From: Candidatus Sumerlaeaceae bacterium
Lineage (GTDB): Bacteria; Sumerlaeota; Sumerlaeia; Sumerlaeales; Sumerlaeaceae
NCBI GenBank assembly: GCA_019695055.1
Contig: JAIBAT010000083.1
Location: forward strand, 1-64,000
Length of the DNA stretch: 64,000 nt
Direction of reading: 5' to 3'
Part shown: in pieces, positions 1 to 64,000 of the stretch
Layout of the letters: every line of letters starts with the position of its first letter
Position numbering within the stretch: the stretch's first letter is position 1
The notes under the pieces: generated by a model
Database searches by the model: none
Told to the model about the DNA's origin: nothing
Seen by the model: only the letters and a program-made list of their open reading frames with translations
Position numbers and translations under genes: made by a program

Positions 1-453
1 TTTGATGGCGCCACCGCGATCGCCCACCACACCCCAGCCGTAGCCGGGGATGTACATGCGCGTGCCAAATGGGTAGTAGCTCGTATCGGCGGCAATCGTG
101 CCCATGCGCGACGGCGCCTTCCACGGAATGAGGAGGCGCAGCGGAATCATGTAGGGCGGCGTCACACTGTCGCCCGAAAGCAGTCCTGGATTCGCCTCCA
201 CCAGCCGACCGCCGCTGGCCGTCTTCCCGGTGTATCGCTGCCCTTTTTGGTTGCCATAGTTGACATAGCGATTCCAGAAATCCAGTTTCAGGAACTTCCA
301 GCTCCCCCGCGAATAGCCGTTATCCTTGCCACTGGCGTCGTAGGCTGTCACCGTCATGGTGCGTTCCTCGGCGCGCGAGTGCGACGCAATGCACATCGAA
401 AAAACGGCAAGACACAACACAAGTAAGCCCGGACGGGCACGAAGTGAATTCAT
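1..453 (-). CDS. Exported 3D-domain protein (partial, C-terminus missing)
   Basis: The reading frame starts at an ATG at 453 and runs off the left edge, giving 151 residues. An N-terminal hydrophobic segment (about residues 9-23) after two arginines, followed by SHSRAEE, looks like a signal peptide. The end of the visible part reads FGTRMYIPGYGWGVVGDRGG, which is the core of the 3D (Asp-Asp-Asp) domain seen in MltA-like lytic transglycosylases and YabE/YocH-type cell-wall proteins; an upstream Asp (AADTSYYP) is also there. By family it would act on or bind peptidoglycan in the envelope. The gene is transcribed away from the ferredoxin reductase gene. The last part of the domain, with its final Asp, lies outside the window, so catalytic competence cannot be judged. 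Confidence 0.8.
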   Translation of the reverse strand, partial: MNSLRARPGLLVLCLAVFSMCIASHSRAEERTMTVTAYDASGKDNGYSRGSWKFLKLDFWNRYVNYGNQKGQRYTGKTASGGRLVEANPGLLSGDSVTPPYMIPLRLLIPWKAPSRMGTIAADTSYYPFGTRMYIPGYGWGVVGDRGGAIK

Positions 454-666
454 TGGGCCAGCGCCTCCAGCACGATCACAATCCCTGCTTGTGTCTGATT
501 CCCTCCCCTTGTCCCGTGAACATTTCAACAAATTTCACTTTGCTTCGCCTGATTTCCACTGGAGGGTATTTCACAACAATCGAGTGGTGCCCGAAGTTGC
601 CTTGGCGGCCCCATACCGCCACTGGCTATGAAGCCGAACGTTGCTAAAGGGATCGGAGATTCGCGG

Positions 667-1488
667 ATGGCAGTAGCAAAAAGCCTTAACGCCGTGGTCA
701 GTTACAAGGATGAGTTCTCGCCCGGCCTTGTTATCATGAAGGTCACCCCAATGGAAGGCGCTTTCCCCCCTTACCACGCCGGACAGTTCGCCGTCATGGG
801 GCTGCCGTCGTCCGCGCCGCGCCGCGCCGATGCCCTGCCCGACCCATCCCCCGACGCCGATCCCGAAAAGCTCATCATGCGCTCCTACTCCATTGCGTCC
901 TCACCCCTGGTGAAGGACCACCTCGAATTCTACGTTATCATGGTTCCCGAGGGCCACCTCACACCGCGCCTCTTTGAACTGAAGGTAGGCGATAAGCTCT
1001 GGGTGGGACCGAAAATCACCGGCATGTTTTGCTATGAGGAAACCCGCCCTTCCACGGACGTCGTCCTGCTCTGCACAGGCACTGGCCTTGCCCCTTATAT
1101 CAGCATTTTGCGCACCCATGCCCCGGGAAACCCCGATCGCAATTTCGTCGTCGTTCACGGCGTGCGCCACTCGTGGGAACTCGGCTACCGCGAAGAGCTG
1201 GAGCAAATGCAGCGGGAACTGCCCAACGTAAAATACATCCCCCTCGTCAGCCGCCCCCAACTCGAGAAGGAACCGTGGAATGGCCACAAGGGGCACATTC
1301 AGAATCTTTGGGAAACAGGCATAGTGGCCGAGGCTCTTGGCCGGGAACCCGCTCACACCGACACTCATGTCTTCCTGTGCGGCCACCCCGACATGATCGC
1401 CGACATGCGCGAGGTGCTGACCAGCCGCGGCTGGCGCAATCACAATCGCAAAGACGCCGGCGAAATCCACGTCGAAAGCTATTGGTAA
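667..1488 (+). CDS. Ferredoxin/flavodoxin-NADP+ reductase
   Basis: A 273-residue FAD/NAD(P)-binding oxidoreductase of the bacterial FNR type, which moves electrons between NADPH and ferredoxin or flavodoxin in the cytoplasm. The FAD-binding motif RSYSIAS, the NAD(P)-binding CTGTGLAPY and the FLCGHPDMI motif are present, and the protein ends in an aromatic residue (SYW) as FNRs do. No [2Fe-2S] domain is fused, unlike E. coli Hcr. I chose the ATG at 667 because GGAG lies 9 bases upstream; an in-frame ATG at 628 would add 13 residues but has no visible ribosome site. It converges on the hybrid cluster protein gene, 34 bases apart. It could be the electron donor of that protein, but this is inference from position only. 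Confidence 0.9.
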   Translation: MAVAKSLNAVVSYKDEFSPGLVIMKVTPMEGAFPPYHAGQFAVMGLPSSAPRRADALPDPSPDADPEKLIMRSYSIASSPLVKDHLEFYVIMVPEGHLTPRLFELKVGDKLWVGPKITGMFCYEETRPSTDVVLLCTGTGLAPYISILRTHAPGNPDRNFVVVHGVRHSWELGYREELEQMQRELPNVKYIPLVSRPQLEKEPWNGHKGHIQNLWETGIVAEALGREPAHTDTHVFLCGHPDMIADMREVLTSRGWRNHNRKDAGEIHVESYW

Positions 1489-1522
1489 ATCGCCGGCGCC
1501 TCTCCCCGGATTTTCGTTTCTT

Positions 1523-2863
1523 TCAGTTGCGCGCCAGTGCCGCCTCCACGTCGGCGACGGCATCCGTCCCGATGGGGCTCAGCCCATACTTTTCATGGAG
1601 AATCGCCAGCACGTTTGGCGTTATGAAAGCCGGCAGGGCCGGGCCAAGACGGATATTCTTCACGCCAAGGTGCAGCAGGGTCAGCAGCACGGCAACCGCC
1701 TTCTGCTCAAACCATGAAATGACGAGCGACAGTGGCAGATCGTTGACGCCGCACTCGAAGGCCTTCGCCAGCGCAAGAGCCACCTGAACCGCGCCATAGG
1801 CGTCGTTGCATTGCCCCATGTCCAGCAGCCGTGGTACTTCCAGGCCGCCCAGTTTGATGGTGCCGTACTCCTGATTGCGAATGCGGTACTTGCCGCAACC
1901 CAGCGTCAGGACGATGCTTTCCGGCGGCGTATTCGCCGCGTAATCCGCGTAGTAGTTTCGCCCTGGCTCGGCGCCATCGCATCCGCCAATTACGAAGAAA
2001 TGCTTCAGGTCGCCTGCTTTGACCGCTTCCACAATCTTGTCCGCCACGTCCAGCAGCACGGTGTAGTGGAACCCAATCGTCGAGGTGGTGATGGGTGTGG
2101 GCTTTAGGGAGCCGATCTCCAGCGCCCGCTTGATAACTGCCGAGAAATCGTTGGTCGTCAGTCGCGTTGCGCCCGGCACGGCTGTGACGCGGGTCGTAAA
2201 GAAATTTGGCAGGTAGGTGTTAGTCTCGCGCGGAATCAGAACACAGTTGGTCGTCGCCAGGATCGCACCGCCAAAGGCTTCGAACTCATCCCGCTGCTTT
2301 TGCCAGGCACCGCCGAAATGTCCCTTCAGGTGAGGGAACTCCCGCAGCTTGGGATACATATGCGCGGGCAACATCTCTCCGTGTGTATAGACGTTGATCC
2401 CCTTCCCGGCCGTCTGCTCCAGTAAATCCTTCAAATCCACCATGTCGTGGCCGGTCACAAGGATTCCCGGTCCCGCTTCCAGCCCCTCACGCACTGTCGT
2501 CGGTGAGGGTTTTCCCAAAACCTCAACGTGTCCGTCGTTGAGCATTTGCATCGTTTTCAGATTCATTCGGCCGCATTCAAGAACCAGTTCCAACATGCTC
2601 TCCTCGTCGAAGTTCACGTTTGTGACGGTTGCGAAAAGGGCCTCCTCGATGAACGATTCCACCTCGGGATCTGTCTTGCCCAGCCGGCGGGCGTGGGCCT
2701 TGTAGGAGGCCATCCCCTTCAGGCCGTAGAGCAGAATCTTCTGCAGGCTTTCAACATCGGGATTCTTCCCGCAGACTCCCATGCTCACGCAGGCCTGCCC
2801 GCGGAAAGTCTGTTCGCACTGATCACAGTGCATTGAGCTGATGGATGAGTTGGTCAGGTTCAT
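1523..2863 (-). CDS. hcp: Hybrid cluster protein, short class III-like form
   Basis: Hybrid cluster (prismane) proteins carry an Fe4S4 or Fe2S2 cluster and a 4Fe-2S-2O hybrid cluster; they reduce hydroxylamine in vitro and are now seen mainly as NO reductases in nitrosative stress. The N-terminal cluster motif is C13-x2-C16-x8-C25-x5-C31. Hybrid-cluster ligand regions are visible: HGEMLPAH, NCVLIPRE, GGCDGAEPGRNYY, LGCGKYRIR and GQCNDAYGAV. At 446 residues it is about 100 shorter than the roughly 550-residue class I and II enzymes; the missing part lies after the N-terminal Cys motif, which is the mark of class III. AAGGAG lies 11 bases before the ATG. The Rrf2 gene is directly upstream and a palindrome sits in the gap, so Rrf2 control is likely. 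Confidence 0.93.
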   Translation of the reverse strand: MNLTNSSISSMHCDQCEQTFRGQACVSMGVCGKNPDVESLQKILLYGLKGMASYKAHARRLGKTDPEVESFIEEALFATVTNVNFDEESMLELVLECGRMNLKTMQMLNDGHVEVLGKPSPTTVREGLEAGPGILVTGHDMVDLKDLLEQTAGKGINVYTHGEMLPAHMYPKLREFPHLKGHFGGAWQKQRDEFEAFGGAILATTNCVLIPRETNTYLPNFFTTRVTAVPGATRLTTNDFSAVIKRALEIGSLKPTPITTSTIGFHYTVLLDVADKIVEAVKAGDLKHFFVIGGCDGAEPGRNYYADYAANTPPESIVLTLGCGKYRIRNQEYGTIKLGGLEVPRLLDMGQCNDAYGAVQVALALAKAFECGVNDLPLSLVISWFEQKAVAVLLTLLHLGVKNIRLGPALPAFITPNVLAILHEKYGLSPIGTDAVADVEAALARN

Positions 2864-2913
2864 TATTTAATCGGCTCCTTGTCGGCACCCTCCCCGGGCG
2901 CCTTAAAAGTAGT

Positions 2914-2933
2914 TATGGATACGGATATCCATA
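2914..2933. promoter_or_regulatory. Candidate Rrf2-type operator upstream of hcp
   Basis: A perfect 8-4-8 inverted repeat, TATGGATA-CGGA-TATCCATA, lies 51 bases upstream of the hcp start, in the 107-base gap between the Rrf2 gene and hcp. On the hcp strand a TATGAT sequence resembling a -10 box lies just upstream of it. Size and symmetry suit a dimeric regulator. Binding by the neighbouring Rrf2 protein is inference. Confidence 0.5.
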
Positions 2934-2970
2934 TATCATAATGCGAGGTGTGCAGGATATTTTCCGAAAT

Positions 2971-3474
2971 CTATTTTTTCGCGGATTTGGGGCGTGGAAC
3001 CGCGCTCTTCCCACTGCCACCATTGGGCTTCTGGCTCGCCGCCATCAGGGATTTCACCGCGCACAGAGGTGCAATCCCGGTCGCGCTGTGGGCCAAGGAT
3101 GCCAGCGACGCAGAACGAAACGCGGTCTCCACATGGGCTACGGCATCATCCACCAGCTTGTGGACCGGGCACAGGCGAATATGAGAATCAATCCCCAGCG
3201 GACATTTTCGGATACGCTGGGGCAGTCCGTCCACTGCCGACAACACATCCAGTACGGTCACCTCGGACGGATCCCTTCGCATCACAAATCCGCCTCCCAA
3301 TCCCCGTTGCGAATCCACCAGTTGCGCCCGCACCAGAGCCTGCATGATTTTCGACAGGTACCCTGCGGGAACCCGTGTCGTTTCCGCTATTTCGGCCGTG
3401 GTTCGGGGTTGCTTGGGATTCATGGCCAGCATCACCGCCGCCCTTAGGGCATACTCGCCTGTCGTCGTAATCAT
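2971..3474 (-). CDS. Rrf2-family transcriptional regulator (NsrR/IscR-like)
   Basis: A 167-residue winged-helix regulator. It opens with MITTTGEYALRA, the usual Rrf2 start, followed by the recognition region (VPAGYLSKIMQALVRAQLVDS) and the wing (RGLGGGFVM). Two cysteines in the linker before the dimerisation helix (KCPL and LCPVH, about residues 91 and 101) and a later one (APLCAV, about 137) could bind an Fe-S cluster, as in NsrR and IscR. A GTG at 3522 would add 16 residues; I prefer the ATG because it matches the family start. The C-terminal tail is Ala/Lys/Pro-rich. It lies upstream of and on the same strand as hcp, so it probably senses NO or redox state and controls hcp. It could also be the last gene of the copper-linked operon upstream. 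Confidence 0.88.
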   Translation of the reverse strand: MITTTGEYALRAAVMLAMNPKQPRTTAEIAETTRVPAGYLSKIMQALVRAQLVDSQRGLGGGFVMRRDPSEVTVLDVLSAVDGLPQRIRKCPLGIDSHIRLCPVHKLVDDAVAHVETAFRSASLASLAHSATGIAPLCAVKSLMAASQKPNGGSGKSAVPRPKSAKK

Positions 3475-3578
3475 GGGGTGCACCGCCCCGTCCCGTGAGA
3501 AAATGGACTCATCTGTTCCCACCCGCTATGCCCCGCGTTTCGCAATGTCACTTCTTTTCCGGTTCCCGGCCGGCCCGG

Positions 3579-4085
3579 TTATTTCACATAGATACGCGAA
3601 GCCTTGATGACAAGGTTGCCACTATCGTCTTTCTCAACCTTGCCTTCGGCCACCACCGTGATCAAATGGTCAATGGTCCCGACGCCTTTGAGTGATCCAG
3701 GTAGCGGAGCCGCACCATCACCCACCGCCTGCACCGTGGCCGTTGCCGCAGTCATGGCTTTAGGATCCTCGCAGCAGTAGTCCCAGGGAGTTTCACAACC
3801 TTCGCCACGCTGTTTGCAGTCCTTCATGCTCAGATCCACCAAGGTAATCACAGCCGCTCCCTCGACAAAATCCTTAACCTTCCCTTCGACCACCGCCTTA
3901 TCGCCGGTTTTCAAGTCCGCCTTCGCGGCCTTGACCCCAATCGCGGCCGGGGCTGGATCCTTCACCACGATTTTCGCGAGGGCCGGGTTTGCCGGGGCCT
4001 CCGGCGCTTTGGCTACTTCCGCCTTCTTATCGCCACAACCCGCAAACACCAGTGCAGCACCCACAACCATCAGCAATGCCTTCAT
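3579..4085 (-). CDS. Lipoprotein with OB-like region and Cys cluster
   Basis: A 168-residue lipoprotein: the lipobox VFAGC places the mature N-terminus at Cys16. A Pro/Ala-rich linker follows, then a beta-rich stretch (DKAVVEGKVKDFVEGAAVITLVD) that resembles an OB-fold. The middle has four cysteines in the segment from DCKQRGEGC to DYCCEDP, which could bind metal or form disulfides. I do not recognise a named family. It is the last gene of the operon that carries the cupredoxin-fused ABC exporter, 31 bases after a permease gene. A periplasmic metal-binding or accessory role is inferred only from the cysteines and this context. Confidence 0.7.
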   Translation of the reverse strand: MKALLMVVGAALVFAGCGDKKAEVAKAPEAPANPALAKIVVKDPAPAAIGVKAAKADLKTGDKAVVEGKVKDFVEGAAVITLVDLSMKDCKQRGEGCETPWDYCCEDPKAMTAATATVQAVGDGAAPLPGSLKGVGTIDHLITVVAEGKVEKDDSGNLVIKASRIYVK

Positions 4086-4116
4086 TTTTTCATCTCCTTT
4101 TCGCCGTACTAATTTA

Positions 4117-5298
4117 TTAACTTCTTAAAAGTTCAATCAACGGCGTGCGAATCAACCGCAAGGACGCTATCGCCGTCCCTCCCACTGCCAGCAGTAATGC
4201 CGTGCCAAATCCCACCGCCAGTACCAGCGCATCAACTTGTAATGACAGGGCCCCCATGACAAATCGAATTCCACGGCCATCCAGCAACAGTAAGGCAAGT
4301 CCCGCTGCAATCAGCGCGCCAGCACCCACCATCAGCAGCGATTCCTGGATCAGGCTGACAATAATTGCCCGCCGGCTGAACCCGATGGTCTCGAGGCACG
4401 CCAGTTCGCGTCCCCGCGCCACAATCACCGCGATCAAAGTATTAAGTCCGCCAAAAAGCCCGGCCACGGCCACCAGAGCCGCCATGACCCAACCCATGAC
4501 CTGCATCGGCCGGAAAAAGGAAGCGAGCGAACTGTAGAAGCGCGCCTCGCTCACCGCGGTGATTTCAAGATCCAGCTTGGAACTCGCGAAAACCTGCAAA
4601 GCCGTCAGGTCCGAAGGCGATTTCAGTCGTACAACCGCACAGGAAATCGTCTCGCGCTTAACTTGCGTCTTTAGTTCCTCCAATGGAACCCAAAGTTCGG
4701 CTTCAAAAGTCGTGCCCGGAGCTTCAAAAACTCCGCTAATAGTCCAGGCCCTTCCCTCAAAAAAGATTGTCTGACCCGGCTGTAATGCGGACTCCGGCAA
4801 ACCAAGCTTCGTAGCCGCCAGTTTGCCAGCCACGGCTTCGCCGGATCCGGGCAGCTTTCCTTCCTTCAGGTATATCTGACTGTGGAGTTGAAACGCCATC
4901 GGCGTCACACCACGAACCAGGCCCTTCCGCTGGTTTCCGGTATCGGGGTTCTCCGCGGAGGTCTGGCGAATCACAGCCGCGTGGACGATTTCCGGCGAGA
5001 CCATAGCCACTCCCTCCCGTTTGACAATGCTCTCGACCGATGCACCCAGGATGGAAGGGACATCCGCACGGATCTCCGATTGCTCCAGAAAATCCTCCGA
5101 CCCTTTCCCCAGCACGATGGCGTTGTTGTGGTCACCCGTCGCTCGCAGGGAAGAGGTCAGCGTTTGCACAAAGGCGCCCATAAGTATGACCAGAAAGATG
5201 ACCGCCGCGGCTCCCCCAGTAGTCAGAACCGTGCGCAGCCAGTTCCGCCCCGCATTCCGCGCTGCATAGTCGAAGGGAAGTAGTCGAAATGCCATCAC
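4117..5298 (-). CDS. FtsX-like ABC permease (MacB type), copper-linked operon
   Basis: A 393-residue FtsX/MacB-type permease with one helix near the N-terminus (TVLTTGGAAAVIFLVILMGAF), a large periplasmic domain (about residues 45-265) and three C-terminal helices. The region after the second helix (ARGRELACLETIGFSRRAIIVSLIQESL) is the usual cytoplasmic coupling segment of this family. The GTG start overlaps the stop of the upstream permease gene in GTGATG, so translation is coupled; the next codon is also ATG. With its neighbour it would form the two-permease core served by the ATPase-cupredoxin protein. Such systems work by mechanotransmission on periplasmic partners. The substrate cannot be read from the sequence. 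Confidence 0.88.
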   Translation of the reverse strand: MMAFRLLPFDYAARNAGRNWLRTVLTTGGAAAVIFLVILMGAFVQTLTSSLRATGDHNNAIVLGKGSEDFLEQSEIRADVPSILGASVESIVKREGVAMVSPEIVHAAVIRQTSAENPDTGNQRKGLVRGVTPMAFQLHSQIYLKEGKLPGSGEAVAGKLAATKLGLPESALQPGQTIFFEGRAWTISGVFEAPGTTFEAELWVPLEELKTQVKRETISCAVVRLKSPSDLTALQVFASSKLDLEITAVSEARFYSSLASFFRPMQVMGWVMAALVAVAGLFGGLNTLIAVIVARGRELACLETIGFSRRAIIVSLIQESLLMVGAGALIAAGLALLLLDGRGIRFVMGALSLQVDALVLAVGFGTALLLAVGGTAIASLRLIRTPLIELLRS

Positions 5299-6443
5299 AC
5301 CCTCCTCAGGCTTTCCACAATGGGAGCACGGGCGGCTTGAATGGCCGGCATCATGCCTGCCATTAGGCCCGTTACCAGTGAAGCAAGTAGCCCTCCCGCC
5401 ACAACGGCAGGAGTCAGCAGAAACGTGATCTGCACCCCCTCAGCGCCAAGGCCAAGGTGGCCAAGCCTCAGCGCGAGCGCAGCGGCCAGGGTCCCGGCAA
5501 TCCCTCCGCCGAGGGACAGGATCAAGCTCTCCATCACGACGATGAAGAAAAGTGACGATCCCTTGAACCCGAGAGTCTGAAGCACGGCATGTTCCTTCAC
5601 GCGATCCTGCACCATGACATAAACAGTGTTCGCAGTCAGGGCCAGCACCAGCAACACGCAAAGGAAACCAAGATACCGCGTAAACCGAATCAGTCCCAGC
5701 AGGTCGCCGGTGGCCGAACTGATAAACGCCTTGTGAGACTTGGTTGTTGTCTGGATTTCCTCTGACCGGAACAGGTCGTCAATCTTCGCAATGATCTCAT
5801 CGGTCTTCGTTGGGTCGGAAATTGCGACTTCGAATTGTGTCACTCGCCCAATCGCATCCTTCCCACGCGCCTGCTGAAGGTAACTAAGCTGGGTATAGGC
5901 CAGATTGTCCTCGCCCGGAACTTCGGAATCAAAAATTCCAGCGACGCCGACTCCGAAACCACCAATCGTGAAGCGATCCCCGACTTTCAGGTTTCGGCGC
6001 GCCGCTAACCTCTGCCCCACAATGGCCGCATCCGTGCGCCCGGCAAACTTATCCAGGCTTCCCGCCGACAATTGTACCGGATGGACACCCGAGGTCAGAA
6101 TCTCCGGCGGAACCCCCCGAAATGTCACGCTGTCCAGGCTCGCACGGCAATTGTTGACGAAAATTCGCGTCGGCATCACGCTCACGACCCCGGGCACCCG
6201 CGCAATCTGCGAGGCATAGCGCTCCGGTAAGTTGCTCGTCGCCGGGCAAAAGCGGCTCTTCTGGTAAGCGATCAGAAGGTTCTTGGTGGCTTCGCTTTCC
6301 GTGGCTTCGCGCACGCCATTCTGCAGCCCTTCGATGAAGCAAAACAGAAACATGGCCGTCGCAATTCCCAGGGCTGTCAGGGCGCTGCGGACACGATGGC
6401 GGGCCACGCTTTTCCATACGTATTGCAGGAGTTTGGTGATCAC
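5295..6443 (-). CDS. FtsX-like ABC permease (MacB type), copper-linked operon
   Basis: A 382-residue FtsX/MacB permease. A short basic N-terminus (KSVARHRVRSALTALGIATA) leads into the first helix, followed by a MacB-like periplasmic domain (about 45-260) and three C-terminal helices with the coupling motif VKEHAVLQTLGFKGSSLFF. It starts with GTG inside a GTGA overlap with the stop codon of the ATPase-cupredoxin gene and ends in an overlap with the next permease gene, so all three are translationally coupled. The periplasmic domain has two cysteines (FCPATSN and NNCRAS, about residues 62 and 99) that may matter for metal or redox work. That is a guess, not a known family feature. Confidence 0.88.
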   Translation of the reverse strand: MITKLLQYVWKSVARHRVRSALTALGIATAMFLFCFIEGLQNGVREATESEATKNLLIAYQKSRFCPATSNLPERYASQIARVPGVVSVMPTRIFVNNCRASLDSVTFRGVPPEILTSGVHPVQLSAGSLDKFAGRTDAAIVGQRLAARRNLKVGDRFTIGGFGVGVAGIFDSEVPGEDNLAYTQLSYLQQARGKDAIGRVTQFEVAISDPTKTDEIIAKIDDLFRSEEIQTTTKSHKAFISSATGDLLGLIRFTRYLGFLCVLLVLALTANTVYVMVQDRVKEHAVLQTLGFKGSSLFFIVVMESLILSLGGGIAGTLAAALALRLGHLGLGAEGVQITFLLTPAVVAGGLLASLVTGLMAGMMPAIQAARAPIVESLRRV

Positions 6444-7651
6444 TTGGCACCTCCTGCCGCATCCGCCACCACTGTGATGGCTCCGTGCATCATGTCCATG
6501 CCGCAGCGGAAGTCCACCGTCCCGCCTTTGACGGGCGTAAACCGGAACTCCGCCGTCTGCCCCGTCACCAACTCCTTGCTGATGTTGAACTCCGGAATCT
6601 CAAAAACCCGGGAGCATGCCGAGTCATCCGTTTTGGTCACCTTGAGCAACACGGGTTTTCCAGCCGCCACGGTCAGGGTTTCAGGGCTGTACTTGGTTGT
6701 GACGATGATTTCCGCAACCTGTTCGCCGCTAGCATTCAGTTTTGCCATTCCGTCCCCACCAAACACAAACCACGCAACCACGGCGCCTGTCAACAAAGCG
6801 GCAGTTACGAACATTGGTTTGCGCGACTTCACCTTCTTGCGAGGTGACACGCGCCCTTCCATCGGAGCGCTCACGGGGTTTGGTTCGGATCGCTTTGGAA
6901 CAGGCGGAACCTCGATGCGTTCCAACGTGGATCCCGATTCGGGCACTACCGGCATGTCGGGGGTGTCTACGATTAGGCCTTTATCCAGGTAGACAATTCG
7001 ACTCGCCGCAGAGGCGGCATGAGGATCATGGGTAACCATGACGAAGGTTTTTCCCATTTCGCGATTCAACCTCTGAAGGAGCGTCAAGGTTGCCTCGGCT
7101 GACGTCTTGTCCAAATCTCCAGTCGGCTCGTCCGCCACAACGATTGCAGGAGCCGTGACCAATGCTCGCGCTATCGCTACTCGCTGTTCCTGGCCACCCG
7201 ATAGCTGTCGCGGATAGTGGTCGTGGCGGTCCAGCAGACCCACCGCCTCCAACGCCAGATTAACCCGCAATTGCCGCTCTTTGCGGGATAGGTTGTGCAG
7301 TATCAGTGGCAGCTCAATGTTCTCATAAGCCGTCAGTACCGGCACCAAGTGGTAGAGCTGGAAAATGTAACCCACGTGTTTCGAGCGCCACTCAGCCAGC
7401 TTTGAGCGCGAAAGCGTGGCAATGTCCGTTCCACCGACAATGACCTGGCCTTCTGTGGGCTGGTCAATTCCGGCAATCAGGTTGAGCAACGTCGTCTTTC
7501 CCGAACCCGACGGGCCCATGAGCGCCACAAACTCCCCGTCGCCCACGGAAAGGTTCAGATTGCTTAGGGGCGTGACAAGCTGGTCGCCCTTCTCGTACGA
7601 CTTGGTGACATTGACCAGTTGGATCAACGAATGCTTTGTATTGGTTTCCAT
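6440..7651 (-). CDS. ABC ATPase fused via one TM helix to a C-terminal cupredoxin domain
   Basis: A 403-residue fusion. Residues 9-230 are a MacB/LolD-type ATPase: Walker [10 protein letters not shown] (46-54), Q-loop FQLYHL, signature LSGGQEQR (150-157), Walker B VVADEP with the D-loop, and switch His THD (208). A basic linker (271-279) precedes one helix (about 280-297). Residues 310-396 form a cupredoxin-like domain with C346, then the block [10 protein letters not shown] (381-390), which resembles the plastocyanin-like domains found with copper ATPases. The helix would place this domain in the periplasm. I start at METNTKHS because it follows the adaptor stop by 7 bases. The usual members of this ATPase family end near residue 230, so the fusion is unusual. 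Copper binding is a family-based inference. Confidence 0.85.
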
Positions 7652-7658
7652 TGATTTT

Positions 7659-9161
7659 CTACTCCATTGCCGCAATCTTGACGCGGCTTCCTTCCGAGAG
7701 TTTCTCTGCACCGGAGACAATAATCTTGTCCGGCGGCTCCACACCAGCAGTCACCTCCCGCAGGTTCCCCCGCTTGCGGCTGCCGAATGTCACCGTGCGC
7801 TGATGCGCTGTCTGGTCTGCGGCTACAAACCAAAGTTTTGCTTCGTGGGCATCGCTCTGAGCTAGGGACTCCGGCACAAATAGGGACGAGGCGCCCATCG
7901 TTTTGCTTGTGCCATGGTCCGCAGGCCTTGCCTCCGATTTCGGCGAAGTGAATTGAACCCGCACGATCATCTCCGGCTTCAGTGCCGGGTCGGGATCAAG
8001 AATGCGAGCCTTCACCTGCAATGAGTTGCGCTGGATATCCGCCTGATGAACCACACGCGTGATCTCGCCGTGAAACGTCCGGTCGGGCATGGCTTCGATG
8101 TGAATCTCCGCGGGCAGTCCGATGCGTATCTTTGCCGCATCCGCCAGCGGAACCTCCGCTCTCACCTGAAGTTTGTTGGGATCGTACATATGGAGAATCC
8201 TCATGCCACCCTCCATGGCCATCGAAACCATGGAGCCGGGATTCGCATAAAGCGCCATTACTGTTCCACTCGTCGGAGCAACGATCCTTGTCCGTTCAAG
8301 TTTCAATCTGGCCTGGGCCAGCGCCGCCTGGGCTTCATGGTTTTCCGCCTTGGCTTTGGTGAGGCGCTGCCGGTCGTCCAGACGCAGTTTCAATCGCTCC
8401 TCCGCAGCCTCGATGATGGCTACCTGGGCCTCCAGCTTCGCCTCGATTTCCTTGATTCCGGCTTCACCGGCACTGAATTCGAGGTTTGCCTTGGTCGCAT
8501 CAAATTTTCCGCCGGCACCGCTTGTGCTCAGGCTCTGATTGATCTCCGCCTGCTGTCGTGCGATTTTGAGTTGGTCTTCCGATCTCTTCTTCTCCGCATG
8601 GAGCCTGGTCTTCTCCGCCTTCGCGGCTTTCAAAGCCTCGCGGAGCGTGGTCGGGTTGTCCCAATTCGCCTGGGCAGATTCCAGTTCGGCGCTGGTGATT
8701 TCAAGTGCTGCCTCCGCCGATTTTACAGCCAGTTGGGCCTCGCCGTCGTCCAACTCCGCCACGACCTGACCTGATGTGACCTGCTCGCCTTCACGGACAT
8801 GGATATGCGTTACAATGCCAGGCTCCAGTGAGGAAACCACTGTATGAAATGGGTCCGGTTCCACCCAACCTGGCGCCTGGAACAGAGGCGTGCCGCTGGC
8901 AACTTCGACCGTCGCGCCCTCCGACGATGAAGTCACCGCAGTCAGCACCGGCATCACCACCTTCACCGGCACCGCAGGCAAAATGCTGCCACGGATGGCA
9001 TAACCACCCGTCAGTAGAAAGCCCGCCAACAGCACGGACGGCACCACATAGCGCGTCAACACTCGTCGAGGTGGAGCCACCATCTCCCGGTCCGTGACAT
9101 GCCCCGGCAGCGGCGCTACACCTACGCCCCCGAATGTGTTTAAATCAATTTCTGGATTCAT
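7659..9161 (-). CDS. HlyD/MacA-family periplasmic adaptor
   Basis: A 500-residue membrane fusion protein. A cytoplasmic tail and one helix (about residues 37-53, VVPSVLLAGFLLTGGYAI) anchor it. A lipoyl half-motif (VTHIHVREGEQVTSGQVVAELDDGEA) precedes a long coiled-coil hairpin (about 150-275, Lys/Glu/Ala-rich), and the second half-motif is RTRIVAPTSGTVMALYANPG. Beta-barrel and membrane-proximal domains follow. It would link the inner-membrane ABC complex to an outer-membrane channel, for which no gene is seen in the window. It is encoded directly before the ATPase-cupredoxin gene. A short Met/His patch (MVSMAMEGGMRILHMYD) lies after the second lipoyl half. Methionines of this kind can bind Cu(I), but this is only suggestive. 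Confidence 0.9.
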   Translation of the reverse strand: MNPEIDLNTFGGVGVAPLPGHVTDREMVAPPRRVLTRYVVPSVLLAGFLLTGGYAIRGSILPAVPVKVVMPVLTAVTSSSEGATVEVASGTPLFQAPGWVEPDPFHTVVSSLEPGIVTHIHVREGEQVTSGQVVAELDDGEAQLAVKSAEAALEITSAELESAQANWDNPTTLREALKAAKAEKTRLHAEKKRSEDQLKIARQQAEINQSLSTSGAGGKFDATKANLEFSAGEAGIKEIEAKLEAQVAIIEAAEERLKLRLDDRQRLTKAKAENHEAQAALAQARLKLERTRIVAPTSGTVMALYANPGSMVSMAMEGGMRILHMYDPNKLQVRAEVPLADAAKIRIGLPAEIHIEAMPDRTFHGEITRVVHQADIQRNSLQVKARILDPDPALKPEMIVRVQFTSPKSEARPADHGTSKTMGASSLFVPESLAQSDAHEAKLWFVAADQTAHQRTVTFGSRKRGNLREVTAGVEPPDKIIVSGAEKLSEGSRVKIAAME

Positions 9162-9304
9162 GATTCGTTGTATTCCCTCATCTGTGTGTTGGGATTCCGG
9201 CCGGACCCAAAACCCGCAAATGGTGCATCAATCAGGGAGTTTGGGGAAATCGGCCGATGAACGGCTTGAGCAGGCGCGCAATAGCGCCCGCAGGGCACAA
9301 CGAA

Positions 9305-9730
9305 TCAGATGCGCAGGACGCAATTCACCCGCGGAGGCGCGGGCGCACACGAAAGAACCAGCGAATGCGCCGTGGAACCCAACGCATCCTGAGGGTCAAA
9401 AACAGGGGAATCCGGTATCAGGGCCAGCTCGACCACCACCGGCGACACATAAACTCCGCTCGACAACACATAGGGGTCTTTGTCGGCCGTCAGGCAACAG
9501 GTACAAGAACCCGCCGTGGGAGCCGGAGCCTGGTTCTCATCCTTGCATTCCTTGGTCGCGCAGCAAGGGCACTTGGCCTTTACAGGCTTCTCAGGTTTGG
9601 CCACGCAACAACTGTCCGACCCGAACAACATCTGAATGCAAAGAACCCGCGGCGGCAGCGCCACAACCATAAACGCAAGCAGGGCAAATGCTGCCGTAAT
9701 CCGTCGAAATCTGGCGCTTATTCTTCGCAT
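9305..9730 (-). CDS. Small exported cysteine-rich protein, putative metal binder
   Basis: A 141-residue protein with an Arg-rich N-terminus and a hydrophobic segment (about residues 12-29) that looks like a signal peptide. The mature part carries paired and clustered cysteines (SCCVAKP, KCPCCATKEC, SCTCC), and one more near each end. I do not recognise a named family. The pattern resembles small exported metal-binding proteins that accompany copper resistance genes. It is the first gene of the operon that continues with the adaptor and the cupredoxin-fused ATPase, 143 bases upstream of the adaptor, behind a sigma70-like promoter. A role as a copper chaperone or buffer is inferred from cysteine content and context. 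Confidence 0.65.
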   Translation of the reverse strand: MRRISARFRRITAAFALLAFMVVALPPRVLCIQMLFGSDSCCVAKPEKPVKAKCPCCATKECKDENQAPAPTAGSCTCCLTADKDPYVLSSGVYVSPVVVELALIPDSPVFDPQDALGSTAHSLVLSCAPAPPRVNCVLRI

Positions 9731-9741
9731 CTCAATTCACG

Positions 9742-9770
9742 CTTACATCACAACCAGTCATATTCGTCAA
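9742..9770 (-). promoter_or_regulatory. Candidate sigma70-type promoter of the copper-linked operon
   Basis: On the minus strand TTGACG (9770-9765) and TGTAAG (9747-9742) are separated by exactly 17 bases, 11 bases before the ATG of the Cys-rich protein gene. The -35 matches 5 of 6 consensus bases and the -10 matches 4 of 6. The spacer is normal rather than the 19-20 bases typical of MerR/CueR-controlled promoters. Confidence 0.45.
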
Positions 9771-9815
9771 GGCCGACCATGGAAATTCACAAATACGATG
9801 CCAAGGTCAGTCATG

Positions 9816-11108
9816 TCAGGCCTTCGGATCCAAACCAAACAGTTCGTTGAGAACCTTCCGATATTCCCGGGCTTCGCCTTCGCTCTCGGCAGACTTTAGG
9901 CGAACCGTCGGCCCGTGCCCGATCTTGTTGACCAGCGAACGACTGAAATGCTCCAGCAGTTCACGTTGTGACTCGTCGAGATTTTGACCACTCGCGGAGA
10001 CCCGCTCCACCTCACCCACTCGAATTCTTTCCAAATGCTCTCGAAACGCCACGATGGCAGGGACGGCATGGCGCGATTCGCGCCACTCTGCAAAGCGGCC
10101 CGTTTCCTCGTCCACAATGGCAGTTGCCCGACGGGCCTCGTCCGCCTGGGCCTTGCGATTCTCTGCCATAACGGCTTCCAGGTCATCCACGTTGAAGAGG
10201 TGAACACCCTCCACCTTCCCCGCCGCCGGATCAATGTTGCGGGGGACCGAAATATCCACCATCACCAACGGTCTTCCACGCCGCGCCGCCATAACCTGCT
10301 CCAATGGTTTACGGTAAACCAGATAGTCAGGCGAGGTGGTGCCGCACACAAAAATGTCCGCATCCGCAAGACACTTCAAATCCGCATCAAGGACAACCGA
10401 CTCCGCTCCAATTTCAGCAGCAAAAGCCGCCTCGGTCCCGGCAGCCCGCACCGCGACGATAATCCGCCCAACCTGAAGACTGGCAAGGTGGCGCGCAGTA
10501 AGCTCGCTCATCTTCCCGCGCCCCGCCAGCACCGCATTTCGATTCTCCAGCGGGCCAAGGGTCTTTCGCGCCAACTCCACCGCCGCATAAGGCACCGAAA
10601 CCGGAAAGGACCCAAGCCCCGTCTCCGTCCGCACCCGTTTTCCCGTCTCAAGCGCGCGCGCAAAGACCGCATGAATCAGCGTTCCCGCCGATCCCGCCTC
10701 CACGGCACGGGCATAGGCCGCCCGAACCTGCCCAAGGATTTGCGGCTCACCAAGAATCATGGAATCCAGCCCAGCCGCCACCGAGAACAAATGCCGCACC
10801 GCGTCATCGCCAAACAAACGATATTGGTGGCTCAGCGCCTCCGCAGGCTCCACCCCAAAAAGCTCCGGCAGGAACGTGGCCGTACCCGGCCCTGCATTGT
10901 CCCCGGAGTCTTCCACCGTGTAAATCTCCACCCGGTTGCAGGTCGAAAGCACCGCCGCCTCGTGAACCCCTGGCACATCTAGCAATCGCCGAATAACCAC
11001 TCCATTGGCCGCATCGGACACAGCCAACTGTTCCCGCAGGTCAATGGGGGCACTGCGGTGGTTATAGCCCGTGGCTACAAGGTCCGTCTTATTGCGTCGT
11101 GTCTTCAT
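9816..11108 (-). CDS. hemA: Glutamyl-tRNA reductase
   Basis: A 430-residue GluTR, the first committed enzyme of C5-pathway tetrapyrrole synthesis: it reduces glutamyl-tRNA to glutamate-1-semialdehyde with NADPH. The N-terminal domain has the catalytic motif STCNRVEIY with the nucleophilic Cys and the YNHRSAPI start region; the NADPH-binding domain and C-terminal dimerisation helices (LLEHFSRSLVNKIGHGPT) follow. The motif GEPQILGQVRAAY is also typical. I start at MKTRRNKT; an ATG at 11120 would add four residues. It lies downstream of the siroheme-type dehydrogenase gene on the same strand, a common pairing, but without the hemX/ccsA-like gene often found between them. Heme made here could serve the cytochrome bd encoded in this window. 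Confidence 0.97.
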   Translation of the reverse strand: MKTRRNKTDLVATGYNHRSAPIDLREQLAVSDAANGVVIRRLLDVPGVHEAAVLSTCNRVEIYTVEDSGDNAGPGTATFLPELFGVEPAEALSHQYRLFGDDAVRHLFSVAAGLDSMILGEPQILGQVRAAYARAVEAGSAGTLIHAVFARALETGKRVRTETGLGSFPVSVPYAAVELARKTLGPLENRNAVLAGRGKMSELTARHLASLQVGRIIVAVRAAGTEAAFAAEIGAESVVLDADLKCLADADIFVCGTTSPDYLVYRKPLEQVMAARRGRPLVMVDISVPRNIDPAAGKVEGVHLFNVDDLEAVMAENRKAQADEARRATAIVDEETGRFAEWRESRHAVPAIVAFREHLERIRVGEVERVSASGQNLDESQRELLEHFSRSLVNKIGHGPTVRLKSAESEGEAREYRKVLNELFGLDPKA

Positions 11109-11303
11109 AAATACGGCCAAATCAGTCCAATACTAGCAACGTTGATTATCTACAGTTTTGGTAGTGGTTGCATTCGCCTGACGAAAATGACCCCTGAATA
11201 GCCTGTAATCCTGATACCACCGCTTATGGCCAAATAGCTTTCCAACTCGCTCCTTCACCAACCCCCTTCACCAGCCTGATAATCACGGGCAAGAAGCTGT
11301 ACA

Positions 11304-11975
11304 TTACTGCGCCCTGGCCATTTCTTCAGACAACATGGCAGACGCCGCAGCCAGGGCCGCATCCCAACCTGCTTTCTTCAGGACATCCGGAAGGTCCGAT
11401 TCCGCCATTCGCCGCAGTAGGGCTCCCCGCCGGTCCACGTCCAGCGCTGACGCCATGACCCTCTTTCGAATCTCCTCAAAGAATGCCAGCAACTCACCAA
11501 TCTCCGAGCCCAATTCCAATTCGAGCCGTCGTCGCACCGCCGCCGCAAAAGACGGGGCTCTCCCATCCGTGTGTATGGCAATCCGTAACCCATCCAGATC
11601 CAGAATCGCCGGAAAAACAAGATCGCTCCCCCCCGCATCATCCGCACGGTTCACCAGCACCCCCTGACTGCGGGCCGCAACTGCAAGGGCCTCATTGGCC
11701 ACCGTGTCATTGGTGGCTATCACCGCCAGCGCCATGCCCCGCAAATCCGATTCCCGGCCCAATCTTGCGAACCACTCGATCTCTCCGGCGTCAGCGAGCG
11801 CTGCCAGCCCAGCCGTAGAATCTGGGGAGAAAAGCTTGACGTGCGCCCCACAAGCCAAAAGGCACCTGACTCGCCTCTCCCCAACCGTGCCGCCCCCAAA
11901 TACCGCAACGGGAACTCCATCGAGACGCAGACCCACGGGCAGGAAGGTTGTTCGATGGATTTGGGAGTCTTTCAT
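11304..11975 (-). CDS. Precorrin-2 dehydrogenase / siroheme synthase N-terminal type
   Basis: A 223-residue protein of the Met8p/SirC/CysG-N family, which oxidises precorrin-2 to sirohydrochlorin with NAD+ and in some members inserts iron. The NAD-binding motif VAVFGGGTVGERRVRCLL is near the N-terminus, followed by AVIATNDTVANEALAV and the family block VLVNRADDAGGSDLVFPAILD. The substrate-pocket segment GLRIAIHTDGRAPSFAAAVRRRLE is present. The C-terminal helical part is short, as in stand-alone members. It lies 195 bases upstream of hemA, in the same direction. The product would feed siroheme or cobalamin; no other cobalamin gene is visible here. Whether it also has chelatase activity cannot be told. 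Confidence 0.92.
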   Translation of the reverse strand: MKDSQIHRTTFLPVGLRLDGVPVAVFGGGTVGERRVRCLLACGAHVKLFSPDSTAGLAALADAGEIEWFARLGRESDLRGMALAVIATNDTVANEALAVAARSQGVLVNRADDAGGSDLVFPAILDLDGLRIAIHTDGRAPSFAAAVRRRLELELGSEIGELLAFFEEIRKRVMASALDVDRRGALLRRMAESDLPDVLKKAGWDAALAAASAMLSEEMARAQ

Positions 11976-12046
11976 GAAAGAATGCCGGGCAATCCAACTA
12001 CTTCGGAATGCCCGGCAAAATCACCACATCTTCTATGACTGTTTAG

Positions 12047-14266
12047 TTAACTTGGGATATTGCTTGTTGCGTATGTCTTGCTCACACGCTTGAACGCCGC
12101 CGGCTGGATGTCGATCACGATGGGCATGACCTTGGGCGGAATGGCATTCTTGAATGAACTGTCCCACGACCAATTACGCGTCGGAGGCGAGTAATACCCG
12201 GCAGAGTTATTGTATCTCCTTGTCGCCTGGGTACTCTGGAATAGCACGATGATCGACCCCAGGAACGTGTGAGTCTTGCTGCTCCAATTCTCCAAGTAAC
12301 GAATGACGTTATGGGCACCACCAGAACCGGTCAGGCGCTTGCCGTTGGCATCATACTGTGAACCTGCCTGGCCCATCAAGAGAATCGCATTAGTGACCAA
12401 ATTGCTGACGGAGGGTACTGGCGACTGCAAGACGTCCCGAACAACCGTGTTTACGACCGTCTTGCCTTTACTGTCTTTCGTATTGTAGGTTCCGAGAGGG
12501 CCCGGCTCGCGTGTGTTGCCATTCTGGACAACGGTAATGGAACCATTGGCATTTAGCTGCTCAACCATTAGCGTTAGATCCTGCGAGCACACCGTGATGG
12601 AGTCGGCAGCCAGGGCCAGCGTACACTTGTTGCTGCTATTGACGTCACCCGAAGTGTAAAGGGGCCGATCGGTGGCAACCACAAAGGCGTTATCCGTATT
12701 CCTCGGCATCGAGGAGGCGTTCTTGATTCGCACCGCAGGCATGAAGTCCGTGCGGCCCGGCAAACTCCAGGTCGTCGGCGACGACCAAGTGTCGCCCGTG
12801 GTTGGGGTCGTTGTCACATAGACCACGCCATTGTCAAAGGACACGCCCGTTGCCGTCTTAAGAACACCGATGTTCACGTCCAGAGTCTTGACCACCGTCA
12901 ATTGTTGCCCGTCGTAAAACTCACCGACGGTGACAATTTTGTTGGCACCCTGGGTATTCGAAATGGTTGCACCGGCCTTGGTCTTGATCTTTATTGTGGA
13001 TTCGTCACCTGGGTTCCCGGAGATAATGATGTCCGCGGAGTTCTCAAACTTCTGTGCCTTGAGCCCGTCCGAATCCGTTGGCTTCACCCGCTCAATCAAC
13101 TTGTGCGCTGCGTTGGGATCAATCGAACCATCTGGAAGCGTGGAATCGGCTGTTATCGGAGGATTGATGGCTGCCACACCCATGGAGGCATCCTTCACAT
13201 TGCCTCCCCACATGCTCAACGCATTCACCAGCCAATTGTCAGTATTGGATTGAGACACATCGGCGGCATCAAAATAACCATTGGAATTCAAGTCCAGATT
13301 CGTGTTGCTAGTCTTCATGTTCACAAAGGTGCCCGAACCGTTCTTGATGTTCACGTTGCCCGTGCTGCTCCAATCCTCAATGACATAGTTTCCGCCAGGA
13401 GCGCCGTTCGGCTTGAAACCATTCAACGAGTAGTTATTGAGGAGGGTGCTGAACGAATTGGAAACCTGCGAGTTGCTGTTGCCGGTTAGCCATTGGTAAT
13501 CGGCACGCGCCGAAACGTTTGTCGTGTTGCCCGCAAGGTTGATGCTCTTGTTGGTGAAATCATAGAACATCCGCATCTTACCCGTGGACGACACTGACTC
13601 GTGAAAGTTAATCGTATCCCCTGACCCGACCCAAAGGTTGCCATTTACGTGGACCTTGCCCTTGATATCCATCACAGGCCCCGGATGCAACTCCAGATCA
13701 CCGTTGTTGTAATAAATGGCGAATTGATACAGGGGAACGTAATCCACTGTCATCTTCCGGCTAAGACCGGCACCTTGGTAGCCCATACGCTTTGCGCTTT
13801 CGGAATTCTCACGAACAAAACTGACCAGCTCGTAATTTAACTGCGCCGTAGTATAGCCCTTCCACTTGCTGTCGGTAGCGGTAACTGGCGTAAAAGTAAA
13901 ATTGTTCGCCGTGAGGGGCTTGATGTAGCTTAACGTCTTGTTCGAGGAATTCTTAACCAGCTCATAGTTCCCCATTTCCTTCGGCTTGATGGCCCGAATA
14001 ACCGTATCCATGTTCGAAACGAGCCCCTGCAGTTGCGGAGGGCGGTTGTTCATGATGAAGTAGACGTCCGACGCCATGCCGTTAAGCACCGCCTGGGCCC
14101 CAGCGAGGGAGTTGGTCTCAAACCGCGTGCGGTAGATATTCCGGGTCTGCTGGTCTGTAGCCCTGAGGATCGTGGCAATCATCAGACCACAAATGAGCGC
14201 AAACCCGAGGGTCAGCAACATGGCCGAACCGCGCTTGCGCATTCCGTGTCTTGTAAACCTAATCAT
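12047..14266 (-). CDS. PilX-like pilus assembly protein
   Basis: A 739-residue protein with a prepilin-like hydrophobic N-terminal helix (MRKRGSAMLLTLGFALICGLMIATIL in its length, about residues 9-34) after a basic leader, then TDQQTRNIYRTRFETNSLAGAQAVLNGMA, the tail of an extended pilin helix. The rest is beta-rich, Asn/Ser/Thr-rich and probably exposed. This is the layout of large PilX-type minor-pilin-like proteins. GGAGG lies 9 bases before the ATG. It is the third gene of an operon after two prepilins. The protein is much longer than classical PilX (about 200 residues). A role in building or tipping a type IV pilus or type II secretion pseudopilus is inferred. The large central domain is not one I recognise. 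Confidence 0.72.
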   Translation of the reverse strand: MIRFTRHGMRKRGSAMLLTLGFALICGLMIATILRATDQQTRNIYRTRFETNSLAGAQAVLNGMASDVYFIMNNRPPQLQGLVSNMDTVIRAIKPKEMGNYELVKNSSNKTLSYIKPLTANNFTFTPVTATDSKWKGYTTAQLNYELVSFVRENSESAKRMGYQGAGLSRKMTVDYVPLYQFAIYYNNGDLELHPGPVMDIKGKVHVNGNLWVGSGDTINFHESVSSTGKMRMFYDFTNKSINLAGNTTNVSARADYQWLTGNSNSQVSNSFSTLLNNYSLNGFKPNGAPGGNYVIEDWSSTGNVNIKNGSGTFVNMKTSNTNLDLNSNGYFDAADVSQSNTDNWLVNALSMWGGNVKDASMGVAAINPPITADSTLPDGSIDPNAAHKLIERVKPTDSDGLKAQKFENSADIIISGNPGDESTIKIKTKAGATISNTQGANKIVTVGEFYDGQQLTVVKTLDVNIGVLKTATGVSFDNGVVYVTTTPTTGDTWSSPTTWSLPGRTDFMPAVRIKNASSMPRNTDNAFVVATDRPLYTSGDVNSSNKCTLALAADSITVCSQDLTLMVEQLNANGSITVVQNGNTREPGPLGTYNTKDSKGKTVVNTVVRDVLQSPVPSVSNLVTNAILLMGQAGSQYDANGKRLTGSGGAHNVIRYLENWSSKTHTFLGSIIVLFQSTQATRRYNNSAGYYSPPTRNWSWDSSFKNAIPPKVMPIVIDIQPAAFKRVSKTYATSNIPS

Positions 14267-14337
14267 GATACCCTACCTCCCGCAATGGGTCGCTTATGTT
14301 CGCGAACCCATCATCCTTTCATTTGTCGACGGACAAC

Positions 14338-14949
14338 TCAGTTGGCCGCCGGTGTTAAAAACGTGTTGATCGTAAAACTTTGATACCCCGGTCCCGTAAG
14401 CAAATCATCTACTCGCGCCGCATTTGCGGCCTTGTTGGGGGAGCGGTCACCACTTCTAAGAACCATCTGAACCAGCGGGCGCGCCGACCCCGTGATGCTG
14501 GTAAACACCGGAAGTGTAGTGGTACCAGATGTCACCCGGGAGCACCAAGTTACCTCGGGAACCCGCCCCACATCCGAATTCGCTGTGACACGGCGAAAAA
14601 GCGTGTTGTTCCCAATTGTATCGTTGTTGCTGTCAGAATCTACATAAATGTACTGCGTTATCACATTGCTTGGCGACACCAGTTGCAATACCGTTCCGCC
14701 ACCAGAAACGGTCAAATTGACGCAATCCGTCATGCCGTAAAACAGTCGCTCTTCAAAACTACGGGCGGTCTCTTCGACCCGTTGTTGCGCGCGAAAAGAC
14801 TTGGCGACTTTCGCATACGCCAGCATGCCGCCAATTGTAATAGCTGAAACCAGCGCGAACATGACAATGGATATCGTCATCTCAATAAAGGTGAATCCAC
14901 CCGTGTTCCTGCCCCCACCCGCCTTATGGTTCATAATAGGATTCATCAT
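14338..14949 (-). CDS. Prepilin-type protein (PilW-like)
   Basis: A 203-residue prepilin. The class III signal is clear: a short basic leader, then GG before FTFIEMTISIVMFALV, with the Glu at +5 that pilins need. The rest of the helix and a variable globular part follow (CVNLTVSGGGTVLQLVS and so on). The ATG at 14949 lies in an ATGA overlap with the stop of the upstream prepilin gene; a second ATG follows immediately and has GAGG at a better distance. It would be processed by a PilD-type peptidase, which is not encoded in this window. PilW/GspJ-like assignment rests on gene order and length. Confidence 0.82.
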   Translation of the reverse strand: MMNPIMNHKAGGGRNTGGFTFIEMTISIVMFALVSAITIGGMLAYAKVAKSFRAQQRVEETARSFEERLFYGMTDCVNLTVSGGGTVLQLVSPSNVITQYIYVDSDSNNDTIGNNTLFRRVTANSDVGRVPEVTWCSRVTSGTTTLPVFTSITGSARPLVQMVLRSGDRSPNKAANAARVDDLLTGPGYQSFTINTFLTPAAN

Positions 14950-15680
14950 GACCTCACCGGAACCAGCGATACACGAGGCACCAAAACAGTGCGATTCATC
15001 GTCCGATATCGGGATGCATCCCCCCATGTGACCCGAATTCGCACCGTCTTGCCGTCATCAATGTAATAGGTCGAAGTGTTATCAGGGTTAATTGCCCAGT
15101 TCGTGTTCGAAACACCACCAAGGTCCGCACTCACCGTCAGCACATTGCCCGTATTGGCCGTGATTCGCATAATTTGGCCGGCGCCCTTGCCCGATGCAAT
15201 GGTTACATAGTGGCCCACCCACTCGTTGGTGGTCCAGTTGCTTTGGTTCGTCGCAATTCCACATGTCAGGGTGTTCGCTGTTGCAGAAACAACCTTGCCC
15301 CATCCGGTAAACGTAAAATTCGCCGTATAGGTATAGTTTATGGTCGGGTTGGTGTAGTCCGGCGTGATTGACATGGGGTTTCGAAAGCGGGCCTCGTAAA
15401 CTGTCGGGGTTGTCGTGCTGACTTCACCAAGCAGAACGACATTCGAAGCCTGAACCTGACCTTGGAAAGCGTCCATTGCCTGCAATCCGTAAAGGTGATC
15501 CCGGCTCAAATCGGCCTGCTTGGAAGAATAAATGACACTCGCAATAAAACCGAGAGCAACAACCAAGGTAACCATAAGAGACACCATCACCTCGATAAAG
15601 GTGAATGCTCGGTTCGAGTACTTACAGTTGGTGAGACTCCGTAACATGGTTGCTGGACCCAATTGCCTTTTTTCCATCAT
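14946..15680 (-). CDS. Prepilin-type protein (PilV/GspI-like)
   Basis: A prepilin with the motif FTFIEVMVSLMVTLVVAL (mature Glu5 present) followed by a beta-rich globular domain of about 190 residues. The residue before the cleavage site is Ala (SNRA), not the usual Gly. The start is uncertain: the ATG at 15680 lies only about 5 bases from the predicted transcription start, while an in-frame ATG at 15647 gives a conventional short leader (MLRSLTNCKYSNRA). First gene of the pilin operon, overlapping the next gene by four bases. The domain contains WVGHYVTIASGKGAGQIMRITANTG, a pattern seen in extracellular beta proteins. Its exact place in the pilus is not clear. Confidence 0.78.
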   Translation of the reverse strand: MMEKRQLGPATMLRSLTNCKYSNRAFTFIEVMVSLMVTLVVALGFIASVIYSSKQADLSRDHLYGLQAMDAFQGQVQASNVVLLGEVSTTTPTVYEARFRNPMSITPDYTNPTINYTYTANFTFTGWGKVVSATANTLTCGIATNQSNWTTNEWVGHYVTIASGKGAGQIMRITANTGNVLTVSADLGGVSNTNWAINPDNTSTYYIDDGKTVRIRVTWGDASRYRTMNRTVLVPRVSLVPVRS

Positions 15681-15691
15681 TAGGTACCAAA

Positions 15692-15720
15692 GTTAGAGTG
15701 CACTATTTTGGTGCTGTCAA
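15692..15720 (-). promoter_or_regulatory. Sigma70-type promoter of the prepilin operon
   Basis: On the minus strand a perfect TTGACA (15720-15715) is followed after 17 bases by TCTAAC (15697-15692). The start point would fall near 15685, right at the annotated ATG of the first prepilin. This suggests either a nearly leaderless message or the later start at 15647. Confidence 0.55.
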
Positions 15721-15894
15721 TACAAAAAGGTCCATCAAGTGCGATTCTCGCCAAAACAGCAACCAGAAACACACACAAAACATTCATTTTCAATGATATA
15801 CACGCGATGACAATAATGCACAAAAATCAGGCAATGAGGCGCGGGAGATACAAATCTGATCGGCAAAGACCAGCCAACCAACCACCGTTTCCAC

Positions 15895-15916
15895 CCTAAA
15901 AGCCGACCCTTTTAGG
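15895..15916. terminator. Small hairpin over the stop codon of the 15,912 gene
   Basis: CCTAAAAG and CTTTTAGG form an 8-bp perfect stem with a 6-base loop, overlapping the stop codon of the hypothetical gene that ends at 15912. There is no clear T run after it on the minus strand, so it is a weak terminator candidate at best. Confidence 0.35.
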
Positions 15917-16397
15917 CAGCTCCATCAGCCCCATTTTCCAGCCAGCGCACAACCCAAATTTCCGGCACAGTGTGGCTGGAACCGTTATTGTCGCGCACGT
16001 CGAAAACCTTGCCGCCGTCCGGATGGCGCCACACATCCGTGACCTTGCCCCGCGTCAGGCACTTGCCCTTGAACACCAGCTCTCGCCCAACCTCCTTCTT
16101 GAGGATGTAGTCGATGCACGCCTCTGCCACTTCTTTGTCGTACTTGCCAAGGTAGTAGGTCTGCATCGCCTTGAGGCTGGCCTCTTCATCCAGGTTCAGG
16201 CAGAAATATTGCCGCGCCTGGATGGCGCACATACGGTCGAGAATCTCCGTCACCTCCAACGATCCGCCATCCTCGCCCACCTCGCTCGTCAGTTGCCGGA
16301 TGGCTTCCTGCGCCAGCATCTGGGCGCGGGACTTCTTGATGACAAAATATTTGTCGTAGTACAGCGATTCATTGATATCGGGACGCAAGCTACCCAT
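15912..16397 (-). CDS. Hypothetical protein at the end of the second ABC operon
   Basis: A 161-residue soluble protein without signal peptide or membrane helix. I do not recognise a family. The N-terminal half is helical (SRAQMLAQEAIRQLTSEVG), and the C-terminal part is beta-rich and contains FKGKCLTRGKVTDVWRHPDGGKVFDVRDN, which resembles a small SH3-like or OB-like fold. AAGGGG lies 8 bases before the ATG at 16397; a GTG three codons earlier is less likely. It follows the HlyD-type adaptor gene by 85 bases on the same strand and may be co-transcribed with the exporter. No function can be assigned. Confidence 0.6.
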   Translation of the reverse strand: MGSLRPDINESLYYDKYFVIKKSRAQMLAQEAIRQLTSEVGEDGGSLEVTEILDRMCAIQARQYFCLNLDEEASLKAMQTYYLGKYDKEVAEACIDYILKKEVGRELVFKGKCLTRGKVTDVWRHPDGGKVFDVRDNNGSSHTVPEIWVVRWLENGADGAA

Positions 16398-16482
16398 TGG
16401 AACCACCCCTTGGAAGAATATAAGGAACCGCTAACGCTGATGGCGGCCAACTTTCCAGCGGAAAAATGCCTGCTTAGTTCGC

Positions 16483-17625
16483 TTACTTCAGCAAATCCAC
16501 CCGCGCGCTCATCTCGGGCAGCACAAACTTGTCAGGGTTCAGGATTTTCACCTTCACCTGGACGGTCGCCTTTTGGCGGTTGGCCTCGGGGGCGATCTCG
16601 CGAATCTTTGCGTCGTAGGTCTTGTCGGGATACGCGTCCAGCACGACTTGGGCAGCCTGCCCCATGGAAACCTTGCCGAAGTCCGCCTCGTTGACGTCCA
16701 CCTCAACCTGCAGGTCCGACAGATCCGCCAGTGAAAGCAACTCAGTGCGCGCGCCACGGGTGCCACCAAAGTTCTGCGGGCTCACCAGCTCGCCCACCTC
16801 GATCAGCTTCTCCAGGATCGTCCCATCCGATGGCGCGCGGATGATGGTGTCCTCCACGTTGATCTCGGCCACGTCATACTGCGCCTTGGCGGCCTCGAGG
16901 TTCGCCTTCGCCGCTTCGATCTGCTCCTGGCGCGTCCCGGCCTCGATCAGGGCCAGCGACTGCTTCGCCGATTCCAGGCGGGCCTCCGCAACCTCGCGGT
17001 TGGCGCGCGCATCGTCCACGTCCTCCTTGGAAATGGCGCCACCCTTCTCGCCAAGCTCTATGCGACGCTGAAGCAGGCGCTCAAAGTTTCGGAACGATGC
17101 CATGAACTGGTTAAGTTCCGCGCGTGCCTTGTTGCGCTCCTCGGGGCGCGCACCGTTCTGCAATTCTCTCACTCGTGCTTCCGCCACCGACACCTGCGCC
17201 GCGGCTTCAGCCCGCCGCGCCTGGTAATCGCGATCCTCCAGTTTCACCAGCACCTGGCCGCTGGTCACGCGGTCACCCTTTTCAATACCCACCCAGGCCA
17301 CCTTGCCAATGACCTTCGGGCTCAGCGACACGCGCCGCCGCGGAGTCACATAGCCGGACGCCGTCAGCACCACGCTACCGGTGGAAGGCTCCGCCTTCGC
17401 CACCGTCGCTGTGCTCGTGGTCGCCCCCGGCGCTGCAACCGCCGGGGCTGTGGCCGGCTTCTCATCCTTGCCGTTGCGGCCGCGCAATACCGTCGTGGCC
17501 CCCACACCCAGCACAATGCCAACTATGAGGAACACCACAGCCATGCCGTTGCCATTGCGCGGGCTTTTGCGCTCGCGGTCGATCCGCAGGCTCTGCAGTT
17601 TTTCGTTGGTTACCTTGCTTGCCAT
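16483..17625 (-). CDS. HlyD/MacA-family periplasmic adaptor, second exporter
   Basis: A 380-residue membrane fusion protein with a cytoplasmic N-terminus, one helix (AVVFLIVGIVLGVGATTVL, about 29-47), an Ala/Pro/Thr-rich linker, lipoyl half-motif KVAWVGIEKGDRVTSGQVLVKLEDRDYQ, a coiled-coil hairpin (about 120-230) and the returning lipoyl half DTIIRAPSDGTILEKLIEVGE. The C-terminal barrel ends in MSARVDLLK. It is encoded last of the four exporter genes, downstream of both permeases, whereas in the copper-linked operon the adaptor comes before the ATPase. It would connect the ABC complex to an outer-membrane partner. The substrate is unknown. Confidence 0.9.
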   Translation of the reverse strand: MASKVTNEKLQSLRIDRERKSPRNGNGMAVVFLIVGIVLGVGATTVLRGRNGKDEKPATAPAVAAPGATTSTATVAKAEPSTGSVVLTASGYVTPRRRVSLSPKVIGKVAWVGIEKGDRVTSGQVLVKLEDRDYQARRAEAAAQVSVAEARVRELQNGARPEERNKARAELNQFMASFRNFERLLQRRIELGEKGGAISKEDVDDARANREVAEARLESAKQSLALIEAGTRQEQIEAAKANLEAAKAQYDVAEINVEDTIIRAPSDGTILEKLIEVGELVSPQNFGGTRGARTELLSLADLSDLQVEVDVNEADFGKVSMGQAAQVVLDAYPDKTYDAKIREIAPEANRQKATVQVKVKILNPDKFVLPEMSARVDLLK

Positions 17626-17686
17626 GTCCGTGAATTCTCGATTAAGCCAGAGGCATTAAACAGCGCCGCGGCCCGGCTAATCACCA

Positions 17687-18853
17687 TTATCCGGCTTCCC
17701 GCAGGCTCTCGACGATGGCCCTTCGCGACGCCTGTAGCGCCGGCAGGAACCCACCCGCCAGGCCCATCAGCATGGCAAACACCACCCCCGACGCCAGCAA
17801 ACCCGGCGTCACGCGGAACGAAAACGCCACCTCGCTGAACGAAAACATACCCATCGTCCCCGTCGCCATGCCGTTCATCGGCAGCGCCATCAGGCCGCCC
17901 AGCACGCCACCCGCCGCGCCAAGGATCATGCTCTCGATCATGAAGCACAGCAGGATGCTCCGCCGCGAGTAGCCAATCACCCGGAGCGTCGCGATCTCCC
18001 ACGAACGGCTGCTAATGGCTGCGTACATCGTATTCATGGCGGCAAACACCGCGCCCACCGCCATGATCACGGAAATCATCGTCCCAAGGAACTTGATCGG
18101 CTCGGCGCTCTTCGTCTGCTCCGCATAATAGGCCACCTCCGCGCGCGGCTTCATCGTGGCCAGTTGCTGGTTCCCATCGATCTCCTTCATCAGGCCCGCC
18201 GCGCCACCGGGCTGCGTCGCCCGCAGCAACACCGAGGAATAGGAGAACCGCTCGAACTCCTGGTTCAGCAAGTCCACATCGCCCCAGAACTCCGAGGCAA
18301 ACGCCGTCTTCTGCGCGTCAAACCGGCCCACGATGGTCCATTCGCCCTTAACCAGCTTCACCTTGTCGCCAATCTTCGTGTTAGCGAATCTCGACACCGC
18401 GCCGTTCCCCACAATCAGCTCCCGCAGGCCCGGCGTGAAGTTCCGCCCCTCCACGATCTTGATGTTCGGCCGCATGGGCAGGCTCGATGCCCCAACACCA
18501 CGAAAGATCGCGTTCGTACTGCCACCCGCCAGCTTCGGGATGCTGGCAATGTTGATCGTCTCCAGCGCGGCCAGGGGCTTGTTGTCGGGCCCCTTCGCCA
18601 CATTCGCCAGGTACTGCATAGTGTTAAAGTATTTGCGGTCGACGGTCGAGTTCGTCTCCGCCGTGGATCCCTTCCGCAGCACCAGCACATTGTCCGGGTC
18701 GCCGGAACTCACGAAGGCCAGCGCCAACCCCTGCGCCATGGACAGCATGCAGACAAACATCGCCACCACCAGCCCGATGGCAAACACGGTCAGCGCCGTG
18801 GTGCGCCAGCGCTTCACCACATGGCGGAAACTATAGCTTAATGGAATGGCCAT
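17687..18853 (-). CDS. FtsX-like ABC permease, second exporter
   Basis: A 388-residue FtsX/MacB-type permease: N-terminal helix (TTALTVFAIGLVVAMFVCML), periplasmic domain (about 45-260) and three C-terminal helices with the coupling segment SRSWEIATLRVIGYSRRSILLCFMIES. Three bases separate it from the upstream permease gene, and the adaptor gene starts 61 bases downstream, so all belong to one operon. It pairs with the 454-residue permease to make a heterodimeric transporter. The family exports lipoproteins, macrolides, peptides or other envelope substrates; nothing here tells which. Confidence 0.9.
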   Translation of the reverse strand: MAIPLSYSFRHVVKRWRTTALTVFAIGLVVAMFVCMLSMAQGLALAFVSSGDPDNVLVLRKGSTAETNSTVDRKYFNTMQYLANVAKGPDNKPLAALETINIASIPKLAGGSTNAIFRGVGASSLPMRPNIKIVEGRNFTPGLRELIVGNGAVSRFANTKIGDKVKLVKGEWTIVGRFDAQKTAFASEFWGDVDLLNQEFERFSYSSVLLRATQPGGAAGLMKEIDGNQQLATMKPRAEVAYYAEQTKSAEPIKFLGTMISVIMAVGAVFAAMNTMYAAISSRSWEIATLRVIGYSRRSILLCFMIESMILGAAGGVLGGLMALPMNGMATGTMGMFSFSEVAFSFRVTPGLLASGVVFAMLMGLAGGFLPALQASRRAIVESLREAG

Positions 18854-18856
18854 GGC

Positions 18857-20221
18857 TTACCCCAGCGTCCTCAGTCCTTCGATCACGCCCACCTTCGACG
18901 CATTCCACGCGGGAACGAGCGAACTGAACACGCCGACAAACAGCGTAATGGCCGCGGCGACCACCACCGTCTGCGATCGCACGTTCATGAAGGCGATCAT
19001 CCCGCCACTAAACTTGAACCAGTCAATGGGCGGCACCATTGCCATCATGGCCGCCGAAACCAGCACACCCAGGCCCAGCGCCGTCCACCCGCCATAACGC
19101 ATCAGGATGCGTTGCAGGCCCACGCCGAAACCCCTGTGCCCCGGCCCCGTGGGCTCGGGCAACATCAGCCCCACCAGCAGCGCCATCAGGCCGACCAGGC
19201 ACATCACCAGCAGCCCCGCAATGGCCGACATGAAATACTTGGGATTGGGCAGCAACACCCACGCACCCACAATCCCAAGGCCGCCGCCCAGCAGGCTGAC
19301 GACCATGCCCTCGGCCACCACCGTCGCCATCACACGCGCCCGCGTGAACCCGATCGTCTTCAGCACCGCGATCTCCCGCGTCCGCTCGCGGATGGCCATG
19401 GCCATCGTGCTCGCCGCGATCAGCAGGATCGTAAACACCACCACGCTCACCAGCCCCTGAATGAGCAGCTTCACATTCCCCAGCATCTCCACGAAGGAAA
19501 GCTGGAACGCCTTCTCCGTCTCCGCCTTCACCTCGGCGTCGGAGTTGCGGAACATGGTCTCAAACGTATTGATGAGCCCGGGCACGTGGTCCGGGCTGTC
19601 CGCCAGCACAAAGAACGACCCGATCCGCGCCGTCTTCCCCTCCAGCTCGTCCAGGTACTTCAGGTTGAACAGCATCCAGTCCGACTGCGGCCCGGTGAAC
19701 ACCCCGCGGATCGTCAGCTCCAGATCATAGGGATAGATGTCGCCCTGAATGGTGATCTTGTCCCCTACCTTGAACCCATGCCGCTCCATCAGCTTCTCGC
19801 CCATCAGGCACGCGGTCCGCTCGGTCTTCAGCGCCTCCAGATACTCCGGCTTCAGCGGCTTGTAGTCAATGAACACGTCAAAGAACACATTCGGGTCGAT
19901 GGCAAACCGGGCAAAGAAGTTCTTAAAGTCCTCATCCTTCCAGATCCCGCCATACCAGTTCATCGGCGTCACGGCCTTCACGCCGGGCACCTTCTTGATC
20001 TTCTCATAATACGACGGCGGCAACTGCATCGTCAGCGACGTCCGATGCCGCACCACCATTCGCGGAATCGCCTCGTCCAGCCCCGTCGGCTGCGTGATCT
20101 CCATCAGCATCGTCTGCAGCACCACGATCAGCCCCAGGCTCACGCCGAGGCTGAGCATCGTCAGCACCGTCCGGCGCCCGTTGCGGGTCGCGTTCTTAAA
20201 GATAAATCCCGGAATGTTCAC
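18857..20221 (-). CDS. FtsX-like ABC permease, second exporter (long form)
   Basis: A 454-residue FtsX/MacB-type permease. N-terminal helix (TVLTMLSLGVSLGLIVVLQTML), periplasmic MacB-like domain (about 45-265), then the FtsX helices with REIAVLKTIGFTRARVMATVVAEGM. It has more hydrophobic segments than its partner: two or three extra stretches around residues 320-420 (SAIAGLLVMCLVGLMALLVGL and LGVLVSAAMMAMV), so it is about 65 residues longer than the other permeases in this window. It follows the ATPase gene by 15 bases. The extra helices suggest a slightly different membrane core from the copper-linked system. Confidence 0.88.
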   Translation of the reverse strand: MNIPGFIFKNATRNGRRTVLTMLSLGVSLGLIVVLQTMLMEITQPTGLDEAIPRMVVRHRTSLTMQLPPSYYEKIKKVPGVKAVTPMNWYGGIWKDEDFKNFFARFAIDPNVFFDVFIDYKPLKPEYLEALKTERTACLMGEKLMERHGFKVGDKITIQGDIYPYDLELTIRGVFTGPQSDWMLFNLKYLDELEGKTARIGSFFVLADSPDHVPGLINTFETMFRNSDAEVKAETEKAFQLSFVEMLGNVKLLIQGLVSVVVFTILLIAASTMAMAIRERTREIAVLKTIGFTRARVMATVVAEGMVVSLLGGGLGIVGAWVLLPNPKYFMSAIAGLLVMCLVGLMALLVGLMLPEPTGPGHRGFGVGLQRILMRYGGWTALGLGVLVSAAMMAMVPPIDWFKFSGGMIAFMNVRSQTVVVAAAITLFVGVFSSLVPAWNASKVGVIEGLRTLG

Positions 20222-20236
20222 CGTCGGTCGTCCGCC

Positions 20237-20983
20237 CTACCAGTCCGAGGGCTTCTGCCCGGGTGGGAGCAATTGCCCCTTCTCCAGGTAGCGCACTTCC
20301 TTCGCCGCGTGCGCCGCGTGCGGGTCGTGGGTCACGATCACCACCGTCTTGTGCAGCTGCTCGTTCAGCACCCGGAACATCCGCAGCACCTCCTCCGCCG
20401 ACGCCGAATCCAGATTACCCGTCGGCTCGTCCGCGAGGATCAGGTCCGGGTCCGTCGCGATGGCCCGCGCGATGGCCACCCGCTGCTGCTGCCCGCCGCT
20501 CATCTGCCGCGGCGTGTGGCCCATGCGGTCCGCCAGCCCGACCAGCTCCAGCGCCGTCTCCACCTGCTTGCGCCGCTCCCCGCGGGAAAGGCCCGTCAGC
20601 AGCAACGGCAACTCCACGTTCTCCGCCGCCGTCAGCACCGGGATCAGGTTGAACGTCTGGAACACAAACCCGATGTACTGGTTGCGCCACTTCGCCAGTT
20701 GCGTCTCGCTCATGCCCGAGACATCCTGGTCCAGCACCGTCACCCGCCCAGACGACGGCCGGTCGATGCCCGCCAGGATGTGCAGCAGCGTGCTCTTGCC
20801 CGACCCCGACGGCCCCATCAGCGCCACAAAGTCCTGGTCGCGGATCGAGATGCTCGCATTGTCGAGCGCCCGCACCTCGCTCCCGCCCATCGTGTAAATC
20901 TTAGTCAACTCCGCGGCCTCGGCAATCACCGCACGCCCGTTCGCCGACCCCGCAGAACCCTCTGTCTCAGTCATCGCATTCAT
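20237..20983 (-). CDS. ABC ATPase, LolD/MacB type, second exporter
   Basis: A 248-residue ATPase of the LolD/MacB type without any fused domain. Walker [11 protein letters not shown]-loop FQTFNLIP, signature MSGGQQQR, Walker [12 protein letters not shown] and switch His (VTHDPHAA) are all present. It would power the two permeases encoded downstream. The start is uncertain: in-frame ATGs lie at 21001, 20983 and 20974, and AAAGAG sits just before the second; 20974 has the better spacing. It is the direct counterpart of the first 230 residues of the ATPase-cupredoxin protein and shows what that protein looks like without the fusion. Confidence 0.92.
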
Positions 20984-21107
20984 ACTCTTTAGCCAACCCA
21001 CTCTACATAGCGCAATTCAACCCAGAACTCACTCGCGCCACCCAGCCACGCCTAAAACATATGTTCAAGAACTTTCTCTCCACCCGAGCAGAGTAGCGCA
21101 GGGTAAA

Positions 21108-21157
21108 GTGGCAGCGGCGTCCCGCCGCTGAATCCAGAGCCGGGACGGCTCAGCCAC
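21108..21157. repeat. Palindromic repeat copy 1, nested in a larger foldable element
   Basis: Contains the reverse complement of the palindrome CAGCGGCGGGACGCCGCTG, which also occurs at 47621 and 50019. Here it is followed by a second hairpin (GAGCCG-GGA-CGGCTC), and both are enclosed by GTGGC (21108-21112) and GCCAC (21153-21157), so the element can fold as a three-way junction. It resembles REP-type intergenic palindromes. Confidence 0.6.
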
Positions 21158-21193
21158 CTTGCCCGGGTCTCCAGATCGTTTTTACCCCCGTCC

Positions 21194-21220
21194 GGGAGGG
21201 GGGGGAGGGGGAGGGGGGGG
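21194..21220 (+). other. G-quadruplex-type tract
   Basis: Four G runs of 3, 8, 5 and 8 bases, each separated by a single A, lie on the plus strand. Single-base loops favour a stable parallel quadruplex. The tract is about 210 bases upstream of the ATPase gene, whose coding strand carries the C runs. The purine asymmetry is unlike the rest of the window. Confidence 0.7.
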
Positions 21221-21671
21221 TAATTACATTTTTTTGCGCGAATTTACGTTAAGGTTTATAAACTCAATGCTTGGCGCCCTCCAAAAAATAGCCGTATTTA
21301 TGCTCGAATTACGCATTTAACGGCTCCAGGTGGGCGGTTGCTCGGTGGAAGTGCGCCTTCGGGGTGGTTAAACGCGCGCGGATTGGGGCCGGGTTTACGG
21401 GGGTGCCGCGATTGGGGTTTTGTGATCATAATGAAAGGACGCTAACACGGGCGAAGCGGTTTGCATATTCCCTTGTGGCTACTTACAGACCTCTACAGAC
21501 CCATCTTTGGTATGAACGGTATGATCCGGTATGTTCCAGGGACCTTGGTAACGCCATATTCCAAGGAGACGGTACAACCTGGGTTTCCGAGAAAATGGGC
21601 CTTTGGTGGTGGTTGGACGGTCCACGAAATGAAACTCTGCACGTTCCGCCCCTGGTTTTCCCCCTCCTCCT

Positions 21672-24257
21672 TCAAAGCCTTGGGTCAACGGGTTCACTTT
21701 CGAGAGCCAGAACGCCAAATACGCATTCGTGAACACGTCTGAGCGGTTCGCGGCGGATGAACCGTTCCAGCGCCTCCGCACCAAGAGCAAATTCACGAAG
21801 GGCCAATGATCTCTTGGAGTGGATCGCACGGCGGCGCAAGCGTTCCAAGTTCTGCGGTTCTGTATAGTGAGGACCATAGATAATCCGGAGGTACTCCCGT
21901 CCCCTGCACTTCAGCGCTGGTTGCACCAGCCCTCGGCGGGCCCGTTCTACAAAACCCAGAGGCTTAACAACCATTCCCTCGCCCCCTTGGTTGGTCAGTT
22001 CCTCCCACCAGGAAGTGGCAGACTGTTCCTCATCCGGATTAGTAACATCGACGACTCGCCACGGCGTCTTGAGAAGCAGGGGCCCTGCGGATTTGTCCGC
22101 GTCACAGAATTGGGAAATGGTTTCCATATGCCAAATATGATCCTTATCCATATGGACGCGACCTTCGGTTGCCAACACATGGAAGGGTGCCAGCTTGTAA
22201 TCGGATAATGATTCGACTGGCCATGCGTACCTCTGGTACGCTTGAGTAAATTGCGCTGCCTCGACAAAGCGTGAATCTATGGACGAGCGGAAAGCTTCCC
22301 AGGAAGCGTCGCCTTCCGGCAGGTTCCGTGATGCGGCCACTTCTATTGCAGCGGCCGCACCTGATAGCCCCATTTGTGCGGCGGAACCAACGGCCGCATA
22401 CTGCGTGCGAATGAGTTCCTGGGCTTTTGCAGACCAGGGCATCAATTCACAATCAAGGCAGACCCAGTCGGTTTGGAATCGGTCCCAAAATCCCGATTCA
22501 GTCAAAGCTGCACACAGACCCTCGAAGAAATCTGTCTCCAATTTGGGATCATTGAAAAAACGCCTGCCAGTGCGGGTATAGCAGGCCCCCACCGCATCAT
22601 CGAGAATTCCGAATCGCTTTCTTGCCGATTCATTATCACGGCAGGCAACGACAATGGCCCGCGACCCCATGTGCTTTTCCTGGCAAACCACTCGCCCAAC
22701 ACCCTGAGTCCGGAAGTAAGCAAATGCCTCGGTTGGATACTCCAGATATCCGGGCTGAGTGGTCGTTTCCGAAGGAGACATGGTGGGCGGCAGGTGGATG
22801 AGCCATTTCGGATTAATGGCAAATCGGCTCATGGCCTCCAAGGCAGCGACAGCATTCTCCTCACGAATGGTCACCGTGCGATGGAGGCGCGTTTCAATGA
22901 TACGCTTCCCGATCACATCCTCAATGAACAATACATCATCCTGCTGTTGCTGTGCCGGGCGCTCCGCTGTTGCCTGATTGTATACCAGGGGCTTTTTCGG
23001 TTCAGCGTACATCCTAACCGCTGGAACCGACACGATCTCCTTTTCAGGATACCGTAAGGCCGAAAGCGCACCGCCAAACACGCACCCCGTGTCTATGTTG
23101 ATGGTGTTGTTGAGCCACTCCGGTTCGGGAACAGGAGTATGGCCGTAGACAACCACCGCAGATCCGCGATAGTCTGCCGCCCAATTATAACGGACAGGGA
23201 GCCCGAACTCATCCGTCTCTCCAGTGGTTTCGCCATAGAGGGCAAATTCGCGTACTCGTCCGGAACCCCGACCCTGCATCTCCTGTTTCAAACCGGCATG
23301 GGCTACAACAAGGCGGCCCTCATCCAGAACGTAATGGCTGACCAGATCGTCCAAAAAGTTCGCAACCCTGGATCGAAATTCGGGTGTTTCCCGGTCCAAC
23401 TGCTCGAGACTTTCGGCCAATCCATGGGTAATCTGGACATTCTTGCCGCGAAGCTTGCGCATCAATTTCACATCATGGTTGCCCGGCACACAGAGGGCGG
23501 TACCAGCCTCGACCATGTCCATTACCAGCTTCAATACACCGGGAACAAAAGGTCCACGGTCCACAAGGTCACCGACGAAAACCGCTTTCCGACCTTCGGG
23601 CGGCACAACATCATAGCCCGCGTTGTCCGGCTTCTCGGTCACCGCATATCCTAATTCGCCAAGTAGCGAGACCAGTTCCTCGAGGCAGCCGTGAACGTCC
23701 CCAATGATATCAAAGGGCCCGTGATCCGACTTGCGGTTATTCCAAAGTGGGTCGCGTTGGATGGTGGCCGCATCCACTTGTTCGGGCTTTTCAAAAATGA
23801 ACACATGACGAAACCCCTCGCGATCGAGTTTGCGAAGGTTTTGCCGTAAATTTCGCCGTTGCTGCGAAATGACGTGAGGCCCGAAATTGCGATCACTGCG
23901 CGCCACGTTTCTGTCCTGACATAGGCGTTCAGGCAGATTGAAAACAATGGCAACTGGCAGGCAGTGATAAGTGCGGGCGAGTTCAACGAGAGGCTTTCTG
24001 GCTTCGGGTTGGACGTTTGTCGCGTCAACGACCGTCAGTTTTCCGGCAGCAAGACGTTTCGCCGCAATGAAGTTAAGGACATCAAATGCGTCGGGGGTTG
24101 CCTCCTGGCTGTTCTCGTCGTTGGAAACAAGCCCTCGGCAGAAGTCGGACGATATAACTTCAAATCGTTGGAAATGAGTGGCCGCAAACGTGGATTTGCC
24201 ACTACCCGAAGGTCCTATCAGGACCACAAGTGCCAGCTCAGGAATCTTGATATTCAA
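21672..24257 (-). CDS. pnkp: Polynucleotide kinase-phosphatase-ligase (bacterial RNA repair Pnkp)
   Basis: An 861-residue, three-module RNA end-healing and sealing enzyme. Residues 1-175 are a polynucleotide kinase (GPSGSGKST at 15-23); 183-420 are a binuclear metallo-phosphoesterase (GDVHG 186-190, GDLVDRG 229-235, GNHD 259-262, VYGHTP 370-375); the rest is an adenylyltransferase with nucleotidyl-transfer motif KHMGS (Lys528). Length matches characterised Pnkp (about 850-870). It converts 2',3'-cyclic phosphate and 5'-OH ends into ligatable ends and, with Hen1, repairs RNA cut by ribotoxins. Its ATG overlaps the hen1 stop in ATGA, so the two are made together. Distinct from the host's housekeeping genes in this window, it looks like an accessory function. 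Confidence 0.96.
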   Translation of the reverse strand: MNIKIPELALVVLIGPSGSGKSTFAATHFQRFEVISSDFCRGLVSNDENSQEATPDAFDVLNFIAAKRLAAGKLTVVDATNVQPEARKPLVELARTYHCLPVAIVFNLPERLCQDRNVARSDRNFGPHVISQQRRNLRQNLRKLDREGFRHVFIFEKPEQVDAATIQRDPLWNNRKSDHGPFDIIGDVHGCLEELVSLLGELGYAVTEKPDNAGYDVVPPEGRKAVFVGDLVDRGPFVPGVLKLVMDMVEAGTALCVPGNHDVKLMRKLRGKNVQITHGLAESLEQLDRETPEFRSRVANFLDDLVSHYVLDEGRLVVAHAGLKQEMQGRGSGRVREFALYGETTGETDEFGLPVRYNWAADYRGSAVVVYGHTPVPEPEWLNNTINIDTGCVFGGALSALRYPEKEIVSVPAVRMYAEPKKPLVYNQATAERPAQQQQDDVLFIEDVIGKRIIETRLHRTVTIREENAVAALEAMSRFAINPKWLIHLPPTMSPSETTTQPGYLEYPTEAFAYFRTQGVGRVVCQEKHMGSRAIVVACRDNESARKRFGILDDAVGACYTRTGRRFFNDPKLETDFFEGLCAALTESGFWDRFQTDWVCLDCELMPWSAKAQELIRTQYAAVGSAAQMGLSGAAAAIEVAASRNLPEGDASWEAFRSSIDSRFVEAAQFTQAYQRYAWPVESLSDYKLAPFHVLATEGRVHMDKDHIWHMETISQFCDADKSAGPLLLKTPWRVVDVTNPDEEQSATSWWEELTNQGGEGMVVKPLGFVERARRGLVQPALKCRGREYLRIIYGPHYTEPQNLERLRRRAIHSKRSLALREFALGAEALERFIRREPLRRVHECVFGVLALESEPVDPRL

Positions 24258-25651
24258 AGGGTGAAAACCCCCATCTGTGTCGGCGCGCCGAGCGCCGGGT
24301 CCTCAGGCCCGACAGGGAGAAACCGAACCGAGTACCCGAACCGGGTGGCGATTCCGGCCGCCCACTCCTGAAATTCAGGGCGGGACCATTCGAATCGATG
24401 GTCCTTGTGACGCATAGTGCCGGCAGGAAGAGTGGGAAAGAGACTGTTATACTCCCGGTTCGGAGTAGTGACTACCACAGTTTGCGGGCGCGCAAAATCG
24501 AATAAGACCCGCTCGAATGCCGCAAGGCGCGGCGGGTCCAGATGTTCAATGACTTCCACCACAGCCGCGGCATCGTAACCGGAAAGCCGGTCATCACGAT
24601 ACATGAGCGACCCCTGAAACAGTTTTAATCGGTCGCGCTTCTGCGGAGGGAGCGTATCAAGATGAAGGTTGCGGACCGCCATCTGCAGGCTGCGGCTGGA
24701 CACATCCATCCCGGCAATCTCTTCGAAGGCCCTGTCCTCGAGGAACAGTCGGATCAGGCGTCCCTCCCCGCACCCCAGGTCCAGCACTCTTCGCGCATTG
24801 GCCGAACGAAAGACCGCCAGAGTAGCGTTTAACCGCTGTTGGTGCAGGCTGAGCGGAGCCTCCAACTTTTCTTCTTCTGTTCCGGCATTGGTTTCTTCGT
24901 CGGTTTCCTCCCCGTCCTCGGCAACCAATCTGGCCAACGCCGACCGCGTCAAACTGGTGCGGTGGCGAAGGTAGCGATTTACGATGAGTTCCTTGTCCGG
25001 GTGGGACGGCAACCAGGTGGACCCCTTGTCGAGCAGTTTATCGACCTCGTCCTCCCCAACCCAATAGTGTTTACCGTCGTCGAGAACAGGTATCAATACG
25101 TAGAGGTGTGACAACAACTCGGAAAGGCGATGGTGTCCGTGAAGCGTGACCTTAAAGCACCGCCCTCCACCCCACTCAGGAAATCTGGGGTCCAGCACTC
25201 CTGGTTCGCAATCCAGGGAGTAACCAAGTGGTTCAAATAGCCGTCGAAGTACGGGTTCTCCGCCTCGACACGGGAGCGCTGCCATGCAAACTTCCAGCGG
25301 CAGGGGCATGGATGCCAATTCAGGCCTGTCCTTGCTTCTGCCGCCCAGCGCAGTCCCAAAAACCTTTAACAAGGCCACGCTCATCAGCGATGATGCAACA
25401 TACGGACGGTCGTTAACGTATTGATCAAGCAGGCCCCCTTCTCCGGAACTTCCCGGCTTGCCACGCACCAAACCAACCGGGTCGACATCAAGAACGAGAG
25501 CCGCAGTACACAAATCCTCTGTCGCCACCGGATAAAAGACGTGGGCATGGCCAAACGGCATCTCGAAACTGTGCACACGCGCCGGATTCTTGTGGAGCAG
25601 GTAGCCCAGGTCAGTTGCCGGGGAATGGGTTGTGGATATGGTAAGGAGCAT
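24254..25651 (-). CDS. hen1: RNA 3'-terminal ribose 2'-O-methyltransferase Hen1
   Basis: A 465-residue bacterial Hen1. The N-terminal half (about 1-270) is the ligase-activating domain that pairs with Pnkp, with the typical start MLLTISTTHSPATDLGYLLH. The C-terminal half is a SAM-dependent methyltransferase: SAM motif DLGCGEG (291-297), metal ligands in EVIEH (E366, E369, H370) and H418 in MRHKDHRF, all as in characterised Hen1 enzymes. It methylates the 2'-OH at the break site before sealing, which makes the repaired RNA resistant to renewed cleavage at that site. An acidic linker (EDGEETDEETNAGTEEE) joins the halves. First gene of the two-gene RNA-repair cassette. Confidence 0.96.
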   Translation of the reverse strand: MLLTISTTHSPATDLGYLLHKNPARVHSFEMPFGHAHVFYPVATEDLCTAALVLDVDPVGLVRGKPGSSGEGGLLDQYVNDRPYVASSLMSVALLKVFGTALGGRSKDRPELASMPLPLEVCMAALPCRGGEPVLRRLFEPLGYSLDCEPGVLDPRFPEWGGGRCFKVTLHGHHRLSELLSHLYVLIPVLDDGKHYWVGEDEVDKLLDKGSTWLPSHPDKELIVNRYLRHRTSLTRSALARLVAEDGEETDEETNAGTEEEKLEAPLSLHQQRLNATLAVFRSANARRVLDLGCGEGRLIRLFLEDRAFEEIAGMDVSSRSLQMAVRNLHLDTLPPQKRDRLKLFQGSLMYRDDRLSGYDAAAVVEVIEHLDPPRLAAFERVLFDFARPQTVVVTTPNREYNSLFPTLPAGTMRHKDHRFEWSRPEFQEWAAGIATRFGYSVRFLPVGPEDPALGAPTQMGVFTL

Positions 25652-25749
25652 TTGAGAGAACTTGGTGAAAGTGAGTTAAGAAGCTGGTTCCCCAAAGACA
25701 ATCGTTAACTTTATGGGATTAGACTTTCCGTCGCGCAACACCATGACAA

Positions 25750-26064
25750 CTATTCGGTTTCAGCTGGCCGAATATTAAACCTCCCATCCGCATTGTCGAT
25801 TTCAACGCGACACCCCTCATAGAGCCCCAGCTTCTCGGCCAGCCAGTCCGGGATCCGAATCACCAGCAATTCGCCCTCTACACTCGCAATGCTGCGGGTA
25901 CAGTCGACCAAATTGTTTCCACCAACCTCCAATGGAATCCGTAGCACATACTTGTCATTGACACGTTCAATGGGCCCTTCGAGAAAGACAATCTGTTCCG
26001 GATCCTGCCGAGGTCGAACCCCGCCATCCCTCTTTTTGCCCCATAAGTTTCCAAAGAAGCCCAT
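25750..26064 (-). CDS. Small protein with AbrB/MazE-like C-terminus
   Basis: A 104-residue protein. The N-terminus is basic and hydrophobic (MGFFGNLWGKKRDGG); the C-terminal part (ELLVIRIPDWLAEKLGLYEGCRVEIDNADG) follows the swapped-hairpin AbrB/MazE/SpoVT pattern of small DNA-binding proteins and antitoxins. I choose the ATG at 26064; upstream in-frame ATGs give a longer, featureless N-terminus, and no start has a strong ribosome site. It lies 98 bases upstream of hen1 on the same strand and could be co-transcribed or regulate the RNA-repair genes. The WGKK start also resembles that of the protein ending at 27536 (MGLLGSLFGKKK), so it might instead be a membrane-edge protein. Function is uncertain. 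Confidence 0.55.
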   Translation of the reverse strand: MGFFGNLWGKKRDGGVRPRQDPEQIVFLEGPIERVNDKYVLRIPLEVGGNNLVDCTRSIASVEGELLVIRIPDWLAEKLGLYEGCRVEIDNADGRFNIRPAETE

Positions 26065-26274
26065 GATAGGATTTGGTTTAACGCGCAACTCCCTACTTAT
26101 TGTCCCAAGGAACTCGGGACAGATAAAAATTTTCCGGGTAATTCTCAGAAATTCCACTGGCATGCTTGATAGCCTCGCAGCGTTCGTTCAACACGAGGGC
26201 CGGTACTTGGTGTTTCGCCCCCTCTTCAAGTTTTTCCGTGACACTCCGGGAGCAATCCTCAAGGTGCCCCTGAA

Positions 26275-26622
26275 ATGAAGCTCCCACTGTTTGAAATCGC
26301 CACCGTGGATCAAGAAAAGGTTGTGGGATACCTCATGAATCCGTCCCATCGCTATGGTGCGAGCAAGTCACGCTTCTTTGCAGAATTCGGATTCTCGCGG
26401 AACAACTGGCAGGCCCTTGCCCGGGCACTGCAGGGTCACGCGGCGACTCACGAAGTGGCGAGGCTGCGTCAAACGCCCTTTGGCACTCGATACGAAATTG
26501 ATGGAACATTGGCCTCTCCGGACGGTAGAAATCCACGAGTACGCACGATATGGCAATGGGACGGAAAATCTCCGGCTCCACGGCTCATAACGGCTCATCC
26601 TTTGGAGGCAGTGACGTCATGA
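26275..26622 (+). CDS. DUF6883-family protein
   Basis: A 115-residue protein. The N-terminal block KLPLFEIATVDQEKVVGYLMNPSHRYGASKSRFF, in its order of residues, and the C-terminal pattern FGTRYEIDGTLASPDGRNPRVRTIW ending in PRLITAHP match what I recall of DUF6883. It has no signal peptide. AAGG lies about 10 bases before the ATG. The stop overlaps the start of the DUF4926 gene in ATGA, so both are made together. These two families are often neighbours, and DUF6883 domains also occur at the ends of polymorphic toxin proteins, so the pair may behave like a toxin-antitoxin or toxin-immunity unit. That is inference; no catalytic residues are established. Confidence 0.7.
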   Translation: MKLPLFEIATVDQEKVVGYLMNPSHRYGASKSRFFAEFGFSRNNWQALARALQGHAATHEVARLRQTPFGTRYEIDGTLASPDGRNPRVRTIWQWDGKSPAPRLITAHPLEAVTS

Positions 26623-26849
26623 TAAAGGAACACGACATGGTTGTCCTCACCGAGGGGCTTCCGGAGGACAGGCTGACAGCCGGAGACGTGGGCACAGTCG
26701 TTCAGGTCTATCAGGGGGGGGCAGGGTACGAAGTGGAGTTTATGACTCTCGCCGGCCGCACTGTGGCCGTGGCAACAGTAACAGCCTCCCAAATTCGCGC
26801 CGTTAATCCCAGCGACCTCGTTCATGTTCGGGAAATGCAAACGGCGTAG
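26619..26849 (+). CDS. DUF4926-family protein
   Basis: A 76-residue protein of the DUF4926 type, with the pattern MIKEHDMVVLTEGLPEDRL, then AGDVGTVVQVYQGGAGYEVEF and GRTVAVATV. It resembles a small SH3-like barrel. GGAGG lies 9 bases before the ATG at 26619, which overlaps the DUF6883 stop codon by four bases. The pairing and the smaller, acidic second protein suggest a partner or antitoxin role for it, which the sequence does not prove. A strong hairpin follows 41 bases after the stop. Confidence 0.75.
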   Translation: MIKEHDMVVLTEGLPEDRLTAGDVGTVVQVYQGGAGYEVEFMTLAGRTVAVATVTASQIRAVNPSDLVHVREMQTA

Positions 26850-26889
26850 ACGTCACAGCATAAACAACGGAAACTCGGGACCGGGATTA

Positions 26890-26932
26890 GTCGGGACAGC
26901 CAAAACTTAAAACAACTTTTGGCTTTCCCGAC
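26890..26932. terminator. Long-stem hairpin between convergent genes, likely bidirectional terminator
   Basis: The arms GTCGGGA-c-AGCCAAAA (26890-26905) and TTTTGGCT-t-TCCCGAC (26917-26932) pair over 15 of 16 positions, with one mismatch and an 11-base loop. It lies exactly between the DUF4926 gene and the stop codon of the convergent membrane protein gene. A·T pairs sit next to the loop rather than in a T tail. Confidence 0.6.
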
Positions 26933-27454
26933 CTATCCGCCTGCCGGGCCGATGGCGGGCGGTTTGTTGGACCGATGTGACAGCTTCCTGCCGACAAATA
27001 AAACGACGCCGTACACCATGACGCAGATGACGGTGTAAACAAGCGCAAGACTGAAGCAGTGAAGCAGGAAGGGCACCTGAAACACCTGGCCCCAATGGAA
27101 ACCATAACCCTTGCGGTACATCCACAGATACTTGTCCACCTGCACTGCCAGAAACCACTGGATGGCAAGGGCAACATGGAATGGAACAAGCAACACCATG
27201 ACGCCCCGTAAAATGGGGAAACGGCGGCGCTGCATCAGGACAGCCAGCGCCACCATGACCGCGGGCGCGGTAAACAGACAGAAGCGATAAGGAATGCCGT
27301 AGGGAAAAGCCGGAAGCCGGATGATCAAAGGCTCATACTCACCGGAGAGGACAGAGACCGGGTGGGTGACCCGATCAAGAAGCGGGAAGAACAGCACGAA
27401 CAGCAAACCGCACCCGATGACAATCAGGAAAACCCCAAGCTGTGCTATTCTCAT
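26933..27454 (-). CDS. Small integral membrane protein, unknown
   Basis: A 173-residue protein with four predicted helices: residues about 4-24 (LGVFLIVIGCGLLFVLFFPLL is the first), 58-74, 83-103 and 128-152. Between helices 1 and 2 is a loop of about 30 residues (SGEYEPLIIRLPAFPYGIPYRF). I recognise no family or catalytic motif. It is a single gene, convergent with the DUF4926 gene and 80 bases from the next minus-strand gene upstream. Nothing in context fixes a role. Confidence 0.65.
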   Translation of the reverse strand: MRIAQLGVFLIVIGCGLLFVLFFPLLDRVTHPVSVLSGEYEPLIIRLPAFPYGIPYRFCLFTAPAVMVALAVLMQRRRFPILRGVMVLLVPFHVALAIQWFLAVQVDKYLWMYRKGYGFHWGQVFQVPFLLHCFSLALVYTVICVMVYGVVLFVGRKLSHRSNKPPAIGPAGG

Positions 27455-27535
27455 TTATCTATTTCCCAGGGCGATGGGACTTCAGGTCGGCATCTCGCAC
27501 AAGGGTAGATTTCGTTGCAGCGCCCCGGGAATCTC

Positions 27536-28210
27536 CTACTTCGTCTTCCCGATCATGGCCTGCATCAGTTCCGTCGCCAGTTGCAGGAGGCGCCCGCCCT
27601 TGGGGTCCCGCGAGATCACGTCGAGGCCGCCCTGCCCGAAATGCAGGCCGCTCGGCGTGAGGAACGACAGCCGCACGGAGCCCGTCTGCGGCGGGCCGGG
27701 GCGCTCCTTGTCCCAGGGGCCAATCTGGGCGACCACGTGCGCGGCCTCGGCCAGCAGGGCGTCAATCGCGGCGTCCAGCGAGGTGTCGGGGTGCTCCCAC
27801 ACCACTCCCGCTCCGGAGAAGTTGTAATAGCGGGCCGAGTGGTCCGGGTATGCCGCCAGCATATCCAGCCCCTTTGGCATGCCCACCTCGACCACGACGC
27901 CGAGCACCTGCTTTGCCGTGGCGGGCGGCGGCTGCAGGCCCTGCTGGCGGAGGAAGTGCCACGCCTGGAGATAGTGACGCGGCTCGAGCCCGGGGTGGTC
28001 CACAATCCGGCGCCAGCCGGCCACGGCTTCGTCCCGCCGACCGGCGGCAAGATGCGCCCGGGCCGCGGCAAACGCATCCCACGGGAAGGCATCGGCCGCC
28101 GCACCGGGCGGGGGCCACAGCTCCGGCGGCATATCCGCAAACAGTGTGTCGCGGATCGAAGCCGAGGCCGGCTCCTTCTTTTTGCCAAACAGCGAACCCA
28201 ACAGGCCCAT
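27536..28210 (-). CDS. Conserved-looking hypothetical protein
   Basis: A 224-residue protein starting MGLLGSLFGKKKEP, a short hydrophobic and basic head common in small cytoplasmic proteins of unknown role. The middle is helical (AFAAARAHLAAGRRDEAVAGWRRIV, TPR-like), and the second half has LDMLAAYPDHSARYYNFSGAGVVWE and LAEAAHVVAQIGPWDKERPGPP. There is no signal peptide. I believe similar proteins occur in other bacteria but know no function. Its start is divergent from the beta-helix protein gene, with 275 bases of shared upstream region. Confidence 0.65.
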   Translation of the reverse strand: MGLLGSLFGKKKEPASASIRDTLFADMPPELWPPPGAAADAFPWDAFAAARAHLAAGRRDEAVAGWRRIVDHPGLEPRHYLQAWHFLRQQGLQPPPATAKQVLGVVVEVGMPKGLDMLAAYPDHSARYYNFSGAGVVWEHPDTSLDAAIDALLAEAAHVVAQIGPWDKERPGPPQTGSVRLSFLTPSGLHFGQGGLDVISRDPKGGRLLQLATELMQAMIGKTK

Positions 28211-28485
28211 GCCAAAACCTTTCCTGACACCCGGATGAAACGCACAAACGGCAGCGCCGCCGTAAAGCGCCCGAGTGTCGGGACAGGGTGAACATGGTCA
28301 AGGAGGAATGGCGGCGGCGGGGGATTCTGATTTCCGTTGTTTTTTTCCGTGTCCCGGTGTGTAGTCTCGAAATTGCCTGGCGAAGTTGGCAGTCGGCCTC
28401 CCGCGCGCCTGCGTTCCTGATTCCATGTTCCGCTCGTCGGCGATGCGTGGTAGGCTTACAATTCTCCCGCAAGGAGTACGAGACG

Positions 28486-30057
28486 GTGAAGATAACCTGG
28501 ATCGGCGCCTGCCGGTCATTTGCGACGACGGCCTTGATACTGACCGGGGCAATGGCAGCGGCCATCCCCCCACCCGTTCCGCTGGTCCTGAATTATCAGG
28601 CGAAGCTGACGGACACAAACGGGCTGCCGCTATCGACAACCACGACACTGATCTTCTCGATCTGGGACGCCCCGGTGTCGGGCAGCCCGCTGGGGGCATT
28701 CCTGGATGCGGACGATGTATTGCCGGCGAACGGCGTGGTTTCCATGCTTGTTGGGGATGATCCCGGGAACCTGATCCCCACAAGCATCTGGGACAGCGGA
28801 GCCACGCGGTGGCTGGAGGTCCAGGTGAATGGCAACACGCTTTCGCCGCGAACGGCGCTGGTTTCCGTGCCCTATGCCATGCGGGCGAATTCGGCCAACT
28901 CAGCCGTATCGGCGACGGTCGCTACAAACGCGGTCCACGCGTCCACGGCGGACCTGGCGTCTTCCGTGACGGGACTTGTGAAGAGCCTGCCGATGGACGG
29001 CCAGGCCTATGTCATTGTCGAGGTCACCGCTGATCCGGTCCAGAACGGAATCAATCTCGTTACCGCGTACAACCGCGCCGAAGCGCTGACGCCGCACGGC
29101 CAGCCGCTGTCGGCGCGCAATCGCGCAATGGTCGTGGTGCTGCCGGGCCAGTACGACATGACCACGGGCACACTGCTCATGATTACGAATTATGTGGATT
29201 TGGTGGGGCTGTCGACAGCACGGACGGACCAGTATATTTTCGGGGAATCGAGTGGGCAGGGCACCGGCATTCTGCGACAAACTGCGAGCGATGTGCGGAT
29301 CGAGAATCTTCTGGTGGAATGCACGCGCTCCTCGGGGGGCTTGACGTTCTCGGCCAGTGACCCGGCGGCGTATTTTCCTGACGGCGCACTTGCGGGTACC
29401 GTGGTGACCAATTGCGAGTTCCGCGCCGATGGCACGAACGCCTATAGCACGCGGCGCGCCGTTGAGTACTCGGGCACCTATACCAATTGCACGGGGGGGC
29501 GCATAGCGTGGGGTGGATTTGGAACCGCGAGCGGGATCTTCACCGACTGCATCGGCGGGACGGCGTCCTTCGGCGGGCTGGGAATTGCCAACGGCGTGTT
29601 CAAGAACTGTACCGCCATCGACAACTCATTCGGTGGATTGGGCGGGACCGCCAGCGGCACGTTCCAAAACTGCACAGGCACCGGTGGTTCCTTTGGCGGC
29701 AGCGGGGGCACCGCAAGCGGAAACTTTACCAACTGTACAGGTGGCACGGATGCTTTTGGCGGCCTCGGTTTTAGCGGCTTTGCATCAAACGCCAGCGGCA
29801 CCTTTACCAATTGTGTGGGGGGCTCCGGTGCGTTTGGGGGTATTTCCGGTATCCCAATTGGGCCCGTTACGGTTACAGTGAGCGGCACATTCTCCGGTTG
29901 TATTGGCGGATCGTATTCCTTTGGTGGAGGGCCTGCCATTAGCGGAAACGGCGCTGGAGGAAAGTTTCTCTACTGCAACGGCGGGACTTCAAGTTTCACG
30001 GCAACCGGTGCACCGCTGGCTCTTTACTGTGTAAAGAACGGGGCCGCGTATCCGTGA
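28486..30057 (+). CDS. Exported beta-helix protein with Cys/FGG repeats
   Basis: A 523-residue exported protein. I start at the GTG at 28486 because AAGGAG lies 9 bases before it and a signal peptide (SFATTALILTGAMAAA) follows directly. Residues 35-150 (LNYQAKLTDTNGLPLSTTTT and IPTSIWDSGATRWLEVQVNG in outline) resemble an N-terminal domain common in exported proteins of PVC-type bacteria. About residues 334-508 form eight imperfect repeats of 20-28 residues with the pattern (N/D/G)C-x-G-x3-(S/A)FGG ... SG-x-F, likely stacked as a right-handed beta-helix with inner Cys and Asn ladders. It may be a surface or secreted adhesin-like or polysaccharide-binding protein. I know of no close named family. 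Confidence 0.78.
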   Translation: MKITWIGACRSFATTALILTGAMAAAIPPPVPLVLNYQAKLTDTNGLPLSTTTTLIFSIWDAPVSGSPLGAFLDADDVLPANGVVSMLVGDDPGNLIPTSIWDSGATRWLEVQVNGNTLSPRTALVSVPYAMRANSANSAVSATVATNAVHASTADLASSVTGLVKSLPMDGQAYVIVEVTADPVQNGINLVTAYNRAEALTPHGQPLSARNRAMVVVLPGQYDMTTGTLLMITNYVDLVGLSTARTDQYIFGESSGQGTGILRQTASDVRIENLLVECTRSSGGLTFSASDPAAYFPDGALAGTVVTNCEFRADGTNAYSTRRAVEYSGTYTNCTGGRIAWGGFGTASGIFTDCIGGTASFGGLGIANGVFKNCTAIDNSFGGLGGTASGTFQNCTGTGGSFGGSGGTASGNFTNCTGGTDAFGGLGFSGFASNASGTFTNCVGGSGAFGGISGIPIGPVTVTVSGTFSGCIGGSYSFGGGPAISGNGAGGKFLYCNGGTSSFTATGAPLALYCVKNGAAYP

Positions 30058-30110
30058 GGAGAGGAAACTGATTCGAAGGCAGCCGTGGAGGAAGGGCGTT
30101 CCAGCGTGAC

Positions 30111-32786
30111 CTACCTGACATCGATTGGGTCATAGGCCTGCCAGTCAGTTGCCGAGGTGTATATCGGCGTTTCAAAGTATTTGATCACACCCGCCATCAG
30201 TGCATCGCGACTGGTTGACGGGTGAACTGTCTCGAAGGGGAAGGAGAGCATAACCAACTTGCCGGGTGTGCCACTTATCCCGAACACACCGTAACGCCAC
30301 ACGGCGGCCGACTCACCCGCCGAAGTAATCAGTGCGCTGGCCGCACCATTCAACGGAGTAATGCGATCCGGTGCCCCAACCCGGTAAATGCGCCGGCTTC
30401 CGTCGTCGAACTGGAAAAGGGCCGAGCCAAACAATGAATCACCCCCCGTGCCGAAAACAGTGAACTTGTTGAAATCATCCTGCACATAACCCGCGCACAG
30501 ATATTGGTTGTAAAATGCCTTATCCGCGGCCGAACCATTCTGATCCAAGTCCCATCCGATCTCTGAGCCGGAAACAAACAGGCACCCGCCAGCCTGGAGA
30601 AACGCCGAGACCAGGGCCTGCTCTGCGGTGCTGAACGTCTCGTTGGTCGTGGACTCCGAGCCAAGGACCCAGATCACATATTTATAATTGAGAAGATTCG
30701 CTTCAACACCAATGGCATTGTTGGCGCATGTATCGAATGGTCGGCCGGCTGCATGTATCGCTGCACCATGGTCACCGGCAAAGGCATGATTTTTTCCTGC
30801 GGAAACGTTGAGGTTGTTCCATCGATCAAAGCCGTCAACCACCAGGTACTTTGCCGGTTGCGCGCCCATTCCCAGTGCATAGGTATCCGACGGCTTGCTT
30901 TCGTTCTTGTAAGGGGAACTGTCCACAGCCGTCATCCGGTAAAGGCGTATTTCACCCACCGGGGGAGCGGGAAGTGTTTTGTTGGTTAGCGTCGGGCCGA
31001 GCATTGTTTCGTCTGCGGCAATGGTCCATGTGGTGCCATCAGTGCTCTCATACAAACGGTAGCCTGCAAGCGGCGAGGAATCGAGCTTGGCCCAGGTCAG
31101 CTCCATCGTGCCCGGGGCCGATCGGCGAATCAGCCGGAGGAAAGGGTATTCCGGCGCCGTGATGTCCATGGCGGCGGCGGTGGTCTTGAATGTGGTGTCC
31201 GTGGTCCACGTTTCCGTGCCTGCCAGATTGCTGCTCCCAACGCGGAAGTGGTAGGTGGTGTTGGCCGTCAGCCCTGTCAATGTTACCAGGTGCTGCATGT
31301 CCCGCAATTGGTCCGGAGAAACCTTTGTCCCATAGCCCGTCGTACTGCCGAATTCCACGGCGCGCGTGCTCATGTCGTCGGAGTTCCAGGTTAGCGTGGC
31401 CTGGGTATTGGAAATTTTTGTCACCTGAAAATTGGATAGTTGCGGGGGTGTGGGGTCCGCCGCGTGGTTTAGGACCCAATTCAGGTAAACCTTGGTGCCC
31501 TCAAAAACCTCGGCAATCGATGGTGCGATGAGCGCAGAGGTCGGGGCAAACCCGCCCGGATCCTCATCTGCCGGGCGCAACTCAATGCTGATGGTGGGAA
31601 TCCCAAGACTGCCGTGCACGTAGTCCATGGTCGTGCCGCCACCGGTGTATTCAAGGGTTCCAGACCAAGTCCCATTTCTCATTCTCTGCCCGTTAACGGC
31701 CTCAATGGCTTGTGCAATGGCGTAAGCCAGATCGCCCATCGGAACGGCGTTGGACGGTGGCGTATTCGTGTAAGCCCAATTGTACATCACAAGCCCGCCG
31801 TAGGTGTGGTAGTTAATCAACCCGTGAATGCGGCGGGAATTGAGGAATGATGCAAGGGCCACATTTTCCGGTTCGGAAAGGGGCGCGGTACCTCCGTAGG
31901 TATCGCTCGAGCTCGCGCCACCGGAGGTCCACGCGTAGGGGAGGTTGCGATTCAGGTCCACCCCATAGGTGCCGTCGCCATTGTTACGCCTGTTCTTGCG
32001 CCATAGGCGGGTGGTCGTGTGCGTGTACACATAGCCGTCTGGATTGCAGACGAGGATCACGTAAATCTGCATGCTATTGACGAAATTAGTGATTTCCGCG
32101 TCGGTGCCGTATGAGTTAATGATTTTGTCCACGATACCGTGGACTGTCATCCCGCTCAGCCATTCGCGGGCATGTTGCAGTCCAAGGAAAACGACATTCG
32201 GTTCATTCTCGTCGGTTGCGACATTGTCGCTGATTTTCAAGAGCCAGATATCACGATTCTCCACGGATTTACCCAGGGACGTGAGGCTGACAATGCCCGG
32301 GTGCGCCGATGCCCACCCGAACATGGCCGTTTCGAATTCGGCAAAAGTGTAAAACCCGTTGGTTGCCGCGGGGTTGATAAGAGCGCGCTTCAGCGCTTCC
32401 TGCTCCGAAGTGAAGGAGAACCCATTCTCCAAAAGCCACTTCATTTCACTGGAGGAAACGTAGGCCCTTACCGAATGCGAGTCGACCGACCACAGGTCCA
32501 GTCCCTGCTTCGCGAGGGAATCGACCTGGGCTGGCTCGGATACGTTAATTCGAAGCAGTTCACGGTTGTCAATTTCGGCCTGTGCACCGGCCTCGCGGTG
32601 CCAGACTAATAGCAGGCAAACAAGTAAAAGGACCCGCAAAAGCCCTGGAAGCATTGCGAAATAGGCGCACGAAGTACTCAATCCCTGATGGCATTCGACG
32701 GAAGACGCCTGAGAAGGCCATTCCCGGAAGGATGGGGAGACGGGACGCCGATTTGCCCCGTTCATGTTTGAGGACATGGGGCACAC
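30111..32786 (-). CDS. Secreted M14 zinc carboxypeptidase with fibronectin III and C-terminal domain
   Basis: An exported protein of up to 891 residues. A signal peptide lies at about residues 45-70 (MLPGLLRVLLLVCLLLVW), so translation may start at 32654 rather than at the GTG at 32786; no start has a clear ribosome site. A pro-like region is followed by the M14 peptidase domain (about 145-440): zinc ligands in QHAREWLSG (H205, E208) and NYHTYGG, and catalytic Glu in SIELRP. A fibronectin III-like domain (about 455-545, ATLTWNSDDMSTRAVEFGS) follows, then another beta region and a C-terminal Rossmann-like domain (YVIWVLGSES, GGCLFVSGSEIGW). It would digest proteins or peptides outside the cell. 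It converges with the beta-helix protein gene. Confidence 0.9.
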   Translation of the reverse strand: MCPMSSNMNGANRRPVSPSFREWPSQASSVECHQGLSTSCAYFAMLPGLLRVLLLVCLLLVWHREAGAQAEIDNRELLRINVSEPAQVDSLAKQGLDLWSVDSHSVRAYVSSSEMKWLLENGFSFTSEQEALKRALINPAATNGFYTFAEFETAMFGWASAHPGIVSLTSLGKSVENRDIWLLKISDNVATDENEPNVVFLGLQHAREWLSGMTVHGIVDKIINSYGTDAEITNFVNSMQIYVILVCNPDGYVYTHTTTRLWRKNRRNNGDGTYGVDLNRNLPYAWTSGGASSSDTYGGTAPLSEPENVALASFLNSRRIHGLINYHTYGGLVMYNWAYTNTPPSNAVPMGDLAYAIAQAIEAVNGQRMRNGTWSGTLEYTGGGTTMDYVHGSLGIPTISIELRPADEDPGGFAPTSALIAPSIAEVFEGTKVYLNWVLNHAADPTPPQLSNFQVTKISNTQATLTWNSDDMSTRAVEFGSTTGYGTKVSPDQLRDMQHLVTLTGLTANTTYHFRVGSSNLAGTETWTTDTTFKTTAAAMDITAPEYPFLRLIRRSAPGTMELTWAKLDSSPLAGYRLYESTDGTTWTIAADETMLGPTLTNKTLPAPPVGEIRLYRMTAVDSSPYKNESKPSDTYALGMGAQPAKYLVVDGFDRWNNLNVSAGKNHAFAGDHGAAIHAAGRPFDTCANNAIGVEANLLNYKYVIWVLGSESTTNETFSTAEQALVSAFLQAGGCLFVSGSEIGWDLDQNGSAADKAFYNQYLCAGYVQDDFNKFTVFGTGGDSLFGSALFQFDDGSRRIYRVGAPDRITPLNGAASALITSAGESAAVWRYGVFGISGTPGKLVMLSFPFETVHPSTSRDALMAGVIKYFETPIYTSATDWQAYDPIDVR

Positions 32787-32934
32787 ATTAAACTCTCATG
32801 ATAGCTTCTCTTAACAACACACCCATCGCCGACATAGCCCACAGGGAGAGTCAAGTCCTGCCGCAGGGGCCACAGGCTGCGGGATTCTTGGATTATACTA
32901 CTTGGAATCAGTGAACCTGCTGTAAGTGGTGGCC

Positions 32935-34887
32935 ATGGATACTTTGCTGCGCCGATACATCATCGCTTTTGTCATACTCTGCGCCTCTGCCGCCATGGCT
33001 TGGGCTCAGTCGCCCATTCCCGGCATGGGCGCCGTCACGACCACCGGCGGCGTTTCCTTTCGCGTGTGGGCGCCCCATGCCAATTCGGTCCATGTCCGGG
33101 GGTCCTTTAACGGCTATGGCCTGGGCAATCCTCTAACCTCGGAGGGAGCCAGCGGGTTGTGGTCCGCCCTCGTGCCTGCTGCCGCCGCGGGGGACCAATA
33201 CAAGTTCTACGTGACGAACAACACCCCCACGTCGCCCAACGGCACCACCGCTTGGCGCCGCGATCCGTATGGCCGGCTGGTGCAGCCCATCAGCCCGACT
33301 GACGCCAACTCCGTCGTCTATAACGGCAGCAGTTTTAACTGGGGTTCCTCAACCTCCTACACGCTGCCCGCGCGTCGCGAGGTGGTCCTTTACGAAATGC
33401 ACATCGGCACGTTCAACGCGCCGTCGGGAACGCCGGCGACCTTTGACCAGGCCATCCTGCGCTTGGATCAACTGGTGAACCTGGGCGTCAACGTTGTGGA
33501 GGTCATGCCCATCAGCGAGCTCACCTCGACCAGCAATTGGGGCTACGACCCGACCATGCCCCTATCGGTGGAGCTCGACTATGGCGGCCCGGACGCCTTC
33601 AAGCGCTTCGTAAAAGCCTGCCACGACCGCAGCCTCGGCGTGATCGTGGACGTCGTCTATAACCACGGCTACACCAGCAACAATGACATGTGGGAGTTCG
33701 ACCAGTGGTACCAGCAGGACGGAGGCGGCATCTGGTTCTTTAACGACGCCGCCACCCGCGACACACCCTGGGGCCCGCGCTATGATTACACTCGCCCCGA
33801 GGTCTATAACCTCATCGTCGCCGGCACGCGCATGTATCTCGACGACTATCGCGTCGACGGGTTCCGCTTCGATGCCACCGGCGTCATGCGAAAGAGCAGC
33901 GGCAACGCCGTACCCGGCGCCGCCACTATGCTCACCAGCCTCACGCAATTGATCGCCACCCAGTATCCGGGCAAGCTCTGCATCGCCGAGGACTTCGAAG
34001 CAGACCAGCTCGCCTCCAAGTCCGCCGGCTCCGGCGGGCTCGGTTTTGATTCCGAATGGGACGGCCTCGGGTATTCCGTCGCCCAGTGCCTCAATGGCAA
34101 CGACGCCAGTCGCAACCTGACGACGCTGCGCACCGCCATGGAAAAAGATTACCACGGCGACGGCTTGAAGCGCGTCGTCTTCAGTGAATCCCACGACATG
34201 GCCGCCACCCAGAATCCGCCGACCGATGTCCCACCCTACCGCGGCGGCTACCTGCCCCGGCGCCTCAACCAGACGGACCCGGAGACCAGCCTGACCACGC
34301 GCAAGCTATCCATGATCGGCAGCGCGCTGGCCTTCACTGTTCCGGGAATCCCCATGATGTTCATGGGACAGGAACTCTATGCCACGGGAATCTTTTCCTA
34401 CCCCACCCCACCCGCACTGAGTTGGACCACCATGCAATCCGCCCACAGCGGCCTCTTTACCCTGCACAGCGAACTCGTACGCCTGCGCCAGAACCGCAGC
34501 GGCAACACCCGCGGCCTCATGGGCCAGACGCTGCAGGTTTTCCATCAGAACAACGCCTCCAAGGTCATGGCCTGGCTGCGCCGGGACGTCGGCGGCGCGG
34601 GCGACGATGTCGTAGTCATCACGAATTTCTCGGCCACCGATTTCTCCTTCGGCTACCTGGTCGGCATCCCCGGCTCGGGCACATGGCGCGTGCGCTTTAG
34701 CACCGACGAAAGCCGGTACGATTCCGCGTTCAGCACCACGGGAACCCTACCGTCCATCGCCTCGGAGCCGATTGCCCGCGATGGGTACGCCCAGCGCATC
34801 AATCTGCCGCGCCTGCCCCCGTACACCACGTTGATTCTGTCTCAGGATGCCGTGGCGGCCTCCGTCGCCGAGTGGGCTTTGTACTAA
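32935..34887 (+). CDS. Secreted GH13 alpha-glucan enzyme with CBM48-like domain (branching-enzyme-like)
   Basis: A 650-residue exported protein with a signal peptide (YIIAFVILCASAAMAWAQ). Residues 35-110 form an N-terminal CBM48-like domain (VSFRVWAPHANSVHVRGSFN). The GH13 barrel has DVVYNHG, GFRFDATG (nucleophile Asp), CIAEDFE (acid/base Glu) and SESHD; the last form, rather than NHD, is seen in eukaryotic-type and some bacterial branching enzymes. Branching or a related alpha-1,4-glucan activity is therefore likely; plain amylase is possible. Export is unusual for a branching enzyme. The C-terminus ends VAEWALY, close to VSEWSLYD of the kelch protein at 42887. The ATG at 32935 is preferred over a GTG at 32926. 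Confidence 0.9.
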   Translation: MDTLLRRYIIAFVILCASAAMAWAQSPIPGMGAVTTTGGVSFRVWAPHANSVHVRGSFNGYGLGNPLTSEGASGLWSALVPAAAAGDQYKFYVTNNTPTSPNGTTAWRRDPYGRLVQPISPTDANSVVYNGSSFNWGSSTSYTLPARREVVLYEMHIGTFNAPSGTPATFDQAILRLDQLVNLGVNVVEVMPISELTSTSNWGYDPTMPLSVELDYGGPDAFKRFVKACHDRSLGVIVDVVYNHGYTSNNDMWEFDQWYQQDGGGIWFFNDAATRDTPWGPRYDYTRPEVYNLIVAGTRMYLDDYRVDGFRFDATGVMRKSSGNAVPGAATMLTSLTQLIATQYPGKLCIAEDFEADQLASKSAGSGGLGFDSEWDGLGYSVAQCLNGNDASRNLTTLRTAMEKDYHGDGLKRVVFSESHDMAATQNPPTDVPPYRGGYLPRRLNQTDPETSLTTRKLSMIGSALAFTVPGIPMMFMGQELYATGIFSYPTPPALSWTTMQSAHSGLFTLHSELVRLRQNRSGNTRGLMGQTLQVFHQNNASKVMAWLRRDVGGAGDDVVVITNFSATDFSFGYLVGIPGSGTWRVRFSTDESRYDSAFSTTGTLPSIASEPIARDGYAQRINLPRLPPYTTLILSQDAVAASVAEWALY

Positions 34888-34983
34888 CTTCGTCCCACTC
34901 CTTTTGGTGAAAATTGGGCTTGAACCTGCTGGTAGCAGGCGGAGCCTTTCCGTATTGTGAGTATGGGGGCTTTATGATTTCTG

Positions 34984-36420
34984 ATGTTTGCTGATGCCAC
35001 GATGCTCGCCCGCATCCAGTTCGGGCTTACGATCGCGTTTCATTATCTCTTCCCGCCGCTGACCATCGGCCTCGGAGTCGTTATGGTGATGACGGAGGGG
35101 GCCTACATCGTGACCCGGGACAAGCTGTGGGAGATCACGGCGAAATATTGGACGCGGCTCTTCGCGGCGACCTTCGCCATGGGAGTGGCCACGGGCATCG
35201 TGATGGAATTTCAATTCGGCACCAACTGGTCCACCTACTCGCGGTTCGTGGGCGACGTGTTTGGGTCGGCGCTGGCGGCGGAGGGCGTGTTTGCCTTTTT
35301 TCTGGAATCAGGGTTCCTGGCGGTGCTGGTGTTCGGCTGGGACCGGGTTTCGCCGGCGGTGCATTTCCTTTCGACGCTCATGGTGAGCCTCGGGTCCATG
35401 TTCTCGGCGGTCTGGATCGTGGTGGCGAACTCCTGGCAGCAGACGCCCGCGGGTTACCACGTGGTGCGCGACGGCAACGGCTGGCGCGCCGAAATCACGG
35501 ACTTCTGGGCGATGGTATTCAATCCGTCCTCCGTGCCGCGGCTCACTCACACGCTGATCGGGTGCTTCATCCTGGGGGCGTTTTTCGTGATGAGCATCAC
35601 GGCTTGGTATCTCCTGAAGAAACGCCACGAGGAATTCGCGCGGCGGTCGTTCAAGGTCGCGCTGGTGTTTGGCGCCGTGGCGTCGCTGGCGCAGTTGTTC
35701 GTGGGCCACGACCACGCAAAACAGGTGGCGGCCACGCAACCGGCGAAACTGGCAGCGTACGAAGGATTGTACAAGACGCCCGAAGGCGGCGCCCCATTGT
35801 CACTGATCGGGTGGCCCAATGAGAAGGCGCAGCGCCTCGACTATGCGGTTGAGATTCCGGGCATGTTGAGTTTCCTGGTACACGGCGACACGAAGACGCC
35901 GGTGCCGGGGCTGGACCAATTCAAGCCGGAAGATCGGCCACCGGTGGTGGTGCCGTTTCTGGCTTACCACGCCATGATCGCGCTGGGGATGGGATTTATC
36001 GGCCTGAGCCTGCTGGGGTTGTTCCTATGGTGGCGCGGCACGCTATTCCAGCACCGCTGGTTGTTATGGGTTTATGTGTTTGCGGTGCTGGGGGCCTACG
36101 CGGCAAACCAACTGGGATGGATCGCCGCGGAGGTCGGGCGGCAGCCATGGTCCGTGTATGGATTGTTGCGCACGGCGGATAGTGTTTCAAAATCTGTGAA
36201 GGCGGGCGAGATTCTGGCGTCCATCATCATGTTCACAATTGTCTACGCGCTCCTCTTTGCCGTGTGGATTTATGTGATGAACAGCAAAATCCAGCACGGG
36301 CCGGACACGGACGAGACGCATCCGGACAAGACCAGCCTGGACGGCCTGATGGAAGCGGCGGGCTCGCTGGGCGGGCACCGGCACTCCATGACCGAGGTTT
36401 CGGACGGGAAGGACAGCTAA
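34984..36420 (+). CDS. cydA: Cytochrome bd ubiquinol oxidase subunit I
   Basis: A 478-residue, about nine-helix inner-membrane subunit. It has the N-terminal heme-ligand region (His20 in [12 protein letters not shown]), RLTHTLIG with the second histidine, the Q-loop segment [18 protein letters not shown] for quinol binding, and GRQPW near the end. The oxidase moves electrons from quinol to O2, works at low oxygen and resists NO. It forms an operon with cydB three bases downstream. A six-codon ORF (34974-34994) behind a GGGGG run overlaps the start, and an alternative start is ATG 35002. The Q-loop is of the short type common outside enterobacteria. Context with hcp suggests low-oxygen or NO-exposed growth. 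Confidence 0.97.
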
Positions 36421-36423
36421 ACC

Positions 36424-37440
36424 ATGGACCTCAATCTTTTCTGGTACCTGATGATCGGCGTTCTCCTGACGGGTTACGCCATCCTCGATGGTTTTGACCT
36501 TGGAGTCGGCACGCTGCACCTGTTCACACGGACCGACGAAGAGCGGCGGCTGAGCATGAATTCCATCGGGCCCGTGTGGGACGGCAACGAGGTATGGCTT
36601 GTGACGGCAGGCGGGGCGCTGTTCGCGGCGTTTCCGCATGCCTATGCCACGGCCTTCTCGGGATTCTACCTGGCGTTCATGTTGCTGCTGTGTGCGCTGA
36701 TCTTCCGCGCAGTGGCGCTGGAGTTTCGCAGCAAGCGGCCTTCGAAGGGATGGCGGCAAAGCTGGGACGTGGCGTTCTTTGCATCGAGCACACTCTCCGC
36801 CCTGCTGTTTGGCGTGGCCGTGGGCAACATGATCCAGGGGATTCCCATCGGCGCGGACAAGGAGTATGCCGGCGGATTCTGGAACCTGTTGACGCCCTAT
36901 CCCCTGCTGGTGGGCGTGTTTAATGTGTCGATGTTCGCCATGCACGGGTCCATCTATCTCTACCTCAAGACGGAGGGCGAACTGCAAGAGCGGGTGCGGC
37001 AATGGTTTTACAAGGCGTTCGCCATCTTCGTCGTCCTGTATGTCGTGGTATCCTGCGTGACGGTGTGGCGGTTGCCGTCGGCTACGGTGAACTTCCGCGA
37101 GTTTCCGTGGCTGACCGGTGTGGTAGTGCTGAACGTGCTGGCTGTGGCAAACATCCCGCGGGCGATTTATCTCGGGCTCCCGGGCCGGGCGCTTGTGACG
37201 TCGTCGCTGACCATCGCGGCGCTGGTGCTGCTCTTCGGCGTGGCGCTCTTCCCGAACCTCATCGTGTCGAGCATGGGTCCGGAATACAATCTGACGGCCT
37301 ACAACGCGGCGAGCAGTCAGCGGACGCTGTGGATCATGCGAAACATTGCGTTCATCGGGCTGCCGTTCGTGCTGACTTACACCGTGGCCATTTACTGGAT
37401 CTTCCGCGGGAAGGTAAAGCTGACGCCGACCAGCTATTAG
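36424..37440 (+). CDS. cydB: Cytochrome bd ubiquinol oxidase subunit II
   Basis: A 338-residue, multi-helix membrane subunit of the CydB family that pairs with CydA. Typical features are the start LNLFWYLMIGVLLTGYAILDGFDLG in outline, the conserved WDGNEVWL segment, and GAALFAAFP-like residues after it. It lies three bases after cydA, so the two are co-translated. Its stop is five bases from the convergent aroB stop. No small CydX-like ORF was recognised next to it. The product supports assembly of the heme-containing complex and has no heme ligand of its own. Confidence 0.96.
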   Translation: MDLNLFWYLMIGVLLTGYAILDGFDLGVGTLHLFTRTDEERRLSMNSIGPVWDGNEVWLVTAGGALFAAFPHAYATAFSGFYLAFMLLLCALIFRAVALEFRSKRPSKGWRQSWDVAFFASSTLSALLFGVAVGNMIQGIPIGADKEYAGGFWNLLTPYPLLVGVFNVSMFAMHGSIYLYLKTEGELQERVRQWFYKAFAIFVVLYVVVSCVTVWRLPSATVNFREFPWLTGVVVLNVLAVANIPRAIYLGLPGRALVTSSLTIAALVLLFGVALFPNLIVSSMGPEYNLTAYNAASSQRTLWIMRNIAFIGLPFVLTYTVAIYWIFRGKVKLTPTSY

Positions 37441-37445
37441 TAGTT

Positions 37446-38570
37446 TCAGGTTGCGCCGAGATCGCGGAGCAATTTCAGGACCGCCGGTGTCTCCACGTCG
37501 TCACGGAGAACAACCTCGCCAAGGCGCGTGGGTAAGACGAAACGCTGGCGACCGGAAACGACCTTCTTATCGGATTTCATTCCCTCAACAATCTGTTCGG
37601 CCTTCATGCCTTCGGGGATCCTTGTCGGGAGACCGGCGGTTTCGATGAGTTTCACAAGGCGGGCCTGCTCGCCAGCTGAGAACATGCCGAGACGACAGGC
37701 CAACTCTCCGGCGGCGACCATGCCAATGGCGACAGCCTGGCCGTGGAACTGGCGCTCCTTATACTCACCGACGCTTTCAATGGCATGGGCAAAGGTGTGC
37801 CCGAAATTGAGGATCGCGCGCAGACCACCCTCGAATTCGTCCTGGCCGACCACGGCGGCCTTAATCTCACAGGAACGGCGAGTCACGTGCAGCAGCGGCT
37901 CAGATTCGAGTTTCAGCGCGCGCGTGACGTTTTTTTCGAGGTAGTCGAACAGCGCGGCATCGTAAATGACGCCATACTTGATGATCTCCGCGAAGCCGCC
38001 GTGGCGGTTATGGTCGTCGAGGGTTTTCAGGTACGCGAGATCCACGGCCACGAGCGCCGGTTGGTAAAACGCACCAATCAGGTTCTTACCGAGGCGATGA
38101 TCCACGCCGGTTTTGCCACCGATGGAGCTGTCGACCATGGCCACGACAGTTGTCGGGACCTGGATGAATCGGACGCCGCGCAGAAATGTGGCGGCTACAA
38201 AACCAGCGAGATCGCCGATGACGCCCCCGCCGAAAGCTATTACTGTGGCGCGGCGTGAAAAGCGCTCTTCGAGCAGCCGGTCGTAAAGGGCCGAGGCGCT
38301 GTCGAGGGTTTTGTACTTTTCTCCATCGCCAACCATTGCCGTGGTGAAATCGACGCCGGCGGCTTGCATCGCCGCGCCGAAGCGTTCGCCCTGGGCGCTC
38401 CAGATGGTTTCGTTGGTGACGACGAAGGCGCGTTCGGGACACAAGGCTTTGATATCGGCAACGAGAGCGTCGGTGGCGTTGTTGTAGAAGCGGATGTCAT
38501 AGCTGCGTTCGCCAAGATCCACGCGAAGCGGATCCCACGAAGCTTTGGTGGCATTTCCTGATTCAGTCAT
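37446..38570 (-). CDS. aroB: 3-dehydroquinate synthase
   Basis: A 374-residue enzyme of the shikimate pathway that turns DAHP into 3-dehydroquinate with NAD+ and a metal ion. The signature blocks are GGGVIGDLAGFVA, the PTT motif with MVDSSIGGKTGVD, metal ligands in GFAEIIKYG and NFGHTFAHA, and the C-terminal DKKV region. AGGA lies 10 bases before the ATG at 38570; the longer upstream frame adds 42 residues outside the family length. It is the last gene of a six-gene operon and ends five bases from cydB. Chorismate and aromatic amino acids depend on it. Confidence 0.97.
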   Translation of the reverse strand: MTESGNATKASWDPLRVDLGERSYDIRFYNNATDALVADIKALCPERAFVVTNETIWSAQGERFGAAMQAAGVDFTTAMVGDGEKYKTLDSASALYDRLLEERFSRRATVIAFGGGVIGDLAGFVAATFLRGVRFIQVPTTVVAMVDSSIGGKTGVDHRLGKNLIGAFYQPALVAVDLAYLKTLDDHNRHGGFAEIIKYGVIYDAALFDYLEKNVTRALKLESEPLLHVTRRSCEIKAAVVGQDEFEGGLRAILNFGHTFAHAIESVGEYKERQFHGQAVAIGMVAAGELACRLGMFSAGEQARLVKLIETAGLPTRIPEGMKAEQIVEGMKSDKKVVSGRQRFVLPTRLGEVVLRDDVETPAVLKLLRDLGAT

Positions 38571-38601
38571 GATTTGTTGTTCCTGCGGCGGATTGGCGCT
38601 T

Positions 38602-39024
38602 TCAAGGCTGGTTTTGCAGCAAGGACTGGGAAATCGATTCGGCCACGGCCAGGAATTGCGGACACAGGTCCAATGATGCCAAGTCCCCGGCTGCAATCCA
38701 CTGGTGCGCGTCGTGTTCGGTGCTTAGGTGAAATTCGCCGGCTTCCACGCTTGCTTCGAGGAACAAGTAGGCGATGCGGTTCTTCGCGGACTCGGACTGC
38801 GTTGTGCAGAGTACGCGAATTGGTTCCACGGAAAGACCAGTTTCCTCGGCGATTTCGCGGCGCAGGGTTTCGTCGAGGCTTTCGCCTGCGTCCATTTTAC
38901 CGCCGGGAAAATCCCACTTGCCGGCATTGTTCCGGGATGAAGCCGCGCGGCGCAGCAAGAGGATTTCTCCTTCGGTGTTTCGAACCACGACCTTCACCGA
39001 AAGGGCGAAAGGTTTCGCGATCAT
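38602..39024 (-). CDS. Nudix hydrolase
   Basis: A 140-residue Nudix protein. The Nudix box runs GKMDAGESLDETLRREIAEETGL, with the metal-binding REIAEET core. The substrate side has WDFPGG before it. These enzymes hydrolyse nucleoside diphosphates linked to another group; the dinucleotide or mutagenic-nucleotide preference cannot be read here. The ATG lies in an ATGA overlap with the HtpX stop codon and the gene runs on to aroB after 31 bases, so it is a central member of the operon. Length is normal for the small bacterial members. Confidence 0.92.
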   Translation of the reverse strand: MIAKPFALSVKVVVRNTEGEILLLRRAASSRNNAGKWDFPGGKMDAGESLDETLRREIAEETGLSVEPIRVLCTTQSESAKNRIAYLFLEASVEAGEFHLSTEHDAHQWIAAGDLASLDLCPQFLAVAESISQSLLQNQP

Positions 39025-40436
39025 GCGGCCTGGCCCGCGCCGTGAACATTGATCTGGCGGTGGCACTTGGGGCAATCAATGTGCGGAGCACTGAAACTCG
39101 GGCTGAGCTGGACCGTGTTGCCGCAACCACAGCGGAAGGATTCCCAGCCGCGACCGGTGCGCGTGTAATCGAGCGCTGGTAGCGCGTCCGCCATTTGTGC
39201 GGCCTGCGCCGCCTGCATCTGGCCGGCTACTTCGGCGTAGCGCTCCGTGGCGGACGGAATCGCCAGCTTGCGGCCGCAACGCACGCAGTTTGCCGTGTCG
39301 CCCTCGTAGAGTTGCGGAATGTTGGTCGTCATGCCGCACTCGCATGGAATCGGGATGTAGCCGTTGAGTCGTGTTCCGGTGGCGCGGGCTTCACGCTTGG
39401 ACTCGATGGGGCCTTCACCAGAGGCAGCGCGAATGCCCTCGGTGGGTGCTGCGCCAAGGCTTTCGGAACCGATGATTCCCTTACCCATGGCGGCGCGATA
39501 GGCGGCGTCGTAATCGCCAAGGCCGGCGCCGTGCATGTTTCTCAGGATCCGCACGCGTTCCGCCGTGGCGGGATGTGTTGAGAACATGCTGCTCTTATCC
39601 ATGTCTGCCGCGGCGCGCAGCGGATTGATGATAAACATGGGTGCCACTGCTTTGCTGACCTTCAGGCCGATTCCCGCGTTGGCGATCTTTTCAAGGGCTG
39701 ATGCGAGGCCCTCGGGGTAACGTGTGTAGGATGCGCCGCAGGCATCCGCAAGGTACTCGCGCTTGCGGGAACAGGCGAAGTAAAGCAACTGCGCCAGAAT
39801 TGGAGCGACTACTATCAGGACGATGGAAAGCACGAGGACGATGATCTGCCCCTGATCGTTGCCGCGGGAACTGGAGCGGCTGCTGCCGCGGCCGCCGTAG
39901 TAAAACATACGCAGGGCGACATCGGACAGAATAATAATGGAACCAAGAACCACGCCCGCGAGCGTCATGAAGCTGGTGTCGCGGTTCTTCAGGTGCGCGA
40001 TCTCGTGAGCAATGACGCCCTGAAGCTCGTCGCGGGTCAGGCGATAGAGCAGGCCGGTGGTCACGGCCACGGCGCTGTGCTTGGGGTCGCGCCCCATGGC
40101 AAACGCGTTGGGCGACGGATCCTCGATGATGTAGATGCGGGGCATGAACTCGAGGCCGGCTGCGATCTTCATCTCCTCGACAATGTTGAACAGGCGCGGG
40201 CAATCCTCGCGGGCGGCCTCGCGCGCGTTCATACCGGTGAGAAAAAGGCTCTCCGCGGCGAAGTAGTAGGTCATCATCTGGACCAGCAGGATGACCAATG
40301 CCACGATGACGCCCACAATGCCGCCGCCCGGCCGTGCGGCCTCGCCCATGGCGAATCCGGCCAGCAGCAGCAACACGCTCATCAGCGTGATGAGAACCGC
40401 CGACCGGCGCTTATTGGCCCGGATCTGTTCCCACAT
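39021..40436 (-). CDS. HtpX-like M48 membrane metalloprotease with C-terminal zinc ribbons
   Basis: A 471-residue protein. The N-terminal part is an HtpX/M48 membrane peptidase: two hydrophobic helices (about 16-30 and 38-60), the zinc motif HEIAH (144-148), later helices and the EYLADACGA motif. Residues 360-471 hold two Cys modules: PCECGMTTNIPQL ... CVRCGRKL and CGCGNTVQL ... CPKCHRQI, which look like zinc ribbons; between them is an Ala/Gln-rich stretch. HtpX degrades damaged membrane proteins. The usual protein ends near residue 290, so the C-terminal part is an addition. It sits directly after lemA, the common partner of this family. Confidence 0.88.
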   Translation of the reverse strand: MWEQIRANKRRSAVLITLMSVLLLLAGFAMGEAARPGGGIVGVIVALVILLVQMMTYYFAAESLFLTGMNAREAAREDCPRLFNIVEEMKIAAGLEFMPRIYIIEDPSPNAFAMGRDPKHSAVAVTTGLLYRLTRDELQGVIAHEIAHLKNRDTSFMTLAGVVLGSIIILSDVALRMFYYGGRGSSRSSSRGNDQGQIIVLVLSIVLIVVAPILAQLLYFACSRKREYLADACGASYTRYPEGLASALEKIANAGIGLKVSKAVAPMFIINPLRAAADMDKSSMFSTHPATAERVRILRNMHGAGLGDYDAAYRAAMGKGIIGSESLGAAPTEGIRAASGEGPIESKREARATGTRLNGYIPIPCECGMTTNIPQLYEGDTANCVRCGRKLAIPSATERYAEVAGQMQAAQAAQMADALPALDYTRTGRGWESFRCGCGNTVQLSPSFSAPHIDCPKCHRQINVHGAGQAA

Positions 40437-40468
40437 GGTCTATGTCGCGTTGCCCAAAGGGGCGCGCG

Positions 40469-41053
40469 TCAGAACTTCACCTGAGGCACGGCGCGCTCGG
40501 CTTCGTCCTTCACTTCGAAGAAGTCGCGCTTGGTGAACCCGAACATGCCGGCAATGATGTTCGGCGGGAACTGCTGGATCTTCGTGTTATAGACCATGGC
40601 GCGGTCATTGTAAAACTGGCGCGCAAAGGTGATCTTGTTCTCGGTGGAGGTCAGCTCCTCCTGCAAGGCCATGAAGTTCTCGTTGGCCTTGAGGTTGGGG
40701 TAGGCTTCCGCCACGGCGAAGAGGGACTTCAGCGTTCCGCTCAGCATGTTTTCCGCCTGGGCCTGAGCCGCGGGGCCCTGAGCATTCATGGCCATGTTGC
40801 GGGCTGCAATGACCTTTTCGAGGGTCTCCTTTTCGTGGCCCGCGTAGCCCTTCACCGTTTCCACCAGGTTGGGAATCAGGTCGTGGCGGCGCTTGAGCTG
40901 CACGTCAATCTGGGCCCAGGCGTTGTCGATCTCGACACGGCCGGCGACCAGCCCGTTGTAAACCGCGATAACGTAAAACACGATGACCACAATGACGCCC
41001 ACAAATGCCAAAAGCGCCACGGTGCCCCCTGCGAGTCCTGCCAACATATCCAT
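40469..41053 (-). CDS. LemA-family membrane-anchored protein
   Basis: A 194-residue LemA protein: one N-terminal helix (AGGTVALLAFVGVIVVIVFYVIA) followed by a long cytoplasmic or periplasmic helical bundle (NAWAQIDVQLKRRHDLIPNLVETVKGYAGHEKETLEKV). The block DRAMVYNTKIQQFPPNIIA is diagnostic. LemA proteins often sit beside HtpX-like proteases, as here (32 bases), and their role is poorly defined; a part in envelope stress is inferred from the pairing. Length is typical. Confidence 0.95.
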   Translation of the reverse strand: MDMLAGLAGGTVALLAFVGVIVVIVFYVIAVYNGLVAGRVEIDNAWAQIDVQLKRRHDLIPNLVETVKGYAGHEKETLEKVIAARNMAMNAQGPAAQAQAENMLSGTLKSLFAVAEAYPNLKANENFMALQEELTSTENKITFARQFYNDRAMVYNTKIQQFPPNIIAGMFGFTKRDFFEVKDEAERAVPQVKF

Positions 41054-41068
41054 TCCCTCCTCGGTTGC

Positions 41069-41527
41069 TTATGGTGAAACCTTTGTGCCGGGGCTATCCG
41101 CCGCCGGTTCGTCCGAAAAGATGTTGCCGAGCATATCAGACAAAAATGCCACCGTTTTATTGGTGTGGTCACTTTCGGGAAACCCGAGCAGGAGCTTTTT
41201 CAGCTCCCCGCAGTCAAACCAAATTCCGTGGCCAGCCGGGCAGCGATCTATGATCAGGTCCGCCCCCTGATAGGGGTGGGCCGGAACTTCCTGCAAGCGC
41301 TCGTCGCAACGCGGGCAAAGATTCTTTCGGCCGGGGGGGATGATCCCCTCGCGGCGCTGGAAGGCCAGGTGCTCGGCGTTGGCCGCGGCGCCGGTGCGGG
41401 CCAGCAGGTCCTCCAGCTCGCCGGAGTCGAGCCAGATGCCGCGGCACTTGGCGCAGTAATCCACTCGCATTTCCTCATAGACGAGGATGGTGAGCGCAAC
41501 ATCGCATCGCGGGCAAACGGGTATCAT
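41069..41527 (-). CDS. Protein with two zf-TFIIB-like zinc ribbons
   Basis: A 152-residue soluble protein with two copies of a zinc-binding module: CPRCDVALTILVYEEMRVDYCAKC in outline then GIWLDSGELEDLL, and CPRCDERLQEV ... RCPAGHGIWFDCGELKKLL. The W-[LF]-D-x-GEL tail of each is the zf-TFIIB signature. In the second copy the last zinc ligand is replaced: CPAGH instead of CxxC, so His may serve as ligand. No catalytic domain is seen. It lies between a membrane protein and lemA in the operon and could serve as an adaptor or chaperone-like partner of the membrane protease group; that is inference. Confidence 0.88.
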   Translation of the reverse strand: MIPVCPRCDVALTILVYEEMRVDYCAKCRGIWLDSGELEDLLARTGAAANAEHLAFQRREGIIPPGRKNLCPRCDERLQEVPAHPYQGADLIIDRCPAGHGIWFDCGELKKLLLGFPESDHTNKTVAFLSDMLGNIFSDEPAADSPGTKVSP

Positions 41528-41571
41528 GCTTTCTTACCTGTCATGATTCCGGGTGCTGCGGAGGGCCATCG

Positions 41572-42471
41572 TCAAGGCGAACCGGTCGCACTGGAACCGG
41601 GTGCCCGGCGCTGGCCGTTCCTCTTTTGGCGCTCCAACTCCGTCTGCTTCATCAGCTCGGGGATCTTGTCTCCGTGGAAACCCCAGAGCAGTGCCGCGCT
41701 GACCACGGCGCCAAATAGGGTAAGTATGATGGCCTTCATTCCCTCCGGCTGGCCGGAGACTTTCCCCGGCCGCATCTGCGCTCCCAGAAAGCCCACCAGG
41801 GGCAGCACGATACCCAGAGGAACGGCAATCATCATGGCCAGACCGAGGCCAAGGGACCGCTCCGGGTCGTTTCGAAGCACCACCATGGCGATGGGGCACA
41901 AGGCGAGCAGCAGGCCCTCGTAGTAACCCACCCGAAACAGCAATAGCGGATTGGGGGGCGCCTCGGGGAAATTCGGCTCGTCCCCCGGCACAGCCAGCAG
42001 GGCTGTCATGTTGATGTCCACGTAGTGTCCCTCGCCAGTGTCGGCGATGATCAATTCGTCGAGCCACAGTTCCATCTGGACCCGCACCCCCATGGTCGTG
42101 GGCTCGAAGGTGCACTTGGCGTTGATGACTTTCTCGTCGTGGGTGTGGACGCCGTAATGGTGCAGAACCTGGTGCACCACTTCCTTATTGCGCCAGCCGG
42201 GGGCGCGGACGGCCTCCATGACCGTTGGGAGTTTTTGGGGTTTTAGAGTGAAACCGTTGTTCTGAAAGGCCTTGGCGATGCGCTCGCGCGCCTGTTCGAG
42301 GGTGGCCTTTTCCCAGAAGTCACCCTTTCGGGTGCGCATGCGGCCTTTGCGCCCCGGTGTCAGCAGCCCCAACAGCACGGGAGCGAAGAAGGGCACCAGG
42401 ACGAGAATCATCATGGCGACAATCATAAAGCTGGCGCCGTTCTCCAGATTTTGCGGTGGGGCGGGTGGCAT
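41572..42471 (-). CDS. Membrane protein of unknown function, first gene of the LemA/HtpX operon
   Basis: A 299-residue protein with an N-terminal helix (about 16-38, IVAMMILVLVPFFAPVLLGLL), a soluble domain of about 130 residues (EQARERIAKAFQNNGFTLKPQ and VINAKCTFEPTTMGVRVQMELW), then three or four helices (about 185-275) and a basic tail. I recognise no named family. It starts a six-gene minus-strand operon and precedes a zinc-ribbon protein, LemA and the HtpX-like protease, so it may belong to an envelope quality-control group. Gap sizes downstream are 44, 15, 32, overlap and 31 bases. Confidence 0.68.
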   Translation of the reverse strand: MPPAPPQNLENGASFMIVAMMILVLVPFFAPVLLGLLTPGRKGRMRTRKGDFWEKATLEQARERIAKAFQNNGFTLKPQKLPTVMEAVRAPGWRNKEVVHQVLHHYGVHTHDEKVINAKCTFEPTTMGVRVQMELWLDELIIADTGEGHYVDINMTALLAVPGDEPNFPEAPPNPLLLFRVGYYEGLLLALCPIAMVVLRNDPERSLGLGLAMMIAVPLGIVLPLVGFLGAQMRPGKVSGQPEGMKAIILTLFGAVVSAALLWGFHGDKIPELMKQTELERQKRNGQRRAPGSSATGSP

Positions 42472-42886
42472 TTATGGACTCCAACACCTCAACACCACTA
42501 AAATCAACCCGTAAAAGCCCCAACACCGTATGCCCAATCCCACAATTTAAGGATCCCATCCGCGATCACCTTGGAGTTTTACCCATGGTGTGGATACAGT
42601 GTTGAAATAGACACAAGGTAGGCCAGGACCCTACCAAAGCCCTCCCCCAGACGATCCAAGATCGCTTACATCTGCCTCTGCTTGCACCCCCAAGGCGACA
42701 GAATATAGTAGGGACGCCCATAACTTTAAACGCTTAAACGCTAGCCGAACTGGGGGACAAGCCTTGGGTTCCTGAAATAGTGGTGGTGCAATTGAAGCGG
42801 GCCCAATTCCGCCTGCGATGCGCCATCGACCGGCTCAGCACCTGTGACCAGATTTTACCGATCGGCACAGGAGAAACGTTGCCAGC
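42472..42886. other. Intergenic stretch, 415 bases
   Basis: No gene is supported. It must hold the promoter of the operon read from 42471 and the end of the kelch protein transcript that stops at 42887. A short tandem (TTAAACGC twice) lies near 42728-42744. I see no strong hairpin with a T run. Confidence 0.5.
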
Positions 42887-45007
42887 TTAATCGTACAATG
42901 ACCACTCGGATACAGCAGCCGGGGTCACAACAAATAGGCCAATACGTCCCACCGGGACCTGCCCGGCAGAAATTGTGTTCTTTGTCGTGTCCTTATAGGC
43001 CCCAATTACTGGGTTAATTGTGTTGCCGACCACGGTTGCCAATCCGAGTTCAGATTCAGAGATCGTTGTGTTATCCACCACGCCATCGTTATCGGAGTCC
43101 GGGTAACTGGCAATCACATCAAAAGTCGGAACACTTCGGACGGATAAGCCGGAGGGGGTGCTGGTTGCGATGTCGAAAACATGCCCCAAGCCCTCGGCAG
43201 AAGTCAGACCGGTGGATGAGGTGGTCCGGCAAACTATGGATAGTGCCACAGTGCTAATGAGATCCTCGCCGTTAACCCGCACAATCATGTTTGCGTCGCC
43301 CGTTGCGGCGGCGGTGCCAATGTCCAGTGATTGGCCTGCACTGGCAACAGCCTGAACCTCCGGTTCAGTTCCCTGAAGTCCCGAGGACTCAGCGCGATTG
43401 CTTGAGCCGTCCACAAGAATTGTGTTCACGGGCGGTACGGGGTCCGACTGACCGTTGACGCCTTTGGCGACAGCCATTATATCAATCAACTGCCGGCTGA
43501 ATCCGCTCACATCCCAGTGTATGAAATATGGAAAAGTGGAATCCGGGTTGGGGTGCTGGCCGGGGGTCGCGGCGATCATGTCCTGCCATGGTCCCGGGCT
43601 GACCGGTTGGCCAGATTCATCAAAGGAACTGGTTCGATACTGAAACTTCACGTCCGTTAATTGGGCCGTAGTCCCGGACGTCAAGTCCGCGGCAACGAGT
43701 ACCCGATTGCCCCGAATGATTGCCCCGTTGCGCGGGAGAATGACCGTTGCCCTGCACTGAATTTGAGAAATTTCGATGAACTGGCCACCAAACATGACAA
43801 TGCGATTGCGCAGGGAGTCATAGGCCGTGGCTGCCATACGGCGCGAAATCGGGAGGGATCCCCTTGGTGCCGCGACACGCCAGTCGGGACCAGCCGGGCG
43901 ATAAGTCCACAAATCATCAAAAGTTGTAATGTAGGCGGCCGTCTCATGGAATATGCCGCCGTAAAGGTGCATTCGGTTCAAATTCGAGTTCCAGCAAACC
44001 GAATAGTGCCCGCGTCGCACCGGTGCTCTTTGTACAGGCACCGTAGTCCATTGGTTATCGCCAGGATTCAGCTCAAAGGTCAGGTCAGAGTAAATGACCG
44101 GTCCAGTAATGACGTTTTGCCGCCCCCCGAAGAGAATCATGCGGTCACGGCCAGGATCATAGACTGAGGTCACTTCCCATCGCGGGCCGGGCCACGTTCC
44201 GGATTTCGGAACCTGTGACCACCGGGAACCCGGGGCAGTGGTGGCCAGATCACAAATCCAGAGGTTTTCTGAAACAGAACTGGAGGAGAGGAGGCCTCCA
44301 TATCTTATGATTCGATTGCGAGTTGAATCGTAAGCTGAGGCGGCAAAGGATCCTGCGACAGCGGCATCAGTGGTATCCGAAATGTAAGTAATCAGCCACG
44401 TATCCAGATCCATGGCGTAAATGCCCGTGTTGACCGTTACCAATATTGCCCTGTGTTGGCCCATATCCAGATGCATGCCGTTGTTCATCAGCGAGGGTAT
44501 GGGAAACGATCCGGCAGGAAGGGTTATCGAACTCCACTGGCCGGTACTGCATTCGTATACCCAGGCCGCCTTCACCGATGAGTTGGAATCCCAGGTTCCC
44601 ACAACGACCACCCTGTCACGCAATGGGTCGTAAATTGCGCACGCCGGGTTCATGAGCGGCGGCCCCAGTCCCTCGGGAGTGAGGAGCTGCCAGTTTTGCC
44701 CGACCATACTGTAAGCCCAAGTATCATTCCTGAGCCCGCCGAGGGCGGCATTTGCCGTGGAGGGGACCCAGGAATGCACAAACAATAGCAAGGCGAGCAA
44801 AACAGACGCGCTCGAAATGCGCGCTTGTGACTGTGGACTCACAATCTGGGAAACAGGCCGAATGGCCCTGTCCGGAAATGCAATAGCAAGATTCGCGGTC
44901 ATCTTCGCACTTACATCCTCCCCTGAAAACAGACTATTTCTCGCTCCGGGCAAGTCGTTAAGCAAGAAGGATTTCGTTTTCCAAACTTTCAAACGTGAGT
45001 TTCGCAT
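42887..45007 (-). CDS. Secreted kelch/galactose oxidase-like beta-propeller protein with EW-x-LY C-terminus
   Basis: Up to 706 residues. A signal peptide (SASVLLALLLFVHSWVPSTANA) lies after an unusually long N-terminal part; an ATG at 44902 would shorten it by 35 residues, and neither start has a good ribosome site. Kelch-type repeats (about 85-405) recur as YDPLRDRVVVVGTWDS, YDSTRNRIIRYGG, YDPGRDRMILFGG, WNSNLNRMHLYGG and YDSLRNRIVMFGG. A beta-rich part follows, then a DSDNDGVVDN calcium-type motif and the C-terminal VSEWSLYD. Kelch propellers bind proteins or glycans. The end resembles that of the GH13 enzyme (VAEWALY), which points to a shared sorting signal. No catalytic residues of galactose oxidase are visible. 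Confidence 0.82.
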   Translation of the reverse strand: MRNSRLKVWKTKSFLLNDLPGARNSLFSGEDVSAKMTANLAIAFPDRAIRPVSQIVSPQSQARISSASVLLALLLFVHSWVPSTANAALGGLRNDTWAYSMVGQNWQLLTPEGLGPPLMNPACAIYDPLRDRVVVVGTWDSNSSVKAAWVYECSTGQWSSITLPAGSFPIPSLMNNGMHLDMGQHRAILVTVNTGIYAMDLDTWLITYISDTTDAAVAGSFAASAYDSTRNRIIRYGGLLSSSSVSENLWICDLATTAPGSRWSQVPKSGTWPGPRWEVTSVYDPGRDRMILFGGRQNVITGPVIYSDLTFELNPGDNQWTTVPVQRAPVRRGHYSVCWNSNLNRMHLYGGIFHETAAYITTFDDLWTYRPAGPDWRVAAPRGSLPISRRMAATAYDSLRNRIVMFGGQFIEISQIQCRATVILPRNGAIIRGNRVLVAADLTSGTTAQLTDVKFQYRTSSFDESGQPVSPGPWQDMIAATPGQHPNPDSTFPYFIHWDVSGFSRQLIDIMAVAKGVNGQSDPVPPVNTILVDGSSNRAESSGLQGTEPEVQAVASAGQSLDIGTAAATGDANMIVRVNGEDLISTVALSIVCRTTSSTGLTSAEGLGHVFDIATSTPSGLSVRSVPTFDVIASYPDSDNDGVVDNTTISESELGLATVVGNTINPVIGAYKDTTKNTISAGQVPVGRIGLFVVTPAAVSEWSLYD

Positions 45008-45290
45008 TGGGGTGAGACCAATGAAAAAGGGCCTTAACTTGTCTTTGGGATCATATTGGGCGGGCTCAGAGATTTGAGCCTCCTGGTGGGGGCGAGGGGG
45101 AAATGAGGTCTGGGTTCTGAGTTCTCAGTTAAGAGCAAAAGCGGCCTTTACGACGCCAGCATCAAGATCCCAAGGAGGGGCGACGGTGCTTCGGAATGCG
45201 TTCTTCCAATCTATTATTTGCAAGTTTCGATTTGGTGCGCTTGTCTACTGCGACAAGACTTCAATTCCGGCGCAAAGAAGGAGACGCACC

Positions 45291-45703
45291 ATGCAAATTA
45301 ATCCCTATCTCAATTTCAACGGGCGGTGCGAAGAGGCTTTTCGGTTTTACGAGAAGTTGCTGGCTGGCAAGATCGTCTTCATGATGACGTGGGGGGGGAA
45401 TCGCCGGAGGCGACGAAAATGCCAGCGGAATTGAGCAAGCAGATCATGCATGCGACGCTGAAATTCGGCGACAACATTTTGATGGGTGCGGATTGCCCGC
45501 CGGACTACTATTTGAAACCCGCGGGCATCACGGTTTCCATCGGCCTGAAGGATGCGACAGAAGGGGAACGCATCTTCAATGCGCTCGCCGAAGGCGGCAC
45601 CGTGAAGATGCCCTTTCAAAAGACATTCTGGTCGCCGGGGTTCGGGATGTGTATTGATCGGTTTGATATTCCGTGGATGGTGAATTGTGATGTGAATGCG
45701 TGA
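45291..45703 (+). pseudogene. VOC/PhnB-like protein gene with a frameshift in a G8 run
   Basis: The start MQINPYLNFNGRCEEAFRFYEKLLAGKIVFMMTWG is typical of PhnB-like VOC (vicinal oxygen chelate) proteins, and the continuation SPEATKMPAELSKQIMHATLKFG ... FGMCIDRFDIPWMVNCDVNA follows in another frame. The break falls in a run of eight G (45391-45398); six G would restore one 136-residue frame. AAGGAG lies 7 bases before the ATG, so the gene looked functional until recently. The defect could be a real lesion, slippage-based phase variation or an assembly error. VOC proteins of this type are metal-binding dioxygenase-like or sequestering proteins, often of unknown substrate. Confidence 0.8.
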
Positions 45704-45758
45704 GCGACCTGATGTGGTTCCGGGACAACGAACGTTTTCCTTCTTTGGATGAACTTCT

Positions 45759-46304
45759 GTGACTGAATCTTTGCCGAATGTTCCGCTTCTTCGCGTCATC
45801 GTCTTTGTGTGCCGTGAGGCGGGCGATCCGCTGGAGGTGGAGTGTCCGCCGGAGGTTAACATGCTGCCTCGCGATTGGATGGAGACGCGCTTTGAGGCTT
45901 GCGCCCGTTTCTTCCGTTGGTCGCGACAGCGGAAACGCCGAATTATCTGGATACGGCCGTTTCTCAGGATTCCCGAAGGCGAGGATTGCCTCCACTTCCC
46001 GTGGACCGACACTTGGCGCGAGACGGAATCCATTCTGCGCGAATTGGCGTCCGGAAGGGACGAGTTGGTCTATTCCGACGCGGATCAGGGTTGGGATGTT
46101 GATATTAGAAGGCGCGGCGACCGCCTAATTATCCGCGCCGGTGATTTGGAGAACCCCGCTGACGACCGGCACTACGATCTCTATGCGAAACCATATGCTG
46201 ACCTTGCGCGGGAGGAATTGGACAGGGCCCCCGCCCTGTTTCGTCGCCTGGCGGTTGCGGCATGGCCCAACCCCATTATGCGTTTCCTGAAATCGCCTTT
46301 TTGA
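45759..46304 (+). CDS. Hypothetical protein
   Basis: A 181-residue protein starting with GTG, with a weak ribosome site. It is rich in Arg and Trp (RRDWMETRF-like, RWSRQRKRRIIWIRPFLRIP) and has an acidic patch (VYSDADQGWDVDIRRRGDRLIIRAGDLENPADD). There is no signal peptide or membrane helix. I recognise no family. It lies 55 bases downstream of the frameshifted VOC gene and 107 bases upstream of ispG. Coding use of codons resembles the neighbours, so it is likely real. Confidence 0.55.
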   Translation: MTESLPNVPLLRVIVFVCREAGDPLEVECPPEVNMLPRDWMETRFEACARFFRWSRQRKRRIIWIRPFLRIPEGEDCLHFPWTDTWRETESILRELASGRDELVYSDADQGWDVDIRRRGDRLIIRAGDLENPADDRHYDLYAKPYADLAREELDRAPALFRRLAVAAWPNPIMRFLKSPF

Positions 46305-46411
46305 GAGTGGGCATTGAAATTCGGCGGAGTTCGCCAATCGGGAGATTGGCGTTCCCGGGTGAGAGGGGCGGCAATGAACGATTTGCCCGTGTCGCCGTAT
46401 AGCTATCTGCC

Positions 46412-47572
46412 ATGAAGCATAAGAGCCTTCTTCCCCCAAGGCGAAGGGCCCGCGAGGTCAAGGTCGGGCCGTTTGTCATCGGCGGGGACAACCCTGTTAT
46501 CGTCCAGAGCATGACGGCCACGGACACGGCGGATGCGGACTCCACGGTGGCGCAGATCAATGCGCTGGCGGAGGCGGGTTGCGAGGTTGTGCGCATCACG
46601 GTGGACACCCGAAAGGCGGCGGCGGCCCTGCCGGAAATTCGGCGGCGAGCGGCGGCGCCGCTCGTGGCGGACATCCATTACAATTTCAAGCTGGCGCTGG
46701 AAGCGGCGCCCTATGTGGACAAGATCCGCATCAACCCGGGGAACATCGGCAGCGAGGAGAACATCCGCGCTGTCATCGAAAAAGCCAATGAGTTTGACCT
46801 GCCCATCCGGGTGGGCGTGAACAATGGTTCGCTGGAGCGCGACATCGCAATCAAGCACGGGGCCCACGTGACGGACAACGTGCTGATGCCGCCAGAGGCG
46901 GGCTATCCCGCGGAGGCGCTGGTGGACAGCGCGTTGCGGAACATTGAGATTCTGGAAGCGCATAATTTTACCCGCACGATCATCAGCGTGAAGTCGTCGA
47001 ATGTGCCGCTGATGGTGAAGGCGTACCGGATGCTGGCGGCGGCTTGCGATTATCCGCTCCACCTCGGGGTGACTGAGGCGGGGACTAAGGACAACTCCAA
47101 CATCAAGAGCTCGCTGGGCATTGGGGCGCTGCTGCTGGATGGCATCGGCGATACTTTGCGCGTCTCCATCGCAGCGCGGGCGACCGGCGAGAAGATCGAG
47201 GAAGTGCGCACGGGGTTCAAGATCCTCCAGGCGCTGGGATTGCGGCGGTTCGGGGTCGAGATTGTAGCCTGCCCGACCTGCGGACGCGAGGATCAGGGAT
47301 TCGATACGACGAAGATCGCCCTCGAACTGGAAGAGGTGAATTCGCGGCTGTCGAAACCGGTGAAGGTGTCGGTGATGGGCTGCTATGTGAACGGGCCCGG
47401 CGAGGCGGCGGAGGCGGATCTGGGGGTCGTGGCCAGCGGCAAGGCGGCCAAGATCTATCGCCGTGGGCAGCTGATTGATTCGCTGGTGCCATTTGACCAG
47501 GTGTTGCCGCGGATGACGGAGTTGATCCAGACGTTTCACGAGGCGGAGGCGGTTCCCGCGAGCGCGGACTAA
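46412..47572 (+). CDS. ispG: 4-hydroxy-3-methylbut-2-en-1-yl diphosphate synthase
   Basis: A 386-residue IspG/GcpE, which makes HMBPP from MEcPP in the MEP pathway of isoprenoid synthesis using a [4Fe-4S] cluster and a flavodoxin or ferredoxin donor. The TIM-barrel start (PVIVQSMTATDTADADSTVAQI), the RINPGNIG block, the cluster motif CPTCGR (about 290) and MGCYVNGPGEA with the third Cys and conserved Glu are all present. Length is normal for the two-domain bacterial form. It is a lone gene, 107 bases after the hypothetical protein. The reductase at 667 could serve as its electron source. Confidence 0.97.
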   Translation: MKHKSLLPPRRRAREVKVGPFVIGGDNPVIVQSMTATDTADADSTVAQINALAEAGCEVVRITVDTRKAAAALPEIRRRAAAPLVADIHYNFKLALEAAPYVDKIRINPGNIGSEENIRAVIEKANEFDLPIRVGVNNGSLERDIAIKHGAHVTDNVLMPPEAGYPAEALVDSALRNIEILEAHNFTRTIISVKSSNVPLMVKAYRMLAAACDYPLHLGVTEAGTKDNSNIKSSLGIGALLLDGIGDTLRVSIAARATGEKIEEVRTGFKILQALGLRRFGVEIVACPTCGREDQGFDTTKIALELEEVNSRLSKPVKVSVMGCYVNGPGEAAEADLGVVASGKAAKIYRRGQLIDSLVPFDQVLPRMTELIQTFHEAEAVPASAD

Positions 47573-47620
47573 AGCCGGGGCGATTTCGGTTTGCAGTGGT
47601 TACACCAGTAGATGGCTGAT

Positions 47621-47644
47621 TCAGCGGCGGGACGCCGCTGGCAC
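47621..47644. repeat. Palindromic repeat copy 2
   Basis: TCAGCGGCGGGACGCCGCTG followed by GCAC lies 48 bases after the ispG stop. A 7-bp stem (CAGCGGC/GCCGCTG) encloses GGGAC. The same sequence occurs at 50019 and, reversed, at 21108. Confidence 0.65.
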
Positions 47645-47800
47645 CCTTAGGGTTTGGTACTAAGCCGCTGGGGGCGTGAAATCGCTTACGCGGCTGAGGT
47701 CAAATTCGGCAGTCGCCGCGGGAATGGGGCTTGATTCTCCCGCCGGATTCCCAGAGGCTTATGTCGCATAAGTGTCATGAATCCAACAGGGGAATTCATT

Positions 47801-49264
47801 GTGAAGCGTACACCACGATTTTCTTTAACCTTTCTTGCTTTTCTTTTCATGCTTCCCGCATTCGCCGGCGCCCAGTCGGGCGTTTTCTCCCTCAAGAAGT
47901 GTACCCCGATCCCGGACGCGACCCAGATGCTGGGAAGCGCCGTGGTGGGAAACCGCCTTTACGTATTTGGTGGCGGGGCGGACAAGGCTGGATGGAGTAA
48001 CAACGTTTACTCGGCGGAGATCAGCGGGCAGGGCGACCTTGGGATGTGGCGCATGGAGACGCCGATGCCCGAACGCCGCGCCTATATCGGCAATTCGGTG
48101 GAGGTCGTAAACAACCGCATCTATATTGTGGGCGGGACCATTGCCGATACATCTGCGACCAAAGAGAAGGATACGCGGGCTGCCAATGACGCGCTCTTCA
48201 CGAGTGTGCGGTCTGATGGGACGCTGGATGCATGGAAACACAGCGCACCATTCCCCGATGTAGCGCGGTCAAACCTTGCGACTTGCTCCTCGGACCAAAA
48301 CCTTTTCATCCTGGGCGGCACCAGCAAGAACGTGGTGCATGACTCGGTCCTTGCGGCGGAATTTGCGCCCGACGGCACGCCGACCAACTGGAGGCAGGTG
48401 GCCAAGCTGCCAACACCGCTTTGGTTCCACGGGGCGGCGGTCATGGACAATCAAATGTATGTGTGGGGCGGATTGCCCACACCGCAGAACGCGAACCTGA
48501 ACGACAAGGTGTATACGGCCTCCGTTTCCCCGAACGGGACCCTTGGGCCCTGGCAAACGGAGTCGATCCCCATGACCCCCGCGATGTATTCCAGTTCGTT
48601 CTGCGGCATTAACGATTACCTGGTCGCCATCGCCGGGCGCTTTACCAATGGATCGCTGACCAATACGATCCTGTTCTCGCGTGTCGTGAACAAGCGGCCA
48701 CAGCAGTGGCAGGCGCTCCAGACGGATCTCGACACGCGCGTTTACCAGGCCGTGGGGCTCGACAAGGCGCGCGGGTGGGTGTTTGTGGTCGGCGGGCGCT
48801 ACAAGACGGACACGGAGAAGGTAGGCCGCCTGCTGAACACGGTACAGGCCTTCAGCATCCCGCAGCCGGCGGAGGCGAAGATTACCACGGTGCAGGCCAC
48901 GCCTGGTGCGGCGGCGCCAAGTGCGTCGTCTGGTGGTGTGGTGGCCCTGCCCAAGCTGGCGGATGCGGCCGCCACGGCGAAGGCCGGCGGCAAGCAGGTG
49001 CTGGCGTTCTTCTACTCGCCGCAGGTGCCGGCGTGCCGGCGGGCCTGGGACACGGTGCTGTCGTCGGCGGAGTTTAAGCAGCTATCGTCGTCGTACGTCC
49101 TGGCGGGTGTGGACGTCACATCGCCGGACTCGCGCTACTCTTACCAGTTTAATATTTTCAAGGTGCCGGCGCTTGCCGTCATGACGCCGGAAGGGGCACT
49201 GGTGAAGAAAACCATCCAGGTGCTCAGCGTCGACGACGTGAAGAAACTGCTGGGGTCCAATTAG
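47801..49264 (+). CDS. Exported kelch-repeat protein with C-terminal thioredoxin-fold domain
   Basis: A 487-residue exported protein. The GTG start at 47801 has GGGGA 7 bases upstream and is followed by a signal peptide (SLTFLAFLFMLPAFAGA); an ATG at 47777 is less likely. Kelch-like repeats cover about residues 45-330 (GNRLYVFGGG, NNRIYIVGG, DQNLFILGG, DNQMYVWGG, RGWVFVVGG). After a Pro/Ala/Ser linker, residues 380-487 form a thioredoxin fold: LAFFYSPQVPACRRAWDTVL with a single Cys in place of CxxC, and cis-Pro in VPALAVMTPEG. The lone Cys suggests a binding or non-redox role. It is followed after 10 bases by the SPOUT methyltransferase gene. Confidence 0.8.
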   Translation: MKRTPRFSLTFLAFLFMLPAFAGAQSGVFSLKKCTPIPDATQMLGSAVVGNRLYVFGGGADKAGWSNNVYSAEISGQGDLGMWRMETPMPERRAYIGNSVEVVNNRIYIVGGTIADTSATKEKDTRAANDALFTSVRSDGTLDAWKHSAPFPDVARSNLATCSSDQNLFILGGTSKNVVHDSVLAAEFAPDGTPTNWRQVAKLPTPLWFHGAAVMDNQMYVWGGLPTPQNANLNDKVYTASVSPNGTLGPWQTESIPMTPAMYSSSFCGINDYLVAIAGRFTNGSLTNTILFSRVVNKRPQQWQALQTDLDTRVYQAVGLDKARGWVFVVGGRYKTDTEKVGRLLNTVQAFSIPQPAEAKITTVQATPGAAAPSASSGGVVALPKLADAAATAKAGGKQVLAFFYSPQVPACRRAWDTVLSSAEFKQLSSSYVLAGVDVTSPDSRYSYQFNIFKVPALAVMTPEGALVKKTIQVLSVDDVKKLLGSN

Positions 49265-49274
49265 CGGCGGCGCC

Positions 49275-49994
49275 ATGGGCGCGAAATCCGTCGCAGAGAA
49301 ACTGAGGGTTGTCCTCGTTCGGCCCGAAAAGCCGCGGAATGCCGGGGCCGTGCTACGCGCTGCCGCGAACTTTGGCGCGGAAAGCGTGTGGGTTGCCGGG
49401 GATACCCAATGGGACGCCGAGAACCTGCGCGAAGTGCGCGTGGCGTCGTCGGGGGCTTGGGACGTGGTTGGCGGGCTGCGATTTGTGCAAACCGTTGCAG
49501 AGGCCGTGAAGGACTGCGCCCTGGTGGCGGGGACCACTTCCAGGCATCGGCGCAATGTTCCGACGCCGGTTTCGCCGCGGGAATTTATGATGTCAGCGGG
49601 GACGCACAGCGGACCGACCGCCCTGTTGTTCGGACCGGAATCGAAGGGGCTGGCCGCCGCGGATCTGGCGCTTTGTCATGCGACCATCCGGATTTCGACT
49701 CGCGCTTCGTTTCCAAGTTTGAACCTGGCGCAGGCCGTCACGGTTGTGCTTTATGAAGCGGCCTTAGTGAGAGGTGGCGCGGATGCAAAGCCCAATGAAA
49801 AGCTGGCAAGCATCGGAGATCAGGAAGAGATTCTTGCAGCCCTTGAGGCTGCGGTCAACTCGACCGGCAGCCCACTTCCCCGCAATCGGGAGTTGGTTCT
49901 GGCACAATTGCGCCGAATGCTTCAGCGAAGCGAGCCCACAGAGGGCGACATTTCGCTGCTAAGGAACCTGGGGAAACGTCTCAAAAAGCGCTGA
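49275..49994 (+). CDS. SPOUT RNA 2'-O-methyltransferase, TrmJ-like
   Basis: A 239-residue SPOUT methyltransferase. The N-terminal block VVLVRPEKPRNAGAVLRAAANFG is the TrmJ/TrmH signature, and the C-terminal knot has LLFGPESKGLAAADLALCH and SLNLAQAVTVVLYEAA. It would use SAM to methylate ribose of tRNA, probably position 32 as in TrmJ. The C-terminal extension after the knot (EILAALEAAVN and so on) also fits TrmJ. It starts 10 bases after the kelch-thioredoxin gene with no clear ribosome site, so it may depend on translation of that gene. The palindromic repeat at 50019 lies just downstream. Confidence 0.92.
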   Translation: MGAKSVAEKLRVVLVRPEKPRNAGAVLRAAANFGAESVWVAGDTQWDAENLREVRVASSGAWDVVGGLRFVQTVAEAVKDCALVAGTTSRHRRNVPTPVSPREFMMSAGTHSGPTALLFGPESKGLAAADLALCHATIRISTRASFPSLNLAQAVTVVLYEAALVRGGADAKPNEKLASIGDQEEILAALEAAVNSTGSPLPRNRELVLAQLRRMLQRSEPTEGDISLLRNLGKRLKKR

Positions 49995-50018
49995 AGGAGC
50001 ACTCCCACATGCGCAGGA

Positions 50019-50042
50019 TCAGCGGCGGGACGCCGCTGCCAC
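50019..50042. repeat. Palindromic repeat copy 3
   Basis: TCAGCGGCGGGACGCCGCTG followed by CCAC lies between the converging SPOUT methyltransferase gene and the gene ending at 50059. It shares the core with copies at 47621 and 21108, and TTAGG follows shortly after it, as it does after copy 2. Confidence 0.65.
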
Positions 50043-50058
50043 ACACTTAGGATCGTCT

Positions 50059-51354
50059 CTACAGGTCCGGGGCGCTGGTGCTTCGCAGGTTGCCGGTCTT
50101 GGGGTCGTACTGGAATTTTCCGCCAAACGGCTCGGTGGTGACGGGGTCGCAGTAAAAGACCTCCCGGAGGCTTTCGGGTGTGCGGCCAAGCTCCTTCTTA
50201 CGCTTGTCGATGGTGGCCCGGAATGCGTAAAGCAGATTCTGGAGATACTCCCGGACACCATTCTCCGAGGCGATGACCTCGAGGCGCTCATCCGTGGGTT
50301 TTGTCCCGAGCAGGGTGCCGTTGAGGACGTAATGTGAGCCATTGGGTTCCTCGGGGATGCCGCTGCGCTTGACGAGGCACTGACGGAAAATCAAGTTCTG
50401 GAGGCCAAGCATATTCCTGGTATTTGTGGTATCCTCGATGGGCGCGTTCATCTGGGCCTGGGTGGGCAGGGTGATGCTTGTGAGAATGTCATCGCTCAGC
50501 TCAGGGCGGCTGAGTTTCTGCAGATACCGTTCGCAGAGTGCGACAAGGCGGGAAATCTCGGCGACCTCGTAGTTCTTCAGGGCGGGCATCGTGGCCAGAT
50601 CCTCAATGCGCGAGGGCAGGCGACCCGTAGAGGAGGTGTACTCGTCCAGCGCCTTGTTGAGGAGCGACTTGTTCCACTTGTCGACAGATTCCTTCAATTT
50701 GTTAAGGGCAATGCTCTGCAGGCCGATATCGTTGGCATCCACGGCGAGCAGGAAATTGTTCAGGAAGCGGTCGAAGCCGATGTAGTACGCGCCCGACTGC
50801 ACCTCGAGATAGGCAACGATGCGGGGCACCCAGTCGGGGGAATCGGCGCGTTTGCGGGCGATACGCCCGTACCAGCGGGCCTTGTCCACGTCCTTCATCT
50901 GCCAGTTGGCCACGTACATTCCCTCGAAGGGAATGCGGTACTGCCGCAGGAGGCTGAACTGAAACATTCCCTTGTTGATGAGTCCGAGGCCTTCCTTTTG
51001 CCGACCTCCCTCATCGCCGATGACCATGTTTCCGAAAGTGTAGCATTGTTCAAAGCCGGGATCGAGATCGGTAATCTTGTCGAAGAGGTCGTAGACCGGG
51101 CGCCAGTCGCGGTTCGTCATGCCGCGTCCGCCGAAACTTTGGATGGAACGGATCCACAGCAGGTCGGCGGCGACCATGTCATAGCGCAGGGCGGTGAGCT
51201 TGAGGACCTCGCTTGAGGGCAGGCGCAGGTTATCCTCAAAGGGCTGGTTGCTGCGGACCTTCTTCAGTTCCTCGTGCTGGATGCTGACAGCATAGCCAAA
51301 GAATCCAAGAAAGAAGATCCAGAGAATCAGTGTTCGTATGATGGAACCACGCAT
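50059..51354 (-). CDS. Membrane-anchored TPR-like protein of an ABC-2 operon
   Basis: A 431-residue protein with one N-terminal helix (LILWIFFLGFFGYAVSI) and a long helical, probably periplasmic, domain. Repeats resemble TPR-like helical hairpins (DKITDLDPGFEQCYTFGNMVI, MKDVDKARWYGRIARKRAD). The C-terminal part (FYCDPVTTEPFGGKFQYDPKTG) resembles the end of pseudopilin-like G-type proteins. I do not know the family by name. It follows the permease gene by 19 bases and belongs to the ATPase-permease operon, so it is a likely periplasmic partner of that transporter. No enzymatic motif is seen. Confidence 0.7.
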   Translation of the reverse strand: MRGSIIRTLILWIFFLGFFGYAVSIQHEELKKVRSNQPFEDNLRLPSSEVLKLTALRYDMVAADLLWIRSIQSFGGRGMTNRDWRPVYDLFDKITDLDPGFEQCYTFGNMVIGDEGGRQKEGLGLINKGMFQFSLLRQYRIPFEGMYVANWQMKDVDKARWYGRIARKRADSPDWVPRIVAYLEVQSGAYYIGFDRFLNNFLLAVDANDIGLQSIALNKLKESVDKWNKSLLNKALDEYTSSTGRLPSRIEDLATMPALKNYEVAEISRLVALCERYLQKLSRPELSDDILTSITLPTQAQMNAPIEDTTNTRNMLGLQNLIFRQCLVKRSGIPEEPNGSHYVLNGTLLGTKPTDERLEVIASENGVREYLQNLLYAFRATIDKRKKELGRTPESLREVFYCDPVTTEPFGGKFQYDPKTGNLRSTSAPDL

Positions 51355-51373
51355 GTTTGTCAGCGGCTCCGGA

Positions 51374-52345
51374 TCACTTGAAGTTTCGCCGGTTGAAGAT
51401 CAGGCATGCCAGGCTGAGAACACCTGCGACATACGTGATTCCGTAGACAACAACCACCCAGTCGATGGGCACACTGTGGATGGTGGGGGTTTTGGCATCC
51501 CATGGTCCGTGGACCGCATCGCTGAACTTGTCCAAGAGGGCGAGGTTAGGCGTGATGTGGGTGGCGACCATGGCGAACCAATATTTCATCTTGTCCGGGC
51601 CGACCAACTGCGCGACGCCCCCCGCCTTTTGCGCGAGTTTGTCCGCGTAGCGGAGAATGTCCTCGCAGAGGTTGCCGATGATAAAGGTAAGGAAGGTGAA
51701 GACTGCGCTGAGAGTCGGGGTGGAGAAGGTGGAGTAAAGGATCGCGAAAGCCGTGATGATCGCGAGGCTCATGGCGCTCATGAAGACGACGCGGAGCAGG
51801 TGATGGGTGATGGGCTCCCAGTAACCGAACAATGTTGCGATGCCCTTACCCGCCGCAATGAAGAACGCCTGGACATGATAGACATAGTAATTGCCCACGG
51901 ACTCGAATTTCCCGGGTCCAAGTTCCTTGAAGATCGCCTTGGTGACCACATCCGGCTGGGTGGCCTCGCGGAAATAGAGCACCGTGAAGAAGAAGATGCT
52001 CATGATGGCGATGTTCACGTAGACCGTGATGAGGAGGCCGAAGTACTTGCCGAGGATGAACTGCTGGCGGTCGATGGGCTTGGAGACAATGGTGTAAATG
52101 GTTTTACGCTCCATCTCGTTGTAGATGAGATAGATGCCCACAAAGACCGAGATGAGAAATCCGAAGAAGTCGATGGCGCCAAGGCCGAGGTCGATGACCA
52201 TTTTCTCGGGGGCGGCGATGGACAGATCGCTGATGACACTGGAGAAGCCCATGATGAGCAGGGCGAAGATCAGCAGGAAGTAGAGGACCTTGTTTCGAAC
52301 GGCTTCCTTGAAGGTGTTAAGGGCGATGGCCAGAATCTTACCCAT
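51374..52345 (-). CDS. ABC-2 type transport permease
   Basis: A 323-residue permease with about six helices (first at 20-38, VLYFLLIFALLIMGFSSVI; then about 65-80, 110-130, 180-210, 215-235 and 290-315). The helix-loop pattern ERKTIYTIVSKPIDRQQFILGKYFG is typical of NosY/GldF-like ABC-2 permeases. Its ATG shares one base with the ATPase stop codon (TAATG), so translation is coupled. With the ATPase it would export a substrate or act on the envelope. The third gene of the operon codes for a TPR-like anchored protein. Confidence 0.9.
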   Translation of the reverse strand: MGKILAIALNTFKEAVRNKVLYFLLIFALLIMGFSSVISDLSIAAPEKMVIDLGLGAIDFFGFLISVFVGIYLIYNEMERKTIYTIVSKPIDRQQFILGKYFGLLITVYVNIAIMSIFFFTVLYFREATQPDVVTKAIFKELGPGKFESVGNYYVYHVQAFFIAAGKGIATLFGYWEPITHHLLRVVFMSAMSLAIITAFAILYSTFSTPTLSAVFTFLTFIIGNLCEDILRYADKLAQKAGGVAQLVGPDKMKYWFAMVATHITPNLALLDKFSDAVHGPWDAKTPTIHSVPIDWVVVVYGITYVAGVLSLACLIFNRRNFK

Positions 52346-53343
52346 TAGCGCACCCCCGCCACGCCGGCAGTCTTGCTTTCGCCGGGCGCTTTTGAGACTT
52401 CGCGGATGAAGTATTCCTCGAGGGTTTCCTTGCGCGGGGTCAGGGAGACGAGCGTCGCCTTCTCCTGAACGATCTTGGCGAGAAGTTCGCGGGCCTGCGA
52501 TTCCTCTGGGAGGATCACGAGTACGTCGTTCTCGCGCTCGATGAATTTCACGGCATTCCTGCGGACGTTTTCCACTGTTTCCTTGGATAGTCCGCTGGCG
52601 ATGACCTCGTACTCCTTGACCTTGGGGCTGAGCAGGTGACCCAGCTCGCCCATGGCCGTCAGGCGGCCACGGTTCACAATGGCCACGCGGTCGCAGATCA
52701 ACTCGGCGTCGGAAAGAATGTGGGAACTGAAGAAGACTGTCTTGCCGCTCTCCTTCAGGCTGAGGATGATGTCGCGGATTTCCTTGCGACCGAGGGGGTC
52801 AAGGCCGGATTGGGGTTCGTCGAGCACCACGATTTTGGGATCGCTGATGATGGCCTGGGCCACGCCGATGCGCTGGAGCATGCCCTTGGAGTACCCCTTC
52901 AGGGGCAGGTTTGGCGCGTGGGCCGGAAGGCCGACGGTTTCAAACAATTCGGGGATGCGCTTGCGGCGCACCGACTTGGGCAGGCCGTAGAGCTGGCCAT
53001 AGTAGTCGAGGAACTCCTCGCCCTTGAGGTAATCGTAGAAGAACGGGTTCTCGGGGAGAAAGCCGATCTGCTGCTTGACCGACTTGTCGCCCAGCGGGCG
53101 GCCCATGATTTTCGCGGAGCCGCTGGAGGCGAAGAGGATCCCCATCAGGATTTTGATGGTGGTGGACTTTCCGGCGCCATTGGGGCCGAGAAGGCCGAAA
53201 ATCTCGCCTTCCTTCACTTCCAGGTCCAAGTTCTCGAGGGCCACGGTGCGCCGGAACCAATTGAATTTGATCCGGCCATACTCCACATCGATGAAGTCGT
53301 GGCTGTATATCTTGCTGAGTTTCTCAGTTTGGATGACAATCAT
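52345..53343 (-). CDS. ABC-2 transporter ATPase
   Basis: A 332-residue ATPase of the CcmA/NatA type: Walker A GPNGAGKST, Q-loop GFLPENP, signature GYSKGMLQRIG, Walker B IVVLDEPQSGLDPLG and switch His (SSHILSDAEL). The signature is YSKGM rather than LSGGQ, common in this group. The C-terminal 100 residues are the usual accessory domain. I start at MIVIQTEK (53343), since the longer frame to 53388 adds 15 residues without family similarity; the ribosome site is weak in both cases. It drives the permease encoded next. Confidence 0.92.
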   Translation of the reverse strand: MIVIQTEKLSKIYSHDFIDVEYGRIKFNWFRRTVALENLDLEVKEGEIFGLLGPNGAGKSTTIKILMGILFASSGSAKIMGRPLGDKSVKQQIGFLPENPFFYDYLKGEEFLDYYGQLYGLPKSVRRKRIPELFETVGLPAHAPNLPLKGYSKGMLQRIGVAQAIISDPKIVVLDEPQSGLDPLGRKEIRDIILSLKESGKTVFFSSHILSDAELICDRVAIVNRGRLTAMGELGHLLSPKVKEYEVIASGLSKETVENVRRNAVKFIERENDVLVILPEESQARELLAKIVQEKATLVSLTPRKETLEEYFIREVSKAPGESKTAGVAGVR

Positions 53344-53719
53344 AATTGTTGTCTTTTGGGGACAGGGGCCCGGCGCCCTGAAAGCCAAAAACGGCCCTCC
53401 ATTCGCCAGTGTTTCAAATACCTCCGCCTGCCTCCCTTGGGAAACCTCTCTATCTCGCTAATTTGTGCTAATTGAACAAAACCGGGCCCCATGACCGCCG
53501 GGGAACCAACTAAACGCGGGTCCCACGGTTGGCGTGTCAAGCGCAAGCCACCTGCCACGCAAAACCCAGTACTACATTCGCCGCAAGAAACATCTTCTAT
53601 GCCAGAACGGGAGGGGCGATTTGCCTAATTTCCGGGTCTGGGAGAACCTATTGAGAAGAAATTCCCAATTGAGTGGGTGGGAAACCTGTTGTCCATTTGT
53701 CCACTCCCGCAAAGAAATC

Positions 53720-53743
53720 GGCTGTCCGATGGCCGGACAAGCC
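53720..53743 (+). other. Hairpin 19 bases upstream of the 34-codon ORF
   Basis: GGCTGTCCG and CGGACAAGCC pair over nine positions with one bulged A and a five-base loop. The stem is followed by ATGGGGGCATTTTGTTT. It could act as a leaky terminator or 5' mRNA structure. Confidence 0.35.
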
Positions 53744-53761
53744 ATGGGGGCATTTTGTTTA

Positions 53762-53866
53762 ATGAAGCTAACAAAATTAAAACTAACCTGTTTATTATCA
53801 ATGTCTTGCATCGCCATCGGAGTTGCCAGTTGTGAGGCTGTGAATCAGGCACGTTTCGTGATTTAG
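53762..53866 (+). CDS. Possible 34-residue lipoprotein-like peptide
   Basis: ATG at 53762 opens a frame reading MKLTKLKLTCLLSMSCIAIG then VASC and ten more residues. The basic start, hydrophobic core and VASC lipobox resemble entericidin-type small lipoproteins, which would leave an 11-residue mature peptide. The ribosome site is weak and there is no homology evidence, so it may be chance. It lies just before the Ser-rich exported protein gene. Confidence 0.25.
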   Translation: MKLTKLKLTCLLSMSCIAIGVASCEAVNQARFVI

Positions 53867-53877
53867 ATGGCAATGCT

Positions 53878-54768
53878 ATGAAAAGGATTCTGGCAGTTTG
53901 CACGGCGTTAACAGTCCTTCTGGGAACAGTTGAGCCCACTTGGGCCCAGCCCCCAAAGAGTGATTCGAATCGGGGGGGCAGCCAAAACGGGGCCTCCAAG
54001 TTCTCGTTTTCGGGCATGACGCGCTCCAGCCGATCCGTGTCCTCCGATTCCAGTCCGAATTCCTTTTCGGGCAGTTCTCCGTCATTCTCCCGCAGCATGA
54101 ATTCCACTCCGTCCGAGATTTCCCAGGTTCAAAGCGCCGGCAGCAGCGACAAAGCCAAACCCTCGGACTCCGCGACCCCGCGTCGGTTTCCCGGATCCAG
54201 TATCCTGAGCATGCCAGGACGAATGATGCGCGGCAGCTCGGCGGATAAATCTGCCAAGAATACCAGCGCCGAAAAGACTCCAACGAATTTGTCGCATAGT
54301 TCCGACGATGATCCGGGACCGGTTGATTCAACCCGCACTGAAAGCAGCCCGACAGGCACACCCCGCGTGAAATCCGCGGTTCGATCTCCTGCGATGGAAG
54401 ATGGCATGTCGCGCATCGTTCCCGGCTATGACCAGCCCGCCACCACGCCGCGGGAGATGCAGGTGGATTTTAACAAGTGTACGGGCAAGCTGCGCGAAGC
54501 CCTGAAAGACCCCAAGAACAACAAAGCCGTGGAACAGGAGTTGGATGACATCCGCGCGAAATCCTCCGCGATGAAGGGTCTGCTCCGCGACCTTCCACTG
54601 GAGCAGCGCCTCAAGGTGAATAGCATCTCCCATTATTATGATGAAGGCGCCTCCCTCGTCGAAGAAGGCCGGTCCACCGGCGAAACCGAGAAGGTTAATC
54701 TTGGCCTGGAGAAAATGGATCAGGCCCACCAGCAACTTGAAAAACTGAACCGCAGCCAGAAACCCTAA
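53878..54768 (+). CDS. Exported Ser-rich protein, unknown
   Basis: A 296-residue exported protein with a signal peptide (KRILAVCTALTVLLGTVEPTWAQ). Residues 25-190 are low-complexity and Ser/Pro/Lys-rich (SRSVSSDSSPNSFSGSSPS), probably disordered. The C-terminal 100 residues are helical (FNKCTGKLREALKDPKNNKAVEQELDDIRA and ETEKVNLGLEKMDQAHQQLEKLN) and end in a coiled-coil-like tail. I recognise no family. Its stop lies 33 bases from the convergent membrane protein gene. It could be an envelope structural or periplasmic linker protein. Confidence 0.65.
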   Translation: MKRILAVCTALTVLLGTVEPTWAQPPKSDSNRGGSQNGASKFSFSGMTRSSRSVSSDSSPNSFSGSSPSFSRSMNSTPSEISQVQSAGSSDKAKPSDSATPRRFPGSSILSMPGRMMRGSSADKSAKNTSAEKTPTNLSHSSDDDPGPVDSTRTESSPTGTPRVKSAVRSPAMEDGMSRIVPGYDQPATTPREMQVDFNKCTGKLREALKDPKNNKAVEQELDDIRAKSSAMKGLLRDLPLEQRLKVNSISHYYDEGASLVEEGRSTGETEKVNLGLEKMDQAHQQLEKLNRSQKP

Positions 54769-54801
54769 TCAGCGGTATTCGCCCCCCTTCCAACCCTCCC
54801 T

Positions 54802-57048
54802 TTAGCGTTCCCCCTGAAGCTTTTGCCACTCCTGCCGGTCCGAATCACCCAAGAGTTTCAGGTTGTCGAGTTTGCGATAGATTTCCATGGTTTCTGTGGT
54901 TCGCCCTTCCCTTCTGTTTAATTCAATGAGGCTTCTGATGGGACCGGCAAAGAAGGTTCCGTAGAGCGCGTGCTGGCGCCCGGGATACGCACCCGCCCGG
55001 CTAAAGAAGAGGTCGGCCCGGCCCTCAAGCACCTTGCGCTGGAAGGCCTTGAGACGATCCACACTGGGGCGCCGCGCCTCCTTTCGATTGTAGGACTCGA
55101 TCAGGCGGTCCTGGATTCCCATGTCGAAGGGATTGTAGCGGAATCCCCTCTCCAGGATGGCGCGCTCGAGGGCGAGGTCGCCCTTCACCCGGGCTTCGTA
55201 TGACAGGCTGGCGAGGCGGCTGGGAACGTAGATGGACCGGTCGTCTGTCAATTCCGCGGCGGCTTTCCGGTCAGCGTCGCTCACAACGCCTGGGGCAAGG
55301 GCCAGAATCCAATCCGACCAGAGTCGTGGGTACGAATCGCGGATACCATCCAGACACTTCTGCAGCGTCGCCGTGGAATTGGAATCTCTTGCCAGAAGAA
55401 AACTTGCTGCGGGCTGGGAAAGATCGAGGTCTGCACCCGCTTCTTGAAGGCTGACCTTTCCCGAAATGATCTCCGCCAACCTTGCGTCGCGCTTCGTGGG
55501 GTGACTTTTCCCAAGGAGCATCAAGCCATTCAACAGAATGACGCTGGCGCATAATCCCATAAGCAGCCACGTCGCGAATTTCCGGGAACGAGGAACACCA
55601 ATCCGGGACATCATGAACGCCAGACCGCAGATAAGCACAACTCCCGGCAGCACAATGACCATGGCGCCGGAACAATCAGCATTCAGCAAGGCCATCGCAG
55701 CCGCGTCGGACTGAACCAAGGCCGTCGCAGCCCAATTCGGGAACCAGAAAAGTTGTTCGCGCAGATTCCACAAATCGCTGACAAAAAAGGGGTCAAACAT
55801 CCGGCGAACAAAAGCCGTAACCAGTAAAACATTGGCAATCGATGCGACGGTGACGAAGATCGGGGGAAGAATGCGGCTGGCGCCGCGAAAGCGCGAAAAG
55901 ACCGCCGCAAGGCCCAGCGCCAATATCGGCAGCACCGTACAGAAGCGGCGCGCGCCGAAAGAAGCGTTGCCAAACCAGTCCCACGGCGAGGCATTGATGT
56001 AAACGGACAGAAGAAAATAGGCGGCCATCGAGATGGGAATCAGGTTTCGACGCGAACGGACGGCCCAAACAATCAAACCGATGGTGGCGACCAGGAGCAA
56101 CGGATGCCAGTAGTACAATCCATGCCAACCGGAAAACAGGACATCGATTATGGCGGGCGATTTCCACTGCATGTAGGCGTCGCCCTGAGGCATGGTGATC
56201 CAGGCGCCAAACCACGTTTTCCAGTAAACCAATTGAAGGGAAATCAAGAGGGCGAGGATTGCACCGCCGGCCGCGAGCCCGGCAATTGCCACCATCCTTC
56301 GCCGCGAAAGCCTCCCCTGCCGCGCTGCCTGGATCCAGAACGCCGCGGGAATTACCCCGAGGGTAATATCCTGCCAGCGAACGAGCGACGCCAGTCCCAG
56401 CGCGCCGGAAATCAGGAGATAACCCTGAAGGCTGTCGAACCGCCGGTGGCGAAAGCACAGAAAAATAAGAAGCGCGGCACAGAAGGCAGACTGTGCGTGC
56501 GACATGGCCGGGTCACCGAAGGTATAGGCAAGTAGCGGGGAGGCCACCGCAACCCCAAGCGCGGCCAGCAGGCTGTCTCTTGGGCGAAAACAGGCGCGGC
56601 AAACATGATACATCAGCACAAGTGCCAGAAACCCATAGCAAACGGTGCCCAACGAAGCCGCCATACAGTAGGGTCGGGAGAATCGGTCGGCGCTCCAACC
56701 GGGCGGTGCCGTGGCGGCAATGCCGGCCACCAGCCCCACAAGCCTCACAGGCGCTACAAATGGCGCCCACAGCAGTGCGTTCCCAATCGGGAACCTATCC
56801 ACGAAAGCCCCCAGAGGGCCGGGGCGAAGTATGCTGTCCCGAATTGTTCCGCTGGAGTTGGCCGAAAGGCAGAAATCATTGGCGACGTCCAGGTCGCCAT
56901 CGTGCAGAAGGGAGGATAGATAAACATAATAGTAGGTCTGGTCGCACCCGCCGCCGCTCCATGGGGAAAACAGCATGAGATAGAGGACAAGCCAGACCAG
57001 CGCCAAGATGAGGTGGTGGCGGCGAAGTATTTTGGCGGGTGTCCTCAT
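54802..57048 (-). CDS. Polytopic membrane protein, GT-C-like, with helical C-terminal tail
   Basis: A 748-residue protein with about 11-13 helices over residues 12-510 and a soluble, helical tail of about 200 residues. The large hydrophilic loop after helix 1 (SPWSGGGCDQTYYYVYLSSLLHDGDLDVAN) carries Asp residues in the position where GT-C glycosyltransferases have their catalytic D/E motif. Such enzymes transfer sugars from polyprenyl phosphate in the membrane. The tail (ERAILERGFRYNPFDMGIQDRLIESYNR) is TPR-like. The GT-C assignment rests on topology and this loop. The gene stands alone. Confidence 0.68.
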   Translation of the reverse strand: MRTPAKILRRHHLILALVWLVLYLMLFSPWSGGGCDQTYYYVYLSSLLHDGDLDVANDFCLSANSSGTIRDSILRPGPLGAFVDRFPIGNALLWAPFVAPVRLVGLVAGIAATAPPGWSADRFSRPYCMAASLGTVCYGFLALVLMYHVCRACFRPRDSLLAALGVAVASPLLAYTFGDPAMSHAQSAFCAALLIFLCFRHRRFDSLQGYLLISGALGLASLVRWQDITLGVIPAAFWIQAARQGRLSRRRMVAIAGLAAGGAILALLISLQLVYWKTWFGAWITMPQGDAYMQWKSPAIIDVLFSGWHGLYYWHPLLLVATIGLIVWAVRSRRNLIPISMAAYFLLSVYINASPWDWFGNASFGARRFCTVLPILALGLAAVFSRFRGASRILPPIFVTVASIANVLLVTAFVRRMFDPFFVSDLWNLREQLFWFPNWAATALVQSDAAAMALLNADCSGAMVIVLPGVVLICGLAFMMSRIGVPRSRKFATWLLMGLCASVILLNGLMLLGKSHPTKRDARLAEIISGKVSLQEAGADLDLSQPAASFLLARDSNSTATLQKCLDGIRDSYPRLWSDWILALAPGVVSDADRKAAAELTDDRSIYVPSRLASLSYEARVKGDLALERAILERGFRYNPFDMGIQDRLIESYNRKEARRPSVDRLKAFQRKVLEGRADLFFSRAGAYPGRQHALYGTFFAGPIRSLIELNRREGRTTETMEIYRKLDNLKLLGDSDRQEWQKLQGER

Positions 57049-57390
57049 TGTGCCGTTCGGAAATGTTGGTGGACTGTATTGTTCATGCGAGTTGGATAGT
57101 ACCCATCGGCATAGTGGCCACGCAGAGGAGGCTTGAAGTCAAGCGCGAGACCCAGATGCTCCATATGTTTGGCCTCAGCATCTTCCATGCGCGTGTGGCT
57201 TCAACATTTTCACAGGCATGTCACTGGTCCCATCTCGCAAGGTTCCCTTATCATTTTTCTACAGAGCCGGCCTTGACTTCGGTTTTCGGACGGTTAGGAT
57301 TTATCTCTTATTTCACGAGGTTGCGTCTGACGGGGTCTGGCCGTTCAGCAACCCCTGAGGCCGCTCCTCCATTCGAAAGGAGCCCGCAGG
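57049..57390. other. Divergent intergenic region, 342 bases
   Basis: It lies between the GT-C-like gene (minus) and the EEP nuclease gene (plus). The only feature I can support is a sigma70-type promoter at 57273-57300 facing the nuclease gene. I see no gene or strong terminator. Confidence 0.5.
57273..57300 (+). promoter_or_regulatory. Candidate sigma70-type promoter of the EEP nuclease gene
   Basis: TTGACT (57273-57278) and TAGGAT (57295-57300) are separated by 16 bases, about 90 bases before the ATG. AAAGGAG lies 8 bases before that ATG. The leader can form a small GGGGT/ACCCC hairpin. Confidence 0.45.
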
Positions 57391-58263
57391 ATGAAGAAGT
57401 CATCGTTGTTGATGCTGTTGCTTGCAGTGCTTGCAGTCGTCTTGCCTTCCCCCGGCTACTCGGCCGCCTACCTCAGGGTGGTGAGCTGGAATTTGCGCCA
57501 CGAGGGGTACAGTGGTGAAACAAATTACACGGGTGACGCCAACCAGATTTGGCAGCAGTTTGGTTCAAGCAGTACCAGCCCCAACGGGTGTGACGTCGTG
57601 CTTTGCCAGGAGGTCATGTATGACACGGCCGCCTCCGGCATTGCGAGTGCCCTTACCTCGGTCAGCGGTGTAAACTGGAGTTACGCGGTGACCGCGGCCA
57701 TTGGGCGCACTACCTACAAGGAGCGCTACGCTGTCATTTATCGCACCGACAACGTCTCGTTGCTGTCCTCGACGGTTTATAACGACACAAACGACAAGTT
57801 TGAGCGTGAGCCCCAGATTGTGAAAGTGCGTCACATCGCCACCGGGGAGGACTACACGTTCATCAACTGGCACACGATCTTCGGCACCACGGCCGAGCGG
57901 CAGCAGGAAATCGCCGACATCGTAACCGTGTTCAACAGTGTGCAAAACGGGAGTACTGCGGACGAGGATGTCATTCTCTTAGGCGACCACAATGCGGACG
58001 CAACCTCCGCCTGGTGGGCCAATCTTAAGAGCACGTCCTATGTTTCGCCAGCAGTTACCTATAAGGTGAACGACCTGACGACCATCAATTCGTCCGGCGC
58101 TTATGCCAGCGCTTACGACCACTTCTGGATGCAGACGTCCTATGTGACCGAGTACTCCAGCTCGGGTCGCGACTATGTGGCGAGTCCGCTCAATCTGTAT
58201 AATAATTTATCGGACCACGCGCCGATCTGGCTGAAGCTCTACTCGTCCAGCGACACGGATTAG
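57391..58263 (+). CDS. Secreted endonuclease/exonuclease/phosphatase-family protein
   Basis: A 290-residue exported protein with a signal peptide (SSLLMLLLAVLAVVLPSPGYSA). The DNase I-like fold motifs are all present: SWNLRHEG (Asn), CQEV (metal-binding Glu), YKERYAVIYR, FINWHT (His), LLGDHNAD (Asp/Asn), DHFWM and LSDHAPIWLKL (catalytic Asp-His). It is likely a secreted nuclease, though phosphodiesterase activity is possible. AAGGAG lies 8 bases before the ATG. A strong terminator follows 27 bases after the stop. The C-terminus (YSSSDTD) has no sorting signal. Confidence 0.92.
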   Translation: MKKSSLLMLLLAVLAVVLPSPGYSAAYLRVVSWNLRHEGYSGETNYTGDANQIWQQFGSSSTSPNGCDVVLCQEVMYDTAASGIASALTSVSGVNWSYAVTAAIGRTTYKERYAVIYRTDNVSLLSSTVYNDTNDKFEREPQIVKVRHIATGEDYTFINWHTIFGTTAERQQEIADIVTVFNSVQNGSTADEDVILLGDHNADATSAWWANLKSTSYVSPAVTYKVNDLTTINSSGAYASAYDHFWMQTSYVTEYSSSGRDYVASPLNLYNNLSDHAPIWLKLYSSSDTD

Positions 58264-58290
58264 TCCCCTGGCGGCAAAGCAATTCCTTCA

Positions 58291-58335
58291 CGCCCGAGGT
58301 GCCCGTTATCGGCACTTCGGGCGTGTTTCTTTTTT
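58291..58335 (+). terminator. Rho-independent terminator after the EEP nuclease gene
   Basis: CGCCCGAGGTGCC and GGCACTTCGGGCG form a 13-bp stem with one G·U pair and a 7-base loop, followed by TGTTTCTTTTTT. This is a textbook intrinsic terminator. Confidence 0.9.
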
Positions 58336-58380
58336 ACCTGAAATTGCAGACACCATTATCGTGGCCAGGCGAGCCGCCCG

Positions 58381-60162
58381 ATGACCAACTCCCGACTGGC
58401 CGCCGTTGTGGTCTCGTGCGTCGTGATCTTTGCCGGCGTGGTTTGGTATGCCAATCGAGGCGTCGCCCCAAAGGCTCCCATGGCTGTTACGCCAGCGGCC
58501 ATCCCAAACAAAATAGATCCAACGGTAACCCGTGTCATTTCCAAAGAGCCGGCACGGGCAGCATCCGTCATAGTCAAAGGGTCGCCCCAATCAGGCATCG
58601 GCCCTACAACGATCACGCTGACTGCGCATCTGCGTCATTCGGAACTTGGGACGTCCACAGAGGTTCACGCGCTTGTCGGTCCCGCTTTCATCAGTGACGA
58701 CGATCTGCTGGAGCGCCAGGCATGGCTGGCCCGCGGAGGGCAAGGTGCCGGCGCAACCGATGTGCTGGACCTGGCCAATGTTCGCAGCTATCTGCCCGCC
58801 CCGACAGGACCCGAAGGGGGTGGATCTCTTGTGGGGCCCATGGCGGTTCCCCGGGCACCCGTGTATGACATCATCGCGTGGCCGGATGATCGCGAGTTCT
58901 TTCGGAAACGCCACACTGTGGAGGCCAATGCAACCTCCATCGATGCAGGCGAACTGCACGGGACACCGTCCACCGGATTAATCCTTGAGTTCACAAGCAA
59001 CACCCTTGCGCAAAGGTCCTTCGTCGTGCGCCTCCTGCGGGGGCTGGATCCGGCCGACCCGACCGGCACCGAACGAGCCTCGCGACATCTGCCCGTCGTG
59101 CGCGCCATTCGCCCCGACATCGCCGACGCCCTGCAGCAGGGCGACACACTCCTGTTTTCGGCCACGGGTCAAAATCGCCTGGTGCCGCTGCTGCCCGACC
59201 CGCGAATTCGCATTGTCGTCTCCACGGTGACGGGAGCAGAAGGCAAACCTGTGGAACTGGAACTGAAGGAGGGGCAGATCCGAACAGCCGCCCTCGACAT
59301 CAGCAGCATCTTCGCCAATGGCGCGGCTGATCAGGTTGCCCTGACCGCAAGGGTGCTCATTGGAAACTCGCAGAAGCCGCTTCGCAATGCTTCCATCGAA
59401 AGATTGGATTCCCCCCTGCCCCAAAAGCAGCGCCTGCGAGACGACGGGTCATGCGATTTCGTCGGCCTGCCGGCCCGCGAGAAGTCGCAGTTCGAAGTCA
59501 CGGTGGACGAAACAACGGCGAGTCGCCCCCTCTCACCCCCACGGCACTTGTTTACATTTGATCCGGGCCCGGAAACAAGCGGCCAGGCCACAAGGGAAAT
59601 CATCTGGCGAATCCCGGCGCTCAACTGGCTCACTGCTGAAATGGATGCCGTTACTGCAAAAGCCGCATCCAGTTCGACCCATCCCCATTTCCCGATATTC
59701 GCACTGCAACGGCGTGTGGAACCCGGCGGCCGCTGGCGAATGACACAGTCCGATCATTTTCCACGGGAGGGGAACAAGGTTAGCGCGTCCATTTCCCAAC
59801 CGGGCACCTTTCGTCTCGTCGTCATGCTGTCCCCTTTTCATCAGGAGGAAACTGCGGCAGTGGAATTTGACGAGAACACCGGCGAAAAGACCGCCTCCCT
59901 CACCCCCCGCGCCGCCACCCAGCGCAATCTGACGGTTGTTTCCGCCGATGGACAGCCCGTTGCCGGTGCCTACGTCACGGTTTCAGGCCCCAGCGGTTCC
60001 GTGCCACCGGCGGAAGGAATCACGAATTCCGCGGGACAATTTAATCTGGGGCCGGTGAATGTGGATCTCATCCACGCGAGAATTTCCGCGAGCGGCAAAC
60101 GGACCGTCGAGAGGGATATTTCCGTCCCTCCCGGCCAGGAAGACCTGAAGGTGCAGTTCTGA
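58381..60162 (+). CDS. Membrane-anchored protein of unknown function with C-terminal beta domain
   Basis: A 593-residue protein with an N-terminal helix (LAAVVVSCVVIFAGVVWYANRG) and a large, probably periplasmic, part. The last 85 residues (LTVVSADGQPVAGAYVTVSGPSG and GQFNLGPVNV) are a carboxypeptidase regulatory-like (CarboxypepD_reg) beta domain. The middle (about 60-500) is beta-rich, with no motif I can name. Its ribosome site (GGCGAG) is weak. It starts 46 bases after the terminator and is followed by the epimerase gene on the same strand. No function can be assigned. Confidence 0.65.
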   Translation: MTNSRLAAVVVSCVVIFAGVVWYANRGVAPKAPMAVTPAAIPNKIDPTVTRVISKEPARAASVIVKGSPQSGIGPTTITLTAHLRHSELGTSTEVHALVGPAFISDDDLLERQAWLARGGQGAGATDVLDLANVRSYLPAPTGPEGGGSLVGPMAVPRAPVYDIIAWPDDREFFRKRHTVEANATSIDAGELHGTPSTGLILEFTSNTLAQRSFVVRLLRGLDPADPTGTERASRHLPVVRAIRPDIADALQQGDTLLFSATGQNRLVPLLPDPRIRIVVSTVTGAEGKPVELELKEGQIRTAALDISSIFANGAADQVALTARVLIGNSQKPLRNASIERLDSPLPQKQRLRDDGSCDFVGLPAREKSQFEVTVDETTASRPLSPPRHLFTFDPGPETSGQATREIIWRIPALNWLTAEMDAVTAKAASSSTHPHFPIFALQRRVEPGGRWRMTQSDHFPREGNKVSASISQPGTFRLVVMLSPFHQEETAAVEFDENTGEKTASLTPRAATQRNLTVVSADGQPVAGAYVTVSGPSGSVPPAEGITNSAGQFNLGPVNVDLIHARISASGKRTVERDISVPPGQEDLKVQF

Positions 60163-60264
60163 CACGGGAATGGTGCGCGGAAATTCCCTCGCAATGCGCG
60201 AATTCCCGCGGCTTCCATGGCTACCACAATCTCATGAAATAATGGGAAGGATGGCGGCACAGAG

Positions 60265-61392
60265 ATGTTCAAACATGTTCTGGTAACGGGTGGGGCGGGA
60301 TTCATCGGGTCGCACATGGTGGACCTTTTGCTCGAGCGCGGCTACAAGGTTCGCGTGTTCGACAACCTCGAACCGCAGGTTCATGGCCAGATTGATGCGC
60401 CCCCGGCCTATCTCAGCAGCGAGGCTGAGTTCGTCCGCGGGGACGTCCTCGATCGCGACGCCTTTGCCCGTGCCCTCAAGGGAATTGACGCCGTCATCCA
60501 TGACGCCGCGATGGTCGGTGTCGGCCAGAGCCAGTACCAAATCACCCGATATACCGACGTCAACGTGACCGGTACCGCCAATCTGTTCGACATCATCGTA
60601 AACGAAAAGACATCCGTCGAGCGGGTGCTCGTCGCCAGCAGCATGAGCATTTATGGCGAGGGTTGCTACCGGAGAACCAACGGAGAGGTTGTGGCGCCGG
60701 TCGTTCGACCTGCCGCGCAAATGGAAGCCCACGATTTCGAAATGCGCGATCCCGACACAGGCCAGGTCATGGAGCCCGTAGGGACCCCCGAAACAAAGCC
60801 CCTTTACTGCACCTCCATTTATGCCCTTAACAAAAAGGACCAGGAAGAATACACCCTCGTTACCGGCCGCATCCACGGCCTGCCCACCGTGGCGTGTCGT
60901 TTCTTTAATGTTTATGGGCCGCGCCAGTCGCTGTCCAATCCCTATACGGGCGCTGCGGCCATTTTCATGAGCCGCATCAAGAACGGCAACGCACCGCTGC
61001 TTTACGAGGACGGAAAGCAGATGCGCGACTTTATCTGTGTGCGCGATATCGTCGAGGCCAAGCTGTTCCTGCTGGAAAATCCGAAGGCCAACCACGAGCC
61101 GTACAACATTTGCACCGGCAAACCAACGTCCATTACCGAGCTCTCCATGACGTTGGCGAAACTGTACGGGCAACCGGACCTTAAGCCAAACATCGTGGGC
61201 CAATTCCGCGCGGGCGACATCCGCCACTGTTACGGTGACGGCTCGCGCCTCACGGCCCTCGGCTGGATGCACCGCATCGGCCTTGAAGACGGCCTGCGCG
61301 ACCTCGTCAAATGGTCCGAGGGAGTGGAGGCGGTGGACATGGTCGAGAAAGCCCACCGCGAACTCGCAGAGCGCGGCCTCGTCAAAGGTTAA
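60265..61392 (+). CDS. NAD-dependent sugar epimerase, dTDP-L-rhamnose 4-epimerase-like
   Basis: A 375-residue extended short-chain dehydrogenase. The Rossmann motif is GGAGFIGSH at the N-terminus; the active site has SSMSIYGEG and the Y-x3-K dyad in IYALNKKDQEEY. The details FDNLEPQVHG, VGVGQSQYQI, PYTGAAAIF and FRAGDIRHCYGD match the dTDP-L-rhamnose 4-epimerase group best, so 6-deoxysugar precursors for cell-surface glycans are likely. Alternatives within UDP-sugar epimerases cannot be ruled out. It follows the 593-residue protein gene after 102 bases; an imperfect hairpin lies in that gap. Confidence 0.88.
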   Translation: MFKHVLVTGGAGFIGSHMVDLLLERGYKVRVFDNLEPQVHGQIDAPPAYLSSEAEFVRGDVLDRDAFARALKGIDAVIHDAAMVGVGQSQYQITRYTDVNVTGTANLFDIIVNEKTSVERVLVASSMSIYGEGCYRRTNGEVVAPVVRPAAQMEAHDFEMRDPDTGQVMEPVGTPETKPLYCTSIYALNKKDQEEYTLVTGRIHGLPTVACRFFNVYGPRQSLSNPYTGAAAIFMSRIKNGNAPLLYEDGKQMRDFICVRDIVEAKLFLLENPKANHEPYNICTGKPTSITELSMTLAKLYGQPDLKPNIVGQFRAGDIRHCYGDGSRLTALGWMHRIGLEDGLRDLVKWSEGVEAVDMVEKAHRELAERGLVKG

Positions 61393-61415
61393 AGCAGTTT
61401 ACCCCCAATTCCCCC

Positions 61416-62663
61416 TTAGGGAGTGTTGCTCATGGGGGTGAGTTTGGGTTTGGCTGCCGGGGCCGCCGCAGGCTGCTGGGGAGCCGCAGGTCGGGTCGAG
61501 AAAGCCGCAGGCGCAGCCGTTGCAGGAGTCACCGCCATGGGCTGCCCCGCTGGAACAGCCGAAATGGGCGTCACGACAGCCGGCGCCATGGTGGGCGCCC
61601 CAGTTGGCTCCACATTGTTCATGGTTGGCGCCGCCCCGCTGCCAGAGGAGGGCGAGCTCCCACGCGAACCGCGGTTTGCGCCTGCCGCCATTCCTCCCAA
61701 CACCATCTCCTGAAGTTTGGATTCCAATGCCTTGCTTCGTTCCTTGGGGTCTTTGGGTAGGGAGGCAACTTCCTTCTCCATCGTGTCAATCCACCCATCC
61801 GCCATCTCCTTTGGCACCTCGATGGACAGGTTTACACCATCCGAGTCGGATTTGGCCTGCAGATTTTGCAGGAAGTCCGGCACGTTCGATGCAACCTGCG
61901 GATTCATCTTGGCCATTCCCAATCCCATGTTCAGCAGGTTGGCCAACTCCTTCCGGTCATCCTCGGAATCCAAATAAACCGTTGCATCAACCTTAGGCTG
62001 TTTGTCCCAACCGAAAGTCACAGCCGCGATCTTCACCTTCTTAAGAGCTTCCGTGCCCTTGGGACTCATGGCACTCACCATCCCAAGCTGGGGCCCGGCC
62101 ATTCCGATCAGGGGCTCCGCGTTGATCACAAGGGACGCCACATGGCTCGACGACAGCATGATGGCTTTTTGGAATACAGGGGAGGCCTTCGCCGCCGGGT
62201 TTTTCTTCGCTGCCGTGCGCTGCATCGTTTCATAATCCGCAGGCTTTCCGCAGAAGAGGACCGTTTTGTCATCCACAGCCACGAATTGAACCTTTTGCTG
62301 CATCGTGACCGCCGCATGGCCGTCCACCTTGGTCTCCGTTGCGTCCGGCTGCTTCTTCAGTTCGGCCAGAATCTCCGCGGAGGTCCCGGGCGCTCCCGTC
62401 ATAACACCAAACATTCCAGCCTGGGCAGTGGCTCCACTCACGGCGAGATAAATCCGATTCACCTTTGTAGACGTGGGTTGTCCCGTTAGTTGTTCAGCCA
62501 GTTTGGTCAGGCGTTTTGCCCCGGCCTCATTCTCGGCCTGCTGGGGGTTTACGGCGAAATAGGCTGCTCCCTCTGGCAGGTAATCTATGGCTTCCTTGGC
62601 GCCGCAACCTGCAAACAGAAGGGCGGAAGCGGCCGCAAGGGCCAGCAAGGCAATGCGTTTCAT
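61416..62663 (-). CDS. Lipoprotein with Pro/Ala-rich C-terminus, unknown
   Basis: A 415-residue lipoprotein: the lipobox LFAGC puts the mature start at Cys19. AAGGA lies before the ATG at 62663. Residues 25-320 look like a repeated alpha/beta domain (DYLPEGAAYFAVNP, VNRIYLAVSGATAQAGM, HVASLVINAEPLIGM), of the kind found in DUF3352-like proteins; I am not sure of the family. The last 80 residues are Ala/Pro/Thr-rich and unstructured. It would be anchored in the outer or inner membrane. Nothing shows an enzyme. It converges with the epimerase gene. Confidence 0.68.
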   Translation of the reverse strand: MKRIALLALAAASALLFAGCGAKEAIDYLPEGAAYFAVNPQQAENEAGAKRLTKLAEQLTGQPTSTKVNRIYLAVSGATAQAGMFGVMTGAPGTSAEILAELKKQPDATETKVDGHAAVTMQQKVQFVAVDDKTVLFCGKPADYETMQRTAAKKNPAAKASPVFQKAIMLSSSHVASLVINAEPLIGMAGPQLGMVSAMSPKGTEALKKVKIAAVTFGWDKQPKVDATVYLDSEDDRKELANLLNMGLGMAKMNPQVASNVPDFLQNLQAKSDSDGVNLSIEVPKEMADGWIDTMEKEVASLPKDPKERSKALESKLQEMVLGGMAAGANRGSRGSSPSSGSGAAPTMNNVEPTGAPTMAPAVVTPISAVPAGQPMAVTPATAAPAAFSTRPAAPQQPAAAPAAKPKLTPMSNTP

Positions 62664-62759
62664 GGCGGTATCCTTTTGAGTCATTTTGGGCAAAATTGGG
62701 TTCAGTACAGTAGAGACAAACCAAGCGGTTAATGTTACAATATTCCCCTGTCGAGAGAT

Positions 62760-63197
62760 TTATGGCAGGCCGCGGGCCACGGATTGGTAGAAAATGACAG
62801 CCGCTGCCCCGGCAATGCCGCAACAGGAGTGCAGGAAGTCCACCCGGCGGAATTGTCGCGTTCCACTGCGCAGTTGGTGCAACTCGTCAAGATAGGCGGC
62901 TGCCATGCAGATCAGCGCGATGCCGATGGCCGGGCCCGCGGAAAACTCCATCCGTCCGTGGCGCCAGACTGTGTCCACCAGCCAAAATAGCACGAGAAAA
63001 AGCCCGCCAAACTCCACATAGTGACCGGCGGCACGGAAACTCCCGTGGTGACGGTTCAGGAAGTCGTGAAGCCACGGCACACGCGCGCACCTGTCGATCC
63101 AGGTTTGGGTTTGATTGCGACCAAATGTGCCGCCACCCAGCCACCATATCAAAGCGCAAATGCCCCCGAGAGCCAGAAGTGGAAACAGTGTTTTCAT
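62760..63197 (-). CDS. VanZ-like membrane protein
   Basis: A 145-residue protein with four hydrophobic segments. The motif AAYLDELHQLRSGTRQFRRVD is the VanZ core (DE-x-HQ ... R ... D). VanZ proteins confer low-level teicoplanin tolerance in enterococci, but most relatives have no known role. The ATG at 63197 lies in an ATGA overlap with the stop of the diacylglycerol kinase-like gene upstream, so both are co-translated. Longer in-frame starts exist but overlap that gene heavily. Confidence 0.82.
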   Translation of the reverse strand: MKTLFPLLALGGICALIWWLGGGTFGRNQTQTWIDRCARVPWLHDFLNRHHGSFRAAGHYVEFGGLFLVLFWLVDTVWRHGRMEFSAGPAIGIALICMAAAYLDELHQLRSGTRQFRRVDFLHSCCGIAGAAAVIFYQSVARGLP

Positions 63198-64000
63198 GGC
63201 GCGGGCTGGTTCCCCTCGCGATTCAACAGCACCTGCACGGCGCCTGGCAAAACCTCGAAAACGTAGTCGCGATCCGCCCCCAGGGAGACCGCATCGCCGT
63301 CGAGCTGGAGATGAAGACGCTCCGCTCCCCGCACCCGCATCCTGGAAAATTCGTGGTGCTCCACCCCCGGCACCCATTTGTGCCATCCGGCCACGCCGAG
63401 GGCGGCACCGCCGAATAGTCCCGCAAGGGTGGCAAAGCGGCTGGATTTGAGCAAATAGAGTTCCATCTTCCCCGATGCGGGGCGAACGCGGTGAAACATC
63501 CGAAGGCCGGCGTAGTCCTGCAGGTTGCTGAGGATGACCGATTCGGCACTCGCGGTTACCGTTTGATCCGTGTCCGGGTTGTTCAATTCAATTTCCAGTT
63601 TAGGCAGTCTTCCCGGGCTTGCCGCCTGCCGCAGGCCGCGAAACAGATAGGCAAATCGCCCGAGGCGCGCCTTGGAAGCTTCGTCCACACCGTGGACCAC
63701 CGCCGCATCGAAACCAACACTCGCGAAGCAGAGAAAATGGCGTTCGTTTACGCGCCCGACGTCCATCTTCACCGGTGAAGCCTGCAACAAGTAGCGTGCC
63801 GCGGCCACAGGGCTGTGGGGAATGCCAATGCACCGCGCCAGGGCATTGATGGTGCCCATGGGGACAATGCCGTAGGAAAAACCGCGGCCGATGGACTGGT
63901 TCAGGAGCGCGTTAACAGTGCCATCGCCGCCGCCGATCCACAGCGTGTCGAACCCGTCTTCCCGCGCCCCGCGCACGCGCTCCATGGATTGCTCCACCGT
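63194..64000 (-). CDS. Diacylglycerol kinase-like lipid kinase (partial, N-terminus missing)
   Basis: The frame runs in from the right edge and gives 268 residues. LWIGGGDGTVNALLN is the nucleotide-binding GGDGT motif of DAGK-catalytic-domain (DagK/YegS) proteins, followed by YGIVPMGTINALARCIGI. The C-terminal domain (HLQLDGDAV, FEVLPGAVQVLL) is also of that type. These enzymes phosphorylate lipids such as diacylglycerol and feed phosphatidic acid recycling. The true start lies beyond 64000. It overlaps the VanZ-like gene by four bases. Confidence 0.88.
   Translation of the reverse strand, partial: TVEQSMERVRGAREDGFDTLWIGGGDGTVNALLNQSIGRGFSYGIVPMGTINALARCIGIPHSPVAAARYLLQASPVKMDVGRVNERHFLCFASVGFDAAVVHGVDEASKARLGRFAYLFRGLRQAASPGRLPKLEIELNNPDTDQTVTASAESVILSNLQDYAGLRMFHRVRPASGKMELYLLKSSRFATLAGLFGGAALGVAGWHKWVPGVEHHEFSRMRVRGAERLHLQLDGDAVSLGADRDYVFEVLPGAVQVLLNREGNQPAP

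Follow-up and report, generated by a model that had tools for sequence, protein, structure and literature searches.

A conserved palindrome upstream of hcp in a Sumerlaeota bacterium is a predicted operator of the neighbouring Rrf2 regulator

A 20-bp palindrome upstream of hcp, the gene for the hybrid cluster protein, very probably serves as the site at which the Rrf2 regulator encoded next to it docks, judging by a motif that recurs before homologous rrf2 genes in several phyla. It lies in a 64-kb stretch of DNA, the whole of which is referred to here as the window, from a genome that its closest named relatives place in the candidate phylum Sumerlaeota. We have considerable confidence in the fuller reading that the palindrome is the operator of this Rrf2 protein, that the protein is an iron-sulfur repressor of hcp, and that NO releases it from the DNA; we infer binding, repression rather than activation, the presence of a cluster and NO as the signal.

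Results

A perfect palindrome lies in the hcp promoter region

The first-pass annotation had described an 8-4-8 palindrome between an Rrf2 gene and hcp, and both the palindrome and the gene names were borne out. The exact sequence TATGGATACGGATATCCATA is found at positions 2914-2933, where it reads TATGGATA-CGGA-TATCCATA around a core of GGAT-N6-ATCC, with no strand assigned. The rrf2 gene occupies positions 2971-3474 of the minus strand (PF02082, 4e-27; TIGR00738, 1e-29) and probably starts at ATG 3474, from which its homologues align, with GTG 3522 as a possible upstream start (2971-3522). The predicted target hcp, at positions 1523-2863 of the same strand (PRK05290, 8e-192; PF03063, 3e-125), encodes a short form of 446 aa and is the only hcp gene of the genome. 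Because rrf2 is the upstream gene of the two, both being on the minus strand, the palindrome, held in the 107-bp gap between the two genes, falls in the promoter region of hcp and not before rrf2; it spans 51-70 bp upstream of hcp, with its centre 60 bp before the start codon. A promoter scan recognised no sigma-70 promoter in the gap.

The palindrome had also been called fully symmetric, which is true of the two 8-base arms, these being perfectly complementary, but not of the central CGGA; the symmetry stops at the arm ends. In the 4.34-Mb genome the site is the sole match with fewer than three mismatches to TATGGATA-N4-TATCCATA, and it is one of two perfect 8-4-8 palindromes in the window. 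Symmetry alone is suggestive, being moderately unlikely by chance but not decisive: perfect 8-4-8 palindromes arose in 37 of 20,000 shuffles of the 107-bp gap (~0.2%), and the window contains 21 perfect palindromes with 8-base arms and gaps of 0-12. Such figures speak for symmetry arising by chance, or for an RNA hairpin, a reading that we nonetheless regard as extremely improbable, as a search of the gap for terminator-like sites found none and the specific letters GGAY and RTCC are kept at a fixed spacing in a motif found independently of the window. It is the conservation of this motif across loci, rather than the symmetry, that settles the reality of the palindrome, and chance symmetry was rejected on the presence of the motif across phyla.

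The motif is conserved upstream of rrf2 homologues

To describe this conservation we used 80 loci encoding rrf2 homologues, taken from public genomes, and counted exact dyads in the 200 bp upstream of rrf2 and in matched control stretches, with no motif supplied. The top dyad of this de novo count, TGGA-N8-TCCA, occurred at 23 of the 80 loci (1 in controls), and GGAT-N6-ATCC occurred at 16 (0 in controls). Palindromic expectation maximisation (EM), run from 24 random seeds on the non-Sumerlaeota loci only, gave nAnnTGGAnnTnnAnnTCCAnnTn as its best solution, which two of the seeds reached. The motif learned outside Sumerlaeota was TGGAY-N6-RTCCA with A/T flanks; a PWM scan placed the conserved span of 24 bp, WWnTGGAYnTnnAnRTCCAnWW, at positions 2912-2935 of the window (no strand), and the window site scored 19.8 bits on the non-Sumerlaeota motif, with the next best site in the 64 kb at 11.0. 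Scores of at least 12 bits were reached by 79% of the rrf2 upstream regions (n = 80) and scores of at least 15 bits by 65%, compared with 1.5% and 1.2%, respectively, of 2451 other 205-bp stretches from the same loci, where some of the control stretches at 12 bits or more contain genuine sites that precede RIC or protoglobin. None of 15 regions upstream of other Rrf2 genes reached 12 bits, and of the ten Sumerlaeota regions upstream of rrf2 that had been held out, seven scored at least 14 bits. The N6 spacing of the half-sites is strict: in the 80 upstream regions, GGAY and RTCC were separated by six bases in 35 (2 in controls), by seven in 1 and by five in 0. A scan upstream of rrf2 in relatives had been proposed as a check on the palindrome, and in it the motif proved to be kept, having been found without the window or its phylum. 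The rrf2 gene of the window, unlike those of most relatives, has no site before it.

Some operators contain a further half-site. Of 52 strong sites, 12 have an extra, co-oriented half-site (GGAY or RTCC) placed exactly 8 bp beyond the palindrome, and any other offset occurs at 2 of the 52 at most; one possibility is that a second dimer overlaps the first. Loci with the extra half-site include L037, L039, L045, L047 and L054. In the window, a possible degenerate third half-site, TGAT (2935-2938, minus strand), stands 8 bp outside the GGAT half-site and fits three of four bases. Variants of the operator were also seen. In nine Melainabacteria loci (L050, L051, L058, L061, L070, L086, L094, L097 and L111) rrf2 is preceded by ATGCAY-N6-RTKCAY, which is nearer to the NsrR half-site ATGyAT, and in the same nine loci a typical TGGAY-type site stands upstream of RIC. 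In one case (G032:C125; L009, L171) two rrf2 genes of the group are arranged in tandem, the second preceded by its own TGGAC-N6-ATCCA.

NO-defence genes neighbour the rrf2 homologues

The neighbours of the rrf2 homologues include genes for RIC/YtfE-type iron-sulfur repair proteins, quinol-type NorB, NnrS, protoglobins, globins and other hemerythrins; in one Sumerlaeota genome (G038) a truncated globin gene follows rrf2. At least one NO-defence gene lies within 1.5 kb at 45 of the 80 loci, versus 1 of 18 for other Rrf2 genes, a control set that is smaller and comes from partly different genomes. Some RIC and protoglobin genes that stand apart from rrf2, or are not divergent from it, have a site immediately in front of them, indicating that targets, and not rrf2 alone, carry the motif; the site also stands before NorB. 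With NorB, RIC, NnrS and protoglobin linked to these rrf2 genes again and again, NO is the most likely signal. Many Planctomycetota operators enclose a TTGACA-like element, read on the other strand from rrf2 (TGGATGTCAAGGTCCA), as would be expected if the operator covered the -35 box of a divergent gene, which would favour repression; the scan of the window gap picked up no TTGACA-like -35 box.

Few hcp genes of the class carry the site

Upstream regions of hcp in relatives, proposed as a second place to look for the motif, gave a divided answer. In a second Sumerlaeota genome (G034), with the gene order hcp then rrf2, a 22.6-bit site precedes hcp, whereas most other hcp genes of the class have no site; predicted control of hcp by this Rrf2 protein is therefore seen in only two genomes, in both of which rrf2 is adjacent. 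In other bacteria hcp is controlled by HcpR, a regulator of the CRP/FNR type (PMC1274295), which differs from the Rrf2 protein in its family and in its operator, TTGAC-N4-GTCAA. FNR/HcpR-type dyads, TTGA-N6-TCAA, precede six other hcp genes of the class, in sister genera where, judged by these dyads, HcpR probably controls hcp. The same dyads would favour the idea that another regulator, HcpR for example, binds the palindrome and that the adjacency of rrf2 is coincidental. We find this very unlikely, since the window site does not have the TTGA-N6-TCAA pattern and since TGGAY-N6-RTCCA tracks rrf2 across phyla and is absent before other Rrf2 subfamilies. A site of the TTGAC-N4-GTCAA type is absent from the rrf2-hcp gap.

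Before the hcp genes of four Sumerlaeota loci (L116, L118, L120 and L125), AT-rich dyads near GATAYTAAAYATC lie 50-100 bp upstream; they resemble neither the window operator nor FNR/HcpR sites and possibly represent a further Rrf2 operator variant. The Hcp proteins of the window (1523-2863) and of L116-L128 are short, at about 440-470 aa, and most of them, over the greater part of the chain, align with the hydroxylamine reductase model only from about position 138; part of the N-terminal region is thus missing.

The window genome contains five exact matches to WNTGGAYN6RTCCANW. The four other than the window site were rejected as evidence of a wider regulon, three being inside open reading frames and the fourth where two frames converge with their 3' ends, so that hcp is the only convincing target in this genome. 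Convergent with hcp, positions 628-1488 of the plus strand encode an FAD/NAD-binding reductase (PF00175, PF00970) whose best NCBIfam match, ferredoxin--NADP(+) reductase, fell below the cut-off; no operator-like site was found before the gene. By analogy with Hcr in E. coli, our guess is that this reductase could possibly donate electrons to Hcp. Elsewhere in the window, positions 6440-7744 encode an ABC-transporter ATPase with a C-terminal membrane segment and a cupredoxin-like domain (PF00005, PF13473), which adjoins two permeases of the MacB/FtsX type and a fusion protein of the HlyD type (7659-9161).

The Rrf2 protein and its operator compared with NsrR and RsrR

The window protein falls within the Rrf2 superfamily (PF02082, 95.3 bits, cut-off 30; TIGR00738, 102.7 bits, cut-off 73.3). 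It scored 34.7 bits on the NsrR equivalog model NF008240, far from the cut-off of 182, and three paralogues in its own genome outscored it on that model; by sequence, the window Rrf2 protein is not an NsrR. NsrR, of E. coli, Bacillus and Streptomyces coelicolor, is an NO-sensing Rrf2 repressor whose cluster cysteines are C91, C96 and C102 in E. coli and C93, C99 and C105 in S. coelicolor (ScNsrR). The window protein's C91 and C102 align with C91 and C102 of E. coli NsrR, and the middle NsrR cysteine is absent in 46 homologues. Throughout these 46, E7, C91, H98, C102 and H105 are invariant, a set that would suit a metal or Fe-S site, and C138 is nearly so. The closest solved protein by profile search was RsrR (8e-23), with NsrR at 1.5e-10, and RsrR was also the best match by E-value to the predicted fold (mean pLDDT 88.5). 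In a tree, the Sumerlaeota group with the window protein was the only one well supported (98/98); on the place of the family relative to E. coli NsrR and IscR the tree was uninformative, given the very long branches of these two and one mis-extracted paralogue from the window genome.

NsrR controls hcp, ytfE/dnrN, norB and nnrS, and its operator consensus is gATGyAT-N5-ATrCATc (PMC1274295). The window protein and its relatives resemble it in the Rrf2 fold, in an NO-defence regulon deduced from DNA at the 80 loci, in the register of Cys91 and Cys102, and in the window half-site ATGGAT, which is one base from ATGyAT. They differ in the operator, ATGGAY-N6 here and ATGyAT-N5 in NsrR, and in the missing middle Cys. 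The window's ATGGAT-N6-ATCCAT is thus one base and one spacer base away from an NsrR operator, but as an NsrR operator it was rejected, with 5 mismatches to the consensus at best. That consensus fits the ytfE and hmp operators of E. coli with 0 mismatches, and on the new motif these operators score below zero bits. Together, the mismatches and the E. coli scores confirm an earlier remark that the palindrome differs from the NsrR consensus. An nsrR gene has been annotated in Sumerlaeota, with no operator given (PMC10866078).

The [2Fe-2S] ligands of RsrR, from Streptomyces venezuelae, are two Cys of one monomer and Glu and His of the other (PMC11138216). Its operators, represented by the gel-shift probes CTCGGATACCCGATGTCCGAG and CTCGGATAGTCTGTGTCCGAG, contain CTCGGATA...TGTCCGAG, that is, GGAY-N7-RTCC (PMC5015018). 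Besides being the closest solved structure by sequence and fold, RsrR shares the GGAYA half-site with the operators described here, and a further likeness is the paired sites before its own gene. The two operators differ in that RsrR has N7 between GGAT and GTCC and CTC/GAG flanks, and those described here have N6 and other flanks. The RsrR type, an 11-3-11 inverted repeat, was not that of the 80 loci, where N6 occurred at 35 and N7 at 1, and on the new motif the RsrR half-site scores only -0.4 to 4.3. Its targets, in NAD(P)H and glutamate metabolism, differ as well. Set against the RsrR ligands, at the positions we take them to have (e.g. His at 12), the Glu corresponds to the invariant E7 and two Cys are present, with Arg at the His 12 position and one Cys out of register. 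The suggestion that the palindrome may define a new Rrf2 operator thus stands in so far as the site is conserved and distinct from that of NsrR, and must be qualified in that the GGAY half-site was already present in RsrR operators.

The kinship of the window protein with RsrR keeps in consideration an alternative in which this Rrf2 protein does use the palindrome as its operator and responds to redox or Fe-S status, as RsrR or IscR does, the NO-defence response being indirect. RsrR, the closest solved protein and one with the same GGAY half-site, was itself first mis-annotated as NsrR before it proved to be a redox sensor and not an NO sensor (PMC5015018), and the NsrR cysteine signature is incomplete in the window protein. 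The linked genes, however, are NO-specific (NorB, RIC, NnrS, protoglobin, globins) and not those of Fe-S assembly or NAD(P)H metabolism, and we consider a redox signal unlikely, if deserving of some weight.

Discussion

The best reading of these sequences is that of an Rrf2 protein which resembles RsrR and has a regulon like that of NsrR: by its targets the group is like NsrR, and by its sequence, nearest structure and half-site it is nearer to RsrR. The comparisons support a group of Rrf2 proteins whose targets are NsrR-like and whose operator is distinct, with a half-site known from RsrR. If the palindrome is the operator of an NO-responsive repressor, as we favour, an Rrf2 dimer, probably with an Fe-S cluster, would bind in the promoter region of hcp, with its two winged helices on the TGGAY half-sites, and would repress hcp. 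NO, or linked redox stress, would damage or modify the cluster and the dimer would leave the DNA, whereupon Hcp would be made and would remove NO.

Inclining only slightly towards the broader claim, we suggest that the group is an undescribed Rrf2 subfamily that serves as an NO-response repressor of at least Sumerlaeota, Planctomycetota, Melainabacteria and Armatimonadota, with an NO-sensing cluster formed without the third NsrR cysteine and with the operator TGGAY-N6-RTCCA, joined in about a quarter of cases by a third half-site 8 bp further out. In open-access literature on Planctomycetes, on Rrf2 with protoglobin and on Sumerlaeota, we found no earlier description of the operator.

In practical terms, rrf2 genes of this kind should not be annotated as NsrR, nor by default as Fe-S regulators. 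The group, standing between NsrR in its targets and RsrR in its sequence, structure and half-site, bears on how Rrf2 proteins have switched both signal and DNA spacing. The palindrome points to an undescribed NO-response switch in poorly studied bacteria, and it provides a concrete predicted operator and a probable regulon for an Rrf2 group of several little-studied phyla without a recognised NsrR.

What the first reader, a model, noticed from the sequence alone, without database searches (positions are those of the whole stretch)
25750..26849. AbrB-like gene plus DUF6883/DUF4926 pair beside the RNA-repair genes
Three small, compact genes lie immediately upstream of an RNA-repair cassette. The DUF6883 and DUF4926 genes overlap by four bases, as toxin-antitoxin partners often do. 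A ribonuclease-like toxin, antitoxin and repair system in one place would make sense, with the AbrB/MazE-like protein as regulator. No toxin activity is proven.
Basis: inference. Interest (0 to 1): 0.7.

Follow-up and report, generated by a model that had tools for sequence, protein, structure and literature searches.

The report
Probable tRNA-cutting toxin with its antitoxin
Two small overlapping genes look like a mobile poison-and-antidote pair, the poison probably an enzyme that cuts RNA; similar pairs occur in many bacteria, and its position beside RNA-repair genes here looks like chance.

Summary
The two DUF genes are real. 26275-26622(+) is DUF6883 and 26619-26849(+) is DUF4926, joined by an ATGA overlap. 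Full-length hen1 and pnkp lie nearby on the opposite strand. The AbrB-like call is weak: it is below every curated cut-off and has no homologue in the 40 genomes of its phylum that are held.

The toxin-antitoxin reading is well supported. All 71 stand-alone DUF6883 loci examined have a DUF4926 domain next to them, whereas DUF4926 often occurs alone (15 of 36 loci). Pairs sit on plasmids and in viral contigs, and cyanobacteria carry up to nine DUF6883 copies. DUF6883 also caps a phage minor capsid protein, and DUF4926 can be fused to the end of a restriction-enzyme-like protein. AlphaFold gives DUF6883 (pLDDT 93.5) a helical segment plus a four-stranded sheet. The only significant PDB matches are the chains of CdiA-CT Kp342, a BECR-fold tRNase. 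Its Lys-Tyr-Thr catalytic residues have counterparts in conserved DUF6883 positions. DUF4926 is an SH3/KOW-like barrel.

The link to RNA repair is not supported. None of 80 hen1 loci has either DUF or the AbrB-like gene within the flanks held (up to 8 kb). In 50 hen1-bearing genomes, 11 carry DUF6883, but the nearest copy is 39 kb away. Toxicity and RNase activity are untested.

The parts
26275..26622 (+). DUF6883 gene, 115 aa: predicted BECR-fold ribonuclease toxin. Candidate catalytic residues K15, Y19, T106 with R103 and H25/K31, all present.
   Evidence: Pfam PF21814 E=8.8e-33; AlphaFold2 pLDDT 93.5, three helices plus four strands; Foldseek top four hits are the 6cp9 CdiA-CT chains; conservation in 48 sequences.
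26619..26849 (+). DUF4926 gene, 76 aa: predicted SH3/KOW-like antitoxin, ATGA overlap with DUF6883.
   Evidence: Pfam PF16277 E=5.7e-21; AlphaFold2 pLDDT 83.4, beta barrel; Foldseek best hits NusG KOW domains, E 1.5e-3 and weaker; adjacent to every stand-alone DUF6883 examined.
26604..26608 (+). GGAGG, candidate ribosome-binding site of the DUF4926 gene, inside the DUF6883 gene, 10 nt before its ATG
   Evidence: Read from the sequence; inference only.
25750..26064 (-). AbrB/MazE-like gene, about 104 aa from ATG 26064 (longer ORF to 26163), divergent from the DUF pair; probably not part of the module.
   Evidence: Sub-threshold MazE and AbrB matches at the C-terminus; no homologues in phylum; start judged from base periodicity.
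24254..25651 (-). hen1, 3'-terminal RNA ribose 2'-O-methyltransferase (neighbour, not shown to belong to the module)
   Evidence: TIGR04074 E=3.9e-213 and Hen1_L PF12623 E=2.1e-109.
21672..24257 (-). pnkp, kinase-phosphatase-ligase of the bacterial RNA-repair complex (neighbour)
   Evidence: TIGR04075, 1425 bits over the full length; overlaps hen1 by 4 bases.

Best explanation
DUF6883-DUF4926 is a mobile, type II-like toxin-antitoxin module. DUF6883 is a small ribonuclease of the BECR fold, most like the CdiA-CT toxin domain of Klebsiella pneumoniae 342, and probably cuts tRNA with a Lys-Tyr-Thr active site (K15, Y19, T106, helped by R103 and H25/K31). DUF4926 is an SH3/KOW-like protein translated with the toxin through the ATGA overlap; it binds and blocks it. 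The pair is unrelated in function to the AbrB-like gene and to hen1/pnkp, beside which it sits by chance or through shared residence in an acquired island. Shown: the genes, the obligate pairing, the mobility and the orphan asymmetry. Predicted: the folds. Inferred: toxicity, RNase activity, target and neutralisation.
For: Pairing: 71 of 71 stand-alone DUF6883 loci have DUF4926 (65 directly downstream, 3 directly upstream, 3 as the end of the preceding restriction-enzyme-like gene); 16 of the 60 pairs with a clear start codon have the same 4-base overlap. Polarity: DUF6883 without DUF4926 is seen only as a domain of 463-511 aa proteins (4 cases), whereas 15 of 36 DUF4926 loci lack DUF6883 (Fisher p about 1e-8 for unpaired DUF4926 against stand-alone DUF6883, not corrected for relatedness). 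Mobility: plasmids of Nitrosococcus, Thermus, Nostoc, Meiothermus, Rubrobacter, Stanieria, Gloeothece, Pseudanabaena and Methylobacterium, viral contigs, up to 9 DUF6883 copies per cyanobacterial genome. Effector-like use: C-terminal DUF6883 on a Phage_Mu_F minor capsid protein. Fold: pLDDT 93.5; only 6cp9 chains score E<=0.001 in the PDB, TM 0.61-0.71, next TM 0.36. That fold matches the published BECR definition, an N-terminal helical segment then a 4-stranded meander (PMC3482391). K15, Y19 and K31 are invariant in 48/48 sequences, T/S106 in 46/48 and R/K103 in 40/48; Kp342 uses a Lys-Tyr-Thr triad plus His and Arg (PMC9086364).
Against: No experiment on either family was found in the open-access library (no paper names DUF6883, one mentions DUF4926 in passing). 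Sequence comparison with 6cp9 is not significant: E=0.02 with one profile, absent with two others. The mapping of catalytic residues rests on pattern and spacing, not on a superposition. R103 and H25 are not universal in the family. Many loci are close relatives, so the pairing count is not 71 independent events, and the 30 cyanobacterial loci were the best-scoring ones.
Confidence: 0.72

Rival explanations
1. One reading: toxin, antitoxin and RNA repair form one system, in which DUF6883 cuts RNA and Hen1-Pnkp reseals and 2'-O-methylates the ends, with the AbrB-like protein regulating it.
For: The genes lie within 5.2 kb. BECR toxins of the Kp342/colicin D kind cut tRNA, and Pnkp-Hen1-type complexes repair ribotoxin-cleaved tRNA in vitro (PMC4411300), so the chemistry would fit. 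All five genes have third-position GC of about 0.54-0.65 (pnkp 0.57, DUF4926 0.65), at the low end of the window, as an acquired block might.
Against: 0 of 80 hen1 loci carry DUF6883, DUF4926 or the AbrB-like gene in about 1.0 Mb of flank (95% upper bound 3.7%). 11 of 50 hen1-bearing genomes have DUF6883, 29 copies in all, none closer than 39 kb. In 291 cyanobacteria DUF6883 is in 73 and Hen1 in 10, both in 4, Fisher p=0.28 and never adjacent. Opposite strands.
Confidence: 0.07
2. The pair is a toxin-antitoxin module, but DUF6883 acts by a non-nuclease mechanism (for example binding EF-Tu, the ribosome or gyrase), the BECR-like fold being reused as in ParE.
For: BECR-fold relatives include the non-nuclease ParE (PMC9086364). 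No sequence-level match to a proven nuclease holds up.
Against: Conserved Lys, Tyr and Thr/Ser with a basic residue match the Kp342/EC3006 catalytic set. The closest solved structure by far is a tRNase.
Confidence: 0.15
3. The pair is an ordinary housekeeping or metabolic two-gene unit, not a toxin-antitoxin.
For: Neither protein has a measured activity; the curated names are only 'domain of unknown function'.
Against: Patchy distribution (4 of 40 genomes in its phylum), plasmid and viral carriage, many copies per genome, orphan asymmetry, and fusion to phage capsid and restriction-enzyme-like proteins.
Confidence: 0.06

Closest known systems
CdiA-CT/CdiI of Klebsiella pneumoniae 342 (PDB 6CP9), BECR-fold tRNase
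   Same: Predicted fold, and a Lys/Tyr/Thr plus Arg residue pattern; the best PDB match of DUF6883. Its immunity protein is also almost all beta (PMC9086364).
   Different: DUF6883 here is a stand-alone 115-aa intracellular protein without a delivery module; sequence identity in the Foldseek alignments is only 14-17%. DUF4926 was not shown to be related to CdiI-Kp342; its best structural hits are KOW/SH3 barrels.
RelE/BrnT-type toxin-antitoxin systems (BECR-fold toxins)
   Same: Two small overlapping genes, a BECR-type toxin, plasmid carriage, many copies.
   Different: Toxin gene first; the antitoxin is an SH3-like barrel with no recognised DNA-binding domain. RelE and HigB2 structures appear only as weak Foldseek hits (E 0.26-0.34).
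MuF-type phage polymorphic toxins
   Same: The same DUF6883 domain is found at the C-terminus of a Phage_Mu_F minor capsid protein (L148) and of a 463-aa protein in a viral contig (L145).
   Different: Those have no DUF4926; the window gene is not fused.
Pnkp-Hen1 bacterial RNA-repair operon
   Same: The neighbouring operon is a complete, ordinary member; pnkp and hen1 are reported always to be in one operon (PMC4411300).
   Different: The DUF pair is not a conserved neighbour of it.

Membership tests
Type II toxin-antitoxin systems | Two small, adjacent, co-directional genes that always occur together | tested here: met
   71 of 71 stand-alone DUF6883 loci paired with DUF4926
Type II toxin-antitoxin systems | Antitoxin may be orphaned, toxin not | tested here: met
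   15 of 36 DUF4926 loci without DUF6883; stand-alone DUF6883 never without DUF4926
Type II toxin-antitoxin systems | Mobile, multicopy, patchy distribution | tested here: met
   Plasmids and viral contigs; up to 9 copies per genome; 4 of 40 genomes in its phylum
Type II toxin-antitoxin systems | Toxicity of one protein, neutralised by direct binding of the other | not testable with these tools
   Needs expression and pull-down experiments
BECR-fold ribonucleases | N-terminal helical segment followed by a 4-stranded meander | tested here: met
   AlphaFold2 model: H13-20, H29-37, H42-58, E61-67, E70-78, E88-95, E103-109, pLDDT 93.5; definition from PMC3482391
BECR-fold ribonucleases | Structural similarity to a solved member | tested here: met
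   6cp9 chains, E 1.8e-4 to 5e-4, TM 0.61-0.71
BECR-fold ribonucleases | Significant sequence similarity to a solved member | tested here: inconclusive
   6cp9 E=0.02 with one profile, not found with two others or with the single sequence
BECR-fold ribonucleases | Catalytic Lys-Tyr-Thr set as in Kp342/EC3006 | tested here: inconclusive
BECR-fold ribonucleases | RNA cleavage | not testable with these tools
   Needs biochemistry
SpoVT/AbrB (MazE-like) regulators, for 25750-26064 | Domain match above the curated cut-off | tested here: not met
   MazE 14.5 bits against 24.7; AbrB 13.2 against 28.3
Component of the Pnkp-Hen1 repair cassette, for the DUF pair | Conserved linkage to hen1/pnkp | tested here: not met
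   0 of 80 hen1 loci; 0 of 50 hen1-bearing genomes within 30 kb on one contig

The most novel reading that the evidence does not exclude
In this one lineage a DUF6883 tRNase has come under the guard of Hen1-Pnkp: the cell's own toxin cuts tRNA, the repair complex reseals the ends and 2'-O-methylates them so that they cannot be cut again, giving a reversible, self-limiting growth arrest with DUF4926 as first and RNA repair as second safeguard.
Probability: 0.06. Interest if true: 0.8.

Novelty: new member of a known kind. Interest (0 to 1): 0.45.

Why it matters
DUF6883 and DUF4926 are widespread names without a function. The evidence gives both a testable role: a tRNase-like toxin family and its SH3-like antitoxin. 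It names candidate catalytic residues and shows the same toxin domain in phage capsid proteins and the antitoxin domain fused to restriction-enzyme-like proteins. It also removes a tempting but unsupported link between these genes and bacterial RNA repair, whose natural substrates remain unknown.

Tried and rejected
Functional link to hen1/pnkp: rejected as a general feature. A conserved third gene beside hen1-pnkp: clustering of flanking ORFs gave, among the largest clusters, only ones confined to related Poribacteria. AbrB-like as regulator: no homologue in the phylum, none near other DUF6883 or hen1 loci. Sequence profile match to CdiA 6cp9 as stand-alone proof: dropped because it vanished with larger alignments and chance matches to eIF3d scored similarly. 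PHROGs and PADLOC gave nothing for the three small proteins, and the GenBank phage collection had no match. Promoter and terminator scans and repeats around the locus gave nothing convincing: one terminator-like stem at 26937-26962 against 2.2 expected by chance. Rfam found no RNA in 20-34 kb. Literature: no paper naming DUF6883, one passing mention of DUF4926.

Full report
What is there. The window carries, on the minus strand, pnkp (21672-24257) and hen1 (24254-25651), both full length and overlapping by four bases. Upstream of hen1, also on the minus strand, lies a small gene (25750-26163, probably starting at 26064). Diverging from it on the plus strand are DUF6883 (26275-26622; PF21814 E=8.8e-33) and DUF4926 (26619-26849; PF16277 E=5.7e-21), which share the sequence ATGA at 26619-26622. 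A GGAGG lies 10 nt before the DUF4926 ATG, inside DUF6883. The pair, however, is not co-directional with them, and the 'AbrB-like' label rests on C-terminal matches below the curated cut-offs of both Pfam and NCBIfam. That gene has no homologue in the 40 held genomes of its phylum.

Is the DUF pair more than chance? I collected DUF6883 loci from the phylum, from plasmids, from 291 cyanobacterial genomes and from viral contigs. Profiles built from these loci were then run over them. Of 75 loci, 71 have a stand-alone DUF6883 gene and every one has DUF4926: 65 directly downstream, 3 directly upstream (Methylobacterium), and 3 where a DUF4926-like domain is the last domain of the preceding restriction-enzyme-like gene. 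For one of those three (L147, viral contig) Pfam itself sees ResIII at the N-terminus and DUF4926 at residues 921-957 (E=9e-6, below its cut-off). In the other two (Rhizobiales, BPTD_3080 family) the match is weak (E=0.013). Among 60 pairs with a clear start codon, 16 have the same four-base overlap as the window.

Which is the toxin? The four DUF6883 domains without DUF4926 are all parts of 463-511 aa proteins, including a Phage_Mu_F minor capsid protein in an Anoxybacillus prophage region. That is the architecture of an injected effector. DUF4926, by contrast, is often alone. In an unselected look at the window's phylum and 201 Chloroflexota-like genomes, 15 of 36 DUF4926 loci had no DUF6883. 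The window's own genome holds an 84%-identical DUF4926 paralogue behind a DUF433-like ORF and a DUF5615 PIN-like gene (L161). Antitoxins can be orphaned and toxins cannot, so DUF6883 is the likely toxin and DUF4926 the antitoxin.

What would the toxin do? AlphaFold2, given the window protein and eleven viral relatives, returned a model with mean pLDDT 93.5: three helices followed by four strands. This is the published definition of the BECR fold, an N-terminal helical segment followed by a 4-stranded meander (PMC3482391). Foldseek against the PDB found only four chains with E<=0.001, all of them the CdiA-CT/CdiI entry of K. pneumoniae 342 (6cp9), TM 0.61-0.71; the next hit has TM 0.36. That toxin is a tRNase with a Lys-Tyr-Thr triad plus a histidine and an arginine (PMC9086364). 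In 48 DUF6883 sequences K15, Y19 and K31 are invariant, position 106 is T or S in 46, position 103 is R or K in 40 and H25 is present in 38. All are present in the window protein. The match by sequence alone is not significant, so the ribonuclease assignment rests on the predicted fold and the residue pattern. DUF4926 is modelled as a small SH3/KOW-like barrel (pLDDT 83; best Foldseek hits NusG, E 1.5e-3 and weaker).

Is it linked to RNA repair? Three tests say no. First, 80 hen1 loci from many phyla, with about 1.0 Mb of flanking DNA in total, contain no DUF6883, DUF4926 or AbrB-like relative; 74 of the 80 have pnkp within 1.5 kb. Second, of 50 hen1-bearing genomes 11 carry DUF6883, with 29 copies, and only one copy is on the same contig as hen1, 39 kb away. 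Third, among 291 cyanobacteria DUF6883 is in 73 genomes and Hen1 in 10, both in 4 (Fisher p=0.28), and never close together. In the window's own phylum the only other genome with both has them on different contigs. No hen1 or pnkp lies in the flanks of the other DUF6883 loci. The low third-position GC of pnkp, hen1 and the three small genes (about 0.54-0.65 against up to 0.91 nearby) would fit an acquired block, which could explain the neighbourhood without a shared function. It is not decisive, because other genes in the window have values nearly as low.

Best explanation. A mobile toxin-antitoxin module: DUF6883 is a BECR-fold, probably tRNA-cutting toxin and DUF4926 its antitoxin, here beside an ordinary Pnkp-Hen1 operon by coincidence. 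Shown: genes, pairing, mobility, orphan asymmetry, absence of linkage. Predicted: folds. Inferred: toxicity, RNA cleavage, target, neutralisation.

Novelty. No paper in the open-access library names DUF6883 and one mentions DUF4926 in passing; subscription journals were not searchable, so an earlier description cannot be excluded. As a kind of system, toxin-antitoxin with a BECR toxin, it is known; as a family it appears uncharacterised. The fused variants (toxin domain on a phage capsid protein, antitoxin domain on a restriction-enzyme-like protein) are the most unusual points and lie outside the window.

Noticed in passing
L147:3-3303, L092:1-2812, L095:1-2812: A restriction-enzyme-like gene (ResIII in L147; BPTD_3080 family in the Rhizobiales plasmids) ends in a DUF4926-like domain and is followed directly by DUF6883: an antitoxin apparently fused to a restriction enzyme, so that loss or inhibition of the enzyme might release the toxin.
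   Followed up: partly
L148:1942-3378 (Anoxybacillus plasmid prophage region), L145:1951-3339 (viral contig): DUF6883 as the C-terminal domain of a Phage_Mu_F minor capsid protein and of a 463-aa protein in a viral contig, without DUF4926, suggesting delivery with the phage particle.
   Followed up: partly
L161:800-1722 (G000 contig C56, the window's own genome): A DUF433-like ORF and a DUF5615 PIN-like gene (a known toxin-antitoxin type) followed by a DUF4926 paralogue 84% identical to the window's, with no DUF6883: an orphan or recruited antitoxin.
   Followed up: partly
window:21672-26849: pnkp, hen1, the AbrB-like gene and the DUF pair have third-position GC of about 0.54-0.65, at the low end of the window (neighbours up to 0.91); possibly an acquired block.
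   Followed up: partly
window:26114-26131 and 26891-26908: An imperfect direct repeat (TCGGGACAG...) of 18 nt, 83% identical, lies on either side of the DUF pair; it may be chance.
   Followed up: no
L149:2209-3696 and 4033-4548: A Streptomyces plasmid protein of 495 aa with an internal DUF6883 domain lies near a SMI1/KNR4 (SUKH) gene, a usual immunity family, on the opposite strand, instead of DUF4926.
   Followed up: no
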